Source: Sedimentitalea nanhaiensis DSM 24252
GTDB taxonomy: Bacteria > Pseudomonadota > Alphaproteobacteria > Rhodobacterales > Rhodobacteraceae
Reading direction: 5' to 3'
NCBI RefSeq assembly: GCF_000473225.1
Contig: NZ_KI421509.1
Span: forward strand, 1,714,483-1,778,482
Length of the DNA: 64,000 bases
Below the pieces are notes generated by a model, which saw only the letters and a list, made by a program, of their open reading frames with translations, searched no databases and was not told where the DNA came from. Shown here in pieces: positions 1 through 64,000 of this stretch (position 1 is its first letter; each line of letters begins with the position of its first letter). The position numbers and the translations under genes were made by a program.

Positions 1-290
1 TGGATGTCTCGGGACTAGCCGGAGATCCCTCTCTTCCCTAGTTCTTGGGGTTCTAAGGCTAGGGGAATAGGTATAAGTAATGAATAGAAAGCGGAGGGAA
101 GAGACCCCAGTGTTATCCTTCCTTCCTGACCTAGAATAAGAAGATAGGTGGACTATGGGAGACATAGAGAACCCTTGGCACTCCCGCCCGATCGACGTCC
201 ACAGGTGGTCCGACCATCCCGAGGTGGCGCAACTGTGCGATCGGATCTGGGACGAGTACCTGCCCACCGACCAGACGTCGGGGCCGAAGC
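1..290 (+). repeat. Long repeat, copy A (continues left of window)
   Basis: This 290-bp block matches 2155-2444 in inverted orientation with no difference that I can see, and 6864-7066 in direct orientation with a few substitutions and one single-base insertion. It contains an untranslated leader (1-154) and the first 45 codons of the gene starting at 155. The match to copy B stops abruptly at 290. A small hairpin is visible in the leader (CCCTAG at 36-41 with CTAGGG at 59-64), and a candidate -10 box TATAAG lies at 72-77. Copies B and C extend 234 bp further upstream, so copy A probably does too, outside the window. Confidence 0.95.
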
Positions 291-1588
291 CCAGGACAGC
301 CTTCCGCCATCAACTGCGCGTATTGATCTTGGATCTGTATGTTGCTTGGCTTGAAGACCCGGAACTGTGCATCGGCGTTTCGATGTCTTCAAACTACTGG
401 GATACGAATTCCCGATACAACGCTATTCATATCTCAAGGAAGATCGTCCCCATCATCCGAGTATTAGCGGCTGCTGACCTGCTGGATCTAGCTCGTGGCA
501 GTTACTCGGGCCCTTATGTCCGGGGCAACAGAACAACGAGAATTCGGGCTTCAGAGGTATTACAGGGGTGGTTCGCTGAGGTGACGTTCCAGCGTGATGA
601 CATCGGTCGGGCAGAGAACGAAGAGATCATTGTTCTTCGGGATGCAGAAGACGGAGCGCTGGTAGAATATGAAGACAGCGACGAGATCATCAGGATGCGG
701 GAAGAACTACGACGCTACAATGAGGTCATAGCAGGCGCTTTCATTGATATACCGGTTCTCGATGAACCCAAGATCGACGATGTTTCGACCGATCACCATC
801 ATCGACTGACGCGGCGTATCTTCAGCCGATCGGACTGGAACCTGAATGGGCGTTTCCACGGCGGCTGGTGGCAACAGATCAATAGCGACTGGCGGTCGAA
901 GATCTTCATCAATGACACCCCGGCGGTAGAGGTCGATTTTCGTAGCCTGCATGTTTCGCTGCTCAGCCTTGAAGACGGAGTTGAGTTGACTGACGATCCC
1001 TACGATGTGACCGACGGATTGTTGGGTGGTGTTCCTGCTGCGCTGCAAAGGAAGCTAATCAAGCGGCTGGTCCTGACTGCCATTAACGCAGGTTCGAGGG
1101 ATGCGGCCTTCCGAGCATGTAGGGATGGTTTTCCAAACGGACACGTCGGGAAAACGCTGACGAACGAACAGCTTGAAGTGTTGCTGGCAGCATTCCTCAA
1201 GAACGTTCCACATCTTGAGGGCTATCTATTCGCCGATCAGGGAATTCGGTTGATGAACCTTGATGCCAAGATCATCGAACGGGTTCATCGGCACTTCACG
1301 GAGCAGGATGTTCCTGTTCTTTCCGTGCATGACAGTTGCATAGTCGATTACACGCGGGTCGGAGAACTGAAGCGGGTGATGGCTGAAGCATCCGAAGCGG
1401 TCGCTGGGCGAGCTTTGCCTATAGCGAACCAATTCTACGGGCTAGATGAACAGCAAGACCCCACCGCAGATTTCGTTCGGGACTATATCGTTTGGCGACA
1501 GACAGCGCGGTCAGACGGGTATCTTCGGCGGCTAGCTTATCATGAAGCACGAGCCGGGGTCGAGGTTGAGCCATTCGAACTCAATTAG
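155..1588 (+). CDS. Family-A polymerase-like palm protein of mobile element
   Basis: This 477-aa protein has no name I can give with certainty. Its C-terminal half carries motifs resembling the palm of family-A DNA polymerases or single-subunit RNA polymerases. They are a motif-A-like VEVDFRSLH (Asp261), a motif-B-like helix with Lys300/Lys303 and Asn311, and a motif-C-like SVHDS (His392-Asp393). A GRFHGGWWQ segment precedes motif A at about 232-240. The N-terminal 45 codons lie in the triplicated repeat. The ATG at 155 is preceded by a purine-rich AGGTGG. It converges on the HEPN gene with an 8-nt overlap. Likely roles are replication of the element or nucleic-acid synthesis in defence. Polymerase activity is inference; the palm motifs are what I see. 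Confidence 0.7.
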   Translation: MGDIENPWHSRPIDVHRWSDHPEVAQLCDRIWDEYLPTDQTSGPKPRTAFRHQLRVLILDLYVAWLEDPELCIGVSMSSNYWDTNSRYNAIHISRKIVPIIRVLAAADLLDLARGSYSGPYVRGNRTTRIRASEVLQGWFAEVTFQRDDIGRAENEEIIVLRDAEDGALVEYEDSDEIIRMREELRRYNEVIAGAFIDIPVLDEPKIDDVSTDHHHRLTRRIFSRSDWNLNGRFHGGWWQQINSDWRSKIFINDTPAVEVDFRSLHVSLLSLEDGVELTDDPYDVTDGLLGGVPAALQRKLIKRLVLTAINAGSRDAAFRACRDGFPNGHVGKTLTNEQLEVLLAAFLKNVPHLEGYLFADQGIRLMNLDAKIIERVHRHFTEQDVPVLSVHDSCIVDYTRVGELKRVMAEASEAVAGRALPIANQFYGLDEQQDPTADFVRDYIVWRQTARSDGYLRRLAYHEARAGVEVEPFELN

Positions 1589-2132
1589 TGGTTTCGTCGG
1601 GAAGGAAAATGTCGAGCGTGGTCATTATGATGGACGTCGCGTGTTCGAAGTTTTCATGTTGATCGTCGACGCCCCATTTCCACTTTACGCCGTGGAGCAT
1701 GTTGTTCCGAAGCCGATACACGATGAGAAGAAGCGCTATGAGCTTGTCGCTTGGTTCACTGGTATGGCCGAGCAGAACGTCTTGGATTCTGGTCGCGACC
1801 TCAGTGTCTTTCCCAACCAAATGGCTAAATGACGCGTTCGCCTTACCACCCGTGATGTACCTGTTTCTAAAGTACTCATGAGCCTCTTCGAAATCACCGA
1901 GGCTGGTCCCGTTCAGCGCCTTTGTAGACACGAATTTCTCGATGGTATCCAGGCTCGCGTGAGTGCCCAACGCCTTGTATTCAAAGATACTCCAAGCCAC
2001 TGTGAAATACATCAATGCGGCTTTGATGCTCTGGTTTAGGTCACGATACCCATGATGAGTTCTGCCCAACCAGCCGTCCATTTCTCTAGATGCGTCTTTC
2101 GGATTTTTCCGGAAGTCCGGTCGGGTCGCCAT
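1581..2132 (-). CDS. HEPN-domain protein (possible defence RNase)
   Basis: This 183-aa, mostly helical protein contains YRLRNNMLHG near residues 139-148. That gives the Rx4H signature of HEPN domains (Arg142, His147), followed by a C-terminal helix. HEPN proteins are often RNases in abortive-infection and toxin-antitoxin systems; this role is inferred from the family. The ATG at 2132 is preferred over the in-frame GTG at 2297, because the region upstream of 2155 is duplicated leader DNA from another gene. AAAGGA lies about 11 nt before this ATG. The start sits 5 nt after the stop of the truncated leader ORF (2138-2290), so translational coupling is plausible. No antitoxin-like gene is adjacent. 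Confidence 0.65.
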   Translation of the reverse strand: MATRPDFRKNPKDASREMDGWLGRTHHGYRDLNQSIKAALMYFTVAWSIFEYKALGTHASLDTIEKFVSTKALNGTSLGDFEEAHEYFRNRYITGGKANASFSHLVGKDTEVATRIQDVLLGHTSEPSDKLIALLLIVYRLRNNMLHGVKWKWGVDDQHENFEHATSIIMTTLDIFLPDETTN

Positions 2133-2137
2133 TTCTA

Positions 2138-2290
2138 TCAAATCCTTTTTGGTTGCTTCGGCCCCGACGTCTGGTCGGTGGGCAGGTACTCGTCCCAGAT
2201 CCGATCGCACAGTTGCGCCACCTCGGGATGGTCGGACCACCTGTGGACGTCGATCGGGCGGGAGTGCCAAGGGTTCTCTATGTCTCCCAT
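2138..2290 (-). pseudogene. Leader ORF: truncated duplicate of the polymerase-like gene start
   Basis: The first 45 codons are identical to those of the gene at 155-1588 (MGDIENPWHSRP...). At the end of the repeat the frame runs into different DNA, adds five residues and stops at TGA 2140-2138. The product would be a 50-residue peptide. It keeps the same start context as the intact gene and ends just before the HEPN start codon. It could be a dead fragment from duplication or a translated leader that couples to the HEPN gene. Confidence 0.7.
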
Positions 2291-2678
2291 AGTCCACCTA
2301 TCTTCTTATTCTAGGTCAGGAAGGAAGGATAACACTGGGGTCTCTTCCCTCCGCTTTCTATTCATTACTTATACCTATTCCCCTAGCCTTAGAACCCCAA
2401 GAACTAGGGAAGAGAGGGATCTCCGGCTAGTCCCGAGACATCCACTCAAGCAAGGCTAACGCGGCCCCTAGGCTCGTCTCTGTATGCAAACCAACTGGGG
2501 CACTAAACGGGGGCATTTCCCCGCCAGCGGGTGGGTCGGGTGCTTGGTCTGTTGATCGGAAGATCACTGGCTGGGGTGGTAGGAGACCTTGCCCCCCGAT
2601 GAACCCCAAGAGTTTTTCCCGCCAGTGGCACCGGTGGGGGCAGAAACTGGGGCGGTTTTCGATCCGATAGCGAGCCTC
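2155..2678 (-). repeat. Long repeat, copy B (inverted)
   Basis: On the minus strand this copy reads in the order: 234 bp upstream block (2678-2445), leader, then 45 codons of the polymerase-like gene. It is an inverted partner of copy A (2155-2444 versus 1-290) and of copy C (2678 down to about 2243 versus 6630-7066). The 234-bp upstream block appears identical to copy C; the leader part differs from C at a few sites. Beyond 2678 similarity to C becomes patchy, with an indel, over about 40 bp. Confidence 0.95.
2427..2678 (-). other. Open reading frame inside repeat copy B (ORF X tail)
   Basis: An open frame crosses the upstream block of the repeat and ends with TAG at 2427-2429 (last residues LLEWMSRD). 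Its final 80 or so codons are shared with copy C (6630-6881). It has an FCPHRCHW stretch with closely spaced Cys and His residues, a proline-rich middle and a helical end. In copy B the frame continues upstream into the DUF805 gene region, and in copy C it meets a stop, so no start codon can be assigned. I cannot name a family. It may be the 3' end of a gene that originally preceded the polymerase-like gene by about 137 nt, or it may be non-coding. Confidence 0.3.
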
Positions 2679-2724
2679 GTGAGCGACCAGAGCCGCTAGC
2701 TGGGGCTGAGGGTGGTGTTCGGAA

Positions 2725-3312
2725 TTAGATCCCCTTGCCTTTGAACTCGTCGGTCGGGACGAGAAGCAAGAAGACCGTCGCTGCCAAATTGACTGGTGGC
2801 ACAAGGATCAGTAGGAACCACCATTGGTTGACGCCAGTATCTCTGGTCCGTCGAACTCCAAAAGCAAGCAGTATTGCGACGCTGCTAAGGATAACCAACA
2901 GCGGCAGAACCCCAAGTTCGCTTAGCAACAAGAAGCCCAGGAACAGAGCTATCCCGACGCCCACCTGACAGATAAAGTACTCCATGCGAGATGCGCGACC
3001 AGAGAAGCTAAAAAGGTACTGCAGCCGGGGAAGTAGGGCGGAAATGGCCGCTTTGCTCCCGACCTGAGCGAATTCGTTAGCGGTCGCTGCCTGCTTGGCT
3101 GTCTCCTGAATCTTCTTTTGAGTCTTAGGATCGACGAGCGCAGAGTGGGCGCGTTTGAGCCCCAATTCAACGCTGCGGATAAAGCCCAGACCTGCAGCAC
3201 CGACAAGTGCCAACACCAGCCAGATCGGTACCGGTGGGTGGATTGAAAACCACACTACCGCGAGGATGCAAGAGCAGGTTAGCACGATGACAAAAAGGAG
3301 GAAACGGTCCAT
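2725..3312 (-). CDS. DUF805 family membrane protein
   Basis: This 195-aa protein has two N-terminal membrane segments (about residues 4-48), a polar helical linker and a C-terminal DUF805-like domain. The domain begins near FSGRASRMEYF and includes the RRTRDTGVNQWW motif before the last membrane helix. DUF805 proteins (YhaH-like) are inner-membrane proteins of unknown function. The ATG at 3312 is chosen over an upstream TTG two codons earlier. It lies between repeat B and the integrase operon, transcribed away from the integrase. Its place inside a mobile segment makes it accessory; whether it is a superinfection or defence factor cannot be told from sequence. Confidence 0.8.
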   Translation of the reverse strand: MDRFLLFVIVLTCSCILAVVWFSIHPPVPIWLVLALVGAAGLGFIRSVELGLKRAHSALVDPKTQKKIQETAKQAATANEFAQVGSKAAISALLPRLQYLFSFSGRASRMEYFICQVGVGIALFLGFLLLSELGVLPLLVILSSVAILLAFGVRRTRDTGVNQWWFLLILVPPVNLAATVFLLLVPTDEFKGKGI

Positions 3313-3502
3313 TTTCAACTCATTCTATTGTTTAACTTAGCGCCCGGATTATGCCGAGTTATTGAGCAAGGAGTACCGCGTAATTTCGAAGCGGCAAGAA
3401 TAAAACCAAGTGCAAACCCGCTAAGGCCCACCGAGGTCAAGTTAAACATAGCTTTGGGCATTTGAGAATAGCCGCCTGCAGTCACCCCGAAAACCGAACC
3501 CC

Positions 3503-3535
3503 CTCCTGTATCTAAAATAGAAGCAAATACAGGAG
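3503..3535 (+). promoter_or_regulatory. Inverted repeat covering the ribosome site of the integrase operon
   Basis: CTCCTGTAT (3503-3511) and ATACAGGAG (3527-3535) form perfect 9-bp arms with a 15-nt loop. The right arm contains the AGGAG Shine-Dalgarno of the gene starting at 3543. In RNA the hairpin would hide the ribosome-binding site; as DNA it could be a repressor operator. Either would control the small genes and the integrase that follow. Confidence 0.6.
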
Positions 3536-3542
3536 TTTAACC

Positions 3543-3710
3543 ATGAAGTACCTATCCACCCTCGGCGTCATCGCCGGGGGTTTTCTTTTGACCCCACCAC
3601 CCAAAGCCGTTCTGAGCACGGTGATCTGGGTCGTCGCTCGCTCACACCCCGTCGTCTCGGCGCTGGTGGTGCTTGCAGTCGTGTCAGCGTGGAGGGCGGA
3701 CCATGACTGA
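3543..3710 (+). CDS. Small membrane protein, first gene of integrase operon
   Basis: This is a 55-residue protein starting MKYLSTLGVIAGG with two hydrophobic stretches (about 5-18 and 24-48), so probably a small membrane protein. AGGAG sits 7 nt upstream of the ATG, inside the hairpin at 3503-3535. The stop overlaps the next gene, whose ATG is at 3703. No known family was recognised. Its position at the head of an integrase operon suggests a role in regulation or excision, but nothing in the sequence proves that. Confidence 0.55.
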   Translation: MKYLSTLGVIAGGFLLTPPPKAVLSTVIWVVARSHPVVSALVVLAVVSAWRADHD

Positions 3711-3894
3711 TCTGATCCTCGACCCCGGTGCCATCGTGGTGATCCGGGCCTTTGACGAGGTGCCGGAGCATCGTTTCCGGGTCGATGAAGTGCATGAAGA
3801 CTGCGTGACCGGCATCGCCCTGACCGGGCCTTTGGCGGGTCACTACGGCGAACCCCCGATCGAGTTGATCCTCCGCGTCGCCGACCCCGCTTGA
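3703..3894 (+). CDS. Small protein upstream of integrase
   Basis: This is a 63-aa acidic protein (MTDLILDPGAIVVIRAF...). Its predicted beta-rich pattern suggests a small SH3-like or barrel fold, but I cannot assign a family. The ATG lies inside the 3' end of the preceding gene (8-nt overlap), a typical coupled arrangement. The integrase starts 40 nt after its stop. It might be an excisionase-like accessory, but no helix-turn-helix is evident, so that is speculation. Confidence 0.55.
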   Translation: MTDLILDPGAIVVIRAFDEVPEHRFRVDEVHEDCVTGIALTGPLAGHYGEPPIELILRVADPA

Positions 3895-3934
3895 CGGCAA
3901 TCCCATACATCCCAGAACTGAAAGGAGAAGACTT

Positions 3935-5236
3935 ATGTCTGCTCAGATTCGATATGCGTACCTGAAAGGCCATACGTGGCTCTACCGTCGCAACTACCCC
4001 AAGGACGTGGCCGTGGCACTCGGGTCCGCTGCCCTGAAGCAAAGCCTGAAGACCCGCGACGCAAACACCGCCCGAGTGCGTGCCGCTGAGATCAACGCCC
4101 GCTATGAGACGCTGGTGGTCGATGTTCGGGCTGGCGCTGAAGCGGCGTTCTCTGACTCGGAGAGCGCCCTCCACCGCTCAGGATGGTCAGGTGATGCAAC
4201 TACCGCCCTTGACCACCTGCGGGCCACTCTGGAGCGCTCTGGCACTGTCCTGGAGCGCCCTGAATTCAATCCACTGGTGACCCGCCGAAAGGTATTGGTT
4301 GTGGATCAGAGCAGGGTGTACCTGAACCGCAGAAGCAATGAGTTGCGTCCCGGTGGCTTCAAGTCTGTCCGGTATTCGGTGGGGCTGTTCACGAGCAAGT
4401 ACGGCGACCGGACGCTCTGCAGCCTGACGCGCGCTGATGGACGGGAGTTCCTTGGGTTGGTGGCGCGGCTGTCCCCGGTCATCGGCAAGTCGGAAAAGAC
4501 GCGGGGCCTCAGCCTTGATCAACTGGTCGCCTACTCCGAGGGCTGCACCACCACGATCTCTGTGCGCACCCAGCGGCGCATCTGGTCGCAGGTGAACCAC
4601 TGGCTTGAGACCTGCGTTTACGAGGGTCACCTGGAGCGGAACCCCTTCAAGTCCGTTCTGTTCGACCAGAAGGTCCGGCCCAAGCCCTATGCGGTGCTAA
4701 CCGACGAGGAAGTATCGAGACTGCTCGGGGCCAAGGACGAGCTATACCCGGTTCTGCTGACCTGCCTGCTTTCAGGGATGCGGGCTGGGGAAGCGGTTGG
4801 GCTCCTGCGGGAAGACCTCGTGGCTAAGGGCAATCTCGGGTGCTTCGTTCATGTCAGACCCAATGAGCTTCGACTGCTGAAGACGGAAGCAGCGGAGCGG
4901 CTGGTTCCGGTCCACCCGGCTCTGGATGAGACACTCCGGGGGTTGCCATCGGCTGGCCCGCTGTTTCCGGGTCGAACCGTGGCGCAGGTCACCAAGGGGT
5001 TTGCGGCGCTTCGAAAACGTCTGGCGATCGAGCGTCCAGGGCTGGTGTTTCATTCGACCCGAAAGTGGTTCGTGACCCAGTGCGAGCGAACAGGCGTCCC
5101 GGAACACTTCACGGCTTCTGTGGTCGGGCACCAGTCGGCGCGGTCAGAAAATGGGTTGACCTACGGGATCTACTCGGCAGGCATAAGCGACGAGCAGAAG
5201 CGCGGCATCGTTGACCAGATCCGTCTGCCATGCTGA
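3935..5236 (+). CDS. Tyrosine recombinase/integrase
   Basis: This 433-aa integrase has an N-terminal DUF6538-like, AP2-like arm-binding region (YAYLKGHTWLYRRNYP, residues 8-22), a core-binding domain around 125-235 and a C-terminal catalytic domain. Visible catalytic residues are Arg283 in SGMRAGEA, Lys316, His373 and Arg376 in HSTRKW, His399 in GHQSARS and the nucleophile Tyr413 (or Tyr410) in TYGIYS. AAAGGAG precedes the ATG by about 7 nt. All key residues are present, so it is probably active. It should integrate and excise the element spanning this region; its att site was not identified. Confidence 0.93.
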   Translation: MSAQIRYAYLKGHTWLYRRNYPKDVAVALGSAALKQSLKTRDANTARVRAAEINARYETLVVDVRAGAEAAFSDSESALHRSGWSGDATTALDHLRATLERSGTVLERPEFNPLVTRRKVLVVDQSRVYLNRRSNELRPGGFKSVRYSVGLFTSKYGDRTLCSLTRADGREFLGLVARLSPVIGKSEKTRGLSLDQLVAYSEGCTTTISVRTQRRIWSQVNHWLETCVYEGHLERNPFKSVLFDQKVRPKPYAVLTDEEVSRLLGAKDELYPVLLTCLLSGMRAGEAVGLLREDLVAKGNLGCFVHVRPNELRLLKTEAAERLVPVHPALDETLRGLPSAGPLFPGRTVAQVTKGFAALRKRLAIERPGLVFHSTRKWFVTQCERTGVPEHFTASVVGHQSARSENGLTYGIYSAGISDEQKRGIVDQIRLPC

Positions 5237-5403
5237 TCCCCGACATCGACGCGTTCGAAGAGAGGGCCGCTATCGCTGAATTCGATGGCGGGTTATCTCG
5301 CCGAGCGGCTGAAGATCTGGCCGCTCAAGCGCAGGGGTTCGCCAACGCTGATGCCTACTGGCAGTGGCTGGCTGACTACGTCGTGACCCGGAAGATACCA
5401 TGA
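5230..5403 (+). CDS. Small conserved protein overlapping the integrase end
   Basis: This 57-aa protein starts MLIPDIDAFEERAAIAEFDG. Its ATG lies inside the last codons of the integrase (7-nt overlap), so it is almost certainly co-translated. The pattern ERAAIxEFDGGLxRxxAE resembles a short helical motif I associate with alphaproteobacterial plasmid and integrative-element proteins, with a Trp-rich end. The exact function is unknown. I interpret it as a conserved companion of this integrase type. Confidence 0.55.
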   Translation: MLIPDIDAFEERAAIAEFDGGLSRRAAEDLAAQAQGFANADAYWQWLADYVVTRKIP

Positions 5404-5649
5404 TCCTAACCTCGGCGGGCCCTAGCGGGTTTGCCGGGGCTTCCACTTTACTTTTTTTCATTGCGAGTTGCTCACCGCTGGTGGCACGGGTCGCAAGCCG
5501 CCCCCAATGGGTTGGGAGAGGCGAGGGATCAACGACTTGGTGCGCGAGGTCAGAGAAATCTAGCGAACCGTTTGAAGCCAACTACCTGAAAATACTATCA
5601 CCCCGGGCGGGTTACTGATGTAACATGTGGAAAGTTTAGGCAGGCTGGA

Positions 5650-6312
5650 TTAGGTGATGCGTGAGCGTCGCCGCGCCCCAATACCCAGTGTCAATAGCCC
5701 TATCGCCAGAAGCGGTGCAGCGGCAGGCAGAGGAACGGGGGCGATTTCGGTGATGGTGAGATTTCTCAGATTGAAACCAGCAGTTGTCATACCATATTCA
5801 TACAAATTGTTGTTCAAATAGAATCCACCGCCACTCGCACCGTCGACGAGCGACAGGCTGCCTTCACCCGTCACCGGATCGCCGCGCAGATACCATTCTC
5901 CAAGGCCAAAGACAGACATGAGTCTAAAGCCAGTCAAATCAAATGCCGTCGAACCTACGAAAGCAGACATCCGGTTAAGATCAGAACACAGAAATCCGCT
6001 ATGACAATCGACGGTTTGGAGTTCTAATTCATCGCCCTGCAAACGCATTGCGACATGCCCGGTCTGACCCATCAGGTTGGACCATCTATGAGCGCCTGCC
6101 GCCATGATCTCTTGGTAGAAGGGGTCGGCGTGGCTTATTTCCCGGAGCGTCCCATCGCCTCCAAATCGCGAACTCTCATACAAGGTGCCGACGGAAAACG
6201 ATGATCCCACCACATCAAATTCGTAGCTGATGGTTTTGGCTTCGGCCTGAGTGGAATGCATTCCAAACAGAAGTCCGGTTATCATCAATAAGCGAAACAT
6301 TTCGAAATCCAT
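5650..6312 (-). CDS. VPLPA-CTERM sorting-domain exported protein
   Basis: This 220-aa protein has an N-terminal signal peptide (MFRLLMITGLLFG, cleavage near AEA) and a secreted middle of unknown fold. Its C-terminus VPLPAAAPLLAIGLLTLG followed by ARRR matches the VPLPA-CTERM type of PEP-CTERM sorting signals common in Rhodobacteraceae. In those systems a membrane exosortase processes the tail. An alternative start at 6300 gives a shorter, cleaner signal peptide; neither has a strong ribosome site. Its presence between the integrase and repeat C suggests cargo of the element. No exosortase is in the window. Confidence 0.85.
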   Translation of the reverse strand: MDFEMFRLLMITGLLFGMHSTQAEAKTISYEFDVVGSSFSVGTLYESSRFGGDGTLREISHADPFYQEIMAAGAHRWSNLMGQTGHVAMRLQGDELELQTVDCHSGFLCSDLNRMSAFVGSTAFDLTGFRLMSVFGLGEWYLRGDPVTGEGSLSLVDGASGGGFYLNNNLYEYGMTTAGFNLRNLTITEIAPVPLPAAAPLLAIGLLTLGIGARRRSRIT

Positions 6313-6629
6313 TTTTGTGAAACAGCGTATCTTGGCACGCTTTCAAAAACTCACGAACGTGTCAAGCAAACTGAGAAACTGACTCGAAAATAGATTCTCG
6401 AACTCAGACCGTACCGCTACCGGCTGGCGGAGTGCTGCTACTTACCGGGTTACCGGACCTAGCTGCGGCGGCAGGGTTCGGCTACCGAAAGAAGCGGGCC
6501 AACTAGTCCGTCACCACCAGAACCAAGCAGTCCAGCGTGTGAGGTACTGCGGCGGGGTGTCGGGCACACCAGCACACCAGCGCCCCACCAGCCAGCTAGC
6601 CGCTCCAATGACTAGTCCAGGGGCTCAGG
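6313..6629. other. Intergenic stretch, no convincing gene
   Basis: These 317 bp separate the VPLPA-CTERM gene from repeat C. The left part is AT-richer and must hold the promoter of the VPLPA-CTERM gene. The right 40-50 bp resembles the DNA just beyond repeat B (for example AGCTAGC near 6593), with extra bases, so the repeat once extended further. A proline-rich open frame over 6539-6805 looks like a shadow of the repeat. Confidence 0.5.
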
Positions 6630-6881
6630 GAGGCTCGCTATCGGATCGAAAACCGCCCCAGTTTCTGCCCCCACCGGTGCCACTGGCGGGAAAAACTCTT
6701 GGGGTTCATCGGGGGGCAAGGTCTCCTACCACCCCAGCCAGTGATCTTCCGATCAACAGACCAAGCACCCGACCCACCCGCTGGCGGGGAAATGCCCCCG
6801 TTTAGTGCCCCAGTTGGTTTGCATACAGAGACGAGCCTAGGGGCCGCGTTAGCCTTGCTTGAGTGGATGTCTCGGGACTAG
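6630..6881 (+). other. Open reading frame inside repeat copy C (ORF X tail)
   Basis: The same frame as in copy B ends at TAG 6879-6881, 137 nt before the truncated polymerase-like start at 7019. Upstream of about 6615 the frame meets a stop because of extra bases relative to copy B. It is identical to copy B at the DNA level, so there is no synonymous-change evidence that it is coding. Confidence 0.3.
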
Positions 6882-7018
6882 CCGGAGATCCCTCTCTTCC
6901 CTAGTTCTTGGGGTTCTAAGGCTAGGGGAATAGGTATAAGTAATGAATAGAAAGCGGAAGGGAAGAGGACCCGGTGTTATCCTTCCTTCCCGACCTAGAA
7001 TAAGAAGATAGGTGGACA

Positions 7019-7066
7019 ATGGGAGACATAGAGGACCCTTGGCACTCCCGCCCGATCGACGTCCAC
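7019..7066 (+). pseudogene. Truncated polymerase-like gene, third copy
   Basis: ATG at 7019 begins MGDIEDPWHSRPIDVH, one residue different from the intact gene at 155 (Glu-Asn to Glu-Asp). After 16 codons the IS3-family element begins, and the rest of the gene is absent on the far side. This shows a third copy of the gene start and probably a deletion caused by the insertion. Confidence 0.85.
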
Positions 7067-7104
7067 TGGACGTGTCGCGCTTTTGTGCTGTCCCAAGTGC
7101 TCGT

Positions 7105-7962
7105 TTAAGCCACGTTCCGTTCGAAGGCGACCGGGCTTTTCCAACCCAATGCTGAGTGCCGTCGACGCGGATTGTAGAAGCCGTTGATGTATTCGAAGAT
7201 CGCGATCGCGGCTTGCCGCCTTGTTTCCCACGACCGTCGCCAGATCAGCTCGGCCTTGATGGTCTTGAAGAAGGTTTCGACGGCAGCGTTGTCGTAACAA
7301 TTGCCTTTTCCACTCATCGATACCTCGAAGCCATGCTGACGCAGGATCTTCTGGTAGTCGTGGGAACAGTATTGGCTGCCGCGGTCCGTGTGATGGATGC
7401 AGCCCCTGGGCGGCGCACGGAACGCAATGGCCATGTTCAACGCCCGGATCTCCAGGTCCCGCTTCATGCGATTGCTGACGGCCCAGCCGATGACCCGCCG
7501 GGAATGCAGATCAAGGATGACCGCCAGATACAGCCAGCCTTCTTGGGTCCAGACATAACTGATGTCGCCCGCCCATTTCCGGTTCGGACGGGCTGCCGAG
7601 AAGTCCCGGTTCAGCAGGTTCGGTGCGATGTTGAAGCTGTGGTCGCTGTCCGTGGTCGCCTTGAACGTCCTGTTCCTTCTAACCGCAATGCCGTTATCAC
7701 GCATCAAGCGTCCGATGCGGCGGTGGCCGACTGGCAGGCCCAACTCTTCCAATTCCTCGGTCATGCGTGGCCGGCCATAGCTGCCGAGAGACAGGGCGAA
7801 CTGTTCACGGATATGAGCCGGCACAACCATGTCCTTGCGTTGGCTCTGGCTGAGGGGACGGCTTCGGAAGGCCCCATACCCCGGCGGGCTGACATCCATG
7901 ATCTGGCACAGCCATTGGACGGGCGACATTTCGGCGTGCTTTGCGATGAAAGCGAACCTCAT
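7105..7962 (-). CDS. IS3-family transposase OrfB
   Basis: This 285-aa DDE transposase has an HTH_21-like N-terminal part (SLGSYGRPRMTEEL) and an rve integrase core. The core contains WAGDISYVWT (first Asp), HTDRGSQY (second Asp) and the catalytic Glu in YDNAAVETFFKTIK, and the protein ends with the typical YNPRRRHSALGWKSP. Its ATG overlaps the OrfA stop (ATGA), so translation is coupled; in this family OrfAB fusion by frameshifting is also usual. The OrfB frame is intact. Confidence 0.93.
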   Translation of the reverse strand: MRFAFIAKHAEMSPVQWLCQIMDVSPPGYGAFRSRPLSQSQRKDMVVPAHIREQFALSLGSYGRPRMTEELEELGLPVGHRRIGRLMRDNGIAVRRNRTFKATTDSDHSFNIAPNLLNRDFSAARPNRKWAGDISYVWTQEGWLYLAVILDLHSRRVIGWAVSNRMKRDLEIRALNMAIAFRAPPRGCIHHTDRGSQYCSHDYQKILRQHGFEVSMSGKGNCYDNAAVETFFKTIKAELIWRRSWETRRQAAIAIFEYINGFYNPRRRHSALGWKSPVAFERNVA

Positions 7963-8235
7963 TTGCTTCGCTCCGCAAAGAACTGGGTGGCCTTTTTTAG
8001 CACGTCCCTCTCCTCCCGGAGCATACGGTTCTCTTTCCGCAGCTCGGCGACCTCGCGCTCGAGATCGGATTGGGCGGCTGGCTTCTCGGGATTGCGCCGA
8101 TCCTGCTGGATCCAGCGGCTCAACGTCGAGAAGCCGACGCCAAAATCTGCTGCAACCTGCCTACGCGGCAAACCGCTCGTCAACGCTAGCCGCCACTGCC
8201 TCGGCGCGGAATTCCGGGGTTGGTTTCACTACCAT
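7959..8235 (-). pseudogene. IS3-family OrfA, frameshifted near its start
   Basis: ATG at 8235 begins MVVKPTPEFRAEAV, the normal start of this OrfA type, but an extra G near 8197 shifts the frame into an early stop. Removing that base restores VRLALTSGLPRRQVAADFG and a full-length HTH plus leucine-zipper protein ending at 7959. A TTG at 8183 could give a shorter product that retains part of the HTH. With OrfA damaged, autonomous transposition is probably impaired. Confidence 0.7.
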
Positions 8236-8362
8236 GATGTCTCTCCTTTGTGGCAAAATACCAAGTCAAAGGAGCGGAACAATTCCGTGACAGGTCCAAA
8301 CTGCTTACCGCACGGTTCGTGCGCACGCTGGCAGAAAGCACCCGGCATCGGACCGGGGCTGC

Positions 8363-8770
8363 TCATCGTTCAGACGTTGATCCGAATTGCCGCCAGGCCA
8401 AAACCGAAATAACCGCCCAGACGCCTGTACGCAGGGTCATCTCGCCGACGGTACGGGCTTCATAGGTACCGCCTTGCAGAACATGCATGCCAAAGCCCAG
8501 GAAAACCAAAACGGTACAGCCGAAGATGCCCAACGAGATCCATACCGCTGGACGGTGCCGCAGAAACAGCCCGACGCCGGCCACGACATAGGCGAACCCG
8601 GCCAGGAAGTTGAACCATAGCACGAAGGGCACGGCATCGCCCACCGCCGCACGGGCCTCGGCCCCGCCGAACAAGGCACGCCCACCCGAAAAGACGGTCA
8701 GCACCCCAAACACGATGGCCACAGCCGCCGCGATCTTCAGGGTATTGCTGCCAGAGTTTGCCTCGGTCAT
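8363..8770 (-). CDS. Small integral membrane protein linked to ABC exporter
   Basis: This 135-aa protein has four predicted membrane helices (about 10-30, 45-68, 74-95, 105-128) and no catalytic motif. Its ATG overlaps the stop of the ABC ATPase gene (ATGA at 8767-8770), so it is the last gene of the exporter operon. No family was recognised. It ends 65 bp from the IS element, the first backbone gene after the mobile region. A role in the exporter is inferred only from the operon. Confidence 0.8.
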   Translation of the reverse strand: MTEANSGSNTLKIAAAVAIVFGVLTVFSGGRALFGGAEARAAVGDAVPFVLWFNFLAGFAYVVAGVGLFLRHRPAVWISLGIFGCTVLVFLGFGMHVLQGGTYEARTVGEMTLRTGVWAVISVLAWRQFGSTSER

Positions 8771-9474
8771 GCCATATCTCCCCCGTCAAGCCGCCCATCG
8801 CGCAGATGGAACAGTTTGTCGAACCGGTCATAGATCTTTTCGTCATGCGTCACCGCAATGATACAAGCATCCTGTTCGGCGGCAAGTTTGCGCAGCAGAT
8901 CCATCACGATCCCCGCCCGCTTGCTGTCGAGCGCGGCTGTTGGTTCGTCGGCCAGAATGATACGCGGGCTATTGGCCAGAGCGCGGGCGATGGCGACCCG
9001 CTGCGCCTCGCCGCCCGACAGAAGTGCCGGCATCGAATCCTTGCGGTGACCAACCTCCAGGTAGTCCAGCAATTCAAGGGCGCGCCGTTGCGCTTCGGTT
9101 GCGGATTTCCCGGCCAGTTTCAGGACAAGCGCCACATTATCCTTGGCATCGAGAAACGGCAACAGATTGTGGAATTGAAAAATGAACCCGATCTTGTCCA
9201 GCCTCAGCTTGCGCAGGTCGCTGCGAAGCCAGCGGTTGTCATAGACCAGTTCATCGTCCAACGTGACCTTGCCAGCGCTCGGATCGATAATGCAGCCAAT
9301 GACGTTCAGAAGCGTCGTTTTTCCCGATCCGGACGGGCCGAGCAGCGCCACCACTTCGCCTGCATGCACCGCAAGATCGATATCCTTCAGGGCATCGACA
9401 CGGGCATCGCCTTCGCCGAAATGTTTGGAGACATTGGCCACATCGACAATCACCCGGCGCGGGTCCACGGACAT
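8767..9474 (-). CDS. ABC exporter ATPase (LolD/MacB/DevA-type)
   Basis: This 235-aa nucleotide-binding subunit shows Walker A GPSGSGKTT, the Q-loop region FIFQFHNLLPF, signature LSGGEAQRV, Walker B IILADEPTAALD and an H-loop VTHDE. The start at 9474 (MSVDPRR) is preferred to a longer in-frame start at 9555, because it follows the permease stop by 4 nt. With the downstream-membrane permease and HlyD-like adaptor it forms a DevBCA/MacAB-style exporter. The substrate is unknown (lipid, peptide or drug). Confidence 0.93.
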   Translation of the reverse strand: MSVDPRRVIVDVANVSKHFGEGDARVDALKDIDLAVHAGEVVALLGPSGSGKTTLLNVIGCIIDPSAGKVTLDDELVYDNRWLRSDLRKLRLDKIGFIFQFHNLLPFLDAKDNVALVLKLAGKSATEAQRRALELLDYLEVGHRKDSMPALLSGGEAQRVAIARALANSPRIILADEPTAALDSKRAGIVMDLLRKLAAEQDACIIAVTHDEKIYDRFDKLFHLRDGRLDGGDMA

Positions 9475-9478
9475 CGCC

Positions 9479-10615
9479 CTATCCCCCGATCGCAGTGGCC
9501 GGATCGACCTTGAGCGCCGCGCGCACGCCAAGTCCGCTGGCGGCGATGCAGACAACCAGAATGATCCCGGCCAGGGCGGCGGCGTTGATCGGCTCCAGCA
9601 CCACCCGGCGTGGGAAATAGTCCTTGACCAGCAGGATCAGGATCAAACCAAAGCTCCATCCGACCGCACCCAGGGCCAATGATTGCTGCACGATCAAGCC
9701 GATGATGGTGCGATCAGGCGCGCCGATCAGCTTTAGTGTGGCAATCTGCTTCAGCTTTTCCATGGTCATGGTGTAGATGATCAGCGCAATCACCACTGCC
9801 GAAACGGTCAGCAGGATGCCGAGAAACAGGCCGATCTGCCGCTTGGCGCGATCCACGACAGAGAGCAGCAATATTGATTCCTGATCGGCCTGTGTCAGGG
9901 CCGTCAGATGCTTCCACTGCTGCACCGTCTGCGCCACGGCCTGTGGGTCAGCGTTCGGCTTCAGCCGCGCGATCACGGCTGCGACGCTATCCTGGCTTTC
10001 CAGCAGCCCGGCACCTCGCGCCTCCTGAACGCGCTGCGCCGCAGGTGCCAGCTGAGTTTGCAGCACCTGGGCGTCACGCAGTGTTATGAACGCCGCAGGA
10101 TCTCCGCCCGAGTTCGTCGTATCTTCGACCAGTCCAACAACCGTGAATGGGTTGCGCCCCAACCGGATCACGTCGCCGATGGACAGGCCGGATTTGACAT
10201 CGGCCACGATCTCGAAATGCGATTGTTCAATTCCGCGCCCCTGCGAGACCACATCTGGACCGCCGGGGCGGCCTGGCTCGTAGCCGATAAGATAAAGCCG
10301 CAGCGTATCGCCGCGAAAAGGTGCTTCGACGGTCTGATAGGTGATGCTGCCGGCTGCGACCACGCCATGCAGCCTCGCCACCGCATCGCGGGTACCGCCG
10401 GGAAGTTTCGACGCTTCGGCAAAAGGCCCCTGGGTGCCGGATTCAACGACCCACAGGTCGACCTGCGGCGCCTTGACGATATTCAGCGCGTCAGAAACCA
10501 ACCCGTTGTAGATGCCGATCATCGCCAGAACGACCGCCATCAGCAGACTCAGCCCCAGACAGGTCAGTACGAAGCGGAACAGGTTGTGGCGCACATCGCG
10601 GTAGGCAAGATTCAT
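9479..10615 (-). CDS. ABC exporter permease (FtsX/MacB, DevC-like)
   Basis: This 378-aa permease has one N-terminal membrane helix (about 14-36), a large periplasmic domain (about 40-255) and three C-terminal helices (about 268-288, 312-345, 350-370), the FtsX/MacB topology. The ATG at 10615 overlaps the adaptor stop (10612) in an ATGA. It should move substrate from the inner membrane or periplasm using the ATPase encoded next. Confidence 0.92.
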   Translation of the reverse strand: MNLAYRDVRHNLFRFVLTCLGLSLLMAVVLAMIGIYNGLVSDALNIVKAPQVDLWVVESGTQGPFAEASKLPGGTRDAVARLHGVVAAGSITYQTVEAPFRGDTLRLYLIGYEPGRPGGPDVVSQGRGIEQSHFEIVADVKSGLSIGDVIRLGRNPFTVVGLVEDTTNSGGDPAAFITLRDAQVLQTQLAPAAQRVQEARGAGLLESQDSVAAVIARLKPNADPQAVAQTVQQWKHLTALTQADQESILLLSVVDRAKRQIGLFLGILLTVSAVVIALIIYTMTMEKLKQIATLKLIGAPDRTIIGLIVQQSLALGAVGWSFGLILILLVKDYFPRRVVLEPINAAALAGIILVVCIAASGLGVRAALKVDPATAIGG

Positions 10616-11766
10616 GGCCCATTCCCCCCTGACACGCGCACCAAACGACCCTCGGCCAAGCCCTTGGCCGGGGTGGAAATGACGCGCGCGCCATCGGGCA
10701 GATCGCTGACCAGTTCGACGCGTGCATCTTCGGTCCGGTAACCGAATACCGCCGACACCCGCGCTGCACGTCCGTCCTGCGCAATCCAGATGCGTCCTTC
10801 ATGCCCGTCAAACCCGGTTATGGCGATCTCCGGAACCAGCAGGGCTTTGGTCAGTTCGGCCACCGTGATCCGCACCTCTGCCTGCTCGCCCAGAAAAACC
10901 TGCACCGGGCATTGTTCGCAGGCAATCCAGACCCGGCGCTCCTCGTTCACCCGGTCGCTTTCGATCCCGATCCGTACGATCTTTCCGCTGAACACTTGAT
11001 GAGGCAGAGATCGCAACCGCACTTCGGCGGTTTGCCCGATCGACAGTGCCCCGGCGCGCTCTTCGTCGACATAGGCCAGCGTCCAGACCGTCGCCGGGTC
11101 CATCAGGGTAAATATTCGCTCACCCGCGCGGACAACGGTTCCGGTTTCGACATGGCGCTCGACGATCACCGCATCAAAGGGTGCCCGCAGAACGTGTTGG
11201 TTAAGCAGCACACGCTCGAATTGCAGGGCTGCCTCGGCATCTTTGTGCATGGACCTCGCCACCTCGGCTTCGCTTGCCGCGACGGCCAGATCGGCTGCGG
11301 CGACATCGACATCACGTTGCGCCTCTTCAGCAGCTTCGGCCGAAACGGCATTGCGGCCCGCAAGTTCCTTCCGCCGCGTATTGGTCGCCTCCCGCTGCGC
11401 CAGAATGGCGCGGGCACGAGTCACGCTCGCTTCTGCCTTTGCCAACGTGGCCTTTGCGGCAGCAACGCCAGCCTCGGCCCGCGCAACCCGCGCCTGCTGT
11501 TGCGCCGGATGAAGGCGGGCCAGAACCTGTCCCTTGGAAACCGCATCTCCGCTGTCGACATCAAGCGCGGACAGGGCCGCACCAAGCTCGAAACCGACGT
11601 CCGAAACGATCCTGGCCTCGACCGTGCCCAATCCGTAAATGCGAATCGGGACATCATGTGCAACAGATGCGATAGAAACACGGATCGGGCGCTCCATCAG
11701 GAAAAACCAGCCAAAGCTAACACCAGCCACGGCAAGAACAGCGGCCAAGACAATGCGATGCTTCAT
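10612..11766 (-). CDS. HlyD-family periplasmic adaptor of ABC exporter
   Basis: This 384-aa membrane-fusion protein has an N-terminal anchor (about 5-24), a lipoyl/barrel-sandwich half motif (LDVDSGDAVSKGQVLARL), a long Ala-rich coiled coil (about 95-190), a second lipoyl half (LRAPFDAVIVER) and beta-barrel domains. Two Cys residues (CEQCPVQ) lie in the barrel region, an unusual detail. Its ATG overlaps the TetR stop (11763). It likely links the permease to an outer-membrane channel that is not encoded here. Confidence 0.9.
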   Translation of the reverse strand: MKHRIVLAAVLAVAGVSFGWFFLMERPIRVSIASVAHDVPIRIYGLGTVEARIVSDVGFELGAALSALDVDSGDAVSKGQVLARLHPAQQQARVARAEAGVAAAKATLAKAEASVTRARAILAQREATNTRRKELAGRNAVSAEAAEEAQRDVDVAAADLAVAASEAEVARSMHKDAEAALQFERVLLNQHVLRAPFDAVIVERHVETGTVVRAGERIFTLMDPATVWTLAYVDEERAGALSIGQTAEVRLRSLPHQVFSGKIVRIGIESDRVNEERRVWIACEQCPVQVFLGEQAEVRITVAELTKALLVPEIAITGFDGHEGRIWIAQDGRAARVSAVFGYRTEDARVELVSDLPDGARVISTPAKGLAEGRLVRVSGGNGP

Positions 11767-12392
11767 CGTAAGCTCTCCGGATTGGGAAGACGGATCAACC
11801 GTATTTGCGCGTCAAGCAGGCGGCGCCCTTCAGTCACAAGAGCAAACCCTCGCTGGCCCAATGTCCATCGCATCGCCAGCCCCTGCACCAGCGATACCAG
11901 CAACAGCGCTCCGTCTTCGGGGGGCAAGCCGGGGTCGAACAGACCCGCTTTCTGACCCTCGGCCAGCTCGCGGGTCAACATCGCGACCAACTGGGTCATC
12001 AGGGCAAGAACGGATCGGCGCAGGTCGTCGTTTTCCACCTGCAACTCGCGCGAAAACAGGATCGACGGGATTGCCGGCATGGCCTCGATCTGGCGCAACT
12101 GCCCGAGGATCAACGCTTCGATCCGAGGCCCCGGATCGTCCGACGACGCCAGCGCTTCAGCCCAGGTCGCCTTCAGGCGCTCAGAGATCAACGCGGTCAC
12201 AGCTAACCACAGATCCTGTTTGGTTCGAAAATGCCGAAAAATGGCCGGCTGCGTCAGGCCGACCGCATCGGCAACGGCTTGCGTCGTCAGGCGATCCGGA
12301 CCCAATTCATCCGCAAGGCGCAGCACGGCGGCTGCGATCTCGGCCTTGCGCTCGTCTGCAGGCTTGCGACTCAACATGTGATATTGCCACAT
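11763..12392 (-). CDS. TetR-family repressor of the ABC exporter operon
   Basis: This 209-aa protein has an N-terminal TetR helix-turn-helix (VADAVGLTQPAIFRHF, about 43-58) and a helical ligand-binding C-terminal domain. It is the first gene of the exporter operon, with each following gene overlapping the previous. It most likely represses its own operon through the inverted repeat just upstream (12396-12417). An alternative ATG lies five codons in (12377); neither start has a strong ribosome site. Confidence 0.9.
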   Translation of the reverse strand: MWQYHMLSRKPADERKAEIAAAVLRLADELGPDRLTTQAVADAVGLTQPAIFRHFRTKQDLWLAVTALISERLKATWAEALASSDDPGPRIEALILGQLRQIEAMPAIPSILFSRELQVENDDLRRSVLALMTQLVAMLTRELAEGQKAGLFDPGLPPEDGALLLVSLVQGLAMRWTLGQRGFALVTEGRRLLDAQIRLIRLPNPESLR

Positions 12393-12395
12393 ATG

Positions 12396-12417
12396 TTAGT
12401 GATTAATAACTTACTAA
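12396..12417. promoter_or_regulatory. Candidate TetR operator
   Basis: TTAGTGA (12396-12402) and TTACTAA (12411-12417) form an inverted repeat with one mismatch per arm and an AT-rich centre, 3 bp upstream of the TetR start at 12392. Position and symmetry fit autorepression of the exporter operon. Confidence 0.55.
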
Positions 12418-12429
12418 TATGGGCAACCC

Positions 12430-12942
12430 ACCCTGTCAAGTAAAACGCCAGGAGATCACGGCTTCGTTTGCCCAGATCATCGCCAGTGCCGGACTCAAAA
12501 ACGGCAGAACGCCCCCTTTCTCCGCCTCTATGTGCAGACCAGAAGGTCGGCGGCAGTGCGCGCAGCGGTTCCGGCCTGACGTCAGAACCGGAAAGGTCCA
12601 CCACACCAGCGAAGTCCGATTGCGGCAAGGTCGACCCCGCCAACCCGGTGGCCACGACTGCGATGAAGATCGCAATGGAAAAACCGAAACGAGGCAGATC
12701 GCGGCACTCCTCCAACCGGCAAGCCCGAACAACAGGCCCAGGCCGACCGGTCCGACCATCGGACCGGCGATCAGAAATGAGAAGCTCGCACCCGAAGGAA
12801 CGCCCGCCGAAACGAAGACGATCGGCGTCAGCAACATCAGCACCTTCGGAACGTCATAGGCAAAAAAGGCAATGGCATTGCCGGTGTGACTGTCGTGCGC
12901 CACTGGAATGAGCGACGTTACCCATTCCGAGAACGGGATCAA
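12430..12942 (-). pseudogene. Decayed UPF0718/ArsP-like permease
   Basis: Fragments of a permease are readable. The N-terminal part (IAFFAYDVPKVLMLLTPIVF) is joined directly to a downstream part (GVPSGASFSFLIAGPMVG, then LGLLFGLAGW). The region between them in this family, which normally carries the conserved Cys/Pro-rich helix, is missing. After about 12681 the homologous reading (IAIFIAVVATGLA) continues in another frame. So there is an internal deletion and at least one frameshift. With the ArsR remnant upstream it looks like a dead arsenical-efflux operon. Confidence 0.6.
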
Positions 12943-13045
12943 CTGGCCGTATCACAGCCACCAAAACACGCCTGCTGCGATAACGCCCGAGACCGGAGAC
13001 AGTCGAACGCACCCGGCCGTATGTGCGAATCATGGGCTTCGGTTG

Positions 13046-13275
13046 TCATGCGACTTCGCTTTCCTGTTCTGCCGTGAGTGCCAATGCCGCATTGAGCACC
13101 GCGGCGATCTCGCGCGCAATCTCAGGGGGGCGCGGAGAACGCATCCATTGCGCATAGCGCCGATCGGTCACCAGACCGGCGTGCCTGAGAACTCGCATGT
13201 GCCGGAACATCCGGCTTTGCGTTGCGCCAAGTGCCTGCATCAATTCGCAGACGCAATGCTCTTAGCTGACCTTCG
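13046..13275 (-). pseudogene. Decayed ArsR-family repressor
   Basis: The frame reads EHCVCELMQALGATQSRM and continues RHMRVLRHAGLVTDRR, a clear ArsR winged helix. It has the CVCEL metal-binding motif of arsenic-responsive members and ends in a normal-looking tail at 13046. An in-frame TAA at about 13262-13264 lies directly before the EHCVCEL segment, and no intact N-terminus is found upstream. The stop and missing 5' end mark it as a pseudogene, the regulatory half of the decayed locus at 12430-13275. Confidence 0.65.
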
Positions 13276-13476
13276 GCATTGGCATCGCGTCAACGCGCGC
13301 CGACCGGGCCAAGGCGAGTGCCGCGACCGATTGGGTCCGCCGCTCCACAAATGAATTCGAGTGCAGGCGCCTTCGCCCCTTGCACGCTACGGATTAGGGA
13401 GAGAGAGCGGTCGTCCTCGAATGACTTCCGAAGATTAGGCAGCATGAAAGATCGATTCGATGGTTCTGTTTGCGGA

Positions 13477-14028
13477 TCAATCCCGCTCGTGGTCGGCAAG
13501 CGCCTTTTCCAGTTGCGGCATGAACCTCTGCTCAAAATCACTGCCCACCAACGGACCGACGAACTTGTACAACACGGTCCCGTCTCCAGCGATGATAAAA
13601 GTCTCTGGCGGCGCGGTCACGCCCCAATCGATCGAGTTGCGGCCATTGGGGTCGAAACCGATTCCGAGGAATGGATTGCCTTCGTCTGCCAAATAGGCGC
13701 GAGCCTGACTTTCCTTGTCCTTGAAATTGACACCGTAAAGGCGAATACCCTGCTCGCGCAGCCGCAAAAGGTTGGGATGCTCGGCCCGGCAGGGGGGACA
13801 CCAGCTGGCCCAATAATTGATCACCGTGACTTCGCCGCTTGTCAAATCCTCTGAGTCGATACCGGGATAACCTGCAAGGGCCGCTTCCGGCAGCGGCGGC
13901 GCGAGCTGGCCGATGAATTGCGAGGGCAAAGTATCCTTGTCGGGACGGAACATGCCCACCCCCGCCAAAACTACAAATGCGGCAAAGATGATCGGAGGTG
14001 CGATCATCAAGGGTGAAAACCTAGCCAT
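13477..14028 (-). CDS. ccmG: Thiol:disulfide oxidoreductase CcmG (DsbE)
   Basis: This 183-aa periplasmic thioredoxin-like protein has an N-terminal membrane anchor (about 6-24) and the active site WASWCPPCRAEHP, with the CcmG-type acidic insertion and GVTAPPETF cis-Pro region. It reduces apocytochrome c thiols for haem ligation in the Ccm system. The ATG at 14028 is chosen over one seven codons upstream because it fits the overlap with ccmD (8 nt) and gives a normal anchor. It is the last intact gene of the ccmABCDG run. Confidence 0.95.
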   Translation of the reverse strand: MARFSPLMIAPPIIFAAFVVLAGVGMFRPDKDTLPSQFIGQLAPPLPEAALAGYPGIDSEDLTSGEVTVINYWASWCPPCRAEHPNLLRLREQGIRLYGVNFKDKESQARAYLADEGNPFLGIGFDPNGRNSIDWGVTAPPETFIIAGDGTVLYKFVGPLVGSDFEQRFMPQLEKALADHERD

Positions 14029-14179
14029 TGCGTGCCGCTCTCTCTTCAATTTCCTTCATTTCGGCCCGCACCCGGCGTCCGCGCCACAGGCTGACCACAA
14101 CCAGCAGCCCCAGCAGCGCGATGGAAGCAACATAGGCCGACAGCACCGTGTCGGCGTATTTCCCGAGCTCCGGCATCAT
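14021..14179 (-). CDS. ccmD: Haem exporter protein CcmD
   Basis: This is a 52-aa protein (MMPELGKYADTVLSAY...) with one membrane helix at about 13-32 and a basic-acidic tail, the normal size and pattern of CcmD. CcmD helps release holo-CcmE from the CcmABC haem exporter. Its ATG overlaps the ccmC stop (ATGATG), and its end overlaps ccmG. Too short and weakly conserved to judge alone, it is secure from position. Confidence 0.9.
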   Translation of the reverse strand: MMPELGKYADTVLSAYVASIALLGLLVVVSLWRGRRVRAEMKEIEERAARNG

Positions 14180-14949
14180 GCCCCTACCCTTTCGCGTGCC
14201 AACAAGGCCCGGATCCGTCTTGCCCGGATCTCGGTGCCGGTGCGATACAACACCAACGCCACGAACAGAAGGACAAAACCCACAATGCAAACAAGCAAGG
14301 GGTAAAAGAACACGTTGCTGACCTTTTCCTGTGTATCGCCACCGGTGACCGCCTCGATCCGCATCACCGATGCGCCCTGATGCAGCCCCTGGTTCCAGAA
14401 ATTCACCGCATAGCGCGACAGGATGGCAAAAACCGAGCCGACCAGACACAGGACCGACGTCAGATCGGCAGCCGTGTCGGGGTTTTCAATCGCTTCCCAC
14501 AGCGCGATGTAGCCGAGATAGAACAGAAACAGGATCAGAAACGAGGTCAGACGCGGATCCCAGGCCCACCATGTACCCCACATCGGCTGCCCCCAGATGG
14601 CCCCGGTCGCCAGTGCGATCAGCGTCATCACCACGCCCACAGGGGCCGCAGCCCGCGCCGCCAGCGCGCTGACATGATGGCGGCGGATCAGCCAGATCAG
14701 CGAGGTCAGCAGCATCATAAACCAGGCATTGATCGCCAGTAACGCCGCGGGCACATGCAGATAGATGATCTTGACGGTCGCCCCCTGCCGATAATCATCC
14801 GGGGTAAAGAAGAAGCCCCAGATCAGCCCCACTGCCAGACAGGCAGCGGCGGAGGCCCAGAAAAACGGCAGCACCCGTTCCGTGGTTGCCAGGAACTTCT
14901 TTGGATTGGCATATTCCCAGAGGGCGTTGGCTTTGGTGGAGAATGTCAT
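14176..14949 (-). CDS. ccmC: Haem transporter CcmC
   Basis: This 257-aa protein has six membrane helices and the haem-handling WWD-type motif WGTWWAWDPRLTS (about residues 126-138), flanked by conserved His residues (IYLHVP and NQGLHQG). CcmC loads haem onto CcmE at the periplasmic face during cytochrome c maturation. It starts 45 bp after ccmB ends, the only real gap within the ccm run. Confidence 0.96.
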   Translation of the reverse strand: MTFSTKANALWEYANPKKFLATTERVLPFFWASAAACLAVGLIWGFFFTPDDYRQGATVKIIYLHVPAALLAINAWFMMLLTSLIWLIRRHHVSALAARAAAPVGVVMTLIALATGAIWGQPMWGTWWAWDPRLTSFLILFLFYLGYIALWEAIENPDTAADLTSVLCLVGSVFAILSRYAVNFWNQGLHQGASVMRIEAVTGGDTQEKVSNVFFYPLLVCIVGFVLLFVALVLYRTGTEIRARRIRALLARERVGA

Positions 14950-14994
14950 GCGGCCTATCTAGTCCGAGTCGGGGGCTATCTCAATTGACAAAGG

Positions 14995-15651
14995 TCAACG
15001 CAGATTGACCCGCAGCACTGCGGCGCTGGCAAAGGGTAAAAGAGCTACTGTTGCGGCGGTGATCCCGGCCAGCATCAACATCGGTGTCCCGGTATCCATG
15101 CCGACAGCGCCGCGCCGCGCGGCCTCGGCGCCAAAGATCAGCGTGGGGACATAAAGCGGCAAGACCAAAAGGGACAACAACAACCCGCCACGTTTCAGCC
15201 CCACCGTCAGCGCGGCACCAAAAGTGCCGATCACCGACAGTGCCGGGGTGCCAACCAGCAGTGAAACCACCAGCCAGGAAAATCCGGCGACCGGAAGGTT
15301 CAGCAACACGCCCAGCACCGGCGCGGCCAGAACAAGCGGCAACCCCGTTGTGATCCAATGCGCCAGCGCCTTGATCGTGACGACCGCCTCCAGCGGCAGC
15401 GGCGCGGTGGCCAGCAGATCCAGCGAGCCGTCCTCCCAATCCAGCGCCAGCAGACGATCCAGAGACAGCAGGCAGGCCAGCAGCGCGCCCAGCCACAGCA
15501 CACCGGGCGCAATGGTGGACAGCAGAGCCGATTGCGGCCCGACGCTGAACGGGACCATGACGGTAACGATCAGAAAAAACGCCAGGCCAAGGCCAAAACC
15601 GCCGCCAGCGCGAAAGGCCAGCTTCAGATCGCGCAGCAGCAAGGCAATCAC
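14995..15651 (-). CDS. ccmB: Haem exporter permease CcmB
   Basis: This 218-aa hydrophobic protein has six membrane helices, the normal length of CcmB. It contains the [13 protein letters not shown]-type loop and [14 protein letters not shown] region typical of the family. It is the membrane subunit working with CcmA and CcmC. Its ATG overlaps the ccmA stop by 4 nt. Confidence 0.94.
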
Positions 15652-16262
15652 AGGAAATCTCCGTCGAAATCCGTGACCGGGCGGGGTTTGGCGCGAAACG
15701 GACCCACATCCAGCACGGCGGCATCCAATCCCAGGTCGATATGGGTGGCAATCAGCGCGCAGCCACCTTGGCTGAGGTGCGCACGCACCGCAGTGGCGAA
15801 CATGGCGACCGCGGAGACATCCAACGACACGGTGGGTTCATCCAGCACCCAGATCGGCCGCCCGGTAACCAGCAGGCGCGACAGCCCCAGACGCCGTTTT
15901 TGCCCCGCCGACAGGTTGCCTGCGTGGCGCGTCGCCAGATCGTTCAGCTCGAACGCCTCCAGTGCCGGTCGGATTTCCGCAGTGCCGAACACACTGGCCC
16001 AGAACGTCAGGTTTTCGGTTACGGTCAGCGTTGGCTTGATACCATCGGAATGACCGGCATAGGCGATGGTGTCCTCGGCCCCCGTGATGTGCCCGGACAG
16101 CGGTGGCTGCAGCCCCGCCAGCGTGCGCAGCAGCGTTGTCTTGCCAATGCCATTGGGGCCACGCACCACCAGCGCCGTGCCTGGGCGCAGATCAAAGCCC
16201 AGCCCCTGCAACACCGGAATGCCGCCCCGTGCGATGGACAAATCTGTGACAGTCAGGGTCAT
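15648..16262 (-). CDS. ccmA: Cytochrome c biogenesis ATPase CcmA
   Basis: This 204-aa ABC ATPase has Walker [10 protein letters not shown], signature LSAGQKRRL and Walker [14 protein letters not shown]. It is the short form typical of CcmA. ATP hydrolysis drives release of haem-loaded CcmE. The start at 16262 (MTLTVTDL) is preferred over a 38-codon extension that has no family similarity. It begins 47 bp after the Mth938-like gene. Confidence 0.95.
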
Positions 16263-16309
16263 GCGGCTCGCATATCCGATTGCCGGGCGGCGAAAAAGAT
16301 CAAAGCAAC

Positions 16310-16663
16310 CTAAACCGGCAACAACGCCAATGCGACGCGGCGGCCCTCGGACAGAAGCACGTTGTAGGTGCGGCATGCCGAAGGCGAATTCATGACTTCC
16401 ACCCCCATGCCCGCGTCTTCGATCTCAGCGCGCAATGTCTTGGGGATATGGGCGATCTCGGCCCCTGTGCCGACAAACAGGACATCCACCCGACCCGCCA
16501 GCGCCACCAATGCGGCGCTGTCCTGATAGCCGCCCCAGGGTTTGGTTCCACTTGGGCCGGTCAACACCGCGCCTTTGTGGATCTGTCCGCCGATGCGGAA
16601 GAACCCCGGTCCGTAGCCTTCGACCGGGGTTGCATCGGAATAGGTGATTTCGGTCAGACGCAT
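16310..16663 (-). CDS. Mth938-like (DUF498) domain protein
   Basis: This is a 117-aa single-domain protein ([20 protein letters not shown]...). It has the Mth938-like pattern [15 protein letters not shown] and the final [22 protein letters not shown] region, related to NDUFAF3/AAMDC. The biochemical role is not settled in bacteria. In this order of organisms it commonly sits between secDF and ccmA, as here. The start at 16663 follows the upstream permease stop by 13 bp. Confidence 0.88.
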
Positions 16664-16676
16664 CCCGTTGGTTCCT

Positions 16677-17429
16677 TCAACTCCACACTGGCAGACCCAA
16701 CAGGGCCGAGGCGGCAATGATCGAATAGGCTACGGCGCGAAACACCCGCTCGGATTGCGGATTGAACAGGGCCGCGCCCATTCGGTTGGCCATCATATAT
16801 GGCACGGTCAGCACAAGCCCCGCAATGGCTGGCTCAAGCTGAAACAACCCAAGGACCCAGAACAGGCCCAGCATCAGCCCGTCGATCATCAGAAGATACA
16901 ACAGAAAGTTGGCCCGAATCGCAGAAATCGGTAATGTGCTTGCCATATAAAGCATGATGACCGGTGGCCCCGCGACACCGATGGATCCGCTGAGAAACCC
17001 ACCCAACGCACCGGTTCCAAGAACCATCGGGGGCGTCAGGCTGCCATGATAGCGCCAGCCCAGCATCAGCACCACCAAAAGGCCCAGCACCACGACCGAG
17101 ACCGCCCAGCTGAAAATTTGTGGCGACATATGCGCAAGGGCAAACACTCCAAGCGGCATTGCAAACACCGCCCCCAGTGCCAGCCGCGCCACATCCGGGC
17201 GGGTACCGTTGTGCAGCGCCGAGCGCAGGTTAGGCAGAGGGCCGAACAGCTCGACCGTTGTCAGAAAGATGATCGCGCCCACCGGGCTGAATACCGTACT
17301 GGCCACCGGCATGATGATCATGGCACTGCCGAACCCGGAAAATCCGCGCACCAACCCGGCCACGATCACCGTCAGCAACATCCATCCCAGACCCGGCAGC
17401 GCCAGTGCCTCGGACAGGACGTCAGGCAT
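16677..17429 (-). CDS. TSUP/TauE-family membrane permease
   Basis: This 250-aa protein has about eight membrane helices, with the TSUP patterns LVRGFSGFGSAMIIMP near the N-terminus and GFLSGSIGVAGPPVIMLYM in the second half. TSUP proteins export or import small sulfur or organic anions such as sulfite and sulfoacetate; the substrate here is unknown. The ATG at 17429 overlaps the secF stop by 8 nt, so it is co-translated with secF. Confidence 0.9.
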   Translation of the reverse strand: MPDVLSEALALPGLGWMLLTVIVAGLVRGFSGFGSAMIIMPVASTVFSPVGAIIFLTTVELFGPLPNLRSALHNGTRPDVARLALGAVFAMPLGVFALAHMSPQIFSWAVSVVVLGLLVVLMLGWRYHGSLTPPMVLGTGALGGFLSGSIGVAGPPVIMLYMASTLPISAIRANFLLYLLMIDGLMLGLFWVLGLFQLEPAIAGLVLTVPYMMANRMGAALFNPQSERVFRAVAYSIIAASALLGLPVWS

Positions 17430-18390
17430 CCACGTTCGCGAACTGATTGCCCGACGTATTGCTGGGCTTGGACCAATCGCGTTTGACACCCAGATACAGC
17501 AGGATGCTGGAGGCCACGAAGATCGATGAATAGGTGCCCACGATCACGCCCCAGATCATCGCAAAGACAAAGCCCCGGATCACATCCCCACCCAGCACAA
17601 ACAACGAAATCAACGCCAGCAAGGTCGTGAACGACGTCATGAACGTTCGGCTGAGGGTTTCGTTGATCGACAGGTTCAACACCTCGGGCAGCGACTTTTT
17701 CTTGTATTTGCGCAGGTTTTCCCGCACCCGGTCGAAAACGACCACGGTATCGTTAAGGGAATAGCCGACGATGGTGAGCAAGGCCGCAATGATGGCGAGG
17801 TCAAACTTGATCTGAAGTTCGGAAAAGATGCCAATGGTCAGGATCACGTCATGCACCAGCGCCACGACCGCGGCCAGCGCGAACTGCCATTCGAACCGCA
17901 GCCAGATATAGACCAGCACCGCCGCAATCGCCAACACCACGGCCAGCACTGCCGTCTGAATCAGCTCGCCCGACACTTTTGGCCCCACAGATTCGACCGA
18001 GACAAATTTGATTTCCGGTGCCACGGCCTTCAATGCAGCCTCGACCAACGCGATCTTGTCGGCGGTCACAGCCTCTTCATCGGCCTGCGCCTGAATGCGG
18101 ATCATCGCGACGTTCTGATCATCGCCAAAGGCCGGATCGAAAACCTCGCTGATCACCACATCGCCCAGTTCCAGCTGCGCCAAGGCCGCCCGATAGGCAC
18201 CCACATCGATCGGCTGTACGCTTTCCGTGCGGATCGTCGTGCCGCCACGGAAATCTATACCATAATTCAGCCCGCGAACCATGAACGAGCCAAATGCCAA
18301 CAGCATCAGGAAGGTCGAAAGGCCCAACCATCGTTTCCAGTTCTTGAAGAAGTCGACCGAGGTGTTTTGCCGGACAAGTTTCAGTCGCAT
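17422..18390 (-). CDS. secF: Protein translocase subunit SecF
   Basis: This 322-aa protein has six membrane helices, the N-terminal VDFFKNWKRWLGLS and NYGIDFRGGTTI motifs, and the C-terminal SIGxxDxxVVFDRVRENLR-like motif (LNDTVVVFDRVRE). It partners SecD in using proton motive force to pull proteins through SecYEG. The ATG at 18390 lies 1 bp after the secD stop; a longer in-frame start is rejected for lack of family similarity. Confidence 0.96.
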   Translation of the reverse strand: MRLKLVRQNTSVDFFKNWKRWLGLSTFLMLLAFGSFMVRGLNYGIDFRGGTTIRTESVQPIDVGAYRAALAQLELGDVVISEVFDPAFGDDQNVAMIRIQAQADEEAVTADKIALVEAALKAVAPEIKFVSVESVGPKVSGELIQTAVLAVVLAIAAVLVYIWLRFEWQFALAAVVALVHDVILTIGIFSELQIKFDLAIIAALLTIVGYSLNDTVVVFDRVRENLRKYKKKSLPEVLNLSINETLSRTFMTSFTTLLALISLFVLGGDVIRGFVFAMIWGVIVGTYSSIFVASSILLYLGVKRDWSKPSNTSGNQFANVDA

Positions 18391-18391
18391 A

Positions 18392-20053
18392 TCAGACCTC
18401 GATGGTTTTGGGGCGGCGGCGGTCGTACCACATGACAATGATCAACCGCGTGACATAGATCGCCGTGAAGACCGAGGTCAGAATCCCCAGCCCCAGGGTG
18501 ATGGCAAACCCGCGCACAGGCCCGGAGCCGATGGCAAACAGGATGACCGCGGTGATGAAGGTGGTGATATTGGCGTCCAGAATAGCGCTCAGCGCCTTTT
18601 CATACCCCAGTTCGATAGCCCGTGCCGGCCCGCGCGAGGTTTTCAGCTCTTCGCGGATCCGCTCGAACACCAGCACGTTGGCATCAACCGCCATCCCCAC
18701 CGTCAGAACGATCCCGGCAATGCCCGGCAAGGTCAGCGTGGCGCCGATCAGCGACAGCAGGCCAAAGATCAACGCGACATTCAGGATCAGGGCGATATTG
18801 GCAAAGATGCCGAACAGCCCATAACTGAGCGCCATAAAGACCAGAACCGCGACGAAGGCGACCATCGTGGCAATGCGCCCGGCCTCGATGCTATCCTGCC
18901 CCAGCTCCGGGCCGATGGTGCGCTCTTCCAGGAATTCCAGCCGGGCAGGCAGCGCACCGGCACGCAGCAGAACCGCCAGGTTGGTGCTTTCCTCGACGGT
19001 GAAATTACCGGTGATAATGCCCGAGCCGCCGGGAATGTGGCTTTGGATCACCGGGGCGCTGATCACCTCGTCATCCAGCACGATGGCAAAGGGGCTGCCA
19101 ATGTTTTCGGCCGTATAGTCGCCGAATTTGCGCGCGCCAGAGGTGTTAAAGCGGAAATTCACCGCCGGACGGCCGTTCTGGTCGAATGCGGGTTGGGCAT
19201 CGACCAGTTCTTCGCCCGTCACGACAGGGGCGGATTCCAGCGTGTAATAGACGCCTTCATCTTCCAGCGCGGGCACCAGTTTATTGCCGACACCGGGGTT
19301 GGCATTGGCATCGGAGCCGCGCCCGACCACAGGGTTAAAGGTGAGCTGTGCGGTGGTGCCGATGATCTCTTTGAGTTCCGAGGCGCTGCCGATGCCGGGC
19401 ACCTGGATCAGAATGCGGTCCTTGCCCTGACGTTGGATCGTCGGTTCGCGGGTGCCGACCTCGTCGATACGGCGGCGGATGATTTCCAGCGACTGGCTCA
19501 CGGTGCGATCGTCGCTGGCCAGTTTCTCGGCTTCGGACAGGCTGACAATCAGCGTGTCGCCCTCACCGCGCACTTCGATATCGGTCGAGCCGACGCCGGT
19601 CAGGGTCTGGATCGGACGCGCCAGATCGCGCACCACTTGCAATGCGCGGGCCATGCCCTCGGGTTGGCTGATCCTGACATGAATCTCTTGCGGATCGGAG
19701 GGTTGCAGACGGATTGTGCCAATCTCGGCACGCTCGGGGCGCAATGCGTCGCGGATTTCCGGCCACATGGCCTCCATCCGGCTGGCATAGACATCCGCGA
19801 CCTCGACCTCGGCCAGCAGATGCGCGCCGCCGCGCAGATCCAGCCCCAGGTTGACCAGCGCCGAAGGCATCCAGTTGGGCCATTCGGCAACCTGTTCGGC
19901 CAGGGCCGGGGTCTCGCCGCCGACCTCGATTGCGGCGAGCGCATCGTTATGCTGCTCGACCCGAGAGTAGAACGCGTTTGGCAGCGCCAGCCACAGCCCG
20001 ACCGCGCAGGTCAGCCAGATCAGCACCTTCTTCCAGAGTTCGAATTGCAGCAT
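18392..20053 (-). CDS. secD: Protein translocase subunit SecD
   Basis: This 553-aa protein has an N-terminal helix (about 8-27), the LGLDLRGGAHLL motif (about 69-80), a large periplasmic region, and five more membrane helices with GMAVDANVLVFERIREE near the C-terminus. The length is normal for alphaproteobacteria. It acts with SecF and YajC at the SecYEG channel. Confidence 0.97.
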   Translation of the reverse strand: MLQFELWKKVLIWLTCAVGLWLALPNAFYSRVEQHNDALAAIEVGGETPALAEQVAEWPNWMPSALVNLGLDLRGGAHLLAEVEVADVYASRMEAMWPEIRDALRPERAEIGTIRLQPSDPQEIHVRISQPEGMARALQVVRDLARPIQTLTGVGSTDIEVRGEGDTLIVSLSEAEKLASDDRTVSQSLEIIRRRIDEVGTREPTIQRQGKDRILIQVPGIGSASELKEIIGTTAQLTFNPVVGRGSDANANPGVGNKLVPALEDEGVYYTLESAPVVTGEELVDAQPAFDQNGRPAVNFRFNTSGARKFGDYTAENIGSPFAIVLDDEVISAPVIQSHIPGGSGIITGNFTVEESTNLAVLLRAGALPARLEFLEERTIGPELGQDSIEAGRIATMVAFVAVLVFMALSYGLFGIFANIALILNVALIFGLLSLIGATLTLPGIAGIVLTVGMAVDANVLVFERIREELKTSRGPARAIELGYEKALSAILDANITTFITAVILFAIGSGPVRGFAITLGLGILTSVFTAIYVTRLIIVMWYDRRRPKTIEV

Positions 20054-20085
20054 TTCCCAGCCTTGTCAGTGGGTTGAAAGGTGGG

Positions 20086-20370
20086 TCAGGTGGCCGGTTC
20101 GGTTTTGCTGAGGACGGTGGCGATGGTCGACTTGACCACGCGCACCTTGATGCCATCGGCCACTTCGACCTCGACTTCGTTGTCATCCTTGACCTTGACC
20201 ACCTTGCCGATGATGCCACCCTGGGTGATCACCTGATCGCCACGGCGCAGGGCCTCGACCATGGCCTGATGCTGTTTGACCTTTTTCTGCTGCGGGCGGA
20301 TCAGCAGGAAGTACATGATCGCGAAGATCAGGATGAGCGGGAGAAACTGGCCGAGCGCGCCAACGTCCAT
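20086..20370 (-). CDS. yajC: Preprotein translocase subunit YajC
   Basis: This 94-aa protein has one membrane helix followed by the family hallmark FLLIRPQQKKVKQHQAMV and GDQVITQGGIIGKV. It is an accessory of the SecDF complex. AAGGA lies about 8 nt before the ATG at 20370; the longer frame upstream is not used. It is the first gene of the yajC-secD-secF-ccm run. Confidence 0.96.
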   Translation of the reverse strand: MDVGALGQFLPLILIFAIMYFLLIRPQQKKVKQHQAMVEALRRGDQVITQGGIIGKVVKVKDDNEVEVEVADGIKVRVVKSTIATVLSKTEPAT

Positions 20371-20595
20371 GGGATGTTCCTTTTGTCTGAACTGCGGACC
20401 CCTGCCCGCGATTTCGGCGATACCTATGCGCAGAACCGGGGCTTTGCAAGGCGGGGCGATGCGCAAAAGCGGCGTATGACGGGCGTACATACCCTGTACA
20501 TACCGCCTTCATACCCGCGTGCGGCCCGTGCGCCGCTTGGCAGTGCCCCGATTGCGCTGCATTGTGTGAGGGATTGGTCAAGGGCGGAGATCCTG

Positions 20596-21747
20596 TTGAA
20601 ACACGACAAACCCGATTTGCTCGACTGGCTGGGCCTGCGTCACAAACCGGATTTTTCCAATGCGCGATGGCTGGGCGGGTTGGTCGCAACCACTGCGTCG
20701 GCGCTATTCCTTTTGCTCTTGATCGGCACCGTGATCGAGTTTGTCAAAGCGTCATGGAGCGATGACCCCGACGCAGTAGCCCTGCGCAACGCGGGGCTTG
20801 TTCTGGCTGCGATTGCCGGCATTCCGTTTCTGATCTGGCGCGCCGTGGTCGCCCAGAAACAGGCAGATGTGGCGGAACAGGCGCTGTTCAATGACAAGCT
20901 GAAGGCGGCGGCGGACGATCTGCATGCGCGCCGCGAGATCAAGCGCAAGAACCGGTTGCAGGACGCGACCGAGCGGGATTTCATCGAGGACGACATAGTG
21001 CGCCGCGTCGCCGCCATCGACCGGCTGGAGGGGCTGGCCGAGGAACGCCCGTCAGAAGCCCCCAGAATTGCCCGCCTGCTCTGCGTCTACCTGCGGCATC
21101 TGTCCAAAGGGATCACACCAGACAACGAGGAACACCCCCGCGCCGATATGGAGGCGGCGGCGCAGACCATCGGGCGGATGAAAATGATCCCGGGCGTGGA
21201 GACCGATAAGGTGGTGATCGACTTGCGGGGGGCGAATCTGGCGGGGTTCGATTTATCGGGATTATGTTTTGATGGGGCGCTACTGCACAAGAGCCATTTG
21301 ATCGGAACGATTCTGCGAAAAACAAAACTTCGAAATGCGCTTCTGTATGAATGTGACTTACAACCTGCCGATATGCGCAAAACGCGCCTTGAAGGAGCCA
21401 GATTTTGGAAGGTCCGTTTTGACTTCAAGCCGGGTGAAGAAAAACAACTATTAAATGCACGCTTGCGCGGCGCGGCATTCAGCGAAACACGGTTGACGAT
21501 GCCAATCATCATAGGCCTGAAAGAAAGACCTGTATTCCTCGATAGTTCAGTGATCGAGGCTTCGTGGTCCGACCTTCATGTTTGGGAGACCACAGTAGAA
21601 ATGGACCTGGAGCCGGGCGAGCTTCGGGAAAGAATTCGCAGTGAACTGAATTTCCCCGCAATGGATAGTTGGCACAGTGCATATTTAGCTTGGCGCGCGT
21701 GGCAGAAGGAGATCGGGTTCGATCCCGACGACCCGTCTACGTGGTGA
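20596..21747 (+). CDS. Membrane-anchored pentapeptide-repeat protein
   Basis: This 383-aa protein has two membrane helices (about 23-45 and 58-78), a charged coiled coil (about 80-130) and a helical segment. A pentapeptide-repeat solenoid follows (about 215-300: LRGANLAGFDLSG, then ALLHKSHLIGTILR and LEGARFWKVRF). No ATG fits. The best start is TTG at 20596, with GGGCGGAG 6 nt upstream. The architecture resembles hypothetical membrane proteins of Rhodobacteraceae, and the function is unknown. It diverges from yajC across 225 bp that contain a repeated CATACC pattern near 20484-20516. Confidence 0.82.
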   Translation: MKHDKPDLLDWLGLRHKPDFSNARWLGGLVATTASALFLLLLIGTVIEFVKASWSDDPDAVALRNAGLVLAAIAGIPFLIWRAVVAQKQADVAEQALFNDKLKAAADDLHARREIKRKNRLQDATERDFIEDDIVRRVAAIDRLEGLAEERPSEAPRIARLLCVYLRHLSKGITPDNEEHPRADMEAAAQTIGRMKMIPGVETDKVVIDLRGANLAGFDLSGLCFDGALLHKSHLIGTILRKTKLRNALLYECDLQPADMRKTRLEGARFWKVRFDFKPGEEKQLLNARLRGAAFSETRLTMPIIIGLKERPVFLDSSVIEASWSDLHVWETTVEMDLEPGELRERIRSELNFPAMDSWHSAYLAWRAWQKEIGFDPDDPSTW

Positions 21748-21780
21748 GGGCGGTCCCCACCCGAGTGCCGGACGGGGGCT

Positions 21781-21799
21781 GCCCGTGGTTCCCACGGGC
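21781..21799 (+). terminator. Hairpin after pentapeptide gene
   Basis: GCCCGTGG and CCACGGGC form a perfect 8-bp stem with a 3-nt loop, 34 bp after the stop at 21747. The following bases are only weakly T-rich (GCATTTCG). It is probably a transcription terminator separating this gene from serS. Confidence 0.6.
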
Positions 21800-21898
21800 T
21801 GGGCATTTCGATCGGGGCGGTTGAAAGGGGACTCTACCGTTGCCGGGATTGTTGAGGCATAAGGCGACAAAACCGACTCAGTGCCGAGGACCGAGCCC

Positions 21899-23191
21899 AT
21901 GCATGACATTCGTACCATCCGCGACAATCCGCACGCCTTTGATGCCGCCCTGGCGCGGCGCGGCGATGAACCGGTGTCGGATAGCTTGCTGGCGCTGGAC
22001 GGCGAGCGGCGGGCCAGGATTCAGGCCAGCGAGACGGCGCAGGCCGAGCAGAACAAGGCCTCCAAAGAGGTCGGCGCGGCCAAGGCGCGCGGCGATGAGG
22101 CCGAATTCGAGCGGCTGCGCGCGCTGGTGGCCGAGAAAAAGGCCGAGGTAGCCGCACTGGCCGCCGAGGCCAAGGACCTGGACGCACAGCTGAGCGACAT
22201 GCTGGCACGCATCGCCAACCTGCCGGCCGAGGATGTGCCGGAGGGGGCGGATGAGACCGAAAACGTCGAGGTCAACCGCTGGGGCTCGCCGCGCGCGTTC
22301 GATTTCACCCCGAAAGAGCATTTCGAGATCGGCGGTGTCGCCGGTGCGATGGATTTCGAGATCGCCGCCAAGATCAGCGGCAGCCGGTTTGTGGTACTGC
22401 GCGGCGCCGTGGCACGCATTCACCGCGCGCTGGCGCAGTTCATGATCGACACCCATGTGGACAAGAACGGGCTGACCGAGGTTCAGACGCCGGTTCTGGT
22501 GCGCGACGAGGCGATGTATGGCACCGATAAACTGCCCAAGTTCGGCGAGGACAGCTATCAGACTACCAATGGCTGGTGGCTGGTGCCCACCTCCGAGGTG
22601 CCGCTGACCTATTCGGTGGCGGGCGATATTCTGGAGGCGGGCGCGCTGCCGATCCGGATGACGGCGCATACGCTGTGTTTTCGCAGCGAGGCGGGCAGCG
22701 CGGGCAAGGATACCTCGGGGATGTTGCGTCAGCACCAGTTCGAGAAGGTCGAGATGGTGTCGGTGACGCATCCCGACGACAGCGACGCCGAGCAAAAGCG
22801 CATGTTGCGCTGTGCGGAAGGATTGCTGGAACAGTTGGGCGTGCCGTACCGCACGGTGATCCTGTGCACCGGCGACATGGGGTTCGGGGCGCGGCGGACC
22901 TATGACATCGAAGCCTGGTTGCCGGGGCAGGATGCCTATCGCGAGATTTCCAGCGTCTCGACCACCGGCGATTTTCAGGCCCGGCGGATGAACGCCCGGT
23001 TCCGTCCCGAAGGCGGTGGCAAGCCGGCGTTTGTGCATACGCTGAACGGGTCCGGGCTGGCGGTGGGGCGGTGCCTGATCGCGGTGCTGGAAAACGGCCA
23101 GCAGGCCGACGGCTCGGTGACCCTGCCCGAGGTTCTGGCGCCCTATCTGGGCGGGCGACTGACGCTGACCGCGGACGGTCGGCTGGCCTGA
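21899..23191 (+). CDS. serS: Seryl-tRNA synthetase
   Basis: This 430-aa class II synthetase has an N-terminal antiparallel coiled-coil tRNA arm (about 25-105). It also shows motif 2 FRSEAGSAG followed by [12 protein letters not shown], and motif 3 [10 protein letters not shown]. It charges tRNA-Ser and tRNA-Sec. The ATG at 21899 is preferred over one six codons upstream, since [11 protein letters not shown] is the family start. Confidence 0.98.
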
Positions 23192-23303
23192 TCGAGGCGG
23201 CATATGGCGCTTTGCGTCTAACCTGTCTCAGCCAACGCGGCCTGAAATCAGAGATTTTAGCGCGCTACGCGATGCGTGAGTTTCGGGAAAAACGCGAAGC
23301 GCC

Positions 23304-24293
23304 CTAGCGCGCGGTGGCGGTTTGGCCAGCGCGCCGCGCGGATTTGGGGAACGGCACCAGACGGTTAGCGTCTTCGTCCCAGAGTTTCAGGTTCAGCGCG
23401 GCCACGGCCTCGGGGAATTTGATCCGGCGCGGCGCGCAGTCCTCGGGCAGGCTGTAGTGGCAGGCGCGCAACCGATAGGACGGGATACGCGCGTTCAGGT
23501 GGTGGATGTCGTGCAGGGTGATGCAGGCCACCGCAGTATCGAACCACCAACCGAAATCCAGACACGAGCTGCCCTGAAGCGCGGCCAGTTGCGGGTCGAG
23601 ATCCGGGCGGCGGTCCCAGTAGGTGTCTTCGAAATTGTGTTGCAGGTAGACCAGGAACACGCCCAGCATGCCGCCCAGCATCGAGGCGATGAAATAGATG
23701 CCAAGACCCTGCCAGCCAGACAGCGCATAGATCAGCCCGACCCAGGCCAGCACCGAGATATTGTGCAGCACGACGCCCTTCCAGCCAAAGCGCAGGGTGT
23801 TCTTGGGCCAGCGGTAGCGGATGAAATAGGTGAACAGCGCCCCCAGCGGCACCAGGATGAACGGGTTGCGATACAGCCGGTATTGCAGCCGTTTCCAGAA
23901 CCCGGCGGCGTTCCATTCGCGCAGGGTCATGGTGTGGATCTCGCCGGTATCGCGATGTTCCAGATTGCCCACCCCCGCATGGTGCAGGTTGTGGTTCTGT
24001 TTCATCACCTCGAACGGGGCAAAGGTAAAGGGCGACAGGGCATGGCCCGCCAGTTCGTTCTGGGTACGGGTTTCAAACAGCGAATGGTGCCCGGTGTCAT
24101 GTTGCAGCACGTAAAGCCGCACGGCGGAAAACGCGTGCACGACCATGGCGGGGACCATCACCGGCCAGTTGCCCGATTGGGTGATCGCCAGCCAGAGCGA
24201 GGTGAAATAGACCGCAAATGTGCCAAGGAAGCTGAGCGCGGCGCGGCGGTTGTCCTTGCCGCAATAGTGGCGGGTGTGTTCGCGAAGGTTCAT
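23304..24293 (-). CDS. Membrane fatty acid desaturase
   Basis: This 329-aa integral membrane protein carries the three histidine boxes of class I fatty acid desaturases: HDTGHH (about 66-71), HNLHH (about 102-106) and HDIHH (about 267-271). It should introduce a double bond into acyl lipids, using a di-iron centre. The ATG at 24293 (MNLREHTRHYC) is chosen over a longer non-conserved start. The regiospecificity cannot be read from the sequence. Confidence 0.92.
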   Translation of the reverse strand: MNLREHTRHYCGKDNRRAALSFLGTFAVYFTSLWLAITQSGNWPVMVPAMVVHAFSAVRLYVLQHDTGHHSLFETRTQNELAGHALSPFTFAPFEVMKQNHNLHHAGVGNLEHRDTGEIHTMTLREWNAAGFWKRLQYRLYRNPFILVPLGALFTYFIRYRWPKNTLRFGWKGVVLHNISVLAWVGLIYALSGWQGLGIYFIASMLGGMLGVFLVYLQHNFEDTYWDRRPDLDPQLAALQGSSCLDFGWWFDTAVACITLHDIHHLNARIPSYRLRACHYSLPEDCAPRRIKFPEAVAALNLKLWDEDANRLVPFPKSARRAGQTATAR

Positions 24294-24427
24294 AACATCC
24301 CCTGAATCCGAACCGGCGCACCCCGCCGGATCCGATGACGAGCCTCTTTGCAAGGATTCTGCCAAAATTCCGGTCGGGTTTCAATCGTTTGTCGGTTCCA
24401 TCTGCGTCCGGCGGCAATCCGCCGCTG

Positions 24428-25552
24428 TCAGAACAGATCGGGAAACAATCGCTTCAGGCTTTCGGGGCGATAGCCGGGCACCGCATCCAGCCGCTGTTGC
24501 ACGGTAAAGGACAGGTCGGCCTTTTTCTGCGGTCCCGCGCGCCAGACCAGCAGATCGCGGGCGATGCCGTAGATCGGCGATGGATCGCGCAGCACCGGCA
24601 CATCGTCGCAAGGATCAGGTGCCGCATCCAGCAACACCACGTCAGAGCGCAGGGTCAGACCGGCGCGTTTTGCGCCCTGGGCGATCCAGTCCAGAGTGAT
24701 CGCCGACAGGCAATCGCTGGCCCCGGTGCCGCCGGTGATGCCGTGATCGCCAATGAACCACTGTTGCTGAAACGGGCGCTCCGGGCCGGTGTCGCCCCGG
24801 TTCAGACCGGGACCGGCGTCGGAGTCATCCAGGTTGTCCCAAGGCGAGGGCGCAAAGAAGGCGCGGCGTTCATCCAGCGCCAAGGCCTGGCGCGCACTTT
24901 GCACCATGCTGGACAGATCGGTATCGTGAAACTGATATTTGCGGTTCCAGAGTTGGGCAATGCCTCCCAGCAGCTGGGCCGGAATACCAAGCGAGCCGAC
25001 CGTATCCCAAACCCCGAGATATGAAATCCGCACCAGAGCGCTGTTGTCGTTGCGGGCAGCCTGTTCGGCCTTTGAGGTGGCGAAACGCGGAGACATCTTT
25101 TTGCGCGCGGCCTGAACCTGCGGCGCGTCGGGGTGGTTGTCGGCCCCGGAGCTTTTGTAGAGTTTGAACGCATCCCCGAGCGCAGGACCGGTGTAGTCCT
25201 GCAGGATGCCGCATTTGCGGATCATCCCGGCCAGAGAACGCGCGGTATAGGCGCCACGCGAAAAGCCGAAGATCAGGATTTCGTCGCCGGGTTCATAGGT
25301 TTTGCAGATATAGGCGTAGGCCTGTTTGATGTTGTGATCCAGGCCCCAGCCAAAAGCACCGCCCCCGATCCGGTTGAACGCGTTGGCGAAAAAACCGCCG
25401 GTGTTGCGCGCCACACCGACCCCCGGAAAGTAATGCGCGATCTGAACCCCGGCCTGTTGATCGACCGCATTGTACAGCGCGACCACATGGGTGCGGTCCC
25501 GCGCATCAGGAGAATTCCAGGTGCCATCGCAGAATACAGCGATCCGTTTCAT
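24428..25552 (-). CDS. DUF2235 alpha/beta hydrolase
   Basis: This 374-aa protein starts MKRIAVFCDGTWNSPD, the typical DUF2235 beginning, and has the nucleophile elbow GFSRGAYTARSLAGM (about residues 100-114). DUF2235 proteins are alpha/beta hydrolases; some are type VI secretion phospholipase effectors, but no T6SS gene is near, so the role here is open. The ATG at 25552 is chosen by family similarity. Confidence 0.9.
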   Translation of the reverse strand: MKRIAVFCDGTWNSPDARDRTHVVALYNAVDQQAGVQIAHYFPGVGVARNTGGFFANAFNRIGGGAFGWGLDHNIKQAYAYICKTYEPGDEILIFGFSRGAYTARSLAGMIRKCGILQDYTGPALGDAFKLYKSSGADNHPDAPQVQAARKKMSPRFATSKAEQAARNDNSALVRISYLGVWDTVGSLGIPAQLLGGIAQLWNRKYQFHDTDLSSMVQSARQALALDERRAFFAPSPWDNLDDSDAGPGLNRGDTGPERPFQQQWFIGDHGITGGTGASDCLSAITLDWIAQGAKRAGLTLRSDVVLLDAAPDPCDDVPVLRDPSPIYGIARDLLVWRAGPQKKADLSFTVQQRLDAVPGYRPESLKRLFPDLF

Positions 25553-25688
25553 GTAAAATGCCCTTATGAAATGCCGTGAAAAATAGCACGGATCGACGTA
25601 TCCGGCAATGAAGCCGAACACCCATGGCGATAGCGCCGGGATGCGGATTCAAATCAGGCGGGTCCGGGTTGGATCAGGCGGGCTCCGG

Positions 25689-26327
25689 TCAGACCGGAAC
25701 GGGGCTGAGTTGCAGAACGCCCATCATTTCCAACCCGACCAGAACCGCATCGACCGCAACCGTGGCCAGCACCATGCCCATCACCCGGCTGACGACGCTG
25801 GCCCCGGTCGCGCCGATCACGCGCTGGATCCCTCCGGCCAACAGCAGCGCCAGCAAGGTGATGCCCAGCACCGCCAAGAGCAGCACCGCCGTCACCGCCT
25901 GTTCGGCGACCGAGTTGCCGTGATTGTCGGTCAGGATCACCACCGCCAGCATCGCACCGGGCGAGGCGATCGACGGGATCGCCAGCGGGAAAACCGCGCC
26001 GGAGAGATCCTCGGACCCCGCCTCTTCGATTTCGGAGGCCGGTTTGGATTCGCCAAAGATCATGTTGAGGGCAAACAGGAACAACACGATGCCGCCCGCG
26101 ATCTGGAACGTGCCCAGCCGCAGCCCCAGGGCTTCGAGCAGGAACTGGCCACCGACCAGAAACACCATCAGAACCGCGGCGGCGACCACGATGGCGCGCA
26201 CCGCAAAGGCGCGGTGCATATGCGGCGACACGCCTGCGGCAGCAAACAGGAACACCGGGATCGAGCCGATCGGGTCGATGACCACAAACAGGGTGATGAA
26301 CTCACGAAGAGTCGTCTGCATGTCCAT
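25689..26327 (-). CDS. MarC-family integral membrane protein
   Basis: This 212-aa protein has six predicted membrane helices and the MarC patterns FVVIDPIGSIPVF near the N-terminus and PLAIPSIASPGAM in the middle. The function of the family is unknown; an early link to antibiotic resistance in E. coli was not supported. It lies 37 bp after der on the same strand. Confidence 0.93.
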   Translation of the reverse strand: MDMQTTLREFITLFVVIDPIGSIPVFLFAAAGVSPHMHRAFAVRAIVVAAAVLMVFLVGGQFLLEALGLRLGTFQIAGGIVLFLFALNMIFGESKPASEIEEAGSEDLSGAVFPLAIPSIASPGAMLAVVILTDNHGNSVAEQAVTAVLLLAVLGITLLALLLAGGIQRVIGATGASVVSRVMGMVLATVAVDAVLVGLEMMGVLQLSPVPV

Positions 26328-26364
26328 CTCTGTGGTCCTTTCGTGGCTCTCGGTCTGGTGTTGG

Positions 26365-27840
26365 CTATCGGTCGGTGCGTCGCCCGTCGGTGTGCTTGCG
26401 CAGCTTGCTGGGGCCGGCCTTTTTACGCCCCTTATAGGGGTTGGCGTCGTTCTGACTGCGCAGATACAGGCGGATCGGGGTGCCGGGCATGTCGAAATCG
26501 GTGCGCAACCCGTTGACCAGATAGCGCGTATAGCTGGCAGGCATCTTGTCCGGGTGGCTGCACATCACCACGAAACCCGGCGGGCGGGTCTTGGCCTGGG
26601 TCATATAGCGCAGCTTGATCCGCTTGCCCTGCGGCGCAGGGGGCGGGTGCTGTTCCAGCATCCCGGTCAGCCAGCGGTTCAGCGCGGCGGTGGGCACCCG
26701 GCGGTTCCAGACTTCGTGCGCGCGCATGATGGCCGTGTGCAGGCGGTCCAGCCCCCTGCCCGTCTTGGCGCTGACGGTGACCAGAGGCGCGCCGCGCAGC
26801 TGCGGCAACAGGCGTTCGAACGATTCGCGCAGATCGCGCAGCTTTTCCTGCTTGTCCTCTTCGATATCCCATTTGTTCACGGCGATGACCACGGCGCGGC
26901 CTTCGCGTTCGGCCAGATCGGCGATGCGCAGATCCTGTTGTTCAAACGGAATCGCCGCGTCCAGCAGCACCACCACCACCTCGGCGAACTTGACCGCGCG
27001 CAACCCGTCACCAACCGAGAGCTTTTCCAGTTTCTCCTGCACCTTGGCCTTGCGGCGCATCCCGGCGGTGTCAAAGATGCGCATCGGCACACCGACCCCG
27101 TCCGGCCCGGCCCAGTCGATCTGCAACGAGATCGAATCACGGGTGATTCCCGCCTCGGGACCGGTCAGCAGCCGCTCTTCGCCAAGGATACGGTTGATCA
27201 GGGTGGATTTGCCCGCGTTGGGGCGGCCCACGACCGCAACCTGCAGCGGTTTGGCGCTGGTTGGCACGTGCGAGGGTTCCTGATCGTCGTCTTCGTCCAG
27301 ATCGACGTCGGTGTCCGGGGCGTCGGTCTGGGCGCGCAGTTCGAACTGGTCGGCCAGCGGCATCAGCTGGGTATAAAGGTCGTTCAGGCCTTCGTTATGT
27401 TCCGCCGACATGCGGATCGGTTCGCCCAGCCCCAGGCCATAGGCTTCGAGCACACCGGCATCGGCGGCGGATCCTTCGGCCTTGTTGGCGGCCAGAATCA
27501 CATGAGCGCTGCGCTTGCGCAGGATTTCGGCGAACATCTGATCGTTGGCAGTAACCCCGGCGCGGGCGTCGAGCATGAACAGGCAGACATCGGCCATATC
27601 CACGGCGCGTTCCGTCAGACGCCGCATCCGGCCCTGCAGGCTGTCGTCGGTGGCGTCCTCCAGCCCGGCGGTATCGATCACGGTGAACCGCAGATCGGCC
27701 AGACGCGCCGCGCCTTCGCGCAAGTCACGGGTGACACCGGGGGTGTCGTCGACCAGCGCCAGGCGTTTGCCGACGAGGCGATTGAACAATGTGGACTTGC
27801 CCACGTTGGGGCGTCCCACGATGGCGAGCGTGAAGGACAT
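26365..27840 (-). CDS. der: Ribosome-assembly GTPase Der (EngA)
   Basis: This 491-aa protein has two tandem GTPase domains with P-loops GRPNVGKST (about 8-16) and GRPNAGKST (about 203-211), NKxD-type motifs (NKAEG in the first, NKWD in the second) and a C-terminal KH-like domain. It acts in 50S subunit maturation. It sits downstream of bamB in the gene order CpoB-like, bamB, der, common in alphaproteobacteria. Confidence 0.97.
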
Positions 27841-27890
27841 TCTGGCAGCTTTCGATCCGGATCAGATGCGCCATGTAGCGCATTCGCGCG

Positions 27891-29228
27891 TCAACGGAAA
27901 GCGTGCAGTTCACCATCGCCGCCCATGACATACAGCGTCTGACCGGCCACCACCGGCGAACTGGAGGCGCCACCGGGAATCGCAACGCTTGCGGTCAGTG
28001 CCCCATTTTCCGGCGCGAAGAACCGCAGCTGGCCATCGCTGGAGGCGACAATGACGCGGCCACCGGCCAGGATCGGGCCATAATTGGCATAGACCGCGGC
28101 GCGTCTGCGCGGCTTGTCCTTGATAAAGTTGGGCAGATCCACCGCCCAGATCACCGCGCCGTCGCGGGTGTCGATGCGCACCAGCTTGTTGCGGTCGGTG
28201 ACCGAGAAGATGCTGTCGCCCGCGGGCCAGACCGGGCTGAGCGCGCCTTCGCGGGCGGTCCAGAGCCGCTCGCCGCTGTCGGCGTCAAAGGCGGCGATGC
28301 GGCCCGAATGGTTGCCGACATAGATGCGGTCCCCAACCGCCACGGGCCCGCCGGTGACGTCGCCGATACGCGCGATGGCGCGACCTACGCGCTGTCCGGC
28401 CACCGTTGCGGTCCAGCGCCGCAGCCCGCCACGCCGGAACGCACCGACGACATCGCCGGAGCCATAGGAGAACACCACGTAATCGTTGACCACGATCGGA
28501 GCCGGCGCGCCCAATACGTTGGTAATGCTGGGCGTGGCCTCGATCTGCCAGGCGATGCGGCCATTGTCGGTGCGCAGGGCCCAGCCGATGTTGTCTCCGG
28601 CCACCAGATACACCAGCCCGTCGCGCACGGTCGGCGCACCGCTGCCGGTGGAATCCAGCTTTTGCGACCAGCGCTTGCCCCCGGTTCTGGCGTCCAGCGC
28701 CGTAATCAGGCCGAATCCGGACGAAACATAGAGGGTGCCGTTGTCATAGGACATGCCGCCGCCGGTGGCCTGTCCCTCGCGGTCGGTTGCCGGGGTCAGG
28801 TCGGTGCTCCAGACCAGGCCGCCGCCCGGCGCGACGGCCGAAACCCGCGCGCCGCTGTCCAGCGTATAGATCAGCCCGCCCGCCACCACCGGCGAGGCGG
28901 TGATGCGCTGGCGGCGGCTGTTGCCGGATCCGATGGAGGCGGACCAGACCCGCTGCGGCGCGGCGCGCAGGGCCGGATGGGCGGTGCGGTAGGCCTGGGT
29001 GCCAAACGGTTGTGCCCATGCCGCATTGGCGCTTTGCGCGGGCAGGCGGATCGCGCGGCTGCTGTTTGTGACGGTCCGCGCCGTGGCCGGGGCATCTGCG
29101 AGCAGCGGTCGGATGTCTTCTCGCGGGCCGGGAAGAATGACCTCTTTCTCGGCGCAGGCGCTCAGAAACAGGGCGGTGGCGGCCAGCAGGGCCAGCCCCA
29201 TGCGCGAGGAATGAAACGCTGCCATCAT
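27891..29228 (-). CDS. bamB: PQQ-repeat outer-membrane assembly lipoprotein BamB
   Basis: This 445-aa protein has a lipoprotein signal (LLAATALFLSAC, lipobox Cys) and a series of beta-propeller blades with PQQ-type motifs (for example VYLVAGDNIGWALRTDNGRI and IYVGNHSGRIAAFDADSG). BamB assists BamA in inserting outer-membrane proteins. The start is ATG 29228 or the next codon. It lies between the CpoB-like gene and der. Confidence 0.92.
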   Translation of the reverse strand: MMAAFHSSRMGLALLAATALFLSACAEKEVILPGPREDIRPLLADAPATARTVTNSSRAIRLPAQSANAAWAQPFGTQAYRTAHPALRAAPQRVWSASIGSGNSRRQRITASPVVAGGLIYTLDSGARVSAVAPGGGLVWSTDLTPATDREGQATGGGMSYDNGTLYVSSGFGLITALDARTGGKRWSQKLDSTGSGAPTVRDGLVYLVAGDNIGWALRTDNGRIAWQIEATPSITNVLGAPAPIVVNDYVVFSYGSGDVVGAFRRGGLRRWTATVAGQRVGRAIARIGDVTGGPVAVGDRIYVGNHSGRIAAFDADSGERLWTAREGALSPVWPAGDSIFSVTDRNKLVRIDTRDGAVIWAVDLPNFIKDKPRRRAAVYANYGPILAGGRVIVASSDGQLRFFAPENGALTASVAIPGGASSSPVVAGQTLYVMGGDGELHAFR

Positions 29229-29287
29229 GAGTGTCTGCCTGTCTTCCTGTTCCTGCCGGTCTGTTCCTGCCACTGCGGGCCGGTCGC

Positions 29288-29962
29288 TTATCCCTGCGAG
29301 CGCGGGGTCGGTTCGGGGGTGCCGCCGAGCGCCACAATCACCTGAGAGACCCGCTGTTGCAAGTCCGCGCTGCTTTCGGCGTCTTGCAGGATCGCCTGCA
29401 GCCGCTCCAGCGCCGCATCGACATTGCCCTGTTCGATGTCGATCAGGGCCAATTGCTCTTGCGCCAGCAGATGCAGCGGCGCGCCGGGCTGGGCCAGCGC
29501 TTCGAACTGCAAACGCCGCTCGTCGGGCGACAGGATGCCGGCCTGCAATGTCAGCGCCTTGAAGCTGGCGATCTGACGATAGATTTCCGGCAGGTCGCCA
29601 TCGGAGGTGGCAATGGCATTCAATTCGCTGACGGCGGCCTCGGTTTGGCCCGCCTCGGCCTGGCTGGCGGCGGTCATGAAGCGCAGCAAGGCCTCACCGC
29701 CGGGCGTCTGCGCCGTGACCTCTTGCAGGGCCACCGCGCGCGCCTCTGCCCGGTTGGACGCCAGAGCGGCGATGATGCTGTCGCCCAGCTGCTCCGCTTC
29801 GGCCCTGGCCTGGGCCTTGCGGTATTCGTTGTAGGACGCGCCGCCGACGATCAGAACGATCAGCACGACGGCGATCCATCCATAGCGCCTGAACATCAGG
29901 AACAGCCGGTCGCGACGGACCTCTTCGGTCACTTCGTCGATGAAACTGTCTGTGTCGCTCAT
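29288..29962 (-). CDS. YfgM/CpoB-like tetratricopeptide membrane protein
   Basis: This 224-aa protein has a cytoplasmic N-terminus, one membrane helix (about 29-47) and a periplasmic helical-repeat region, matching the TPR_21 (YfgM) architecture. YfgM is an ancillary SecYEG-associated protein in E. coli, and the same arrangement with bamB and der is known there. Its stop is 59 bp before bamB. Function is inferred from architecture and order. Confidence 0.85.
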   Translation of the reverse strand: MSDTDSFIDEVTEEVRRDRLFLMFRRYGWIAVVLIVLIVGGASYNEYRKAQARAEAEQLGDSIIAALASNRAEARAVALQEVTAQTPGGEALLRFMTAASQAEAGQTEAAVSELNAIATSDGDLPEIYRQIASFKALTLQAGILSPDERRLQFEALAQPGAPLHLLAQEQLALIDIEQGNVDAALERLQAILQDAESSADLQQRVSQVIVALGGTPEPTPRSQG

Positions 29963-30118
29963 CCGTACTGCTCCCGAGATCTGGCCATTCGCGACTGCGG
30001 CCCCGGAATACAGGGCGCGGGTCGATTTGCCCCCTCTTACCGTGCAAGTTCGGGCAAGCCAAGTGGCCGACCCCAGGCATTTGCCTGTGCGCTTGCACCG
30101 GGGCCTGAAAAAAAATAA

Positions 30119-30138
30119 ACTGAACTGGTTGGTTCAGT
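30119..30138. promoter_or_regulatory. Perfect palindromic operator upstream of RND operon
   Basis: ACTGAAC (30119-30125) and GTTCAGT (30132-30138) form a perfect 7-bp inverted repeat with a 6-bp centre, 111 bp upstream of the RND adaptor start. Shape and place match TetR-family operators of efflux pumps. No regulator gene is adjacent. A second inverted repeat (GGTCCC near 30180 with GGGACC near 30202) lies between it and the start codon. Confidence 0.55.
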
Positions 30139-30249
30139 ATGGAGCCGGGTCGAAAACTGCATATATGCGGCACGTGTTCGGTCCCGGTACGACCGTTGTT
30201 GGGACCCGACCTTCAGAAATGCGACGATTTTAAGATTTAAGAGGCCTTG

Positions 30250-31482
30250 ATGCGATTGATCCCCGTTCTTACCGCAATTCTGGTAATGCTTGCGCTGTAT
30301 GGTATCGTATTCCAGCGAGAGGCACTGTTCAGTTTTGCACGCGGGGATGCCGGTGCCGAACCGCTGGAACAGACCGATACCGGGGACGCGGCGGCCACCA
30401 GCGCCGCGCCGGCGATCGGTGTTGTGGTGCTGCGCAGCCAAGCGCAGCAGATCGACAGCGCGGTGATCCTGCGCGGCCAGACCAAGGCGCTGCGCCAGGT
30501 CGAAGTCCGGGCCGAGACCTCGGCCAACGTGATTTCCGAGCCGCTGCGCAAGGGCACATATGTGCAGACCGGGGATCTGCTGTGCAAGCTGGATCCGGGC
30601 ACACGCGAATCGGCGTTGGCCGAGGCGCAGGCGCGGCTGAGCGAGGCCAAGAGCCGGGTGCCTGAAACCAAGGCACGGCTGGCCGAGGCGCAGGCGCTGT
30701 TGGCCGAGGCCAAGATCAATTTCAACGCGGCGCAAAAGTTGTCCGAAGGCGGTTATGCGTCGGATACGCGGCTGGCCTCGGCCCAGGCGGCGATGCGCTC
30801 TGCCGAAGCCGGGATCGCCACCGCGACATCGGGGCTTGAAACCTCGAAATCCGGCATCGAGGCGGCCGCAGCCGCCGTTGCCGCCGCCAGCCGCGAGATC
30901 GAGCGACTGGAAATCCGCGCTCCGTTCGAAGGTTTGCTGGAATCCGATACCGCCGAACTGGGCAGCCTGATGCAGCCGGGCAGCCTGTGCGCCACGATCA
31001 TTCAACTGGATCCGATCAAGCTGGTCGGATACGTGCCCGAGACCGACGTGAACCGGGTCAGGATCGGCGCGCCGGCCGGAGCCGAGTTGACCAATGGCAG
31101 CCGGGTGCAGGGGCAGGTCATGTTCATCAGCCGCTCGGCCGATTCCGCGACCCGCACATTCGAGGTGGAAATCAGCGTGCCGAATCCTGACCTGACGATT
31201 CGCGACGGGCAGACCGCCGAGATCGCCATCGCGGCGGACGGTGCGATGGCGCACCGGTTGCCGCAATCGGCGCTGACGCTGAACAATGACGGCCAGCTTG
31301 GGGTGCGCATCGTCGGCGAGGATGAAATCGTCGCGTTCCGCCCCGTCGAGCTGCTGCGCGACGACGTGGACGGCATCTGGGTCAGCGGGCTGTCGGACAG
31401 TGCCGACGTGATCGTGGTGGGGCAGGATTTTGTCACCGAGGGTGTCCGGGTCAAACCGACCTATCGGGAGGCCGCGAAATGA
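30250..31482 (+). CDS. RND efflux periplasmic adaptor
   Basis: This 410-aa membrane-fusion protein has an N-terminal membrane helix (about 3-20), a first lipoyl half (KGTYVQTGDLLCKLDPG), an Ala/Glu-rich coiled coil (about 115-215), the second half (RAPFEGLLESDTAELG) and a beta-barrel with RTFEVEISVPN. ATG 30250 follows AAGAGG at good spacing. Its stop overlaps the pump ATG by 4 nt. It connects the inner-membrane pump to an outer-membrane channel encoded elsewhere. Confidence 0.94.
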   Translation: MRLIPVLTAILVMLALYGIVFQREALFSFARGDAGAEPLEQTDTGDAAATSAAPAIGVVVLRSQAQQIDSAVILRGQTKALRQVEVRAETSANVISEPLRKGTYVQTGDLLCKLDPGTRESALAEAQARLSEAKSRVPETKARLAEAQALLAEAKINFNAAQKLSEGGYASDTRLASAQAAMRSAEAGIATATSGLETSKSGIEAAAAAVAAASREIERLEIRAPFEGLLESDTAELGSLMQPGSLCATIIQLDPIKLVGYVPETDVNRVRIGAPAGAELTNGSRVQGQVMFISRSADSATRTFEVEISVPNPDLTIRDGQTAEIAIAADGAMAHRLPQSALTLNNDGQLGVRIVGEDEIVAFRPVELLRDDVDGIWVSGLSDSADVIVVGQDFVTEGVRVKPTYREAAK

Positions 31483-34400
31483 CTGGCATCGTCGCCTGGG
31501 CCTCTGAACGGGCCCGGATGGTCTTGGCCTTTATCGCACTGTCGCTGATCATCGGCGGCTTTGCCTATGTGAGCCTGCCCAAAGAGGGCGAGCCCGATAT
31601 CGAGATCCCGGCCCTGTTCGTGTCGGTGCAGTTTCCGGGCATTTCGGCCGAGGACAGTGAAAGCCTGCTGGTCAAGGTGATGGAGACCGAGCTGGCCGAT
31701 CTGGACGGGCTGAAAACCATGTCCAGCACGGCGGCGGAAAACTATGCCGGGGTGGCGCTGGAGTTCGATTTCGGCTGGGACAAGACCGCGATCATGGCCG
31801 ATGTGCGCGATGCGATGAACACCGCGCAGGGCGATTTTCCCGAAGGGGCCGAACAGTACAGCATCACGGAAATCAACTTTTCCGAATTCCCCATCGTCAT
31901 CGTCAACCTGACCGGCGCGGTGCCCGAACGCACCATGGCGCGCATCGCCAAGGATCTGCAGGACGATCTGGAAGCGCTGGATGCGGTGCTGGAGGCCGGG
32001 ATCGCGGGCAATCGCGACGAAATGCTGGAGGTGGTGATCGACCCGCTGCGGCTGGAGGCCTATAACATCACCGCGCTGGAACTGATCAATGTGGTGCAGA
32101 ACAACAACCAGCTGATCGCGGCGGGCGAGATCGAGACGGCGCAGGGCAAGTTCAGCGTCAAGATCCCGTCCAGTTTCGATGAACCGCGCGATGTCTACAA
32201 CCTGCCGGTCAAGACCAATGGCGACCGGGTGGTGACGCTGGGCGAATTGGCCGAGATCAATTTCACCTTCGAGGATCGCACCGGCACCGCCCGGTTCAAC
32301 GGCGAAGCGACGGTGGCGTTGCAGGTCGTCAAGCGCAAGGGCTATAACCTGATCGACACCGTGGCGCTGGTCAAGGAAACGCTGGCCGCGAGCAAGGCCA
32401 AGTGGCCGCCGGAACTGCAGGCCGCCGTCAAGGTCGGCACCAGCAACGACCAGAGCCGGGTTGTGGGGTCGATGGTCAGCCAGCTCGAAGGGTCGGTGCT
32501 GACCGCCGTGGCGCTGGTGATGATCGTGGTGCTGGCGGCACTTGGCAGCCGGGCGGCGCTGTTGGTCGGGTTTGCGATTCCGACCTCGTTCCTGTTGTGT
32601 TTCGCCTTTCTGGCGGTGATGGGGGTGACGATTTCCAACATCGTGATGTTCGGTCTGATCCTGGCCGTCGGCATGCTGGTGGATGGTGCCATCGTGGTGG
32701 TGGAATATGCCGACAAGCGCATCAAGGAGGGCGTCGGCCCGATGCACGCCTATGTCGAAGCGGCGCAGCGGATGTTCTGGCCCATCGTCAGTTCGACCGC
32801 CACCACCCTGTGCGCGTTCCTGCCGATGCTGTTCTGGCCCGGCGTGCCGGGCGAGTTCATGGGCATGCTGCCGGTGACGCTGATCTTTGTGCTCTCGGCC
32901 AGCCTGATCGTGGCGCTGGTGTACCTGCCGGTGATGGGCGGCGTCACCGGGCGGATGAGCCGCCTGTTCGGCAACCTGTCGGACGCATTGCGCCGCCGCC
33001 TGCCCTGGGTGGCACGGGCGGCCCTGGTGCCGCCTGCCCTGTACCTGATGTTTCTGGGGGCGATGCAGGTGCTGAACCCGGCCTATCTGTTGCCTGCGGG
33101 CACGCCGGGGGTGGCGGGGTCGCCGTTTGGCGGAATGCTGTTCCTGTTCGGCGCCTTTGCGGCGTCGGTCACGCTGGGGGCGGCCAGCATTCAACGTGCG
33201 CCGCGCGCAATCGACACCAGCCACCGGCACACGCCGTTCGGCCATTTCATCAAGTTCATCGCCGGCAATCCGGTGATGCCGATCGTGGCCGTCGCGACGG
33301 TGTTCGCGGGCGTGTTCTATGTCGCCGCCGTATTGTTTCCGGCCAATTCGCGCGGGGTCGAGTTCTTTGTCGAATCCGAGCCGGAACAGGCCACCGTCTA
33401 TGTGCGCGCGCGCGGCAATCTCTCGCTGGCGGAAATCGATGCCATGGTGGGCCAGGTCGAAGACGTGATCCGCGCCCATCCGGCGGTGATCAACGTGTTT
33501 TCATTTGCCGGGGACGGCGGGCTGAACACCGATGCCAGCGGAAACCAGTCGCCGCCCGATACCGTCGGTCAGGTCCAGTTCGAGATCATCCCCTGGGAGG
33601 ACCGCCCCCAGGTCGACCAGCCGTTCCTGAACGACCGGTTCACCCGCCATGTCACCGCCCCCGAATATGACGGCGACTTCGTCATCGAGCAGTTGAACGC
33701 CGAACTGGCAAAGCTGCCGGGTTTTGAGGCCGAGATCCTGGCCCTGGCGCAGGGTCCGGCCTCGGGCAAGCCGGTGCATCTGCGGCTGAAGGGCGACGAT
33801 TGGGACGATCTGACCGCGGCCGCCCATCTGGCGCGGGACCGTTTCGAGGCCCTGCCCGGGCTGACCCAGATCGAGGACAGCCTGCCGCTGCCCGGAATCG
33901 ACTGGCAGATCGACGTGGATGTAGAGAAGGCCGGGCGCTATGGTGCCGACGTGGCGACGGTGGGCGGCATGGTGCAGCTGGTGACGCGCGGCATCCTGCT
34001 GGACACGATGCGGGTGGACAGCAGCGACGAGGAAATCGAGATCCGGGTGCGCCTGCCCGAGAACGACAGGGTGCTGAGCACGCTGGATTCGATGAAGGTG
34101 CGCACACCGGACGGGTTGATCCCGCTCAGCAATTTCATCAGCCGCAAGCCGGTCGAGAAACTGGCCAAGATCAGCCGCGTTGATCAACAGCGCTACTATG
34201 ACGTCAAGGCGGATGTCGCCACCGGCCTGTCCAAGGTGGTGCGCAGCGATGCCGATACCGGAAACGACATCCGCATGGGGGTTCTGCGCGCGTTGCCCGA
34301 GGGCGAGCTCGCGGGCGGCGCAACCCTCCAGACCCCCAACGGCGGCACTCAGGAGATCGTGTCGCTGCTGGGCGATGGTGTCAATATCGAAGACCTGCGC

Positions 34401-35303
34401 ACGGCGCTGGACGTCGGCGGCGCCCGGCTGGTGCCGATCAACGCCAACGAGCGGATCGCGGAGATCACCGAATGGCTGGACACCAACCCGCTGCCCGCCA
34501 GCATCGCCTGGGAATGGACCGGCGATCAGGAGGAGCAGGCAGAATCCGGCGCGTTCTTGCAGAACGCATTCATGGGCGCGCTGGGGTTGATGTTCATCAT
34601 CCTGCTCACGCAGTTCAACAGCTTTTACAATTCGGTTCTGGTGCTGCTGGCGGTGGTGCTGTCCACCACCGGTGTGTTGATCGGCATGATGGTGATGCAA
34701 CAGCCGTTTTCGATCATCATGACCGGCACCGGGATCGTGGCGCTGGCCGGGATCGTGGTGAACAACAATATCGTGCTGATCGACACCTATCAGGAATTCA
34801 GCCAGTACATGCCCCGGATCGAGGCGATCATCCGCACCGCCGAGGCCCGTATCCGGCCGGTGCTGCTGACCACGATCACCACCATGGCCGGTCTGGCACC
34901 GATGATGTTCGGCCTGAGTCTGGATTTCATCGGGGGCGGCTATTCCATCGACAGCCCGACATCGCTGTGGTGGAAACAGCTGGCCACGGCGGTGGTGTTC
35001 GGGCTGGGTATTGCCACCGTGCTGACGCTGATCGTGACGCCTTCGATGCTGGCGTTGCGGGTTTGGGCCGGCACCTATGCCGCCTGGATCGGGCATCTGC
35101 TGGTGCGTGTCACCGGCGGGCGCGATACCCAGACAGCACGCGACATGCGGCTGGAGGCCGCGGCACGACGCATGACGGTGGACGAAATCATCTGGGAGGA
35201 CCTGTCTCCCCCGGTGCGGGATACGGAGACCACGGCAAAAACCACCGCCCCCGAGGAGTCGCACCCGGACCACCCGGATTCGCCTCTGAAAGCCGCCGAA
35301 TAG
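31479..35303 (+). CDS. RND-family efflux pump, unusually long
   Basis: This 1274-aa inner-membrane pump of the AcrB/HAE1 group has duplicated halves of six membrane helices each and large periplasmic loops; GMLVDGAIVVVEYADK (about 402-417) carries the acidic proton-relay residues of helix 4. It is about 240 residues longer than a typical pump. Part of the excess is an insertion at about 495-585 with two extra hydrophobic segments (LVPPALYLMFLGAMQVL and GMLFLFGAFAASVTLGAA), and part is a C-terminal cytoplasmic tail of about 70 residues. The substrate is unknown. Confidence 0.95.
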   Translation: MTGIVAWASERARMVLAFIALSLIIGGFAYVSLPKEGEPDIEIPALFVSVQFPGISAEDSESLLVKVMETELADLDGLKTMSSTAAENYAGVALEFDFGWDKTAIMADVRDAMNTAQGDFPEGAEQYSITEINFSEFPIVIVNLTGAVPERTMARIAKDLQDDLEALDAVLEAGIAGNRDEMLEVVIDPLRLEAYNITALELINVVQNNNQLIAAGEIETAQGKFSVKIPSSFDEPRDVYNLPVKTNGDRVVTLGELAEINFTFEDRTGTARFNGEATVALQVVKRKGYNLIDTVALVKETLAASKAKWPPELQAAVKVGTSNDQSRVVGSMVSQLEGSVLTAVALVMIVVLAALGSRAALLVGFAIPTSFLLCFAFLAVMGVTISNIVMFGLILAVGMLVDGAIVVVEYADKRIKEGVGPMHAYVEAAQRMFWPIVSSTATTLCAFLPMLFWPGVPGEFMGMLPVTLIFVLSASLIVALVYLPVMGGVTGRMSRLFGNLSDALRRRLPWVARAALVPPALYLMFLGAMQVLNPAYLLPAGTPGVAGSPFGGMLFLFGAFAASVTLGAASIQRAPRAIDTSHRHTPFGHFIKFIAGNPVMPIVAVATVFAGVFYVAAVLFPANSRGVEFFVESEPEQATVYVRARGNLSLAEIDAMVGQVEDVIRAHPAVINVFSFAGDGGLNTDASGNQSPPDTVGQVQFEIIPWEDRPQVDQPFLNDRFTRHVTAPEYDGDFVIEQLNAELAKLPGFEAEILALAQGPASGKPVHLRLKGDDWDDLTAAAHLARDRFEALPGLTQIEDSLPLPGIDWQIDVDVEKAGRYGADVATVGGMVQLVTRGILLDTMRVDSSDEEIEIRVRLPENDRVLSTLDSMKVRTPDGLIPLSNFISRKPVEKLAKISRVDQQRYYDVKADVATGLSKVVRSDADTGNDIRMGVLRALPEGELAGGATLQTPNGGTQEIVSLLGDGVNIEDLRTALDVGGARLVPINANERIAEITEWLDTNPLPASIAWEWTGDQEEQAESGAFLQNAFMGALGLMFIILLTQFNSFYNSVLVLLAVVLSTTGVLIGMMVMQQPFSIIMTGTGIVALAGIVVNNNIVLIDTYQEFSQYMPRIEAIIRTAEARIRPVLLTTITTMAGLAPMMFGLSLDFIGGGYSIDSPTSLWWKQLATAVVFGLGIATVLTLIVTPSMLALRVWAGTYAAWIGHLLVRVTGGRDTQTARDMRLEAAARRMTVDEIIWEDLSPPVRDTETTAKTTAPEESHPDHPDSPLKAAE

Positions 35304-35370
35304 CCGCTGCGATTGCCATCGCCTGTCTGATTTGAGAGACTGGCGCAGACAATTGCGGCGGAAAACGGTG

Positions 35371-35925
35371 ATGACCGATATACTTGAACTATTCCAAAGC
35401 TATTCGCCTGCGTTGATATTCGCTGCGGCGCTGATCGCAGCTGCGGTGTTCGTTTTGAAAAAGACCACCGAGAAAGCCATCAACCTGGAATTCGATCGCC
35501 ATGCCAAGGCGCTGACTCTTGGGCTGGAACGCCGTTCGCGATTTGAGGAAATGGTGTTGATCGAACGCTACGAGACCCTTAACGATCTGCTGTCGCGCCT
35601 GGACCGCATTGCCAGCGACGTAAGACGGTACCGCCATGGCACAGACGTTGAAGGGCTGATGCGCGGCACCGAAATCGTGCCCCTGACCGAGGTGTTTGAA
35701 CGGCTGTCCACGCGGCGTCATGTGCTGACCGAGCGGTTTTATCCGAAACTGGACGCGTTGGGCGGGTTGCTGATTCAGTATTTGAATGCCCGCGACACCA
35801 TCGAGGCCCAACGTGTCCAGGGAGAGTACAAGCGGCTGCTGAACACCATTCTGGACGAGATGAGCGCGGTTTTCGGGCTGAACCGGATCAGCGCCGATAC
35901 ACACGTGCCTCAGGCGGCCTCTTGA
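35371..35925 (+). CDS. Hypothetical membrane-anchored helical protein
   Basis: This 184-aa protein has one N-terminal membrane helix (about 11-30) followed by a soluble, charged helical domain. The ATG at 35371 (MTDILELF) is preferred over an upstream in-frame start at 35332. It starts 67 bp after the RND pump stop and might be in the same transcript. Its 3' end overlaps the convergent Atm1-type gene by 16 nt. No family was recognised. Confidence 0.75.
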   Translation: MTDILELFQSYSPALIFAAALIAAAVFVLKKTTEKAINLEFDRHAKALTLGLERRSRFEEMVLIERYETLNDLLSRLDRIASDVRRYRHGTDVEGLMRGTEIVPLTEVFERLSTRRHVLTERFYPKLDALGGLLIQYLNARDTIEAQRVQGEYKRLLNTILDEMSAVFGLNRISADTHVPQAAS

Positions 35926-37718
35926 TCTGCCTGCTGGCGGTTCCACAGGTTGGCATAGCGCCCGTTCTGCGCCAGCAGCGCGTCGTGGGTGCCCCGCTCG
36001 ACGATCTCGCCCTCGTGCAGCACGACAATCTGGTCCGCATCCGCGATGGTGGACAGCCGGTGTGCGATGGTGATGACCGTGCGGCCCTCGCTGGCGCGGG
36101 CCAGCGCGCCCTGGATCTCGCGTTCGGTGTCTGAATCCAGCGCGCTGGTGGCTTCGTCCAGCAGCAGGATCGGCGGATCCTTGAGCAGGGTGCGGGCGAT
36201 GCCGACACGCTGTTTCTCGCCGCCCGACAATTTCAGACCCCGCTCGCCCACGGTGGTGTCATAGCCATCGGGCAGGCTGACGATGAAGTCATGGATCTGC
36301 GCATCGCGCGCGGCCTGTTCGATCTGCTGCTGGGTGGCCCCGTCGCGGCCATAGGCGATGTTGTAGAGGATGGTGTCGTTGAACAGCACCGTGTCCTGCG
36401 GCACCACGCCGATGGCCGCGTGCAGGCTGTCCTGGGTCACATCGCGAATGTCCTGCCCGTCGATTTTCAGCGCCCCGCCGGTGACGTCGTAAAACCGGAA
36501 CAACAGCCGCCCGATGGTGGATTTACCCGACCCGGTGGCCCCGACGATGGCGACCGATTTACCCGCCGGAACCGTCAGGTTCACCCCCTTGAGGATTTCG
36601 CGTGCCGGCTCATAGCCAAAGCGCAGGTTGTCCAGAATGAGGGTGCCGCCATTGACCGCAAGATCCGGCGCGCCGGGCCTGTCGGTGACCTCGGCCGGCT
36701 GTTCCAGCAGATCGAACATCTCGCCCATGTCCACCAGCGCCTGGCGGATTTCACGATAGACCGTACCGAGAAAATTCAGCGGCACGGTGATCTGGATCAT
36801 ATAGGCGTTGACCATCACAAAATCGCCCACGGTGAGCGTACCGTCCTGTACCCCCAGCGCCGCCAGCACCATCACGCCGACCAGACCGCAGGTGATCAGG
36901 AAAGACTGGCCAAAGTTGAGAAACGCCAGCGAATACGAGGTTTTCAGCGCTGCCGTCTCGTAGCCTTTCATCGCCGCGTCATAGCGGGCCGCCTCGCGGC
37001 TTTCGGCACCGAAATATTTGACGGTTTCATAATTCAGCAGGCTGTCGATGGCCTTTTGGTTGGCGTCGGTGTCCTGATCGTTCATCTCGCGGCGCAGCTT
37101 GACCCGCCATTCGGTGACGGCAAAGGTGAACCAGACATAGAGCGCGATGGTGATGGCGACGATCACCAGATACCAGATGTCGAACATCACCGTCAGGATG
37201 ATCCCGACCAGCGCCAGCTCCAGGATCAGTGGCCCGATCGAGAACAACATGAACCGCAGCAGGAAATCGACGCCCTTGACCCCGCGTTCGATGATACGCG
37301 ACAGCCCGCCGGTCTTGCGGCCGATGTGATAGCGCATCGACAGGCGGTGGATATGGGCGAATGTTTCCAGTGCCAGTTGCCGCAGGGCGCGCTGGCCGAC
37401 CGGTGCGAACACCGCATCGCGCAACTGTTGAAAGCCGACGGTCATCAACCGCGCCACGCCGTAGGCCACGGTCAGCCCGACCGCGCCAAGGGCCAGCATC
37501 GGCACCGCGTCCTTGGCCAGCCCGTCGACCGCGCCCTTGTACAGGATCGGAGTACCGACCGCGATCAGCTTGGCCAGAACCAGCATCGCCATCGCCCAGA
37601 GGACGCGGCGTTTGACCCAGGGTTTGTCGTCGGGCCAGAGATAGGGGGCGACGCGGCGGATGGTGCGCAGGCCGGACCGTCGGTCTTCGGCCGTGCTGGC
37701 GGTCTCTGTGGCTGTCAT
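35910..37718 (-). CDS. Atm1/HMT1-type ABC exporter
   Basis: This 602-aa fused half-transporter has an N-terminal six-helix membrane domain and a C-terminal ATPase with Walker A GATGSGKST, signature LSGGEKQRV and Walker B ILLLDEATSALD. The membrane part contains YHIGRKTGGLSRIIERG, a feature of the Atm1 (ABCB7) group, whose alphaproteobacterial members export glutathione-related compounds linked to Fe-S and heavy-metal handling. The ATG at 37718 (MTATETAST) is favoured. Confidence 0.93.
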   Translation of the reverse strand: MTATETASTAEDRRSGLRTIRRVAPYLWPDDKPWVKRRVLWAMAMLVLAKLIAVGTPILYKGAVDGLAKDAVPMLALGAVGLTVAYGVARLMTVGFQQLRDAVFAPVGQRALRQLALETFAHIHRLSMRYHIGRKTGGLSRIIERGVKGVDFLLRFMLFSIGPLILELALVGIILTVMFDIWYLVIVAITIALYVWFTFAVTEWRVKLRREMNDQDTDANQKAIDSLLNYETVKYFGAESREAARYDAAMKGYETAALKTSYSLAFLNFGQSFLITCGLVGVMVLAALGVQDGTLTVGDFVMVNAYMIQITVPLNFLGTVYREIRQALVDMGEMFDLLEQPAEVTDRPGAPDLAVNGGTLILDNLRFGYEPAREILKGVNLTVPAGKSVAIVGATGSGKSTIGRLLFRFYDVTGGALKIDGQDIRDVTQDSLHAAIGVVPQDTVLFNDTILYNIAYGRDGATQQQIEQAARDAQIHDFIVSLPDGYDTTVGERGLKLSGGEKQRVGIARTLLKDPPILLLDEATSALDSDTEREIQGALARASEGRTVITIAHRLSTIADADQIVVLHEGEIVERGTHDALLAQNGRYANLWNRQQADQEAA

Positions 37719-37781
37719 GTGTCTTTCCGGTTCGAAGCCCAACACATAGGCGCGACGCGCGCGCTTGACCAGAGGCGGGGT

Positions 37782-39194
37782 TCAGTCCGGCAGGGCAAAG
37801 ACCTGACCGGGATAGATCAGATCGGGGTCGCGGATGCTGTCGCGGTTGGCCTCGAACACCTTTACATACAGCACCCCGTCGCCGTATTTCGCGCGCGAGA
37901 TCGCCCACAGGGTATCGCCGGTCTGTACCGTGACCGCCCGGATCAGCGGCACCTCGGCAGAATCGTCGGGGGCGGGCGGGCGCAGGGCGTCGGGCGCCGC
38001 GCGCTGAAACGGGGTTTCAAGGCGGCTGATCACCTGGCCCTGATCGTCCAGTTCGTCCAGGCGCAGGGTATAGATGCCCGGATCGACATCCGGCAATTGC
38101 CCGCGCCAGCGGCCCGCGTCGTTGGTTCTGAGGTCGGCCAGCGGTTCGTTGTCCAGATAGATCCGCACCACCGAGCCGCCGGTTGCATTGCCGCGCAGCT
38201 TGACCGCGCCGGTGCCGGAATAGCTGATCGTGTCCAGCGCGATCTGCGCCGGCCCGGCGGGTTGTGCCGGTGTCGCGGGGTGCAACAGCTCGACCCCCTC
38301 GGCCCCGGAGCGCAGCACCGCAACGGAGGTGGGCGGTGCAAGTTGTGGCGCATCGGTGTCGGCTGCGGCGGTGGCCGTGCGCGCCGGCTGGCCCGGCACG
38401 GTGGCGATTTGCGGCTCGGGCGTCGGGGTGTCGATCCGGGTCGGGGCAGCCCCGGCGGGTCGCTCTGCGACGGCTGCGGCCGCGGTGGCGGCTGGTGCCC
38501 CGTCACCATCGGCAGCGGTCGGGAACGCGGGGGCCTGCCCGATCTGCGGCACGGTGGGTCCGGCGGCTGAGGCGGGTCCGGTATCGGGCACGGGCGCGAG
38601 TGTTTCGGTCGGGGCAGGCGCGGCGACATCAAGGGCCGCAACTTCCTCTGACGATGCGGCTGTGCCGCCTGCGGTGCCGGTGGTCGGATCCTGCGGCGCG
38701 GATTGGGCCGGGCCGGGCACCGGGGTCAGGATCACGTCCTCGGCGGAGGCGGCGCTGCGATCCTGCAACTGCGCCGTCAGGCTGAGCACCCGCGGGGTAT
38801 CAGCCATGGGCAGGGTCAGCAGGCTGACGAATTTGCCATCTTCTCCGGATTGCACCCGGCTCTGTTCCGCCCCTTCCAGCAGGATCGTGACCTGACTGCC
38901 CGCCGGGGCGGTTCCGGCGATGACGGTGTTGCCGTCGGGTTCGATTCGCACCACATCAAAGGTTGGCGCGGCCAGCGCGGGCTCGGGGGATTGCGCGGTC
39001 GGTGTCGGTGCCGCCACGGGTTCGGTGACCGGCGCGGGTGCGATCTCGGCCGGGGCGGATGCGGAGGGCGGACCCGAAGCGGTCGGCATCAGCAGGCCGA
39101 AATAATACAGCCCCCCCACACCTGCCGCAATGGCGACACCGATCCATGCCCATCTCGCCAATTCCGGCGCGCTGCCGCCAGCCTGTGATGCCAT
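37782..39194 (-). CDS. LysM-domain membrane-anchored protein
   Basis: This 470-aa protein has one N-terminal membrane helix (about 15-35), a long Pro/Ala-rich low-complexity stretch broken by Ig-like or big-domain patterns (VIAGTAPAGSQVTILLEG; KLRGNATGGSVVRIYLDN) and a C-terminal LysM domain (VQTGDTLWAISRAKYGDGVLY...PGQVFALP). LysM suggests binding to peptidoglycan. Start 39194 is chosen over a 25-codon upstream extension. This architecture recurs upstream of LOG genes in Rhodobacteraceae, in divergent orientation as here. Confidence 0.88.
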   Translation of the reverse strand: MASQAGGSAPELARWAWIGVAIAAGVGGLYYFGLLMPTASGPPSASAPAEIAPAPVTEPVAAPTPTAQSPEPALAAPTFDVVRIEPDGNTVIAGTAPAGSQVTILLEGAEQSRVQSGEDGKFVSLLTLPMADTPRVLSLTAQLQDRSAASAEDVILTPVPGPAQSAPQDPTTGTAGGTAASSEEVAALDVAAPAPTETLAPVPDTGPASAAGPTVPQIGQAPAFPTAADGDGAPAATAAAAVAERPAGAAPTRIDTPTPEPQIATVPGQPARTATAAADTDAPQLAPPTSVAVLRSGAEGVELLHPATPAQPAGPAQIALDTISYSGTGAVKLRGNATGGSVVRIYLDNEPLADLRTNDAGRWRGQLPDVDPGIYTLRLDELDDQGQVISRLETPFQRAAPDALRPPAPDDSAEVPLIRAVTVQTGDTLWAISRAKYGDGVLYVKVFEANRDSIRDPDLIYPGQVFALPD

Positions 39195-39311
39195 TATTTC
39201 CCCCAATTGGCGGCCCGGATCGGGTCCGCGCGGTTGAGACAGCCTAGCAATCCCGCTATCACGGGTCAAAACAACAGTTTTTCAACCTCTGCCAATGAAA
39301 AGAGTCCGCCC

Positions 39312-39863
39312 ATGACCGTCAAATCCATCTGCGTCTATTGCGGTTCCCGCGCCGGGGCCAACCCGGTCTATGCCGAAGACGCCCGCGCGCTGGGTTGGGA
39401 GATCGCCCGGCAGGGCTGGCGGCTGGTTTACGGGGCTGGCGATGTCGGGTTGATGGGCGAGGTCGCGCGCGCCGCCCAGGGGGCGGATGGCGATACCTTT
39501 GGCGTGATCCCGCGGCACCTGGTGGATCGTGAGGTCGGCAAGACCGACCTGACCCGCTATGTGGTCACCGAAACCATGCACGAGCGCAAGAAGGTGATGA
39601 TCATGAATGCCGATGCGGTGGTGGTGCTGCCCGGCGGCGCCGGATCGCTGGACGAGCTGTTCGAGGCGCTGACGTGGCGGCAGCTGGGCCTGCATGACAA
39701 GCCGATCCTGGTGCTCAACAGCGATGGGTACTGGTCCCCGCTGAAGGCGCTGATCGACCATGTGATCGATCAGGGTTTTGCCGATGCCTCGCTGGGTGAA
39801 TTTGTCACCTGGGTCGAGACACCGGCCACGGCGATAGAGGCCCTGCGCGCCGCCCTGTCCTGA
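39312..39863 (+). CDS. LOG-family protein (cytokinin riboside phosphohydrolase-like)
   Basis: This 183-aa protein starts MTVKSICVYCGSRAG, has LVYGAGDVGLMGEVA and METMHERKK-like (TETMHERKKVMIM) active-site segments. Its loop reads LPGGAGSLDE where the family consensus is PGGxGTxxE. LOG enzymes release adenine-type bases from nucleoside monophosphates. The Thr-to-Ser change in the loop is conservative. Its 3' end overlaps the convergent rarD gene by 94 nt. Confidence 0.92.
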   Translation: MTVKSICVYCGSRAGANPVYAEDARALGWEIARQGWRLVYGAGDVGLMGEVARAAQGADGDTFGVIPRHLVDREVGKTDLTRYVVTETMHERKKVMIMNADAVVVLPGGAGSLDELFEALTWRQLGLHDKPILVLNSDGYWSPLKALIDHVIDQGFADASLGEFVTWVETPATAIEALRAALS

Positions 39864-40720
39864 CGCAGGGTGGCCAGCGAATAGAGCGCCAGCGCCGTCC
39901 AGATGAGCGGAAAGGCGATCTGGTGCCAGATGGTGAACGGTTCGGTAAACAGCATCACCGCGCAGAGAAATTGCAGCGTCGGGTTGATATATTGCAACAG
40001 CCCGACGGTGGACATCGACACCCGCCGTGCGGCCATGGCAAACAGGATCAGCGGCAGGGCCGTGATCGGCCCGGAGGCGATCAGCAGAACGCTGTCGGTC
40101 AGGGACAGCCCAAAGCTGCCCTGTCCCTGTGCATGAACCCACAGCAGCACCCCGGCGGACAGCGGCAGGATCACCAGAACCTCGCAGGTGACCGATACCA
40201 CCGGCCCCAGCGGCAGGAATTTCTTGATTGCACCATACAGGCCAAATGTCACCGCCAGGGTCAGCGAGATCCAGGGCACGACGCCCAGCCCCCAGGTCAG
40301 CAACGCCACAGCCAGCGTCGCCAGCCCGACCGCCAGCCACTGCAGGCGATCCAGCCGCTCGCCAAAGGCAAAGCGGCCGATCAGCACCGCCAGCAGCGGA
40401 AAGATATAATAGCCCAGGCTGGTTTCGGTGTTGCGCCCGATCTGGGTGGCAAAGATGAACAGGAACCAGTTGGTCGACACCAACAGCGCGGCCAGCACGA
40501 TCAGCGCGAGTCGGCGGCGGTCTGCCAGCGCCGCGCGCATTTCACCCAGCCGCCCCTGCACCGCCAGAACCCCGGCAAAGAACACCAGCGACCAGAAGGT
40601 GCGGTGAGCCAGCACCTCGAGCGGCGGAATATGCGCAAGCATCTTGTAATACAGCGGCGAGGTGCCCCAGATCACCGCCGCGCCGATCATCGCAAGGATG
40701 CCGTGTTGCCCCTGGGTCAT
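39770..40720 (-). CDS. rarD: EamA-family transporter RarD
   Basis: This 316-aa membrane protein has ten predicted helices and the RarD patterns IWGTSPLYYKML near the N-terminus and LPLILFAMAARRVSMSTVGLLQYINP (in two parts) in the second half. It is related to chloramphenicol-sensitive protein RarD, but the natural substrate is unknown. The last 30 or so residues are hydrophilic and lie over the 3' end of the LOG gene. The ATG at 40720 fits the family start. Confidence 0.92.
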   Translation of the reverse strand: MTQGQHGILAMIGAAVIWGTSPLYYKMLAHIPPLEVLAHRTFWSLVFFAGVLAVQGRLGEMRAALADRRRLALIVLAALLVSTNWFLFIFATQIGRNTETSLGYYIFPLLAVLIGRFAFGERLDRLQWLAVGLATLAVALLTWGLGVVPWISLTLAVTFGLYGAIKKFLPLGPVVSVTCEVLVILPLSAGVLLWVHAQGQGSFGLSLTDSVLLIASGPITALPLILFAMAARRVSMSTVGLLQYINPTLQFLCAVMLFTEPFTIWHQIAFPLIWTALALYSLATLRQDRAARRASIAVAGVSTQVTNSPSEASAKP

Positions 40721-40846
40721 CTGCCTCTCCTTGCCCGCGCCCAGCCGTGGCACGCAGCGACGGGGCGGTCAAGCGGATGGCCGCAGACGCAGACAGCCCC
40801 GCGCAACGCACGGGGCTGTCCGGAAACATTCGACTGCCAGTCCGGT

Positions 40847-41446
40847 TTACATCCGGCTGGCGACGTTTTCCCAGTTCACCAGATTGTCGAGGAAGTTGGT
40901 CAGGTAGGCCGGGCGCTTGTTGCGGAAGTCGATGTAATAGGAATGTTCCCACACATCGCACCCCAGCAGCGCGGTCTGACCAAAGCACAGCGGGTTGACG
41001 CCGTTTTCGGTTTTGGTCACCGCCAGCGAGCCATCGGCGGTCTTGACCAGCCAGGCCCAGCCCGAGCCGAACTGACCGGCACCGGCGGCGCTGAAATCTT
41101 CCTTGAACTTGTCAACGCTGCCAAAGCTTTCGGTCAGCGCCTTTTCCAGCTCGCCCGGCATCGCGTCGCCATTCGGACCCATCATTTCCCAGAACTGGTT
41201 GTGGTTCCACAGCTGGCTGATGTTGTTGAAAATACCATTCTGCGCCACGGATTTGGGATCGTAGGTGCCGGTGATGATGTCTTCCAGCGATTTGCCGTCC
41301 CACTCGGTTCCGGCAATCAGCTTGTTGCCGTTGTCGACATAGGCCTTGTGGTGCAGGTCGTGGTGATATTCGAGCGTTTCCTTTGACATGCCCTTGGCTG
41401 CCAGCGCGTCATGTGCATAAGGAAGATCAGGTAGTTCAAAAGCCAT
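40847..41446 (-). CDS. sodB: Iron/manganese superoxide dismutase
   Basis: This 199-aa protein has all metal-ligand regions: LEYHHDLHHKAYV (His), SQLWNHNQFWEMM (His) and CDVWEHSYYIDF (Asp and His). It converts superoxide to peroxide and oxygen in the cytoplasm. The FGQTALLG stretch is in the range of iron-type enzymes; metal choice cannot be decided by eye. The ATG at 41446 (MAFELPDLPYAHDAL) is the standard family start. Confidence 0.96.
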   Translation of the reverse strand: MAFELPDLPYAHDALAAKGMSKETLEYHHDLHHKAYVDNGNKLIAGTEWDGKSLEDIITGTYDPKSVAQNGIFNNISQLWNHNQFWEMMGPNGDAMPGELEKALTESFGSVDKFKEDFSAAGAGQFGSGWAWLVKTADGSLAVTKTENGVNPLCFGQTALLGCDVWEHSYYIDFRNKRPAYLTNFLDNLVNWENVASRM

Positions 41447-41549
41447 GGTCGGCCCCCCGCTGTAATGAAATGTCCTATGCGCTACATGCGGCGCGGACGG
41501 ACACAGGTCAAGGGCCGGACGGCAATTCAATGCAACCCCGGAGGGTCCG

Positions 41550-42311
41550 ATGCTGACCATGCTGCGGAAAATGATGTATCGTGCGCGCGGGTTTTACGAC
41601 GGGCGGCTGGCGGACGAACGATTCCGGCTGGATCCCTATCACAGCAAGTTCTGGCGCAAGGCCAGCGCCGGCAAGTGGGAGCCCGAGACGCTGGCAATGC
41701 TGGCCGCGCATCTGGACAAGGGGCGCGATTATCTGGACATCGGAGCCTGGATCGGCCCGACGGTGCTGTATGGTGCGCGCAAGGCGCGGCATGTCTGGTG
41801 TTTTGAGCCCGACCCAGAGGCGTTTCGCGCGCTGGCCTGGAATATCGAGCTGAACCGTCTGGACAATGTCAGCGCCTTTGCCGCCGCCCTGTCCCAGGAA
41901 ATCGGGGTGGCACGCATGGCCGGGATGCGCGGCGAAAAGGGTGACAGCACCACCAGCCTGCTGAACCCCGGCGGCCTGGCGGGATCGGACGTGCTGACCC
42001 TGCGGTTCGATCAGTTCGCGAATGCCGTGGATTTGTCAGGCGTGTCGCTGGTCAAGATGGATATCGAAGGGGCAGAGTTCGACGTCTTGCCGACCCTGCT
42101 GCCCTGGCTGCAACAACACCGCCCGGCACTGTTGCTGTCTACCCACGCGCCGTTTCTGCCCGAATCCGAGCGTGCGCAGCGCATGAACGCCCTGCGCGAC
42201 CAACTGTCGTTCTATACGGACGTGCGCGACGACAAGGGAACTGCGGGATTTGAGGCGCTGACCGCAGGTCGTGCCCTGACCCGGTTCCCGAGTTTTCTGT
42301 TTTCCGGATGA
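41550..42311 (+). CDS. FkbM-family methyltransferase
   Basis: This 253-aa SAM-dependent methyltransferase has motif I YLDIGAWIGPT (about 61-71), an acidic loop FEPDPEAF and VKMDIEGAEFDVLPTL, the hallmark of the FkbM group. The substrate (sugar, lipid or small molecule) is unknown. It diverges from sodB with about 100 bp between. Confidence 0.9.
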   Translation: MLTMLRKMMYRARGFYDGRLADERFRLDPYHSKFWRKASAGKWEPETLAMLAAHLDKGRDYLDIGAWIGPTVLYGARKARHVWCFEPDPEAFRALAWNIELNRLDNVSAFAAALSQEIGVARMAGMRGEKGDSTTSLLNPGGLAGSDVLTLRFDQFANAVDLSGVSLVKMDIEGAEFDVLPTLLPWLQQHRPALLLSTHAPFLPESERAQRMNALRDQLSFYTDVRDDKGTAGFEALTAGRALTRFPSFLFSG

Positions 42312-42372
42312 CGATACAAGGCGCTCCGATCCACCGCGTGTCTTGACAGTTAACGCGGATCTTGCGCGCCGC

Positions 42373-42783
42373 CTATTTGGCCTTTTTCGTCACCGTACAG
42401 CGACCGGCGCCGATATGGTCCATATCGTCATTGACGTTGACCGATTGAGACACACGCAGCGTTTTGGGCTCCAGCCGCACGCGGTACATAGCCGCAACAT
42501 CGTAACTGCCGTTTGTGGACAGCCTTATGGTCCAGCGAAAGATGTAGACCCCATTTTTGCGGATCTCGAGCGGCACGGCCAAGGGCTTGCCGTCATTCCC
42601 ATGAATGACGCCGGGGTCGAGAATCGACACAATCCGGCGCGTGGCATCCACTTGGTAGATCGCTTGCTTGAAAACCCAGCCGCCCCTGCCCCGGTTTTTG
42701 TATTCACAATCATAGCGAACGGACTCGGCCGCGAGTGCAGACGCGCAGATTGAAGTCACCGCGAAGCACAGACACCGAAACAC
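42373..42783 (-). CDS. Hypothetical secreted protein
   Basis: This 136-aa protein has a signal peptide (MFRCLCFAVTSICASALAAE) and a short beta-rich domain with two Cys (YDCEY and GRCTV) that may pair in the periplasm. No family was recognised. It is monocistronic, between the methyltransferase and soxG. Confidence 0.72.
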   Translation of the reverse strand: MFRCLCFAVTSICASALAAESVRYDCEYKNRGRGGWVFKQAIYQVDATRRIVSILDPGVIHGNDGKPLAVPLEIRKNGVYIFRWTIRLSTNGSYDVAAMYRVRLEPKTLRVSQSVNVNDDMDHIGAGRCTVTKKAK

Positions 42784-42851
42784 AACCGTTACTCCAAAAA
42801 ACCGAAGGCAGGCGCGCTCGGGACGGTGAACGGCGCAACCGGAGGGCAGGA

Positions 42852-43418
42852 TCAGAACAAGTTCACCGCACTTCCCGGCTGCGCCGCGACGCTGAGCAGG
42901 TCGAAGACATATTGCGCCACCGAGCGGAAACAGACGATCTGGAAGGTCTGCTCGTCCACCATCCAGAAGGCGGCGGGCACCTGCGCCATGCGGGTGCGGC
43001 GGAACATGCCGGGGCTGAACGCGGCGGGCGACAGGTCGACCGGGCAGAGTTTGGCCATCACCTCGCGCGCCACCGGGCCGGAAACCCGAAATACCGCGCG
43101 GGCGTCCGACACATTCACCGCCAGCGCATGGGTGCCCGTCAGCGCCTGTTGCAACTGGGCGGTGTTGGCCTGCACCACGTCATAGGGGCACAGCACCAGA
43201 AGCTCGTCCGGCGACATCCAGCAAAGGCCCCTTTCGCCTTCGCAATTGGCCTCGTTCACGCCGGGCATGGCCACACCCGCGACCGCGCTGGCGGCGGCTT
43301 TGAGATCCTTGGCCGCAAGATTGCCGCGCAAGGTGATCATACCTTGCAGGCCGATCTCCTGCACATGGGCGATACCGTCAAAGCCGGCCTTGTTCAGGGC
43401 GCTGACTGGTTCAGACAT
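42852..43418 (-). CDS. soxG: Sarcosine oxidase gamma subunit
   Basis: This 188-aa protein has the SoxG pattern VRARGNLAAKDLKAA-like (TLRGNLAAKDLKAAAS) and RVSGPVAREVMAKLCPVDLS, distantly related to GcvT folds. It is the small gamma subunit of heterotetrameric sarcosine oxidase. Its start overlaps the soxA stop by 8 nt, so it is translationally coupled. Confidence 0.92.
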   Translation of the reverse strand: MSEPVSALNKAGFDGIAHVQEIGLQGMITLRGNLAAKDLKAAASAVAGVAMPGVNEANCEGERGLCWMSPDELLVLCPYDVVQANTAQLQQALTGTHALAVNVSDARAVFRVSGPVAREVMAKLCPVDLSPAAFSPGMFRRTRMAQVPAAFWMVDEQTFQIVCFRSVAQYVFDLLSVAAQPGSAVNLF

Positions 43419-46400
43419 TCTGCTTCTCCCCGTCCTTGTCGAAAAACACCGGATCGACGATTTTTGCGCTATGGCTCTTGCCTTCGGTATCGGGAAACTC
43501 GAGCACCTCGCCCATGCGGTCCGGCCCGTCCAGCACCAGCCCCATGGCGATACCCTTGCCCAGCGTCGGCGAATGATAGGTCGAGGTCACGCGCCCCTGC
43601 GTGTTGCGCTGACCGTTGGCGTTGCGCCCCTCGGCCACCGCATAGGCCCCGTCGGGCAGAACCGAACCATCCTCGGTTTGAAGCCCCACCAGTTTCCAGC
43701 GGGTCGGGTCGGTCATGTGGCTGCGTGCTTGCGCACGCTTGCCAAGATAGTCGTCTTTCTTCTTGGAAATCGCCCAGTCCAGCCCCAGATCCTGCGGGAT
43801 CACCGTGCCATCGGTTTCATCTCCGATCATGATAAAGCCCTTTTCGGCGCGCAGGATGTGCAGACATTCGGTGCCATAGGGCATGACGCCAAACTCCTGT
43901 CCCGCCGCGTGCAGCGCTGTCCAGAAGGCCAGCCCCTGCGATGCCGGAACCGCGATTTCATAACTCAGCTCGCCCGAGAACGAGATCCGGTAGACCCGGC
44001 AGTCGAATCCGCCGATCTGCCCGTCGGCCCAGGCCATGAACGGCAGGGTGTCGCGGCTGATATCCATGCCGCCCAGCTTTTCCAGCACCTTGCGGGCGTT
44101 GGGGCCGACCACGGCGATCTGGGCGTATTGCTCGGTCGCGTTGGCGACATAGACCTGCCAGTCCCACCATTCGGTTTGCAGCCATTCCTCCATATGGGCG
44201 TGGATATGTTCGGCCCCGCCGGTGGTGGTGTGGCACAGGAACGTATCGTCATCGATGCGCGCCACCACGCCATCGTCGATCAGAAACCCGTTTTCGCTGC
44301 ACATCAGCCCGTATCGGCAACGGCCCGGTTTCAGCGTGCTCATCATGTTGGTGTAGAGCATGTCCAGGAACCGGCCCGCGTCCGGCCCCTTGACGATGAG
44401 CTTGCCCAGCGTCGAGGCATCCAGCAGCCCCAGGTTCTGCCGGGTGTTGGTGACTTCGCGCATCACCGCGTCATGCACGGTTTCGCCGCTTTGCACATAG
44501 GCATAGGGGCGGCGCCACTGGCCGACCGGTTCCCAATCGGCCCCATGGGCCGCGTGCCAGTCATACATCGGCGTGCGGCGGATCGGCTGGAACACGTCCC
44601 CACGCGCCTCGCCGCCAATCGCACCCATCGAGATCGGGGTGTAGGGAGGACGAAAAGTGGTGGTGCCGGTGGCCGGGATCGGTTGCCCCAGCGCATCGGA
44701 CAGGATCGCCAGCCCGTTGATGTTACTCAGCTTACCCTGATCGGTGGCCATGCCCAGTGTGGTGTAGCGCTTGGTATGCTCGACGCTTTCGAACCCTTCG
44801 CGCGCCGCCAGTTGCACGTCCGATACCTTGACGTCGTTCTGAAAATCCAGCCACGATTTGCTGCGCAGCCCCACATGGGCCTCCCGCGGCATCAGCCAGA
44901 CCGGTTCGAGGGCCGCTTCGGGCGTTGCGGTGGCATTGGGCGCTTTGCCGCGCCTGGGTTTGAACCCCGCCGCAACGGCAGCGGATTTGCCGGCCTCGGT
45001 GGCATCCTTCAGAGCCGCGTCCAGCGACAGTTCGCCATTTGCGGATCCGGCCACGGTCACAAACCCGGCCCCATCCGCGCCGGTGGGCGGGCGGTCGGGA
45101 TCGGGGCGGAAATGCGCCTGATCCGCGTCCCAGATCAGCTTGCCGCCACAATGGGACCACAGATGCACCACCGGCGACCAGCCACCCGACATGGCCACCG
45201 CATCACAGGCGATTTCCTCGAGCGCGCCACCGACGCCGTCCTGGGCACAGATCTGCACCTTTTTCACCCGCTTGCCACCGCCGACCTTGGCGATGGCGCG
45301 GCCACAGTCGATGCGGATGCCCAGCGCGCGCGCCCGGTTCATCAGAGTGCCGCCGCCGCTGTTGCGCGCATCCAGAATGCGCAGCACGTCCAGCCCCGCC
45401 TCTTTCAGACAGATCGCGGTGCGATAGGCATCGTCGTTGTTGGTGGCGATCACGATGCGCTGGCCCGGCGCGACGCCATAGTTCACCACGTAATCGCGCA
45501 TGGCTGCGGCCAGCATCACGCCAGGCACATCGTTGCCGGCAAAGGACAGCGGCCGTTCGATCGCCCCGGTGGCGGTGATCACCTGTTTGGCGCGCACCCG
45601 CCACAGGCGGTGGCGCGGCCCCTCGGCCATCGGCAGATGATCGGTCAGCCGCTCGTAGCCCAGCACATAGCCGTGGTCATAGACCCCTGCCCCCATGCAG
45701 CGGCTGCGCAGCGTGACGTTGTCCATCGCCTGCAACTCGGCCAGGGTCTGTTCAATGAACCGCTCGACCGGGGCACCGTCGACCGTGCCGCCATCCACCG
45801 GCGCGCGACCGCCCCAGTCGGCGGTCTGTTCCATCACCAGCACCCTGGCGCCGCTCTGGGCCGCGGTCCTGGCCGCCTGCAATCCGGCCACGCCGCCACC
45901 GATCACCAGCACTTCGGTGAAGGTGTTGAAATGCTCGTACGTATCGCCGTCGCGGTCCCTGGGGGCCTGGCCCAGACCGGCGGACTGGCGGATGAACGGT
46001 TCATAGACGTGCTTCCAGAAGGCGCGCGGATACATGAACATCTTGTAGTAGAACCCGGCGGGCAGAAACCGCGACAGGTGCTTGTTGATACCGCCGAGAT
46101 CGAATTCGAGCGAGGGCCAGTGGTTCTGGCTGCGCGACACCAGCCCGTCAAACAGCTCGGTGGTGGTGGCGCGCTGGTTCGGTTCGAACTGTGCACCCTG
46201 CCCCATGTTGACCAGGGCGTTGGGCTCTTCCGCGCCCGAAGCCACAACGCCGCGCGGGCGGTGATATTTGAACGAGCGGCCGACCATCATCTGATCGTTG
46301 GCCAGCAGGGCCGAGGCCAGCGTGTCGCCGGGATGGCCCGCCAGCGGCTTGCCGTTGAAGGTAAAGCCGATGCGCTTGCTGCGATCGATCAGCCGTCCGT

Positions 46401-46422
46401 GGGTGGGCAGACGTTTGCTCAT
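43411..46422 (-). CDS. soxA: Sarcosine oxidase alpha subunit
   Basis: This 1003-aa subunit has an N-terminal ferredoxin-like segment (FNGKPLAGHPGDTLASALL), an NAD-binding Rossmann domain (VIGGGVAGLQAARTAAQSGA, about 170-189) and a C-terminal GcvT-like tetrahydrofolate domain (from about 610). The enzyme oxidatively demethylates sarcosine to glycine and passes the one-carbon unit to THF. The length is normal. It supports growth on glycine betaine or choline breakdown products. Confidence 0.97.
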   Translation of the reverse strand: MSKRLPTHGRLIDRSKRIGFTFNGKPLAGHPGDTLASALLANDQMMVGRSFKYHRPRGVVASGAEEPNALVNMGQGAQFEPNQRATTTELFDGLVSRSQNHWPSLEFDLGGINKHLSRFLPAGFYYKMFMYPRAFWKHVYEPFIRQSAGLGQAPRDRDGDTYEHFNTFTEVLVIGGGVAGLQAARTAAQSGARVLVMEQTADWGGRAPVDGGTVDGAPVERFIEQTLAELQAMDNVTLRSRCMGAGVYDHGYVLGYERLTDHLPMAEGPRHRLWRVRAKQVITATGAIERPLSFAGNDVPGVMLAAAMRDYVVNYGVAPGQRIVIATNNDDAYRTAICLKEAGLDVLRILDARNSGGGTLMNRARALGIRIDCGRAIAKVGGGKRVKKVQICAQDGVGGALEEIACDAVAMSGGWSPVVHLWSHCGGKLIWDADQAHFRPDPDRPPTGADGAGFVTVAGSANGELSLDAALKDATEAGKSAAVAAGFKPRRGKAPNATATPEAALEPVWLMPREAHVGLRSKSWLDFQNDVKVSDVQLAAREGFESVEHTKRYTTLGMATDQGKLSNINGLAILSDALGQPIPATGTTTFRPPYTPISMGAIGGEARGDVFQPIRRTPMYDWHAAHGADWEPVGQWRRPYAYVQSGETVHDAVMREVTNTRQNLGLLDASTLGKLIVKGPDAGRFLDMLYTNMMSTLKPGRCRYGLMCSENGFLIDDGVVARIDDDTFLCHTTTGGAEHIHAHMEEWLQTEWWDWQVYVANATEQYAQIAVVGPNARKVLEKLGGMDISRDTLPFMAWADGQIGGFDCRVYRISFSGELSYEIAVPASQGLAFWTALHAAGQEFGVMPYGTECLHILRAEKGFIMIGDETDGTVIPQDLGLDWAISKKKDDYLGKRAQARSHMTDPTRWKLVGLQTEDGSVLPDGAYAVAEGRNANGQRNTQGRVTSTYHSPTLGKGIAMGLVLDGPDRMGEVLEFPDTEGKSHSAKIVDPVFFDKDGEKQNV

Positions 46423-46474
46423 GCGCGGACCTCATTTGGTAAAAGGGCGGAAAGGGCGGCGGAACGGGACGGGA

Positions 46475-46804
46475 TCACGCGACATCCCTCCAGGTCCAGC
46501 CGGGGCGCTTGGCGGTGATCGCGTCGCGGATGTCCTTGGGCGGCTCGGTGGTCTGGGCCTTGTAGGTGCCAAACACCTCGAGTGTCTGGGTGTCGCGCGC
46601 CGCATGGAACCACTTGCCGCAGCCATGGGAATGCCGCCAGCGCTCAAAATGCACCCCGCGCGGGTTCTCGCGGGTGAACAGATAGTCGTGAAATTCCTCT
46701 TCGGACGATCCGGGACCAAAACGTTTCAGATGCGCCTCGCCCCCGGCAGAGAGTTCGGTCTCATCGGCGGCGACGCCACAATAAGGGCATTGAAGTGTCA
46801 GCAT
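46475..46804 (-). CDS. soxD: Sarcosine oxidase delta subunit
   Basis: This 109-aa protein has a zinc site visible as CPYCG (Cys6, Cys9) and HSHGCGKWF (His and Cys), plus YLFTRENPRGVHFERW, the SoxD signature. It stabilises the alpha-beta complex. It starts 168 bp downstream of the small membrane gene, a wider gap than usual in sox operons, and ends 52 bp before soxA. Confidence 0.95.
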   Translation of the reverse strand: MLTLQCPYCGVAADETELSAGGEAHLKRFGPGSSEEEFHDYLFTRENPRGVHFERWRHSHGCGKWFHAARDTQTLEVFGTYKAQTTEPPKDIRDAITAKRPGWTWRDVA

Positions 46805-46972
46805 CTCTTATCCTTTCGCGGCAGGCTGGCCGCCTTGGCCAGCGAAATCTCGGTCAGTTTGCGGCGGGTCGCGGTTCGGCCTGCTCCGCGCGCCCGCAGA
46901 GGGGCGTGACAACGCGCAAAAAGACCGGCGCCGTTCCGGGCACCGGTCCAGGTAACAGAGGCAGGTTGTGCG

Positions 46973-47245
46973 TCAGTCCGCAGTGACGGCGTTTGCCGCG
47001 CCTTCGACGGCTGCTCCAGCGTCCTTGACGGCGTCAGCCGCGCCCTCGATCGTGAGGTTGATGTCGCCGCTGTCTTCGGTCCCCGTGGCCGACCCGAACA
47101 GAACCCAGGCCATGCCAGCGACGACCACGACAAGGATGCCGACGACAAAGGCCAGCCCCATAGAACCGCCGCTGGTGGATGTAGATGTGGTCGTGGTGTG
47201 AGTGTCATGCGGTGTGCGGGTGGTGCTGTGCGTGGTGTCCGGCAT
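46973..47245 (-). CDS. Small Thr-rich membrane protein between soxB and soxD
   Basis: This 90-aa protein has a Thr/Ser/His-rich N-terminus, one strong membrane helix (about 30-51) and an acidic, Ala-rich tail (TIEGAADAVKDAGAAVEGAA). ATG 47245 is preceded by an AGGAGT-like site. It is not part of known sarcosine oxidase operons and splits soxB from soxD. No family was recognised. Insertion of an unrelated stress or surface gene is plausible. Confidence 0.7.
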   Translation of the reverse strand: MPDTTHSTTRTPHDTHTTTTSTSTSGGSMGLAFVVGILVVVVAGMAWVLFGSATGTEDSGDINLTIEGAADAVKDAGAAVEGAANAVTAD

Positions 47246-47395
47246 TTTGTTACTCCTCGTTTCACGTTTCCGTGCTGTGACGTAGAAGAAACAAATGCCT
47301 CACCCAACGGGTTCCGAAATTTTTTTTCGCGACGCCGGAAACTACCATTCCAGATCACGTCTTTATGATTTGAAAACATACAATTACGCGCCAAT

Positions 47396-47420
47396 ATCCG
47401 GATTGAAAAAAAATCCGGAT
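47396..47420 (-). other. Hairpin-forming repeat downstream of soxB
   Basis: ATCCGGAT occurs twice (47396-47403 and 47413-47420), separated by TGAAAAAAA. The unit is self-complementary, so the two can pair as an 8-bp stem with a 9-nt loop. It lies 40 bp after the soxB stop. It could stabilise the soxB 3' end or attenuate transcription; there is no T tract after the stem, so it is not a classic terminator. Confidence 0.4.
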
Positions 47421-47459
47421 CCGCGGTATCTTGCTCGGTAATCGCTTTGGCGGCGGCCA

Positions 47460-48704
47460 TCAGTGCGCCACCCCGGCGGCGACGCTTTCGTCGATGAACC
47501 GCCCCTCGCGGAACCGCTCCAGACCAAAGGCCTGCGTCAGCGGCGAGTGGCCCTTGGCCATCAGTTCGGCCATGCCCCAGCCGGAACCGGGGATCGCCTT
47601 GAACCCGCCGGTGCCCCAGCCGCAGTTGATGAACATGCCCTCGACCGGGGTTTTGGACAGGATCGGCGAGCGGTCGCCGGTGATATCGACGATGCCACCC
47701 CATTGCCGCAGCATCTTGAGGCGGGACACCATCGGAAAGGTCTCGATCAGCGCGCGCACGGTTTCCTCGATGTGGTGAAAGCTGCCGCGCTGGGTATAGT
47801 TGTTGGACCCGTCGGTGCCGCCGCCGATCACCATCTCGCCCTTGTCGGACTGGCTCATGTAGCCATGCACCGTGTTGGCCATCACCACCACATCCATGCA
47901 GGGTTTGATCGGCTCGGATACCAGCGCCTGCAGGGCGACGGATTCGATCGGCAGACGGAAGCCCGCCATATCGGCCAGCACGCCCGAATGCCCGGCCACC
48001 ACGACGCCGAGTTTCTGACAGTCGATCGGCCCCTTGCCGGTCTCGACCCCGGTGATCTTGCCGCCCTCGGTGCGCACACCGGTGACTTCGCATTTCTGGA
48101 TGATGTCCATGCCCATGTCCGAACAGGCCCGCGCATAGCCCCAGGCCACCGCGTCATGGCGTGCGGTGCCGCCACGTTCCTGCCACAGCCCGCCCAGCAC
48201 CGGATAGCGCGGCCCCGACAGGTTGATGATCGGCACCAGTTCCTTGACCCGCCTCGGGGTGATGAACTCGGTCGCAACCCCTTGCAGCGCGTTGGCGTGC
48301 GCGGTGCGCTGATAGCCGCGCACCTCGTGCTGGGTCTGGGCCAGCATGATCACCCCGCGCGGGCTGAACATGAGGTTATAGTTCAGATCCTGGCTGAGGG
48401 TTTCATACAGGCTGCGGGCCTTTTCATAGATCGCCGCCGAGGGATCCTGGAGATAGTTGGAGCGGATGATGGTGGTATTGCGCCCGGTGTTGCCACCGCC
48501 CAGCCAGCCCTTTTCCAGAATCGCGACGTTGGTGATGCCGAAATTCTTGCCCAGGTAATAGGCCGTCGCCAACCCATGCCCGCCGGCCCCGACGATGATC
48601 ACGTCATAGTGACGCTTGGGCGCGGGCGAGCGCCAGGCCCGTTCCCAACCGGTGTGGTTGCGCAGGGCTTCGCGGGCGATGGCAAAGGCGGAATAGCGTT
48701 TCAT
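47460..48704 (-). CDS. soxB: Sarcosine oxidase beta subunit
   Basis: This 414-aa flavoprotein has the FAD-binding motif YDVIIVGAGGHGLATAYYLG (about 34-53) and GWLGGGNTGRNTTIIRSNY, the SoxB active-site region. It catalyses oxidation of sarcosine at the bound flavin. ATG 48704 (MKRYSAF) is used rather than a TTG one codon earlier. It is separated from soxD by 650 bp and a small membrane gene. Confidence 0.96.
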   Translation of the reverse strand: MKRYSAFAIAREALRNHTGWERAWRSPAPKRHYDVIIVGAGGHGLATAYYLGKNFGITNVAILEKGWLGGGNTGRNTTIIRSNYLQDPSAAIYEKARSLYETLSQDLNYNLMFSPRGVIMLAQTQHEVRGYQRTAHANALQGVATEFITPRRVKELVPIINLSGPRYPVLGGLWQERGGTARHDAVAWGYARACSDMGMDIIQKCEVTGVRTEGGKITGVETGKGPIDCQKLGVVVAGHSGVLADMAGFRLPIESVALQALVSEPIKPCMDVVVMANTVHGYMSQSDKGEMVIGGGTDGSNNYTQRGSFHHIEETVRALIETFPMVSRLKMLRQWGGIVDITGDRSPILSKTPVEGMFINCGWGTGGFKAIPGSGWGMAELMAKGHSPLTQAFGLERFREGRFIDESVAAGVAH

Positions 48705-48925
48705 CAAGGGCTCCCGGGTCTGGTGCGCAAATGGATTCGGACAGCATCAGCTTACCCAATGCTTCTGCGCAGCGCCGCCCCAAAAAAGGATACTCTGCGC
48801 GGCATTTCCTACACAATTTGCGACAAGGGGGCGCATTTGCCGCGCGGCTGGGGTCGGTTGCGCCGCTTTGACCCTTTTTTCCGCACCGCCGGAGGGCTAC
48901 ATGAGGGCCAAAGGCAGGAGGCTGC

Positions 48926-50152
48926 ATGATATTCTGGATAATCACATCGGCATTGGGTTTTGTGATCGCGTTAACGCTGGGGCTGGTGCTGTTGCGCAGC
49001 CGTCCGCAGGCCGAGCCGGCAGCGGCCTATGACCTGCGTGTCTATCGCGATCAGCTGAAAGACGTGGACCGCGATCTGGAGCGTGGGGTGATCGGCGAGG
49101 CCGATGCCACCCGCATCCGGACCGAGGTATCGCGCCGGATCCTGACGGCGGATTCACAGCTGCAGGCGGGGCGGGCGCGGTCCGGTCAATCGCACCGCAT
49201 AACGGTGGTAATGGCGATTCTGATCGGTGCGATCACGGTGGGCGGCAGCCTGTGGCTGTACCGCACGCTGGGGGCGCCGGGCTATGGCGATCTGGGGCTG
49301 AGCCAGCGGATCGAGATCGCGACCGAGCTGCGCGCCAACCGTCCCGATCAGGCCGTGGCCGAGGCCAACCTGCCCCCCGCCAAGCCGCCCGCCGAACTGG
49401 GTGCCGAGTATCTGACCCTGCTGGAGCGGCTGCGCGAAACCGTGGCCACGCGTCCGGACGATGCCCAGGGTCAGGCGCTGCTGGCCCGGCACGAGGCCGC
49501 GACCGGCAATTTTGCCGCCGCCCATGCCGCCCAGGCCCAGGTGCTGCGGCTCAGGGGCGATGCGGCCACCGCTGAGGATTACGGCAACTATGTCGACATG
49601 CTGGTCCTGGCGGCAGGAGGCTATGTCTCGCCCACAGCCGAGGCCGCGCTGCGCGAGGTATTGGCCCGCGATCCCGAAAACGGCCCCGGGCGCTACTATT
49701 GGGGGCTGATGATGGGCCAGACCGGGCGGCCGGACCTGGCGTTCCGGATCTGGAACAGCCTGTTGCGCGACAGCCCCGCCGACGCGCCCTGGACCCCGCC
49801 CCTGAGGGCGCAGATCGTGGAAATGGCGATGCGGGCGGGGGTGGATTTCGAATTGCCGGCGGCTCAAACCGCCCCCGGCCCATCCGCCGCGGATGTGGCC
49901 GCCGCAGGCGAAATGGACGAGGCCGACCGCACCCAGATGATCCGGGGCATGGTGCAGGGCCTGTCGGACCGGCTGGCGACCGAAGGCGGCGCGCCGCCGG
50001 AATGGGCACGGCTGATCAATGCCCTGGGCGTTCTGGGTGACACCGATCGGGCGCGCGCGATCCACCGGAATGCGCAACAGGTGTTTGCCGGGAATGACGC
50101 CGCCCTGGGCGTGATCGATGCCGCCGCCCGGCAGGCCGGTGTGCTGCAGTGA
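48926..50152 (+). CDS. ccmI: Cytochrome c biogenesis protein CcmI
   Basis: This 408-aa protein has two N-terminal membrane helices (about 3-22 and 93-112) flanking a leucine-zipper-like cytoplasmic loop (YRDQLKDVDRDLERG). A periplasmic TPR domain (about 150-400) follows and should bind apocytochrome c. It completes the Ccm set, located far from ccmABCDG as in other Rhodobacteraceae. Its stop overlaps the ruvX start by 4 nt. Confidence 0.93.
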   Translation: MIFWIITSALGFVIALTLGLVLLRSRPQAEPAAAYDLRVYRDQLKDVDRDLERGVIGEADATRIRTEVSRRILTADSQLQAGRARSGQSHRITVVMAILIGAITVGGSLWLYRTLGAPGYGDLGLSQRIEIATELRANRPDQAVAEANLPPAKPPAELGAEYLTLLERLRETVATRPDDAQGQALLARHEAATGNFAAAHAAQAQVLRLRGDAATAEDYGNYVDMLVLAAGGYVSPTAEAALREVLARDPENGPGRYYWGLMMGQTGRPDLAFRIWNSLLRDSPADAPWTPPLRAQIVEMAMRAGVDFELPAAQTAPGPSAADVAAAGEMDEADRTQMIRGMVQGLSDRLATEGGAPPEWARLINALGVLGDTDRARAIHRNAQQVFAGNDAALGVIDAAARQAGVLQ

Positions 50153-50631
50153 TCTGTGATGTGTTCGAGGATTTCGCCGCCGCCTGCCCGCCGATGCGCG
50201 CCCTGATCGGGCTGGACCTTGGCGAGAAAACCATTGGCGTGGCGGTGTCCGACCGGTTGGGCGCATCGGCGACCCCGGTTGAAACCATCCGGCGGCGCAA
50301 ATTCACCCTGGACGCCGAGCGGCTGTTGCATCTGGTCGCGGATCGGGAGGCGGGCGGCATCCTGCTGGGTCTGCCGCGCAACATGGATGGCAGCGAAGGC
50401 CCCCGCTGCCAATCGACCCGCGCCTTTGCCCGCAACCTGAACCGCCTGAGCGACCTGCCCATCGGGTTCTGGGACGAACGCCTGTCCACCGTCGCCGCCG
50501 AAAAGGCGCTGCTCGAGGCGGATACGACCCGAAAACGTCGCGCCGAGGTGATTGATCACGTGGCCGCCAGCTATATCCTGCAGGGGGCGCTGGACCGGAT
50601 GCGCCACATCAGGGACGGGGCCGCGCGATGA
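50149..50631 (+). CDS. ruvX: RuvX/YqgF pre-16S rRNA nuclease
   Basis: This 160-aa RNase-H-fold protein has GLDLGEKTIGVAVSD (catalytic Asp), GILLGLPRNMDGSEG and WDERLSTVAAE with a final acidic region (VIDHVAASYIL). It trims pre-16S rRNA and is also annotated as a putative Holliday junction resolvase. It overlaps ccmI and the DUF1289 gene by 4 nt each, forming a tight operon. Confidence 0.94.
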   Translation: MICDVFEDFAAACPPMRALIGLDLGEKTIGVAVSDRLGASATPVETIRRRKFTLDAERLLHLVADREAGGILLGLPRNMDGSEGPRCQSTRAFARNLNRLSDLPIGFWDERLSTVAAEKALLEADTTRKRRAEVIDHVAASYILQGALDRMRHIRDGAAR

Positions 50632-50858
50632 GTGACAAGGTGTGGAAACGCAACGAGATCGACTCGCCCTGCGTGAACATCTGCGTTGTGCATCCGGTAG
50701 AGCGGCTGTGCACCGGCTGCCTGCGCAGCATCGACGAGATCGCCCGCTGGTCGCGAATGACATCCGATGAGCGGGCTGCGGTCATGGCGGAATTGCCCGA
50801 TCGCGCGCCCCGTCTGGCGAAACGGCGCGGCGGGCGCGCCGCCCGGTTGAAACACTGA
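50628..50858 (+). CDS. DUF1289 domain small protein
   Basis: This 76-aa protein carries the four-Cys DUF1289 signature SPCVNICVVHPVERLCTGC followed by RSIDEIARWSRM. The Cys set probably binds a metal. The function is unknown. It is translationally coupled to ruvX by ATGA, and the basic C-terminus (KRRGGRAARLKH) suggests contact with nucleic acid. Confidence 0.92.
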   Translation: MSDKVWKRNEIDSPCVNICVVHPVERLCTGCLRSIDEIARWSRMTSDERAAVMAELPDRAPRLAKRRGGRAARLKH

Positions 50859-50865
50859 ATCCGCG

Positions 50866-51672
50866 TCAGCCGCCGGTCACCCAGGATTGCACGCCGCCGG
50901 ACAGTTGCGGGCGGAAATAGGCGATCATCCGTCCGTCCGGCCCCGCCGTGGCACCTGATGCCCAGGAGGCCACCCCGTGCAGCAGGTGCCGGTGCAACAG
51001 GATCGCCTGCCCCGGCCGGGCGGGCAGCGCAACACGCGGACAGGTTTCGAACACATGTCGCCGCGCGCCGGTATAGGCCTCGGTCACATCCACCTGTCCC
51101 CATATCGCCGGATCATGCGCCGCCATGGCGCGGGCAAACGCCGTGCGCATGACCGTATGGCTGCCCTCCCATACCACCAGCGGGGCGGCATCATCGCTGG
51201 CATCGTTCAGCGGCAGTCCAAGAACAAAAGCATGCGGTTCGATCACCCTGCGCCGCCGGTCTGCCCCGGTGGCCAGCACGCCGTCCACATGGGCCGCATC
51301 CCGGCGCAGACGATAACGGAACGCCGCGTCGCTTTCGCCCGAGCGAGGGCGCGGATAGCCCGGATACACGATCGAAACCTGCGCGCGGTGCAGGGGCGGC
51401 AAGGCCCCCATCCGGTCGATCAGGAAATCCACCGCCACCCCGCTCAACGGCCCCGAGCCATTGACCCGGCCAACGGAATCGTTGGCCAGCGCATCGACCC
51501 CGACGAACCATGTGCCTTCGCAGTGCATCCACTGCGCCAGATTCGGGTCCCGCACCGCCGCCTGTGCAGCGGGCAGCGCATGGCTGACCCAGTCCAGCAC
51601 CGCCGGATCAATGTCAAACACCGCCCATCCCCGGTCGGAAAACGCAGTGCCGGTGCTGGCTACGGTCGCCAT
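50866..51672 (-). CDS. PhyH-like 2-oxoglutarate/Fe(II) dioxygenase
   Basis: This 268-aa protein has the HxD metal motif HVDG (His and Asp near residues 128-130), a distal metal His in LLHRHLLHGVASW and a downstream Arg (RMIAYFRPQLSGG) suited to 2-oxoglutarate binding. The fold is phytanoyl-CoA-dioxygenase-like. The substrate is unknown. It converges on the DUF1289 gene with 7 bp between and starts 8 bp before the dusA stop on the same strand. Confidence 0.83.
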   Translation of the reverse strand: MATVASTGTAFSDRGWAVFDIDPAVLDWVSHALPAAQAAVRDPNLAQWMHCEGTWFVGVDALANDSVGRVNGSGPLSGVAVDFLIDRMGALPPLHRAQVSIVYPGYPRPRSGESDAAFRYRLRRDAAHVDGVLATGADRRRRVIEPHAFVLGLPLNDASDDAAPLVVWEGSHTVMRTAFARAMAAHDPAIWGQVDVTEAYTGARRHVFETCPRVALPARPGQAILLHRHLLHGVASWASGATAGPDGRMIAYFRPQLSGGVQSWVTGG

Positions 51673-51679
51673 AGCACGC

Positions 51680-52708
51680 TCAGCCCGCGCACGCTGCGGG
51701 CGCAGGCGGTGACGGGGACACCTGGGCCAACGCCGCCAGCACCAGATCGGGACCGGCTCCGGGCCGATGCGTCCCTTCGGACAGCATGCGCCGCCACGCC
51801 CGCGCCCCCGGACGCCCGGAAAACAGCCCCAACATATGGCGTGTGACCTGATGCAGCTTGCCCCCGTTCTGCAGATGCGCCGCGATATAGGGGATCATTT
51901 CGTGTACAATATCGGCCGCATCCCGCGCGGTGCCGGTGCCAAAGATCAGCGGATCGGCGGCGGCCAAGATCGCGGCGGGGTCGTGATAGGCAGCCCGCCC
52001 GATCATCACCCCGTCCAGCCCCGCATCCAGAAACCCCTGCGCCTGATCCAGCGAGGTAATGCCGCCGTTGACCGACAGATGCAGCTCTGGGAACTGCTGC
52101 TTCATCCGCAGTACCAGATCATAATCCAGTGGCGGAATATCCCGGTTTTCCTTGGGGCTGAGCCCCTGCAACCAGGCCTTGCGCGCATGGATCGTGAAGC
52201 GTCGGCACCCGGCCTGCGCGATCCGGTCCAGAAACGCGGGCAGCGTATCCTCGGCCTGCTGATCGTCGACCCCGATACGGCATTTGACCGTCACATCGAC
52301 ATCCACGGCATCGCGCATGGCGGCGACACAATCGGCCACCAGACCGGGCTGCAACATCAGCACCGCGCCAAAGGTGCCCGACTGCACCCGGTCGGACGGG
52401 CAGCCGACGTTCAGGTTGATCTCGTCATACCCCGCCCCGGCCCCCATCCGCGCCGCCTGCGCCAGTTCGGTAGGGTCGGATCCGCCCAATTGCAACGCCA
52501 CAGGATGCTCTTGTGGATTATACGCAAGCAAATGTACGGCCCCGCCCCGCACCAAAGCCGGCGCCGTTACCATCTCGGTATAAAGCAGAGCATGGCGGCT
52601 GAGCAGGCGGTGCAGATAACGGCAATGCCGGTCGGTCCAATCCATCATGGGTGCCACCGACAATCGCGACGCGTTGAGAACGTTATATTTTTTATCTTTA
52701 TCAGCCAC
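51680..52708 (-). CDS. dusA: tRNA-dihydrouridine synthase A
   Basis: This 342-aa flavoprotein has the start region RLSVAPMMDWTDRHCR, the catalytic LNVGCPSDRVQSGTFG (Cys) and FTIHARKAWLQGLSPKENR. It reduces uridines 20/20a in tRNA. The first 13 residues (MADKDKKYNVLNA) lie before the conserved start and come from the junction with the accessory region. The dusA 5' end is an established target of tyrosine-recombinase elements, consistent with the integrase next door. Confidence 0.96.
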   Translation of the reverse strand: MADKDKKYNVLNASRLSVAPMMDWTDRHCRYLHRLLSRHALLYTEMVTAPALVRGGAVHLLAYNPQEHPVALQLGGSDPTELAQAARMGAGAGYDEINLNVGCPSDRVQSGTFGAVLMLQPGLVADCVAAMRDAVDVDVTVKCRIGVDDQQAEDTLPAFLDRIAQAGCRRFTIHARKAWLQGLSPKENRDIPPLDYDLVLRMKQQFPELHLSVNGGITSLDQAQGFLDAGLDGVMIGRAAYHDPAAILAAADPLIFGTGTARDAADIVHEMIPYIAAHLQNGGKLHQVTRHMLGLFSGRPGARAWRRMLSEGTHRPGAGPDLVLAALAQVSPSPPAPAACAG

Positions 52709-52816
52709 TTATCGCCTACAGTACGGTCTTATTCTTGTCTAGTTTGTTGTAATTTTCGCCCATTTCCGTCATGGTTTTCAGAAAATGTTGTAACAGAAAC
52801 CTCATGTTGTAACGCC

Positions 52817-53979
52817 ATGGGTAGCATCATCAAACGCAAGCGGAAAGACGGCTCCGTGGCCTGGCTCTCTCAGATTGCCATTCGGCGGCGCGGAAAGAAC
52901 GTGTTACGCGAAAACCGAACCTTTGAGTTGCGCTCCACTGCGGCGGCATGGATCGAAAAACGTGAAAAGGATCTGGCGAAGCCTGGAGCCCTCGAAAAAC
53001 TGGCCGTCGCCGTGATGTGACTCTAAGTGACGCGATCGACAAGTATGTGGAAGACAGCACGAAGGAAATTGGGCGAACGAAGGCGCAGGCGCTAAAAAGC
53101 ATCAAGGAGTTCGACATCGCGGACAAACACTGCGGTGAGATCGACATCGTGGCCTTCGCCAAGGAGAAGCTGAAGACGGGTGTCGCGCCGGAAACCGTGG
53201 CCAACTACCTGTCTCACCTCAGCGCGGTCTTCACCGTCGCCGGTCCGGCCTGGAACTTTCCGCTGGACGAGCGCGCGATGCGCAATGCGATGATCGTCGC
53301 TAAGAAGCTGGGCTTGACCCAGAAGAGCCGCCACCGCGACCGGCGGCCAACGCTGGACGAACTCGACCAGTTGATGGCGCATTTCCTCGACCGCTCGATC
53401 CGCCGTCCCTCCTCCGTCCCCATGCATCGCGTCATCGCCTTTGCTATCTTTTCGACGCGACGGCAGGACGAGATTACGCGGATCACATGGGCGGACCTCG
53501 ACAAGGAAGGTAAACGAGTTCTTGTGCGCGACATGAAGAACCCTGGCGAGAAGATTGGCAACGACGTCTGGTGCGACCTGCTCGATCCGGCGCTGGCGAT
53601 CATCGAGGCAATGCCAAAACACGCGAGCCAGATCTTCCCCTACTCCACCGATGCGATCAGCGCGGCCTTTACACGGGCAACGCAGTTTCTGGGGATCGAG
53701 GATCTGCGCTTCCACGACCTGAGGCACGAAGGCGTCTCGCGCCTGTTCGAGATCGGCTACAACGTCCCGCATGCTGCCGCTGTTTCCGGCCACCGATCCT
53801 GGACGTCGCTCAAGCGCTACACCCATCTGCGCCAGACGGGCGACAAATTCGAGGCCTGGACATGGACTGCGGAAGTCACCACGCCGGACCCAAGGCAGCG
53901 CAAGAGACGACCGACGCGGCCAGGTTCTGCGACCGGGATAAGGACTAAGCCGGTTCGACGCCTAGGGCAAATCTCATGA
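52817..53979 (+). pseudogene. dusA-associated tyrosine integrase, frameshifted
   Basis: The N-terminal 67 residues (MGSIIKRKRKDGSVAWLSQI...) end at TGA 53018-53020. The rest continues in another frame from 53017 (TLSDAIDKYVEDSTKEIGRT), so one frameshift splits a gene of about 387 aa. The catalytic half looks intact: Arg in STRRQDEITRI, HDLRHE, SGHRSWTSLKRYTH. It reads away from dusA, starting 108 bp from its start codon, the normal place for dusA-associated integrases. Unless the shift is a sequencing error, the element can no longer move by itself. Confidence 0.85.
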
Positions 53980-54219
53980 GTATTGCCGCGTCCATTATTC
54001 GAGTATCTTGGTTTTGGGAGCACGCAAGACACTGCCGAGTCGTTCGAATTTTCTCTTTGGCAGCGCTTGTCCGACGCAATCCATTGTCCCAGAAGCTCCG
54101 GGGGATTGATTCTTCCCATCATGGATCGCGCCAAATCATGCCACGAGGACAATGCATGGCATAGTTCAGGCTCAAGACGCTCAACTCGGCGCTGATCATG
54201 GCGGCGGACACGGTCGCGG

Positions 54220-54491
54220 GATAACGGCAGCTGCTACAAATCCCATGCGTTTCGAGCCACATGCACCGAGTTCCGGATAAGACACATCCGAACCAAGCCC
54301 TATACTCTGAAAACCAAAGGCAAGGCCGAGCGATTGATTCAGACCGCTCTAAGAGAGTGGGCATATGTCCGCGCCTACCAGACCTCGGATGAACGCGCTG
54401 CGGATTTGCCATTCTGGACGCATCTTTACAATTGGCGCCGACCACACTCAGCGCTAAAGTCAAGAACGACAATCAGCCGGCTGGGATTGGA
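54220..54491 (+). pseudogene. IS481-family transposase fragment
   Basis: Only the C-terminal third is present: DNGSCYKSHAFRA, then RHIRTKPYTLKTKGKAERLIQ and HLYNWRRPHSALKSRTTISRL, with the second Asp and the catalytic Glu region of an rve core. There is no N-terminus or terminal repeat. It is joined directly to an IS3-family remnant, showing nested insertion and deletion. Confidence 0.8.
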
Positions 54492-55101
54492 TCAGTGTCT
54501 GGGGCTGGTTCTATCTGTCGACCATCCTCGATGATTACAGCCGCTACATCATCGCCTGGAAGCTCTGCACGACGAGAAGTCGGGCGATGTGACCGACACG
54601 CTGGATCTCGCGTTGCAGGCTTCGGGTTGTGATCGGGCGACGGTCCTGCACAAGCCACGGCTGCTCAGCGACAACGGGTCCAGTTACATCTCCAGCGAGT
54701 TGGCCGACGGGCTGAAGGACCGGCAGATGGATCATGTTCGAGGCGCTCCGTATCACCCGCAAACTCAGGGCAAGATCGAGCGATGGCACCAGACTTTGAA
54801 GAACCGCATCTTGCTGGAAAACTACTACCTGCCCGGTGATCTCAGGCATCAGATCGATGCCTTTGTCGATCATTACAACCACCGGCGCTATCACGAGAGC
54901 CTGCAAAACCTCACCCCGGCCGATGTCTATTTCGGGCGCGGCCAGACCATTCTGAAACAACGAGAAAGGATCAAACGGAAGACCATCGAAACGCGACGCT
55001 TGCTTCACCGCAAATCCGCCGCATAATCGCAACAAAAAGATGAGCCAGAACCTCTCTTAGCTCAGGCCGCCAACTGGCCCAAAACCTCTGACGACGGACA
55101 A
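54492..55101 (+). pseudogene. IS3-family transposase remnant
   Basis: The fragment begins inside OrfB (GWFYLSTILDDYSRYIIAW), meets a frameshift near 54575, and continues (54589-55026) through LLSDNGSSYISSELADGL and the QGKIERWHQTLKNR catalytic Glu to a normal C-terminus. The likely IS end is at about 55101 (ACCTCTGACGACGGACA, reading inward on the other strand as TGTCCGTCGTC). The 5' half and other end are lost. Confidence 0.8.
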
Positions 55102-55697
55102 AACGCAATCACGGTGGCGCGCCGCATGGGGAGTATAGCGCGTTCAGCGCAGCGGAATCGCAGACCTACTCTGGATGAACTCAGCCGCCTGCTCGCGCAC
55201 TTCATCGAACGGCGCAAGCTCTGCCCATACACAAAGTTATCATGTTCGCGCTTTTCTCGACACGTCGGCAAGCGGAGATCACAAGGCTCACATGGGGCGG
55301 TTTTCAGAAAGACTACAATCGGGTGCTGGTTCGTGACATGAAGCACCCGGGTGAAAAGCATGGTAACGATAAATGGGTCGACCTTCCGATGGAGGCCATT
55401 CGGATCGTAGATAGCATGCCTAGGCGCAGGTCAGAGATTTTTCCTTACTCTCCAGATGTAATAACAGCCAACTTTACCCGCGCCTGCAGGCTGCTTGGAA
55501 TTGAAGATCTCCACTTCCATGACCTGCGCCATGAAGGCATCTTACGTCTGTTCGAGATGGGTGGGAATATTCCCCACGTTGCGGCCGTCAGTGGGTACAG
55601 TTCCTGGGTCAGTCTGAAACGCTACACCCACATCCGCGAAACTGGTGACAAGTATGCAGACTGGCCGGGCTTGCAGATCGCCATTGACACCGATTAA
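55102..55697 (+). pseudogene. Second, decayed dusA-type integrase
   Basis: This fragment is homologous to the integrase at 52817-53979. It starts at NAITVARRMG, lacks the N-terminal half (cut by the IS3 remnant), and has a frameshift near 55235. The catalytic core continues (STRRQAEITRLTW, HDLRHEGI), but the second active-site His is changed: SGYSSW here versus SGHRSW in the first copy. The nucleophile region LKRYTH is retained. It is an inactive relic of an earlier, related element. Confidence 0.85.
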
Positions 55698-56563
55698 TTC
55701 CAGAGCGCTTCAGACCGTTTCAAGCCCAAACACTTAAGTTGGATGGCATTGCGGAGAGCGTTCATGGCATCACCGCTTGCATGACTCGCGACATCCAGAA
55801 TTGTATGTGACGATCGGGGCGGCGCCATCTCGGGCAGAGAAATCAGCGTGTCGTCTTGCGCCCGCTCCTTCAGCAGCGCCACTGCCATCCCGGCAGCCAC
55901 GGCCGCGCGGACGCCCAGAACGTTTTCGCTAGAAAAAACAATGCGATAGGCACGTCCCGATGCTTCAAGGTCCGCAAGCGCTGCATTTCGCCACCAGCAG
56001 GATCTGTCGAAAACCGCAATTGGTAGCGGGTCCCGACACGCCGCGTCGCAGTGGCGTGCTGCCATCCAGACCAGTCGCTCATCGTACAGGCGTTCTTGTG
56101 TTGGGCCAACCTCGGGAACCTCATAGACCGCAAGATCCAGTTTACCGTTTGAGACTGCGGTCGAGAACCCTTCACCAAACGCGCAATGCACTTCCAATTC
56201 CACGCGCGGATGTGTGCGGCAAAATGCAGCCAACACATCAGCCAGATGTCCGTCAGCCGCGTCTTCTGCAATCCCGACCTTCAATCGCCCCTCGATGTTA
56301 TCAGTCCGAAAACTGGCAAGCGCCCTATCGAGCGAATCGATAACCTGCCGCGCCACGGGGAATAACCTCTGCCCAGCAGCTGTCAGCACAACTCCACGAC
56401 CGTGTCTTTCCAACAAAGGCTGACCGACAACGGCTTCGAGCTGCTTAAGTTGCAGGCTGGTCGCCGATTGTGAGCGGTGGATACGCCCGGCGCCGCCGGT
56501 AACGCTTCCTGCCTCGACTATTGCCAGAAACGTTCGCAACAAGTCGCTATCGAGACGGGCCAT
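55694..56563 (-). CDS. LysR-family regulator of adjacent permease
   Basis: This 289-aa LysR protein has an N-terminal winged HTH (SVTGGAGRIHRSQSATSLQL, about 20-39) and a periplasmic-binding-like effector domain. It diverges from the permease gene across 93 bp of AT-rich DNA containing two ATCTGAT repeats, the usual LysR target layout. Its 3' end overlaps the integrase relic by 4 nt. Confidence 0.92.
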   Translation of the reverse strand: MARLDSDLLRTFLAIVEAGSVTGGAGRIHRSQSATSLQLKQLEAVVGQPLLERHGRGVVLTAAGQRLFPVARQVIDSLDRALASFRTDNIEGRLKVGIAEDAADGHLADVLAAFCRTHPRVELEVHCAFGEGFSTAVSNGKLDLAVYEVPEVGPTQERLYDERLVWMAARHCDAACRDPLPIAVFDRSCWWRNAALADLEASGRAYRIVFSSENVLGVRAAVAAGMAVALLKERAQDDTLISLPEMAPPRSSHTILDVASHASGDAMNALRNAIQLKCLGLKRSEALWN

Positions 56564-56656
56564 TTAATTTTCCGATATCTGATATGCAAATTATCTGATT
56601 TTCTAATTATATGCCAATCTGTATCTTTTTCCATATCCACATTAATGGAGGGAAAA

Positions 56657-57775
56657 ATGAAGCAGAGCGACTTTCTTCGCACGCACCATGGCGACGCGTT
56701 CCGCTCCATCTCCCCATGGAACAAAACAATGTCTGGAGCCAAGCTTACGTCACCCAAGCCGACCGGGAAACGCGCGCCCTGGATCAGAATGATATATCTC
56801 GTGCTGCTCGCCAGCCTTGTAGGCTCTGCCCTGATCGCTCCGGAACTGGCACTTGCCACGGTGCTTTTTGTGATTTCCGGCTTTATCAACGTTGCACCTA
56901 TGATCATTCCCGGCGTCGTGTTGGCAGCATGGCTGGCAGCGAGTGGCGCCAGTGATCGGGTGGCATCGATCATCAAGGGGCGAACGACCCTGACAGTGAT
57001 TGCCGCCGCGGCGATTGGTGCAGTCATACCGGTATGCGGCATCACCGTTTTGCCGATGATGGCAGGCCTTTTGGCAGCGGGGGTGCCGCTCGCGCCCGTC
57101 ATGGCTTTCTGGCTCTCCTCTCCAGTGACAGGGCCGGCAATGTTCGCCGCCACCGCCGCAATGCTTGGCCTGGAATTCGCGGTCGGGAAAATGATCGCCG
57201 CCGTAGGTCTCGGCATTTTTGGCGGGCTTGTGACGGCGTCGCTTCCGGCCAACGGATGGACCCGCAGCCCACTTCGCGATAACGGGATTACGGGATCGAT
57301 CGGAAAGGCCTACGCACTGAAGAACGCTGTGTTTCAGGCTGCAATCTGGCGCGACCCCGTCAGACGTTCCAGATTTGTACGAGAAGCCTGGTCCGTCACC
57401 CGCTTGATCCTGATCGTTCTGATCCCCGCTTTTGCCGCCGAATTTGCGCTGAACGCGGCTCTGTCACCCGATACGCTGACTTCTTACGTAGGCGCTGACA
57501 CCGGCTTTGCGGTTCCACTGGCCGTTTTGGTCGGCGCCCCGGCCTATATTGACGGGTATGCGGCCTTGCCTCTGACCCGCGCGTTGATAGAGGCTGGCAT
57601 GTCGCCGGGGGCGGCGATGGCTTTCCTCGTTTCGGGCGGTGTCGTGAGTATTTGGGGTGCGATGGCAATAGCACCGGTCCTCCGGCTACGTCCGTTTCTG
57701 CTCTACATCGGTTTTGCGATCACCGGGTCAATTTTGTCTGGATGGGCTTTTGGAGCATTGTTTAACCGCTACTAA
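56657..57775 (+). CDS. UPF0718-family permease
   Basis: This 372-aa membrane protein has two repeated halves, each starting with a long helix (VAPMIIPGVVLAAWL and TLTSYVGADTGFAVPLAVLVG) and containing small-residue-rich helices (PVCGITVLPMMAGLLAAGVP and GAPAYIDGYAALPLTRALIEA). This pattern fits UPF0718 (ArsP-like) permeases. The first-half Cys-rich helix reads PVCGIT rather than the FCSCS of ArsP, so arsenic export is unlikely. GGAGGG lies 4 nt before ATG 56657. It is controlled by the divergent LysR gene. Confidence 0.75.
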   Translation: MKQSDFLRTHHGDAFRSISPWNKTMSGAKLTSPKPTGKRAPWIRMIYLVLLASLVGSALIAPELALATVLFVISGFINVAPMIIPGVVLAAWLAASGASDRVASIIKGRTTLTVIAAAAIGAVIPVCGITVLPMMAGLLAAGVPLAPVMAFWLSSPVTGPAMFAATAAMLGLEFAVGKMIAAVGLGIFGGLVTASLPANGWTRSPLRDNGITGSIGKAYALKNAVFQAAIWRDPVRRSRFVREAWSVTRLILIVLIPAFAAEFALNAALSPDTLTSYVGADTGFAVPLAVLVGAPAYIDGYAALPLTRALIEAGMSPGAAMAFLVSGGVVSIWGAMAIAPVLRLRPFLLYIGFAITGSILSGWAFGALFNRY

Positions 57776-57947
57776 CCAGCTTTATTTGCCAAATACTGTC
57801 AACGTTACACGCATACGTCGCTAACACCCTTCAACATTTCAGAGGAGCAACCTTCGGGGCGCGCCCTACAAGCCGCTTATTGCGCCTTGTGCCAGACACG
57901 GGCGCCGGCAATACGCTCCGCCTCTGGTCTACAGAAGCCCCAGAGGC

Positions 57948-58373
57948 TTAGCGCGCGCGATCCTTTTGTCTGTGATGACTGGCAGAACGCGACGCGAAGG
58001 CCATGAGGCGTTTGAACTTCGGACACTCCATATGCGTTTCAGCCGGGCAATCCGCAACATGCCGGATCGCATCGCGCAGCCGCCTCAGCCCGCGGATCTG
58101 TTCGTCGAGCGCATCGGCGCGCAGATGCAATTCTGGGCGGGAAAGTTGTGGTGATCCGTCCTTGGCGAACATGCCCTTGATTTCACCCAGCGAAAACCCC
58201 GCCATCTTTCCCAGGGAAATCAGCGCAAGCTGCATCACCACAGGCCTGTCAAACTGCCGTCTCAGGCCATGACGTCCGACCGACTGGATCAGCCCGATCT
58301 CTTCATAATAGCGCAAGGTCGAGGGCGGGACGCCGCTTTGTTTTGACAAAGTTCCGATATCAAGAAATTCCAC
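57948..58373 (-). CDS. MerR-family regulator of adjacent MFS exporter
   Basis: This 141-aa MerR protein has an N-terminal HTH (IGTLSKQSGVPPSTLRYYEE) and dimerisation helix. Its C-terminus reads DCPAETHMECPKF, with two Cys that could sense metal or redox signals. GTG 58373 is preferred over ATG 58403 because the operator lies between them and GAGG precedes the GTG. It is not SoxR, since the four-Cys cluster is absent. Confidence 0.88.
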   Translation of the reverse strand: MEFLDIGTLSKQSGVPPSTLRYYEEIGLIQSVGRHGLRRQFDRPVVMQLALISLGKMAGFSLGEIKGMFAKDGSPQLSRPELHLRADALDEQIRGLRRLRDAIRHVADCPAETHMECPKFKRLMAFASRSASHHRQKDRAR

Positions 58374-58375
58374 GA

Positions 58376-58406
58376 TTGACCTCAAGTTGACTTGAAGTGG
58401 CATGGT
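58376..58406 (+). promoter_or_regulatory. MerR-type promoter and operator
   Basis: -35 TTGACC (58376-58381) and -10 CATGGT (58401-58406) are separated by 19 bp, the long spacer MerR activators require. Between them lies the near-palindrome ACCTCAAGTT/GACTTGAAGT (58379-58398), close to the SoxR/CueR class of operators. Transcription would lead to the MFS gene 37 bp downstream. Confidence 0.8.
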
Positions 58407-58442
58407 AGCCTCCGAATGCCACTGATGACAAGAGAGTCTGCC

Positions 58443-59852
58443 ATGCCCGACACGACACCCCCGCCCTTCTCCATCCTGATCACCCTCGCCGTGGCAACCC
58501 TGACTGCCTCGCTGGGTATCAGCGTGGCGTCTGTTCTGCTTCCCACGTTGACACGCAGTTTCTCGGCAACGATTTCAGACGTTCAGTGGGTCGTGTTGGC
58601 CTATCTCATGTCTGTCACCATCAGCATTGTCTCGGTCGGCCGGCTCGGAGACCTCTTCGGCCATCCCCGGGTACTGCACTGTGGACTCATTCTGTTCATC
58701 GCCGCCTCCATTCTCAGTGCGCGCGCTCCGACGCTTGATGTTCTGGTTGCCGGGCGCGCGTTGCAGGGGCTTGGCGGCGCGATCCTGATCGCGCTTTCGA
58801 TGTCGATCGCACGCGAATTTGTCCCGACAGAGAAGCTTGGGACCGCGATGGGGTTGCTCGGAACGACCTCTGCGGCCGGAACCGCGCTCGGCCCCTCGCT
58901 TGGCGGTCTGCTGCTGACATGGGGTGACTGGAGGATGGCGTTCTGGCTACTGGCCGTTTTTGCCGCTGTTACGCTGGTCCTGTCGATGATCGCCATCACG
59001 CCGCCCCCCCGGCGGCCGAACACATCGTTCCGGGAGCTGGATATTGCGGGAACCCTTGTGTTGGGGGGTGCTCTGGCGGCTTATGCACTCGCCACAAGCG
59101 GCGGAACGTCCGGCATTCCGGTGCCACCCGGCATGTTGATGATCGCCGCCTTCGCCGCAACCGCCCTTTTTGCGGTCGTCGAAACCCGGGCGGCATCGCC
59201 GCTGGTGCCGATGGCCTTATTGCAAGACCGGACGACGGGCACCGGGTTTGCCATGAACTGGGCCATCGGCACGGTTATGATGTCCACCCTGGTTGTCGGC
59301 CCATTCTTTCTGGCGTTTTCACTGGGGCTGAACGATGCGCTCATCGGTCTGGTCATGGCGGTCGGGCCTGTTGTCGCAGCGTTATCTGGCGTGCCTGCCG
59401 GTCGGCTGACGGATCGGCTCGGCGCACGACGCGTCATGGTTATCGGTCTGGCGCAGACCGTGCTTGGATTGCTTTGCCTCGCCTTCTTGCCACGTTACTT
59501 TGGCGTTGGCGGATATGTGGCCGCGCTGATCGCGCTGACACCGGCCTTTCAACTGTTCCTTGCGGCCAACAACACGGCGGTGATGATCAACGCCCCGAAA
59601 GAACAGCGTGGTCGCCTCTCCGGCCTGCTGGGCTTGTCGCGCAACCTGGGCCTGATGACCGGCGCCTCCGCCATGTCGAGCCTGTTTGTCGCCCTGCTCG
59701 GCACGGGTGACGCAGTGCTGGCCCCCGCAGCAGATGTTGCTTATGCCTTCTCTATGACCTTCGCCGCCGCTGCTGTTTTGGCGTTGATGACGTTCGGATT
59801 GGCGCTCTACAGTCAGGTTCATCGCTCAGCCGAAGCCTCCAATCGAATTTAG
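58443..59852 (+). CDS. DHA2-type MFS drug exporter
   Basis: This 469-aa transporter has fourteen predicted membrane helices. It carries the DHA2 patterns SDVQWVVLAYLM, GRLGDLFGHPRV (motif A) and LGTTSAAGTALGPSLGGLL (motif C, antiporter). It likely exports toxic compounds by proton antiport. The ATG at 58443 follows AGAGAG; upstream ATGs are less likely. It is induced through the MerR-type promoter. Confidence 0.93.
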   Translation: MPDTTPPPFSILITLAVATLTASLGISVASVLLPTLTRSFSATISDVQWVVLAYLMSVTISIVSVGRLGDLFGHPRVLHCGLILFIAASILSARAPTLDVLVAGRALQGLGGAILIALSMSIAREFVPTEKLGTAMGLLGTTSAAGTALGPSLGGLLLTWGDWRMAFWLLAVFAAVTLVLSMIAITPPPRRPNTSFRELDIAGTLVLGGALAAYALATSGGTSGIPVPPGMLMIAAFAATALFAVVETRAASPLVPMALLQDRTTGTGFAMNWAIGTVMMSTLVVGPFFLAFSLGLNDALIGLVMAVGPVVAALSGVPAGRLTDRLGARRVMVIGLAQTVLGLLCLAFLPRYFGVGGYVAALIALTPAFQLFLAANNTAVMINAPKEQRGRLSGLLGLSRNLGLMTGASAMSSLFVALLGTGDAVLAPAADVAYAFSMTFAAAAVLALMTFGLALYSQVHRSAEASNRI

Positions 59853-59922
59853 AGACGGCAGCACCATCCCGCGTTGCCGCGCCTCGCTTGGAGGGCGGCA
59901 AAGCACGGGCTCGGCTCCCTGA

Positions 59923-60345
59923 TTACCGATTAGATAATTGAGCTACTCGCAAGACATCATCCACATGCTCACTACATGGAATCTGCCGCTGCAAAACATC
60001 GCTGACCGAAACCCAACCGGCTTCACTGACGTCATCTGCCGCCACAGGTTCACTGCTCACATATGTGCACAGCACTGCTGTCAGAAGGAAATGGAACCGC
60101 ACATCCCCACCGCCATCGTGAACGATCACATCTACATTGGTCAAATACTGCGCGGGAAGCCCTACGACACCGGTCTCCTCTCGGAGTTCGCGAGCCGCGG
60201 CTGCAAGCGCCGTTTCGCCAAGGTCCACATGCCCCCCGGGAAACCCCCAGAGGCCGGCATCAGGCTCGTTCCTTCGCTTCACAAGCAGAACGCGTTTCTC
60301 GCGCATCACAACCGCCAATGCCGCGAGTTTAGGAGTGATAATCAC
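59923..60345 (-). CDS. Nudix hydrolase
   Basis: This 140-aa protein contains a complete Nudix box: [20 protein letters not shown] followed by TGVVG, with the consensus GX5EX7REUXEEXGU. It hydrolyses a nucleoside diphosphate derivative; the N-terminal [19 protein letters not shown] suggests a MutT-like or ADP-ribose-type enzyme. It stands alone after the MFS gene in opposite orientation. Confidence 0.92.
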
Positions 60346-60542
60346 GATGTTGATCTCTGGATGAATGACAGAAAGAGGGCCCTATTCAATGACATTGAAA
60401 ATAGCGAACCACGCGAGCATGTCGAGAAGTGATCCCGTTGCTGCTGGTTCGTCGCTTAAGATGCGTTCGCATCCGGGTTGTTCTACCATAGCGATGAGCG
60501 ATACTCGGTCTGAACCACTTGGCTATCATTATGGCCCTGAGG

Positions 60543-60782
60543 TCAGGTGCTGGCAAAGGCGGAACCTGCTGATTGCCGCGAGAAGCGGATCAGCCGACTG
60601 TCTTTCACGCCAGCTTGTCGGTGGGCCATGGTTTCGCGATAGACCGGGTCGCGCTCCGACCATCCCGGTAGCCTGCACGGTCGCGCAAACGTATGAGGTT
60701 CAACATATGGGTTGACCCCGGCCGGCCATCGGATGTGAAGGCCGACCAGGTTTCTTTCGTGAAGCCCGTATAATTCGTCCTC
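60543..60782 (-). pseudogene. Decayed DUF1330-like protein
   Basis: The N-terminal part reads YTGFTKETWSAFTSDGRP, then HMLNLIRLRDRAGYRDGR. It is followed, after an internal deletion and frame change near 60657, by the C-terminal part DPVYRETMAHRQAGVKDSRL. Both pieces fit the start and end of DUF1330-type proteins, and the middle is gone. No ATG precedes the first part. It was the gene downstream of the enoyl-CoA hydratase. Confidence 0.6.
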
Positions 60783-60785
60783 TTT

Positions 60786-61577
60786 TTACCTTCCCGCATA
60801 GCTCGGGGTACGGCGGGCGATCCATGCGTCCAACCCTTCCTGCACGTCCTCGGTCGCACACATGCGTGCGAATTGTTCCCGTTCAATCAGAAGGCCTTCG
60901 TCAATCGTCGTATTAATGCCGCGCGTGACCGCCGTGATGATCCGGGCGGCTGCCAGCGGCGAATGTCGCAAAATGCGATTCGCCAGATCGCACGCCGCTG
61001 GCAGCAGATCCGCCTTTGACACCACTTTGTTCACCAGGCCCATCTCATAGGCGCGCGCGGGCCCGAAGCTGTCACCGGTCAAGAGCAATTCCAACGCCCG
61101 CTTGCGCCCTGCCAATCGCGGCAGGCGCTGCGTGCCTCCGAATGTCGGGGGGATGCCGATATTGATCTCGGGCTTGGCAAAAATGGCCTCTTCCGATGCA
61201 ATTGCCAAATGCACGGCTTCAGTAATCTCGCAACCGCCTCCAAAGGCAATGCCGTTGACCGCCGCGATCACCGGTTTGGGAAAGGCCTCGAAACGCGCCG
61301 TCGTCCGCTGCCCGCGGCGGCAAAACTCCCGCACCGCCTCTTCGGTGCTGCGCTTGATGCTTTCGGTGAATTCGTGAATGTCGCCTCCGGCGGAAAAGGC
61401 CCTGTGCCCTGCACCTGTCAGGATCACGGCGCCGATCCCGTCATCCGCCTCGATCCGATCAAGGAGTGCAAGCAGCCGGTCGTTGGTGGCGTAATCAAGC
61501 GCATTCAGTTTCTCTGGCCGGTTGAGGGTCAGCAGCGCGATGCGATCTTTCTTCTCGTAAAGGACGGTATCTTGCAT
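60786..61577 (-). CDS. Enoyl-CoA hydratase/isomerase
   Basis: This 263-aa crotonase-family enzyme has the oxyanion-hole segments GAGHRAFSAGGDIHEF and VNGIAFGGGCEITEA and both candidate catalytic Glu residues (in CEI and KPEINIG). It hydrates or isomerises an enoyl-CoA. AAAGG precedes the ATG at 61577 and lies within an inverted repeat that may be a TetR operator. It probably belongs to a small catabolic unit with the divergent TetR. Confidence 0.92.
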   Translation of the reverse strand: MQDTVLYEKKDRIALLTLNRPEKLNALDYATNDRLLALLDRIEADDGIGAVILTGAGHRAFSAGGDIHEFTESIKRSTEEAVREFCRRGQRTTARFEAFPKPVIAAVNGIAFGGGCEITEAVHLAIASEEAIFAKPEINIGIPPTFGGTQRLPRLAGRKRALELLLTGDSFGPARAYEMGLVNKVVSKADLLPAACDLANRILRHSPLAAARIITAVTRGINTTIDEGLLIEREQFARMCATEDVQEGLDAWIARRTPSYAGR

Positions 61578-61584
61578 GTTGTAA

Positions 61585-61610
61585 CCTTTCTGTTTGCGTT
61601 GACAGAAAGG
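61585..61610. promoter_or_regulatory. Inverted repeat between enoyl-CoA hydratase and TetR genes
   Basis: CCTTTCTGT (61585-61593) and ACAGAAAGG (61602-61610) are perfect 9-bp arms with an 8-bp centre. The left arm covers the ribosome-binding site of the hydratase gene. It is a candidate operator for the divergent TetR, or an RNA hairpin controlling hydratase translation. Confidence 0.55.
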
Positions 61611-61671
61611 CTAACCTCAGCCACAGATCAGGCAAACTCACTGGTTAGTATACATAGGTTGGGAATAGGGA

Positions 61672-62271
61672 ATGACCGTCAACGCCAAAAAGGCAAAACC
61701 CGCCCGCGAACGGATCATCGATGCCGCGAACAAATTGTTTTATCAGGAAGGTATTCGCGCCGTCAGCGTAGATGCGGTCGCGGAGAAAGCCGGCATCACC
61801 AAGAAGACTCTCTACTATCACTTCAAGAGCAAGGACGATCTCGTGGCCGAATATCTGAGTTCCCGCGATCAACCAAACTTGAAGCTGTTTGAGACCTGGT
61901 TTGAAAGCGCAGAAGGCGACACCGCCGATAAAGTCGAAGCGATCTTTCTGGAACTCGCCAAATCCGCGCGCCACCCCAAATGGAAGGGCTGTGGCTTTCT
62001 GCGCACGGCTGCGGAGCTTGCCAATCTGCCAGGCCACCCGGCAATGAAGATCGGATCCGAGCACAAGAAAAAGTTCGAAGACTGGCTTGCCAAGCAGTTC
62101 ATAAAAAATCAGCTCGACGATCCGGCAGCCATCGCTCGTCAGATCGTTCTCCTGATGGACGGGGCCTTTTCGACCATGCTTGTTCACCGTGATGCAGCAT
62201 ACGCGGAAGAAGCAGGCCGCGCCGCCAAATCGATTGTCCGCGCGCACATCGATGCAGAGATCCAGCACTAA
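61672..62271 (+). CDS. TetR-family regulator
   Basis: This 199-aa protein has a TetR HTH (VAEKAGITKKTLYYHFKSKD) and a C-terminal ligand domain (KGCGFLRTAAEL region). It diverges from the enoyl-CoA hydratase gene across 94 bp and likely responds to an acyl-CoA or aromatic compound; the ligand is inference. ATG 61672 is preceded by GGGAATAGGGA. Confidence 0.9.
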   Translation: MTVNAKKAKPARERIIDAANKLFYQEGIRAVSVDAVAEKAGITKKTLYYHFKSKDDLVAEYLSSRDQPNLKLFETWFESAEGDTADKVEAIFLELAKSARHPKWKGCGFLRTAAELANLPGHPAMKIGSEHKKKFEDWLAKQFIKNQLDDPAAIARQIVLLMDGAFSTMLVHRDAAYAEEAGRAAKSIVRAHIDAEIQH

Positions 62272-62357
62272 AACGGTACCTGCACCGCGTCGCCGAACTC
62301 CAAGCCATCGATAACGTCAAACCAGAGTTTCGATGCCAAGGCTTTCACGGCACCGGA

Positions 62358-63215
62358 TCAAGCCCCTACGGCGTTCTTAAGCGCGGCAGAGAGCGCGGTA
62401 ATCGCCTCCTGCCTCCGCCCGCCCTGTGCTCTCGAATGCAAAACCACCGGAAGACGTGGCAGTGCGGGAAGCCCGAGTTGCGGTCCCACATCAATCGCGC
62501 CAAGCGGCAGCATACGCCGCGTCAATGCGGCCACACCGATACCGGCCATCACCGCCGCGGCAACTGCTGCAACCCCACCGCCGACAAAAACTTCATCCCA
62601 GGACACGCCGGCCTTGTCGAGCAGTTCGCTTGCCATGATCTTTACGCCGCAAGGCTCGGGCATCGTGGCGATCGGGATCGGCTCTCCCGCGCGATGGTGC
62701 CAGTCGGGGCTCGCAAACCAGCCAAATTTCTCCTGGCTCAGGATTTGCCCATCGTCACGACCGACATGCATGCGCGCAACCACTGCGTCCAGATCGCGCC
62801 GATCGAAACTTTGCAAGAGATCGCTGGAGGAGCCAATACGAATTTCAATCAGGAGCCGTGGATCCCGTGCATTCATGCGCGCGATGAGCGCGGGAAGTTC
62901 CGGCCCCGCAACATGATCGCTGATGCCGATCGCCAGACGCTGGCGGGCCTCCGAAAACACGGAGATAGCTTGATCATGCGCCTTAAGCAGCTCTCGCGCC
63001 GCCTCCAGGAAAGCGGCTCCGCTGGACGAAAGCTTTACATATCGCGGGGTCCGCTCCAGCAGCTTGCTTCCAAGCTTATCCTCAAGACGCTTTAACTTCA
63101 GGCTGATTGCCGACTGGGTTGTGCCCGTGGCTTCCGCCGCACGCGTAAAGTTCCCCAATTCCGCTATGAGAACGAAGGCATGGACCGAATCCAGATCGAG
63201 TCGGCGATCAATCAT
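62358..63215 (-). CDS. LysR-family regulator of BKACE gene
   Basis: This 285-aa LysR protein has a HTH (NFTRAAEATGTTQSAISLKL) and an effector-binding domain. It diverges from the BKACE gene with 184 bp between. It probably activates that gene in response to its substrate or a related metabolite, the usual LysR arrangement; this is inferred from orientation. Confidence 0.92.
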   Translation of the reverse strand: MIDRRLDLDSVHAFVLIAELGNFTRAAEATGTTQSAISLKLKRLEDKLGSKLLERTPRYVKLSSSGAAFLEAARELLKAHDQAISVFSEARQRLAIGISDHVAGPELPALIARMNARDPRLLIEIRIGSSSDLLQSFDRRDLDAVVARMHVGRDDGQILSQEKFGWFASPDWHHRAGEPIPIATMPEPCGVKIMASELLDKAGVSWDEVFVGGGVAAVAAAVMAGIGVAALTRRMLPLGAIDVGPQLGLPALPRLPVVLHSRAQGGRRQEAITALSAALKNAVGA

Positions 63216-63399
63216 TTCGAATCCTCATCTCAGATATTCCAAACCACAAGATATACACATGATCGGATGAGGTCTAGGGTCCGACTGCACCGGTGGCGAG
63301 ACCGGACACACCATCTTCAGAAAGCAAATTTCCGTGGAGGTGGATGAAACAAGAAATCCCGTGGGCAAGCCTGCAAACCCGGGTCAAGGAGTTCGTCGA

Positions 63400-64000
63400 A
63401 TGCCCAAGTCCGTGATCATTACCTGCGCTCCCACGGGAGGCATCCATACGCCCACAATGACGCCGCACCTGCCTGTTACGCCGCCCGAGATCGCCGCTGC
63501 TTCGATCGAAGCCGCAGAAGCCGGCGCGGCGATCATCCACCTCCACGCCCGCGATCCTGAGACTGGCAAACCTGACCCGCGCCCAGAGACTTTCTTGCAA
63601 TTCCTGCCCATCATCAAACAATCGACCGATGCCATCGTCAACATCACAACCGGTGGCGGCCTCGGGATGTCGATTGAGGAACGGCTGCGCGCTGCCGCAA
63701 CCGTCAGTCCAGAAATGGCTTCGATGAACATGGGCTCAATGAATTTCGGTACATTCCCGTTAGCGGCGAAGTACGATGTCTGGAAACATGACTGGGAAAA
63801 GCCGTTTCTCGAGATGACTAGAGACTTCGTTTACCCGAACACATTTGCGACCATTGAACGTTCTCTGAAAGACTTGGGTGAAGGACACGGAACTCGGTTT
63901 GAGTTCGAATGCTATGATCTTGGTCACCTCTACAACTTGGCCTGGTTTGTTGACCGGGGCCTGATCCAGCCTCCTTTCTTCATTCAGATGGTATTTGGCA
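63400..64000 (+). CDS. BKACE-family beta-keto acid cleavage enzyme (partial)
   Basis: The first 200 residues are present; the gene runs off the window. The start MPKSVIITCAPTGGIHTP and the zinc ligands in AAIIHLHARDPETG, then VNITTGGGLGMSIEER and MASMNMGSMNFG, define the DUF849/BKACE family (as 3-keto-5-aminohexanoate cleavage enzyme). It condenses a beta-keto acid with acetyl-CoA, giving acetoacetate and a new CoA ester; members differ in substrate (for example carnitine-derived dehydrocarnitine). AAGGA lies about 9 nt before ATG 63400. Confidence 0.92.
   Translation, partial: MPKSVIITCAPTGGIHTPTMTPHLPVTPPEIAAASIEAAEAGAAIIHLHARDPETGKPDPRPETFLQFLPIIKQSTDAIVNITTGGGLGMSIEERLRAAATVSPEMASMNMGSMNFGTFPLAAKYDVWKHDWEKPFLEMTRDFVYPNTFATIERSLKDLGEGHGTRFEFECYDLGHLYNLAWFVDRGLIQPPFFIQMVFG

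What the first reader, a model, noticed from the sequence alone, without database searches (positions are those of the whole stretch)
1..7066. A constant leader-and-gene-start block placed in front of different genes
Three copies of the same block carry an upstream region, a 137-nt leader and the first codons of a polymerase-like gene. After copy A the full gene follows; after copy B a HEPN protein follows; after copy C an IS element interrupts. In copy B the borrowed 45 codons end in a stop 5 nt before the HEPN ATG, so the block could supply both promoter and coupled translation. A fixed expression cassette with exchangeable downstream genes would be a new kind of cargo-loading arrangement in a mobile element. 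A simple segmental duplication is the competing explanation.
Basis: partly seen in the sequence, partly recalled or inferred. Interest (0 to 1): 0.85.

Follow-up and report, generated by a model that had tools for sequence, protein, structure and literature searches.

The report
Mobile element with flippable attachment repeats
The repeated block is the inverted-repeat end of a small mobile element that inserts at a glutamine tRNA gene; each repeat carries the element's own insertion site, an arrangement like the yeast 2-micron circle, so its two halves look able to flip and be swapped.

Summary
The copies are real (A 1-290+, B 2155-2678-, C 6630-7066+, D just upstream). They are not a promoter-plus-start cassette. 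B, C and D contain the 17-nt 3' end of tRNA-Gln(TTG), the integrase attachment core; D continues an intact tRNA gene. The block is one arm of an inverted repeat dividing a tRNA-Gln integrative element into a U sector (family-A-like polymerase plus cargo such as the HEPN-like gene) and an I sector (tyrosine integrase). Integrated elements show three cores (+,-,+), so the excised circle should carry two inverted attP sites inside near-identical repeats. Both inverted pairs occur in 10 of 52 regions scanned, one pair in 7 more. All four sector orientations occur among seven polymerase-bearing elements (one class rests on the gapped window), and one genome holds the same U twice, inverted, 99.7% identical. 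The 45 borrowed codons are a repeat edge: elsewhere it lies at about codon 14-70 (8 of 15 copies at 43-54) or in the polymerase 3' end. Followers differ (HEPN-like, flavodoxin, cyclase, kinase, DUF5906 helicase), so the exchange idea is partly right. Integrase-driven inversion and 2-micron-like amplification are inferred, not shown.

The parts
1..290 (+). Block copy A: part of one inverted-repeat arm (leader motif 66-82, start of polymerase gene to codon 45); its core side, if present, is lost in the assembly gap left of the window
155..1588 (+). 477-aa family-A-polymerase-like protein (PHROG 4756), main gene of the U sector
1581..2132 (-). 183-aa cargo gene convergent with the polymerase; HEPN-like only by a conserved R-x4-H motif (RNNMLH / RNNTFH); homologue in L038 (50% identity)
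   Evidence: AF2 model all-helical but low confidence
2155..2678 (-). Block copy B: internal inverted attP-like site (P arm, core, P' arm), leader motif and 45 polymerase codons; boundary between sectors U and I
2568..2584 (-). attachment core TCCTACCACCCCAGCCA (3' end of tRNA-Gln)
2363..2379 (-). leader motif AATAGGTATAAGTAATG
2725..3318 (-). DUF805 protein, I-sector companion of the integrase (also in L190 and L194)
3935..5236 (+). tyrosine integrase (DUF6538; Phage_integrase just under its Pfam cut-off; PHROG 1), I sector
6630..7066 (+). Block copy C: right-hand attP-like site (P arm, core, P' arm), leader motif and 16 polymerase codons, cut by an IS
6724..6740 (+). attachment core, direct repeat of the tRNA-Gln 3' end upstream of the window
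6929..6945 (+). leader motif in copy C
7066..8298 (-). insertion sequence (IS3-type transposase domains), not part of the element; the polymerase gene does not resume behind it

Best explanation
The block is an arm of the inverted repeat of a small integrative element that inserts at the 3' end of tRNA-Gln(TTG). Shown by sequence: the integrated element reads tRNA-core-P'-[U sector: polymerase or DUF5906 helicase, cargo]-P'-core-P-[I sector: integrase, cargo]-P-core-chromosome, so two kinds of inverted repeat meet at the internal core. Inferred: recombination of the two outer, directly repeated cores gives a circle with two complete attP sites in inverted orientation; the integrase (or homologous recombination in the repeats) flips U against I, either attP can enter the tRNA gene, and co-resident elements can exchange sectors. 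Recombination keeps the repeats nearly identical and lets their edges creep into neighbouring genes, which leaves truncated copies of whatever gene end lies there: here 45 polymerase codons before the HEPN-like gene. The 17-nt motif inside each repeat of the polymerase-type elements, facing into U, is probably a promoter or origin used by U.
For: Core = last 17 nt of tRNA-Gln, with the intact tRNA beside copy D. Of 52 regions scanned, 10 have both inverted core pairs inside repeats (G000/window, G040, G327, L186, L189, L190, L193, L194, L196, L201), 7 have one pair, 35 none. The 10 come from 10 genomes of 9 genera; four lie inside contigs of 1.1-4.2 Mb (L190, L193, L194, L196) and nine of the ten regions hold no N (the window genome is the tenth). 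Cleanest: G040, U-side repeat 447 nt 100% and I-side repeat 153 nt 100%, sharing the core. Orientation of (polymerase, integrase) relative to the tRNA in the 7 polymerase-bearing three-core elements: ++ 1, +- 3, -- 2, -+ 1. L189 holds U twice, inverted, 99.7% over 2307 nt. The HEPN-like/polymerase pair is joined to I by its HEPN end in the window but to the tRNA by its HEPN end in L038. L186 and L189 have integrases 92% alike but different U genes, without DNA match in U. Polymerase and integrase similarities are uncorrelated across 10 elements (Mantel r 0.08; 1156 of 5000 permutations reach it).
Against: No excision, inversion or circle was observed; orientation differences between species could come from ordinary rearrangement. 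The ++ class rests on the window genome alone, whose U pair (D with B) spans the 100-N gap. Sector exchange is only partly borne out by trees: polymerase data reject the integrase split (p 0.0016), integrase data do not reject the polymerase splits (p 0.136, 0.132). 35 of 52 regions lack a readable inverted pair; many are remnants or end at contig edges, but L155, L204, L069 and L040 show direct cores only. G042 and G285 deviate from the scheme (unexpected pair spacing; inner site broken at the core in L071).
Confidence: 0.75

Rival explanations
1. Repeat growth by homologous recombination only: the inverted core is a fossil of two elements that inserted or rearranged at one tRNA gene; the integrase never acts on it, and orientation changes come from RecA-type recombination in the repeats.
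For: U-side repeats of 158-706 nt at 87-100% identity would let homologous recombination work; tandem elements exist (L155, L071, L201).
Against: The internal site keeps a full core and both arms in 10 genomes whose integrases are 59-76% alike to the window's, which suggests selection on a working site. It does not say why the inner core is inverted again and again.
Confidence: 0.25
2. One reading: a fixed promoter, leader and coupled start that loads exchangeable genes.
For: Different genes follow the block; the 17-nt motif recurs in 40 distinct copies and faces inward in the repeats; 8 of 15 repeat edges fall at codons 43-54.
Against: No fixed junction; coupling absent in L038; in L070, L071 and L190 the motif runs into the 3' end of the polymerase gene; DUF5906-type elements L194, L201, L202 have repeats and inverted cores without the motif.
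Confidence: 0.08
3. The polymerase is a phage-type single-subunit RNA polymerase and the 17-nt motif is its private promoter, driving itself and cargo.
For: Motif C HDS and motif B K-x-L-V-L-T resemble T7-like RNA polymerases (recalled); 2 of 18 members touch Pfam RNA_pol, best E 0.012, and 1 of 10 further proteins at 0.2 (L033 was in both sets); hhalign scores phage RNA polymerases 30.9, N4 gp16 22.1 and phage DNA polymerases 17.5; the motif contains TATAAGTA, like the yeast mitochondrial promoter (recalled); it sits directly before the polymerase in the ordinary element L204.
Against: All these scores are insignificant; the fold search ranks DNA polymerase I first (E 1.2e-4) and human mitochondrial RNA polymerase at rank 45; one phage relative is annotated DNA polymerase; histidine rather than glycine at the presumed steric-gate position (its meaning recalled).
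Confidence: 0.12
4. Assembly artefact: inverted copies created by mis-joined repeats in draft genomes.
For: Contigs often end in the repeats; window copy A abuts a 100-N gap.
Against: Same structure inside contigs of 1.1-4.2 Mb with no N in the region (L190, L193, L194, L196); repeats of the ten differ by 0-15%.
Confidence: 0.03

Closest known systems
Yeast 2-micron plasmid (Flp/FRT)
   Same: Two identical inverted repeats, each with the site of a self-encoded tyrosine recombinase, divide the circle into two unique sectors that occur in both relative orientations. The 599-bp repeats with embedded FRT are in passages of PMC6594588; the rest is recalled. G040 here has about 583 nt (447 + 153 - 17).
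   Different: Bacterial, and integrates at a tRNA gene; no partition genes identified; circle, inversion and copy-number amplification not demonstrated; sequence kinship not tested.
tRNA-targeting integrative elements with a tyrosine integrase (including tycheposons)
   Same: tRNA 3' end as core, direct outer repeats, tandem arrays, small size. Distant polymerase relatives here are of this plain kind (L084 at tRNA-Leu, L082 at tRNA-Gly).
   Different: An additional, inverted, complete attP inside the element with both arms repeated. Tycheposons are known to me from a search listing and recall only.
Pipolins
   Same: Integrative element at a tRNA gene that carries its own polymerase and a tyrosine recombinase.
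   Different: piPolB is family B (abstract); terminal att repeats are direct (passages of PMC7385651); here a family-A-like polymerase and an inverted inner site.
Archaeal integrases that invert DNA (IntSNJ2, pTN3 integrase)
   Same: Element integrases able to catalyse inversion between sites in opposite orientation (passages of PMC8371274).
   Different: In the passages seen the inversion is an assay or a chromosome-scale event, not a built-in pair of attP repeats splitting one element.
Shufflons and invertons (recalled)
   Same: Inverted recombinase sites and flipping segments.
   Different: No alternative protein ends are fused to a constant start; the copied polymerase codons run to stops.

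Membership tests
tRNA-targeting integrative element with tyrosine integrase | tyrosine integrase gene | tested here: met
   DUF6538 E 3.2e-11, Phage_integrase E 9.9e-6 (25.9 bits, cut-off 27.1), PHROG 1 E 1.9e-32
tRNA-targeting integrative element with tyrosine integrase | tRNA 3' end as core, direct repeat at both ends, tRNA intact | tested here: met
   tRNA-Gln intact at L023 17387-17461; cores there (17445+) and at window 6724+
tRNA-targeting integrative element with tyrosine integrase | excision and transfer | not testable with these tools
   no experiment
2-micron-like circle | two near-identical inverted repeats each holding the recombinase site | tested here: met
   10 of 52 regions with both pairs, read from the integrated form; that the core is the recombinase site is inferred
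2-micron-like circle | both relative orientations of the sectors exist | tested here: met
   polymerase and integrase point the same way in 3 and opposite ways in 4 of 7 elements; L189 carries inverted twins; comparative, not within one clone
2-micron-like circle | recombinase acts on the repeat sites; copy-number amplification | not testable with these tools
   no experiment
Pipolin | primer-independent family B polymerase | tested here: not met
   fold nearest to family A polymerases
Shufflon | constant N-terminus fused to alternative C-termini by inversion | tested here: not met
   borrowed frames stop after 34-129 codons in 10 copies examined
Family A polymerase | palm fold with motifs A, B, C | tested here: met
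   D261, K303, H392, D393 invariant in 11 aligned proteins; Foldseek E 1.2e-4 to a Bacillus Pol I fragment, but TM only 0.29 on a pLDDT 72 model
Family A polymerase | DNA rather than RNA synthesis | tested here: inconclusive
HEPN ribonuclease | HEPN fold with R-x4-6-H (definition recalled) | tested here: inconclusive
   motif conserved in two homologues; PHROG 27260 of unknown function E 7.2e-8; no Pfam, NCBIfam or PDB match; model unreliable

The most novel reading that the evidence does not exclude
A bacterial counterpart of the yeast 2-micron circle: an integrative element that excises as a circle with two inverted attP repeats, encodes its own polymerase or helicase in one sector, and uses integrase-driven inversion during replication to turn theta into double rolling-circle copying, while the same inverted sites let co-resident elements trade whole replication or cargo sectors.
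Probability: 0.3. Interest if true: 0.88.

Novelty: new variant of a known kind. Interest (0 to 1): 0.7.

Why it matters
Integrative elements are normally described with one attP on the circle. An element group with two inverted attP sites, in which all four sector arrangements are seen, would give bacteria a natural Flp-like inversion system at a tRNA gene, explain truncated gene copies at element ends, and offer a sector-exchange route by which small islands change replication genes and cargo. It also makes the old question of inversion-driven copy amplification testable outside yeast.

Tried and rejected
Expression cassette with a fixed junction: rejected by the scatter of edges and the lack of conserved coupling, although 8 of 15 edges fall at codons 43-54. 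Single-subunit RNA polymerase with a private promoter: considered seriously after motif resemblances; kept only as a rival because sequence scores are insignificant and structure points to Pol I-like folds. Free-standing transposon with terminal repeats: rejected because the repeats contain the tRNA-Gln core and the outer cores are direct. Plasmids: no DNA hit with the block; three records by protein, of which Paracoccus pBEN is an ordinary tandem element without inner core. Viral contigs: a scan with the single protein found no relative; the alignment found ten distant ones; five stretches with the exact motif show no core or related polymerase. Rfam: nothing at gathering score. The HEPN-like model was too poor to search.

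Literature: eight searches listed no paper whose title or abstract start describes an inverted inner attP in a bacterial integrative element. I saw passages of four papers (PMC6594588, PMC8371274, PMC8224337, PMC7385651) and only listings of the others, among them two that hold the phrase 'two attP' (PMC3556126, PMC5357621), which I did not read. The library holds open-licence PMC papers only, so this is weak evidence of absence.

Selection and dropped rows: the motif copies were collected with at most 2 mismatches and identical 60-nt contexts removed (40 remain), so their invariance is partly by construction; looser forms exist (2 mismatches in L186 and L190, 3 in L193). An exact 26-nt match in L022 was found without that filter. 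In one search, 25 of 29 integrase places were examined further (G669, G160, G641, G510 not fetched). In one search, L073, L077, L068 and L025 count as 'none' because one core is missing, damaged or beyond the contig, although one search shows their repeats. Codon edges are read by eye or from BLAST ends and are good to a few codons; window C and D, cut by the IS, are left out of the 15, and L039, a polymerase truncated after 196 codons, too.
Full report
OBSERVATION. B is inverted relative to A and C. A fourth copy, D, lies just left of the window and equals C including the start of the same IS; a 100-N gap separates D from A, so what truly stands left of A is unknown.

WHAT THE BLOCK IS. tRNA-Gln(TTG) was found in 10 of 17 loci scanned, close to the block wherever a block was present with it. 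The block contains the last 17 nt of that tRNA, TCCTACCACCCCAGCCA, in B (2568-2584, minus) and C (6724-6740, plus), and D continues an intact tRNA-Gln. It is therefore most likely the attachment core of an integrative element, whose tyrosine integrase is at 3935-5236. Beyond the core lies a second constant feature, AATAGGTATAAGTAATG, followed by mostly purine-rich sequence; 40 distinct copies were aligned, collected with at most 2 mismatches, so the invariance is partly by construction. With one mismatch allowed it occurs in 23 of 394 family genomes; the reversed control shows no hit in the table. It is not likely to be an attachment arm, since its distance to the core runs from 86 to 355 nt in most copies that have a core upstream, with 609 and 1344 as extremes, and in the plain element L204 it stands directly before the polymerase, far from the core.

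ARCHITECTURE. Self-comparison of each region showed that the block is an inverted repeat. A query with the integrase found it in 25 of 390 genomes of the order draw at E <= 1e-60, at 29 places. Of these, 25 were examined, in 24 regions (20, four held before): 10 regions have both inverted core pairs, 4 have one, 10 have none; of the last ten, eight lie on contigs that end in or near the element, one is an ordinary element (L204) and one has no core within its 20 kb (L203). Over all 52 regions scanned: both pairs 10, one pair 7, none 35. Repeat sizes in the ten: U side 158-706 nt at 87-100%, I side 153-440 nt at 85-100%, apart from L189 where the I-side match runs on through an inverted second U (2464 nt). 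G040 has 447 nt and 153 nt, both 100%. In the window genome the U pair is D with B, across the gap, and the I pair is B with C.

PREDICTIONS TESTED. A circle with two inverted attP should appear integrated in four sector orientations. Among the seven polymerase-bearing three-core elements, polymerase and integrase read, relative to the tRNA, away/away (window genome, with the gap caveat), away/toward (G040, L186, L193), toward/toward (G327, L190) and toward/away (L196). In L189 two neighbouring U copies are inverted to each other at 99.7% over 2307 nt without gaps; the second is cut by the contig end. The pair of HEPN-like gene and polymerase is joined to the I sector by its HEPN end in the window, but to the tRNA by its HEPN end in L038. 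In L201 one U lies between two integrase sectors, inverted to each other, with integrases 96% alike.

SECTOR CONTENT. Of the ten, U holds the polymerase in seven, a DUF5906/VapE-like helicase in L194 and L201, and an adenylate cyclase in L189; L202, with one pair, also has the helicase. The integrase of L189 is 92% identical to that of the polymerase-bearing L186, and the two U sectors show no DNA match beyond the repeats. Other genes in U or next to a repeat: HEPN-like (window, L038), a protein with a weak EF-hand (L029), flavodoxin (L070), type ISP restriction enzyme (L071), kinase (L073), cytidine deaminase and DUF2971 (L069). Polymerase and integrase similarity matrices are uncorrelated in ten elements, but the tree tests are one-sided: polymerase data reject the integrase split, integrase data do not reject the polymerase splits. 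Sector exchange is thus likely, not proven.

THE BORROWED CODONS. The repeat runs a variable distance into the gene at its inner edge. With the polymerase start at the edge the copy holds about 14 to 70 codons (L025 14, L002 16, L040 26, L196 32 and 43, L072 34, L038 44, window B 45, L028 45 and 64, L030 47, L068 48, L085 52, L081 54, L069 70). C and D stop at 16 because of the IS. Eight of these 15 fall at 43-54: a loose preference without explanation here (shared ancestry for window and L038, which carry the same gene). With the polymerase end at the edge (L026, L070, L073, L077, L186, L190, L193) the copy holds the last part of the gene instead. This looks like repeat expansion and contraction, as at chloroplast repeat borders (recalled).

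THE POLYMERASE. The protein has no Pfam family and belongs to PHROG 4756. Motifs A, B and C are conserved. The model (pLDDT 72, pTM 0.62) is closest to DNA polymerase I among solved structures and to phage proteins, several without a name and one called DNA polymerase. Whether it makes DNA or RNA is open. Relatives at other tRNA genes (L084 tRNA-Leu, L082 tRNA-Gly) sit in elements with direct repeats of the tRNA end and no inverted copy of it in the self-comparison; L086 has a long 76% inverted repeat that was not followed up. The two-attP design is seen here only at tRNA-Gln, and even there not universally (L155, L204).

VERDICT. Observation confirmed, interpretation partly right. As far as sequence can tell it works like a 2-micron-type two-repeat circle that also integrates; it is filed as a tRNA-targeting integrative element, new variant. 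Shown: repeats, cores, orientations, followers. Inferred: excision, integrase-driven inversion, sector exchange, any amplification, and the role of the 17-nt motif.

Noticed in passing
L026 9327-9578, L027 18518-18814, L073 about 2056-2376: A small gene, in L026 with a weak DUF1413 resemblance (E 0.049), stands between the motif and the polymerase in a sub-clade.
   Followed up: partly
L202 2383-2745 and the repeats of L194, L201, L189: In DUF5906-type elements the inverted repeat holds part of what looks by eye like an HNH endonuclease gene; a nuclease in the repeat could promote repeat conversion.
   Followed up: no
L127 8620-11500: Odd arrangement: motifs face inward between two outward-turned cores inside a 618-nt, 81% repeat, plus a normal core-motif block at 11474.
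   Followed up: no
L155 6161-18652 (Paracoccus versutus pBEN): Tandem integrase-polymerase units beside tRNA-Gln, one of them with only parts of both genes matching, without inner core or motif: a plain form for comparison.
   Followed up: partly
L026 13931-15376: I sector of G040 carries a DUF2779/RNase H protein with weak Cas4 resemblance.
   Followed up: no
L144-L148 (IMG/VR): Five viral contigs hold the exact 17-nt motif but no core or related polymerase in the stretches held; chance or another context.
   Followed up: no
L137, L138: Distant polymerase relatives next to an integrase beside tRNA-Cys, suggesting the polymerase is common in small tRNA-targeting elements.
   Followed up: no
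L086 4127-4755 and 11186-11814: A distant polymerase relative lies by a 629-nt inverted repeat (76%) and a 281-nt direct repeat of unknown nature.
   Followed up: no
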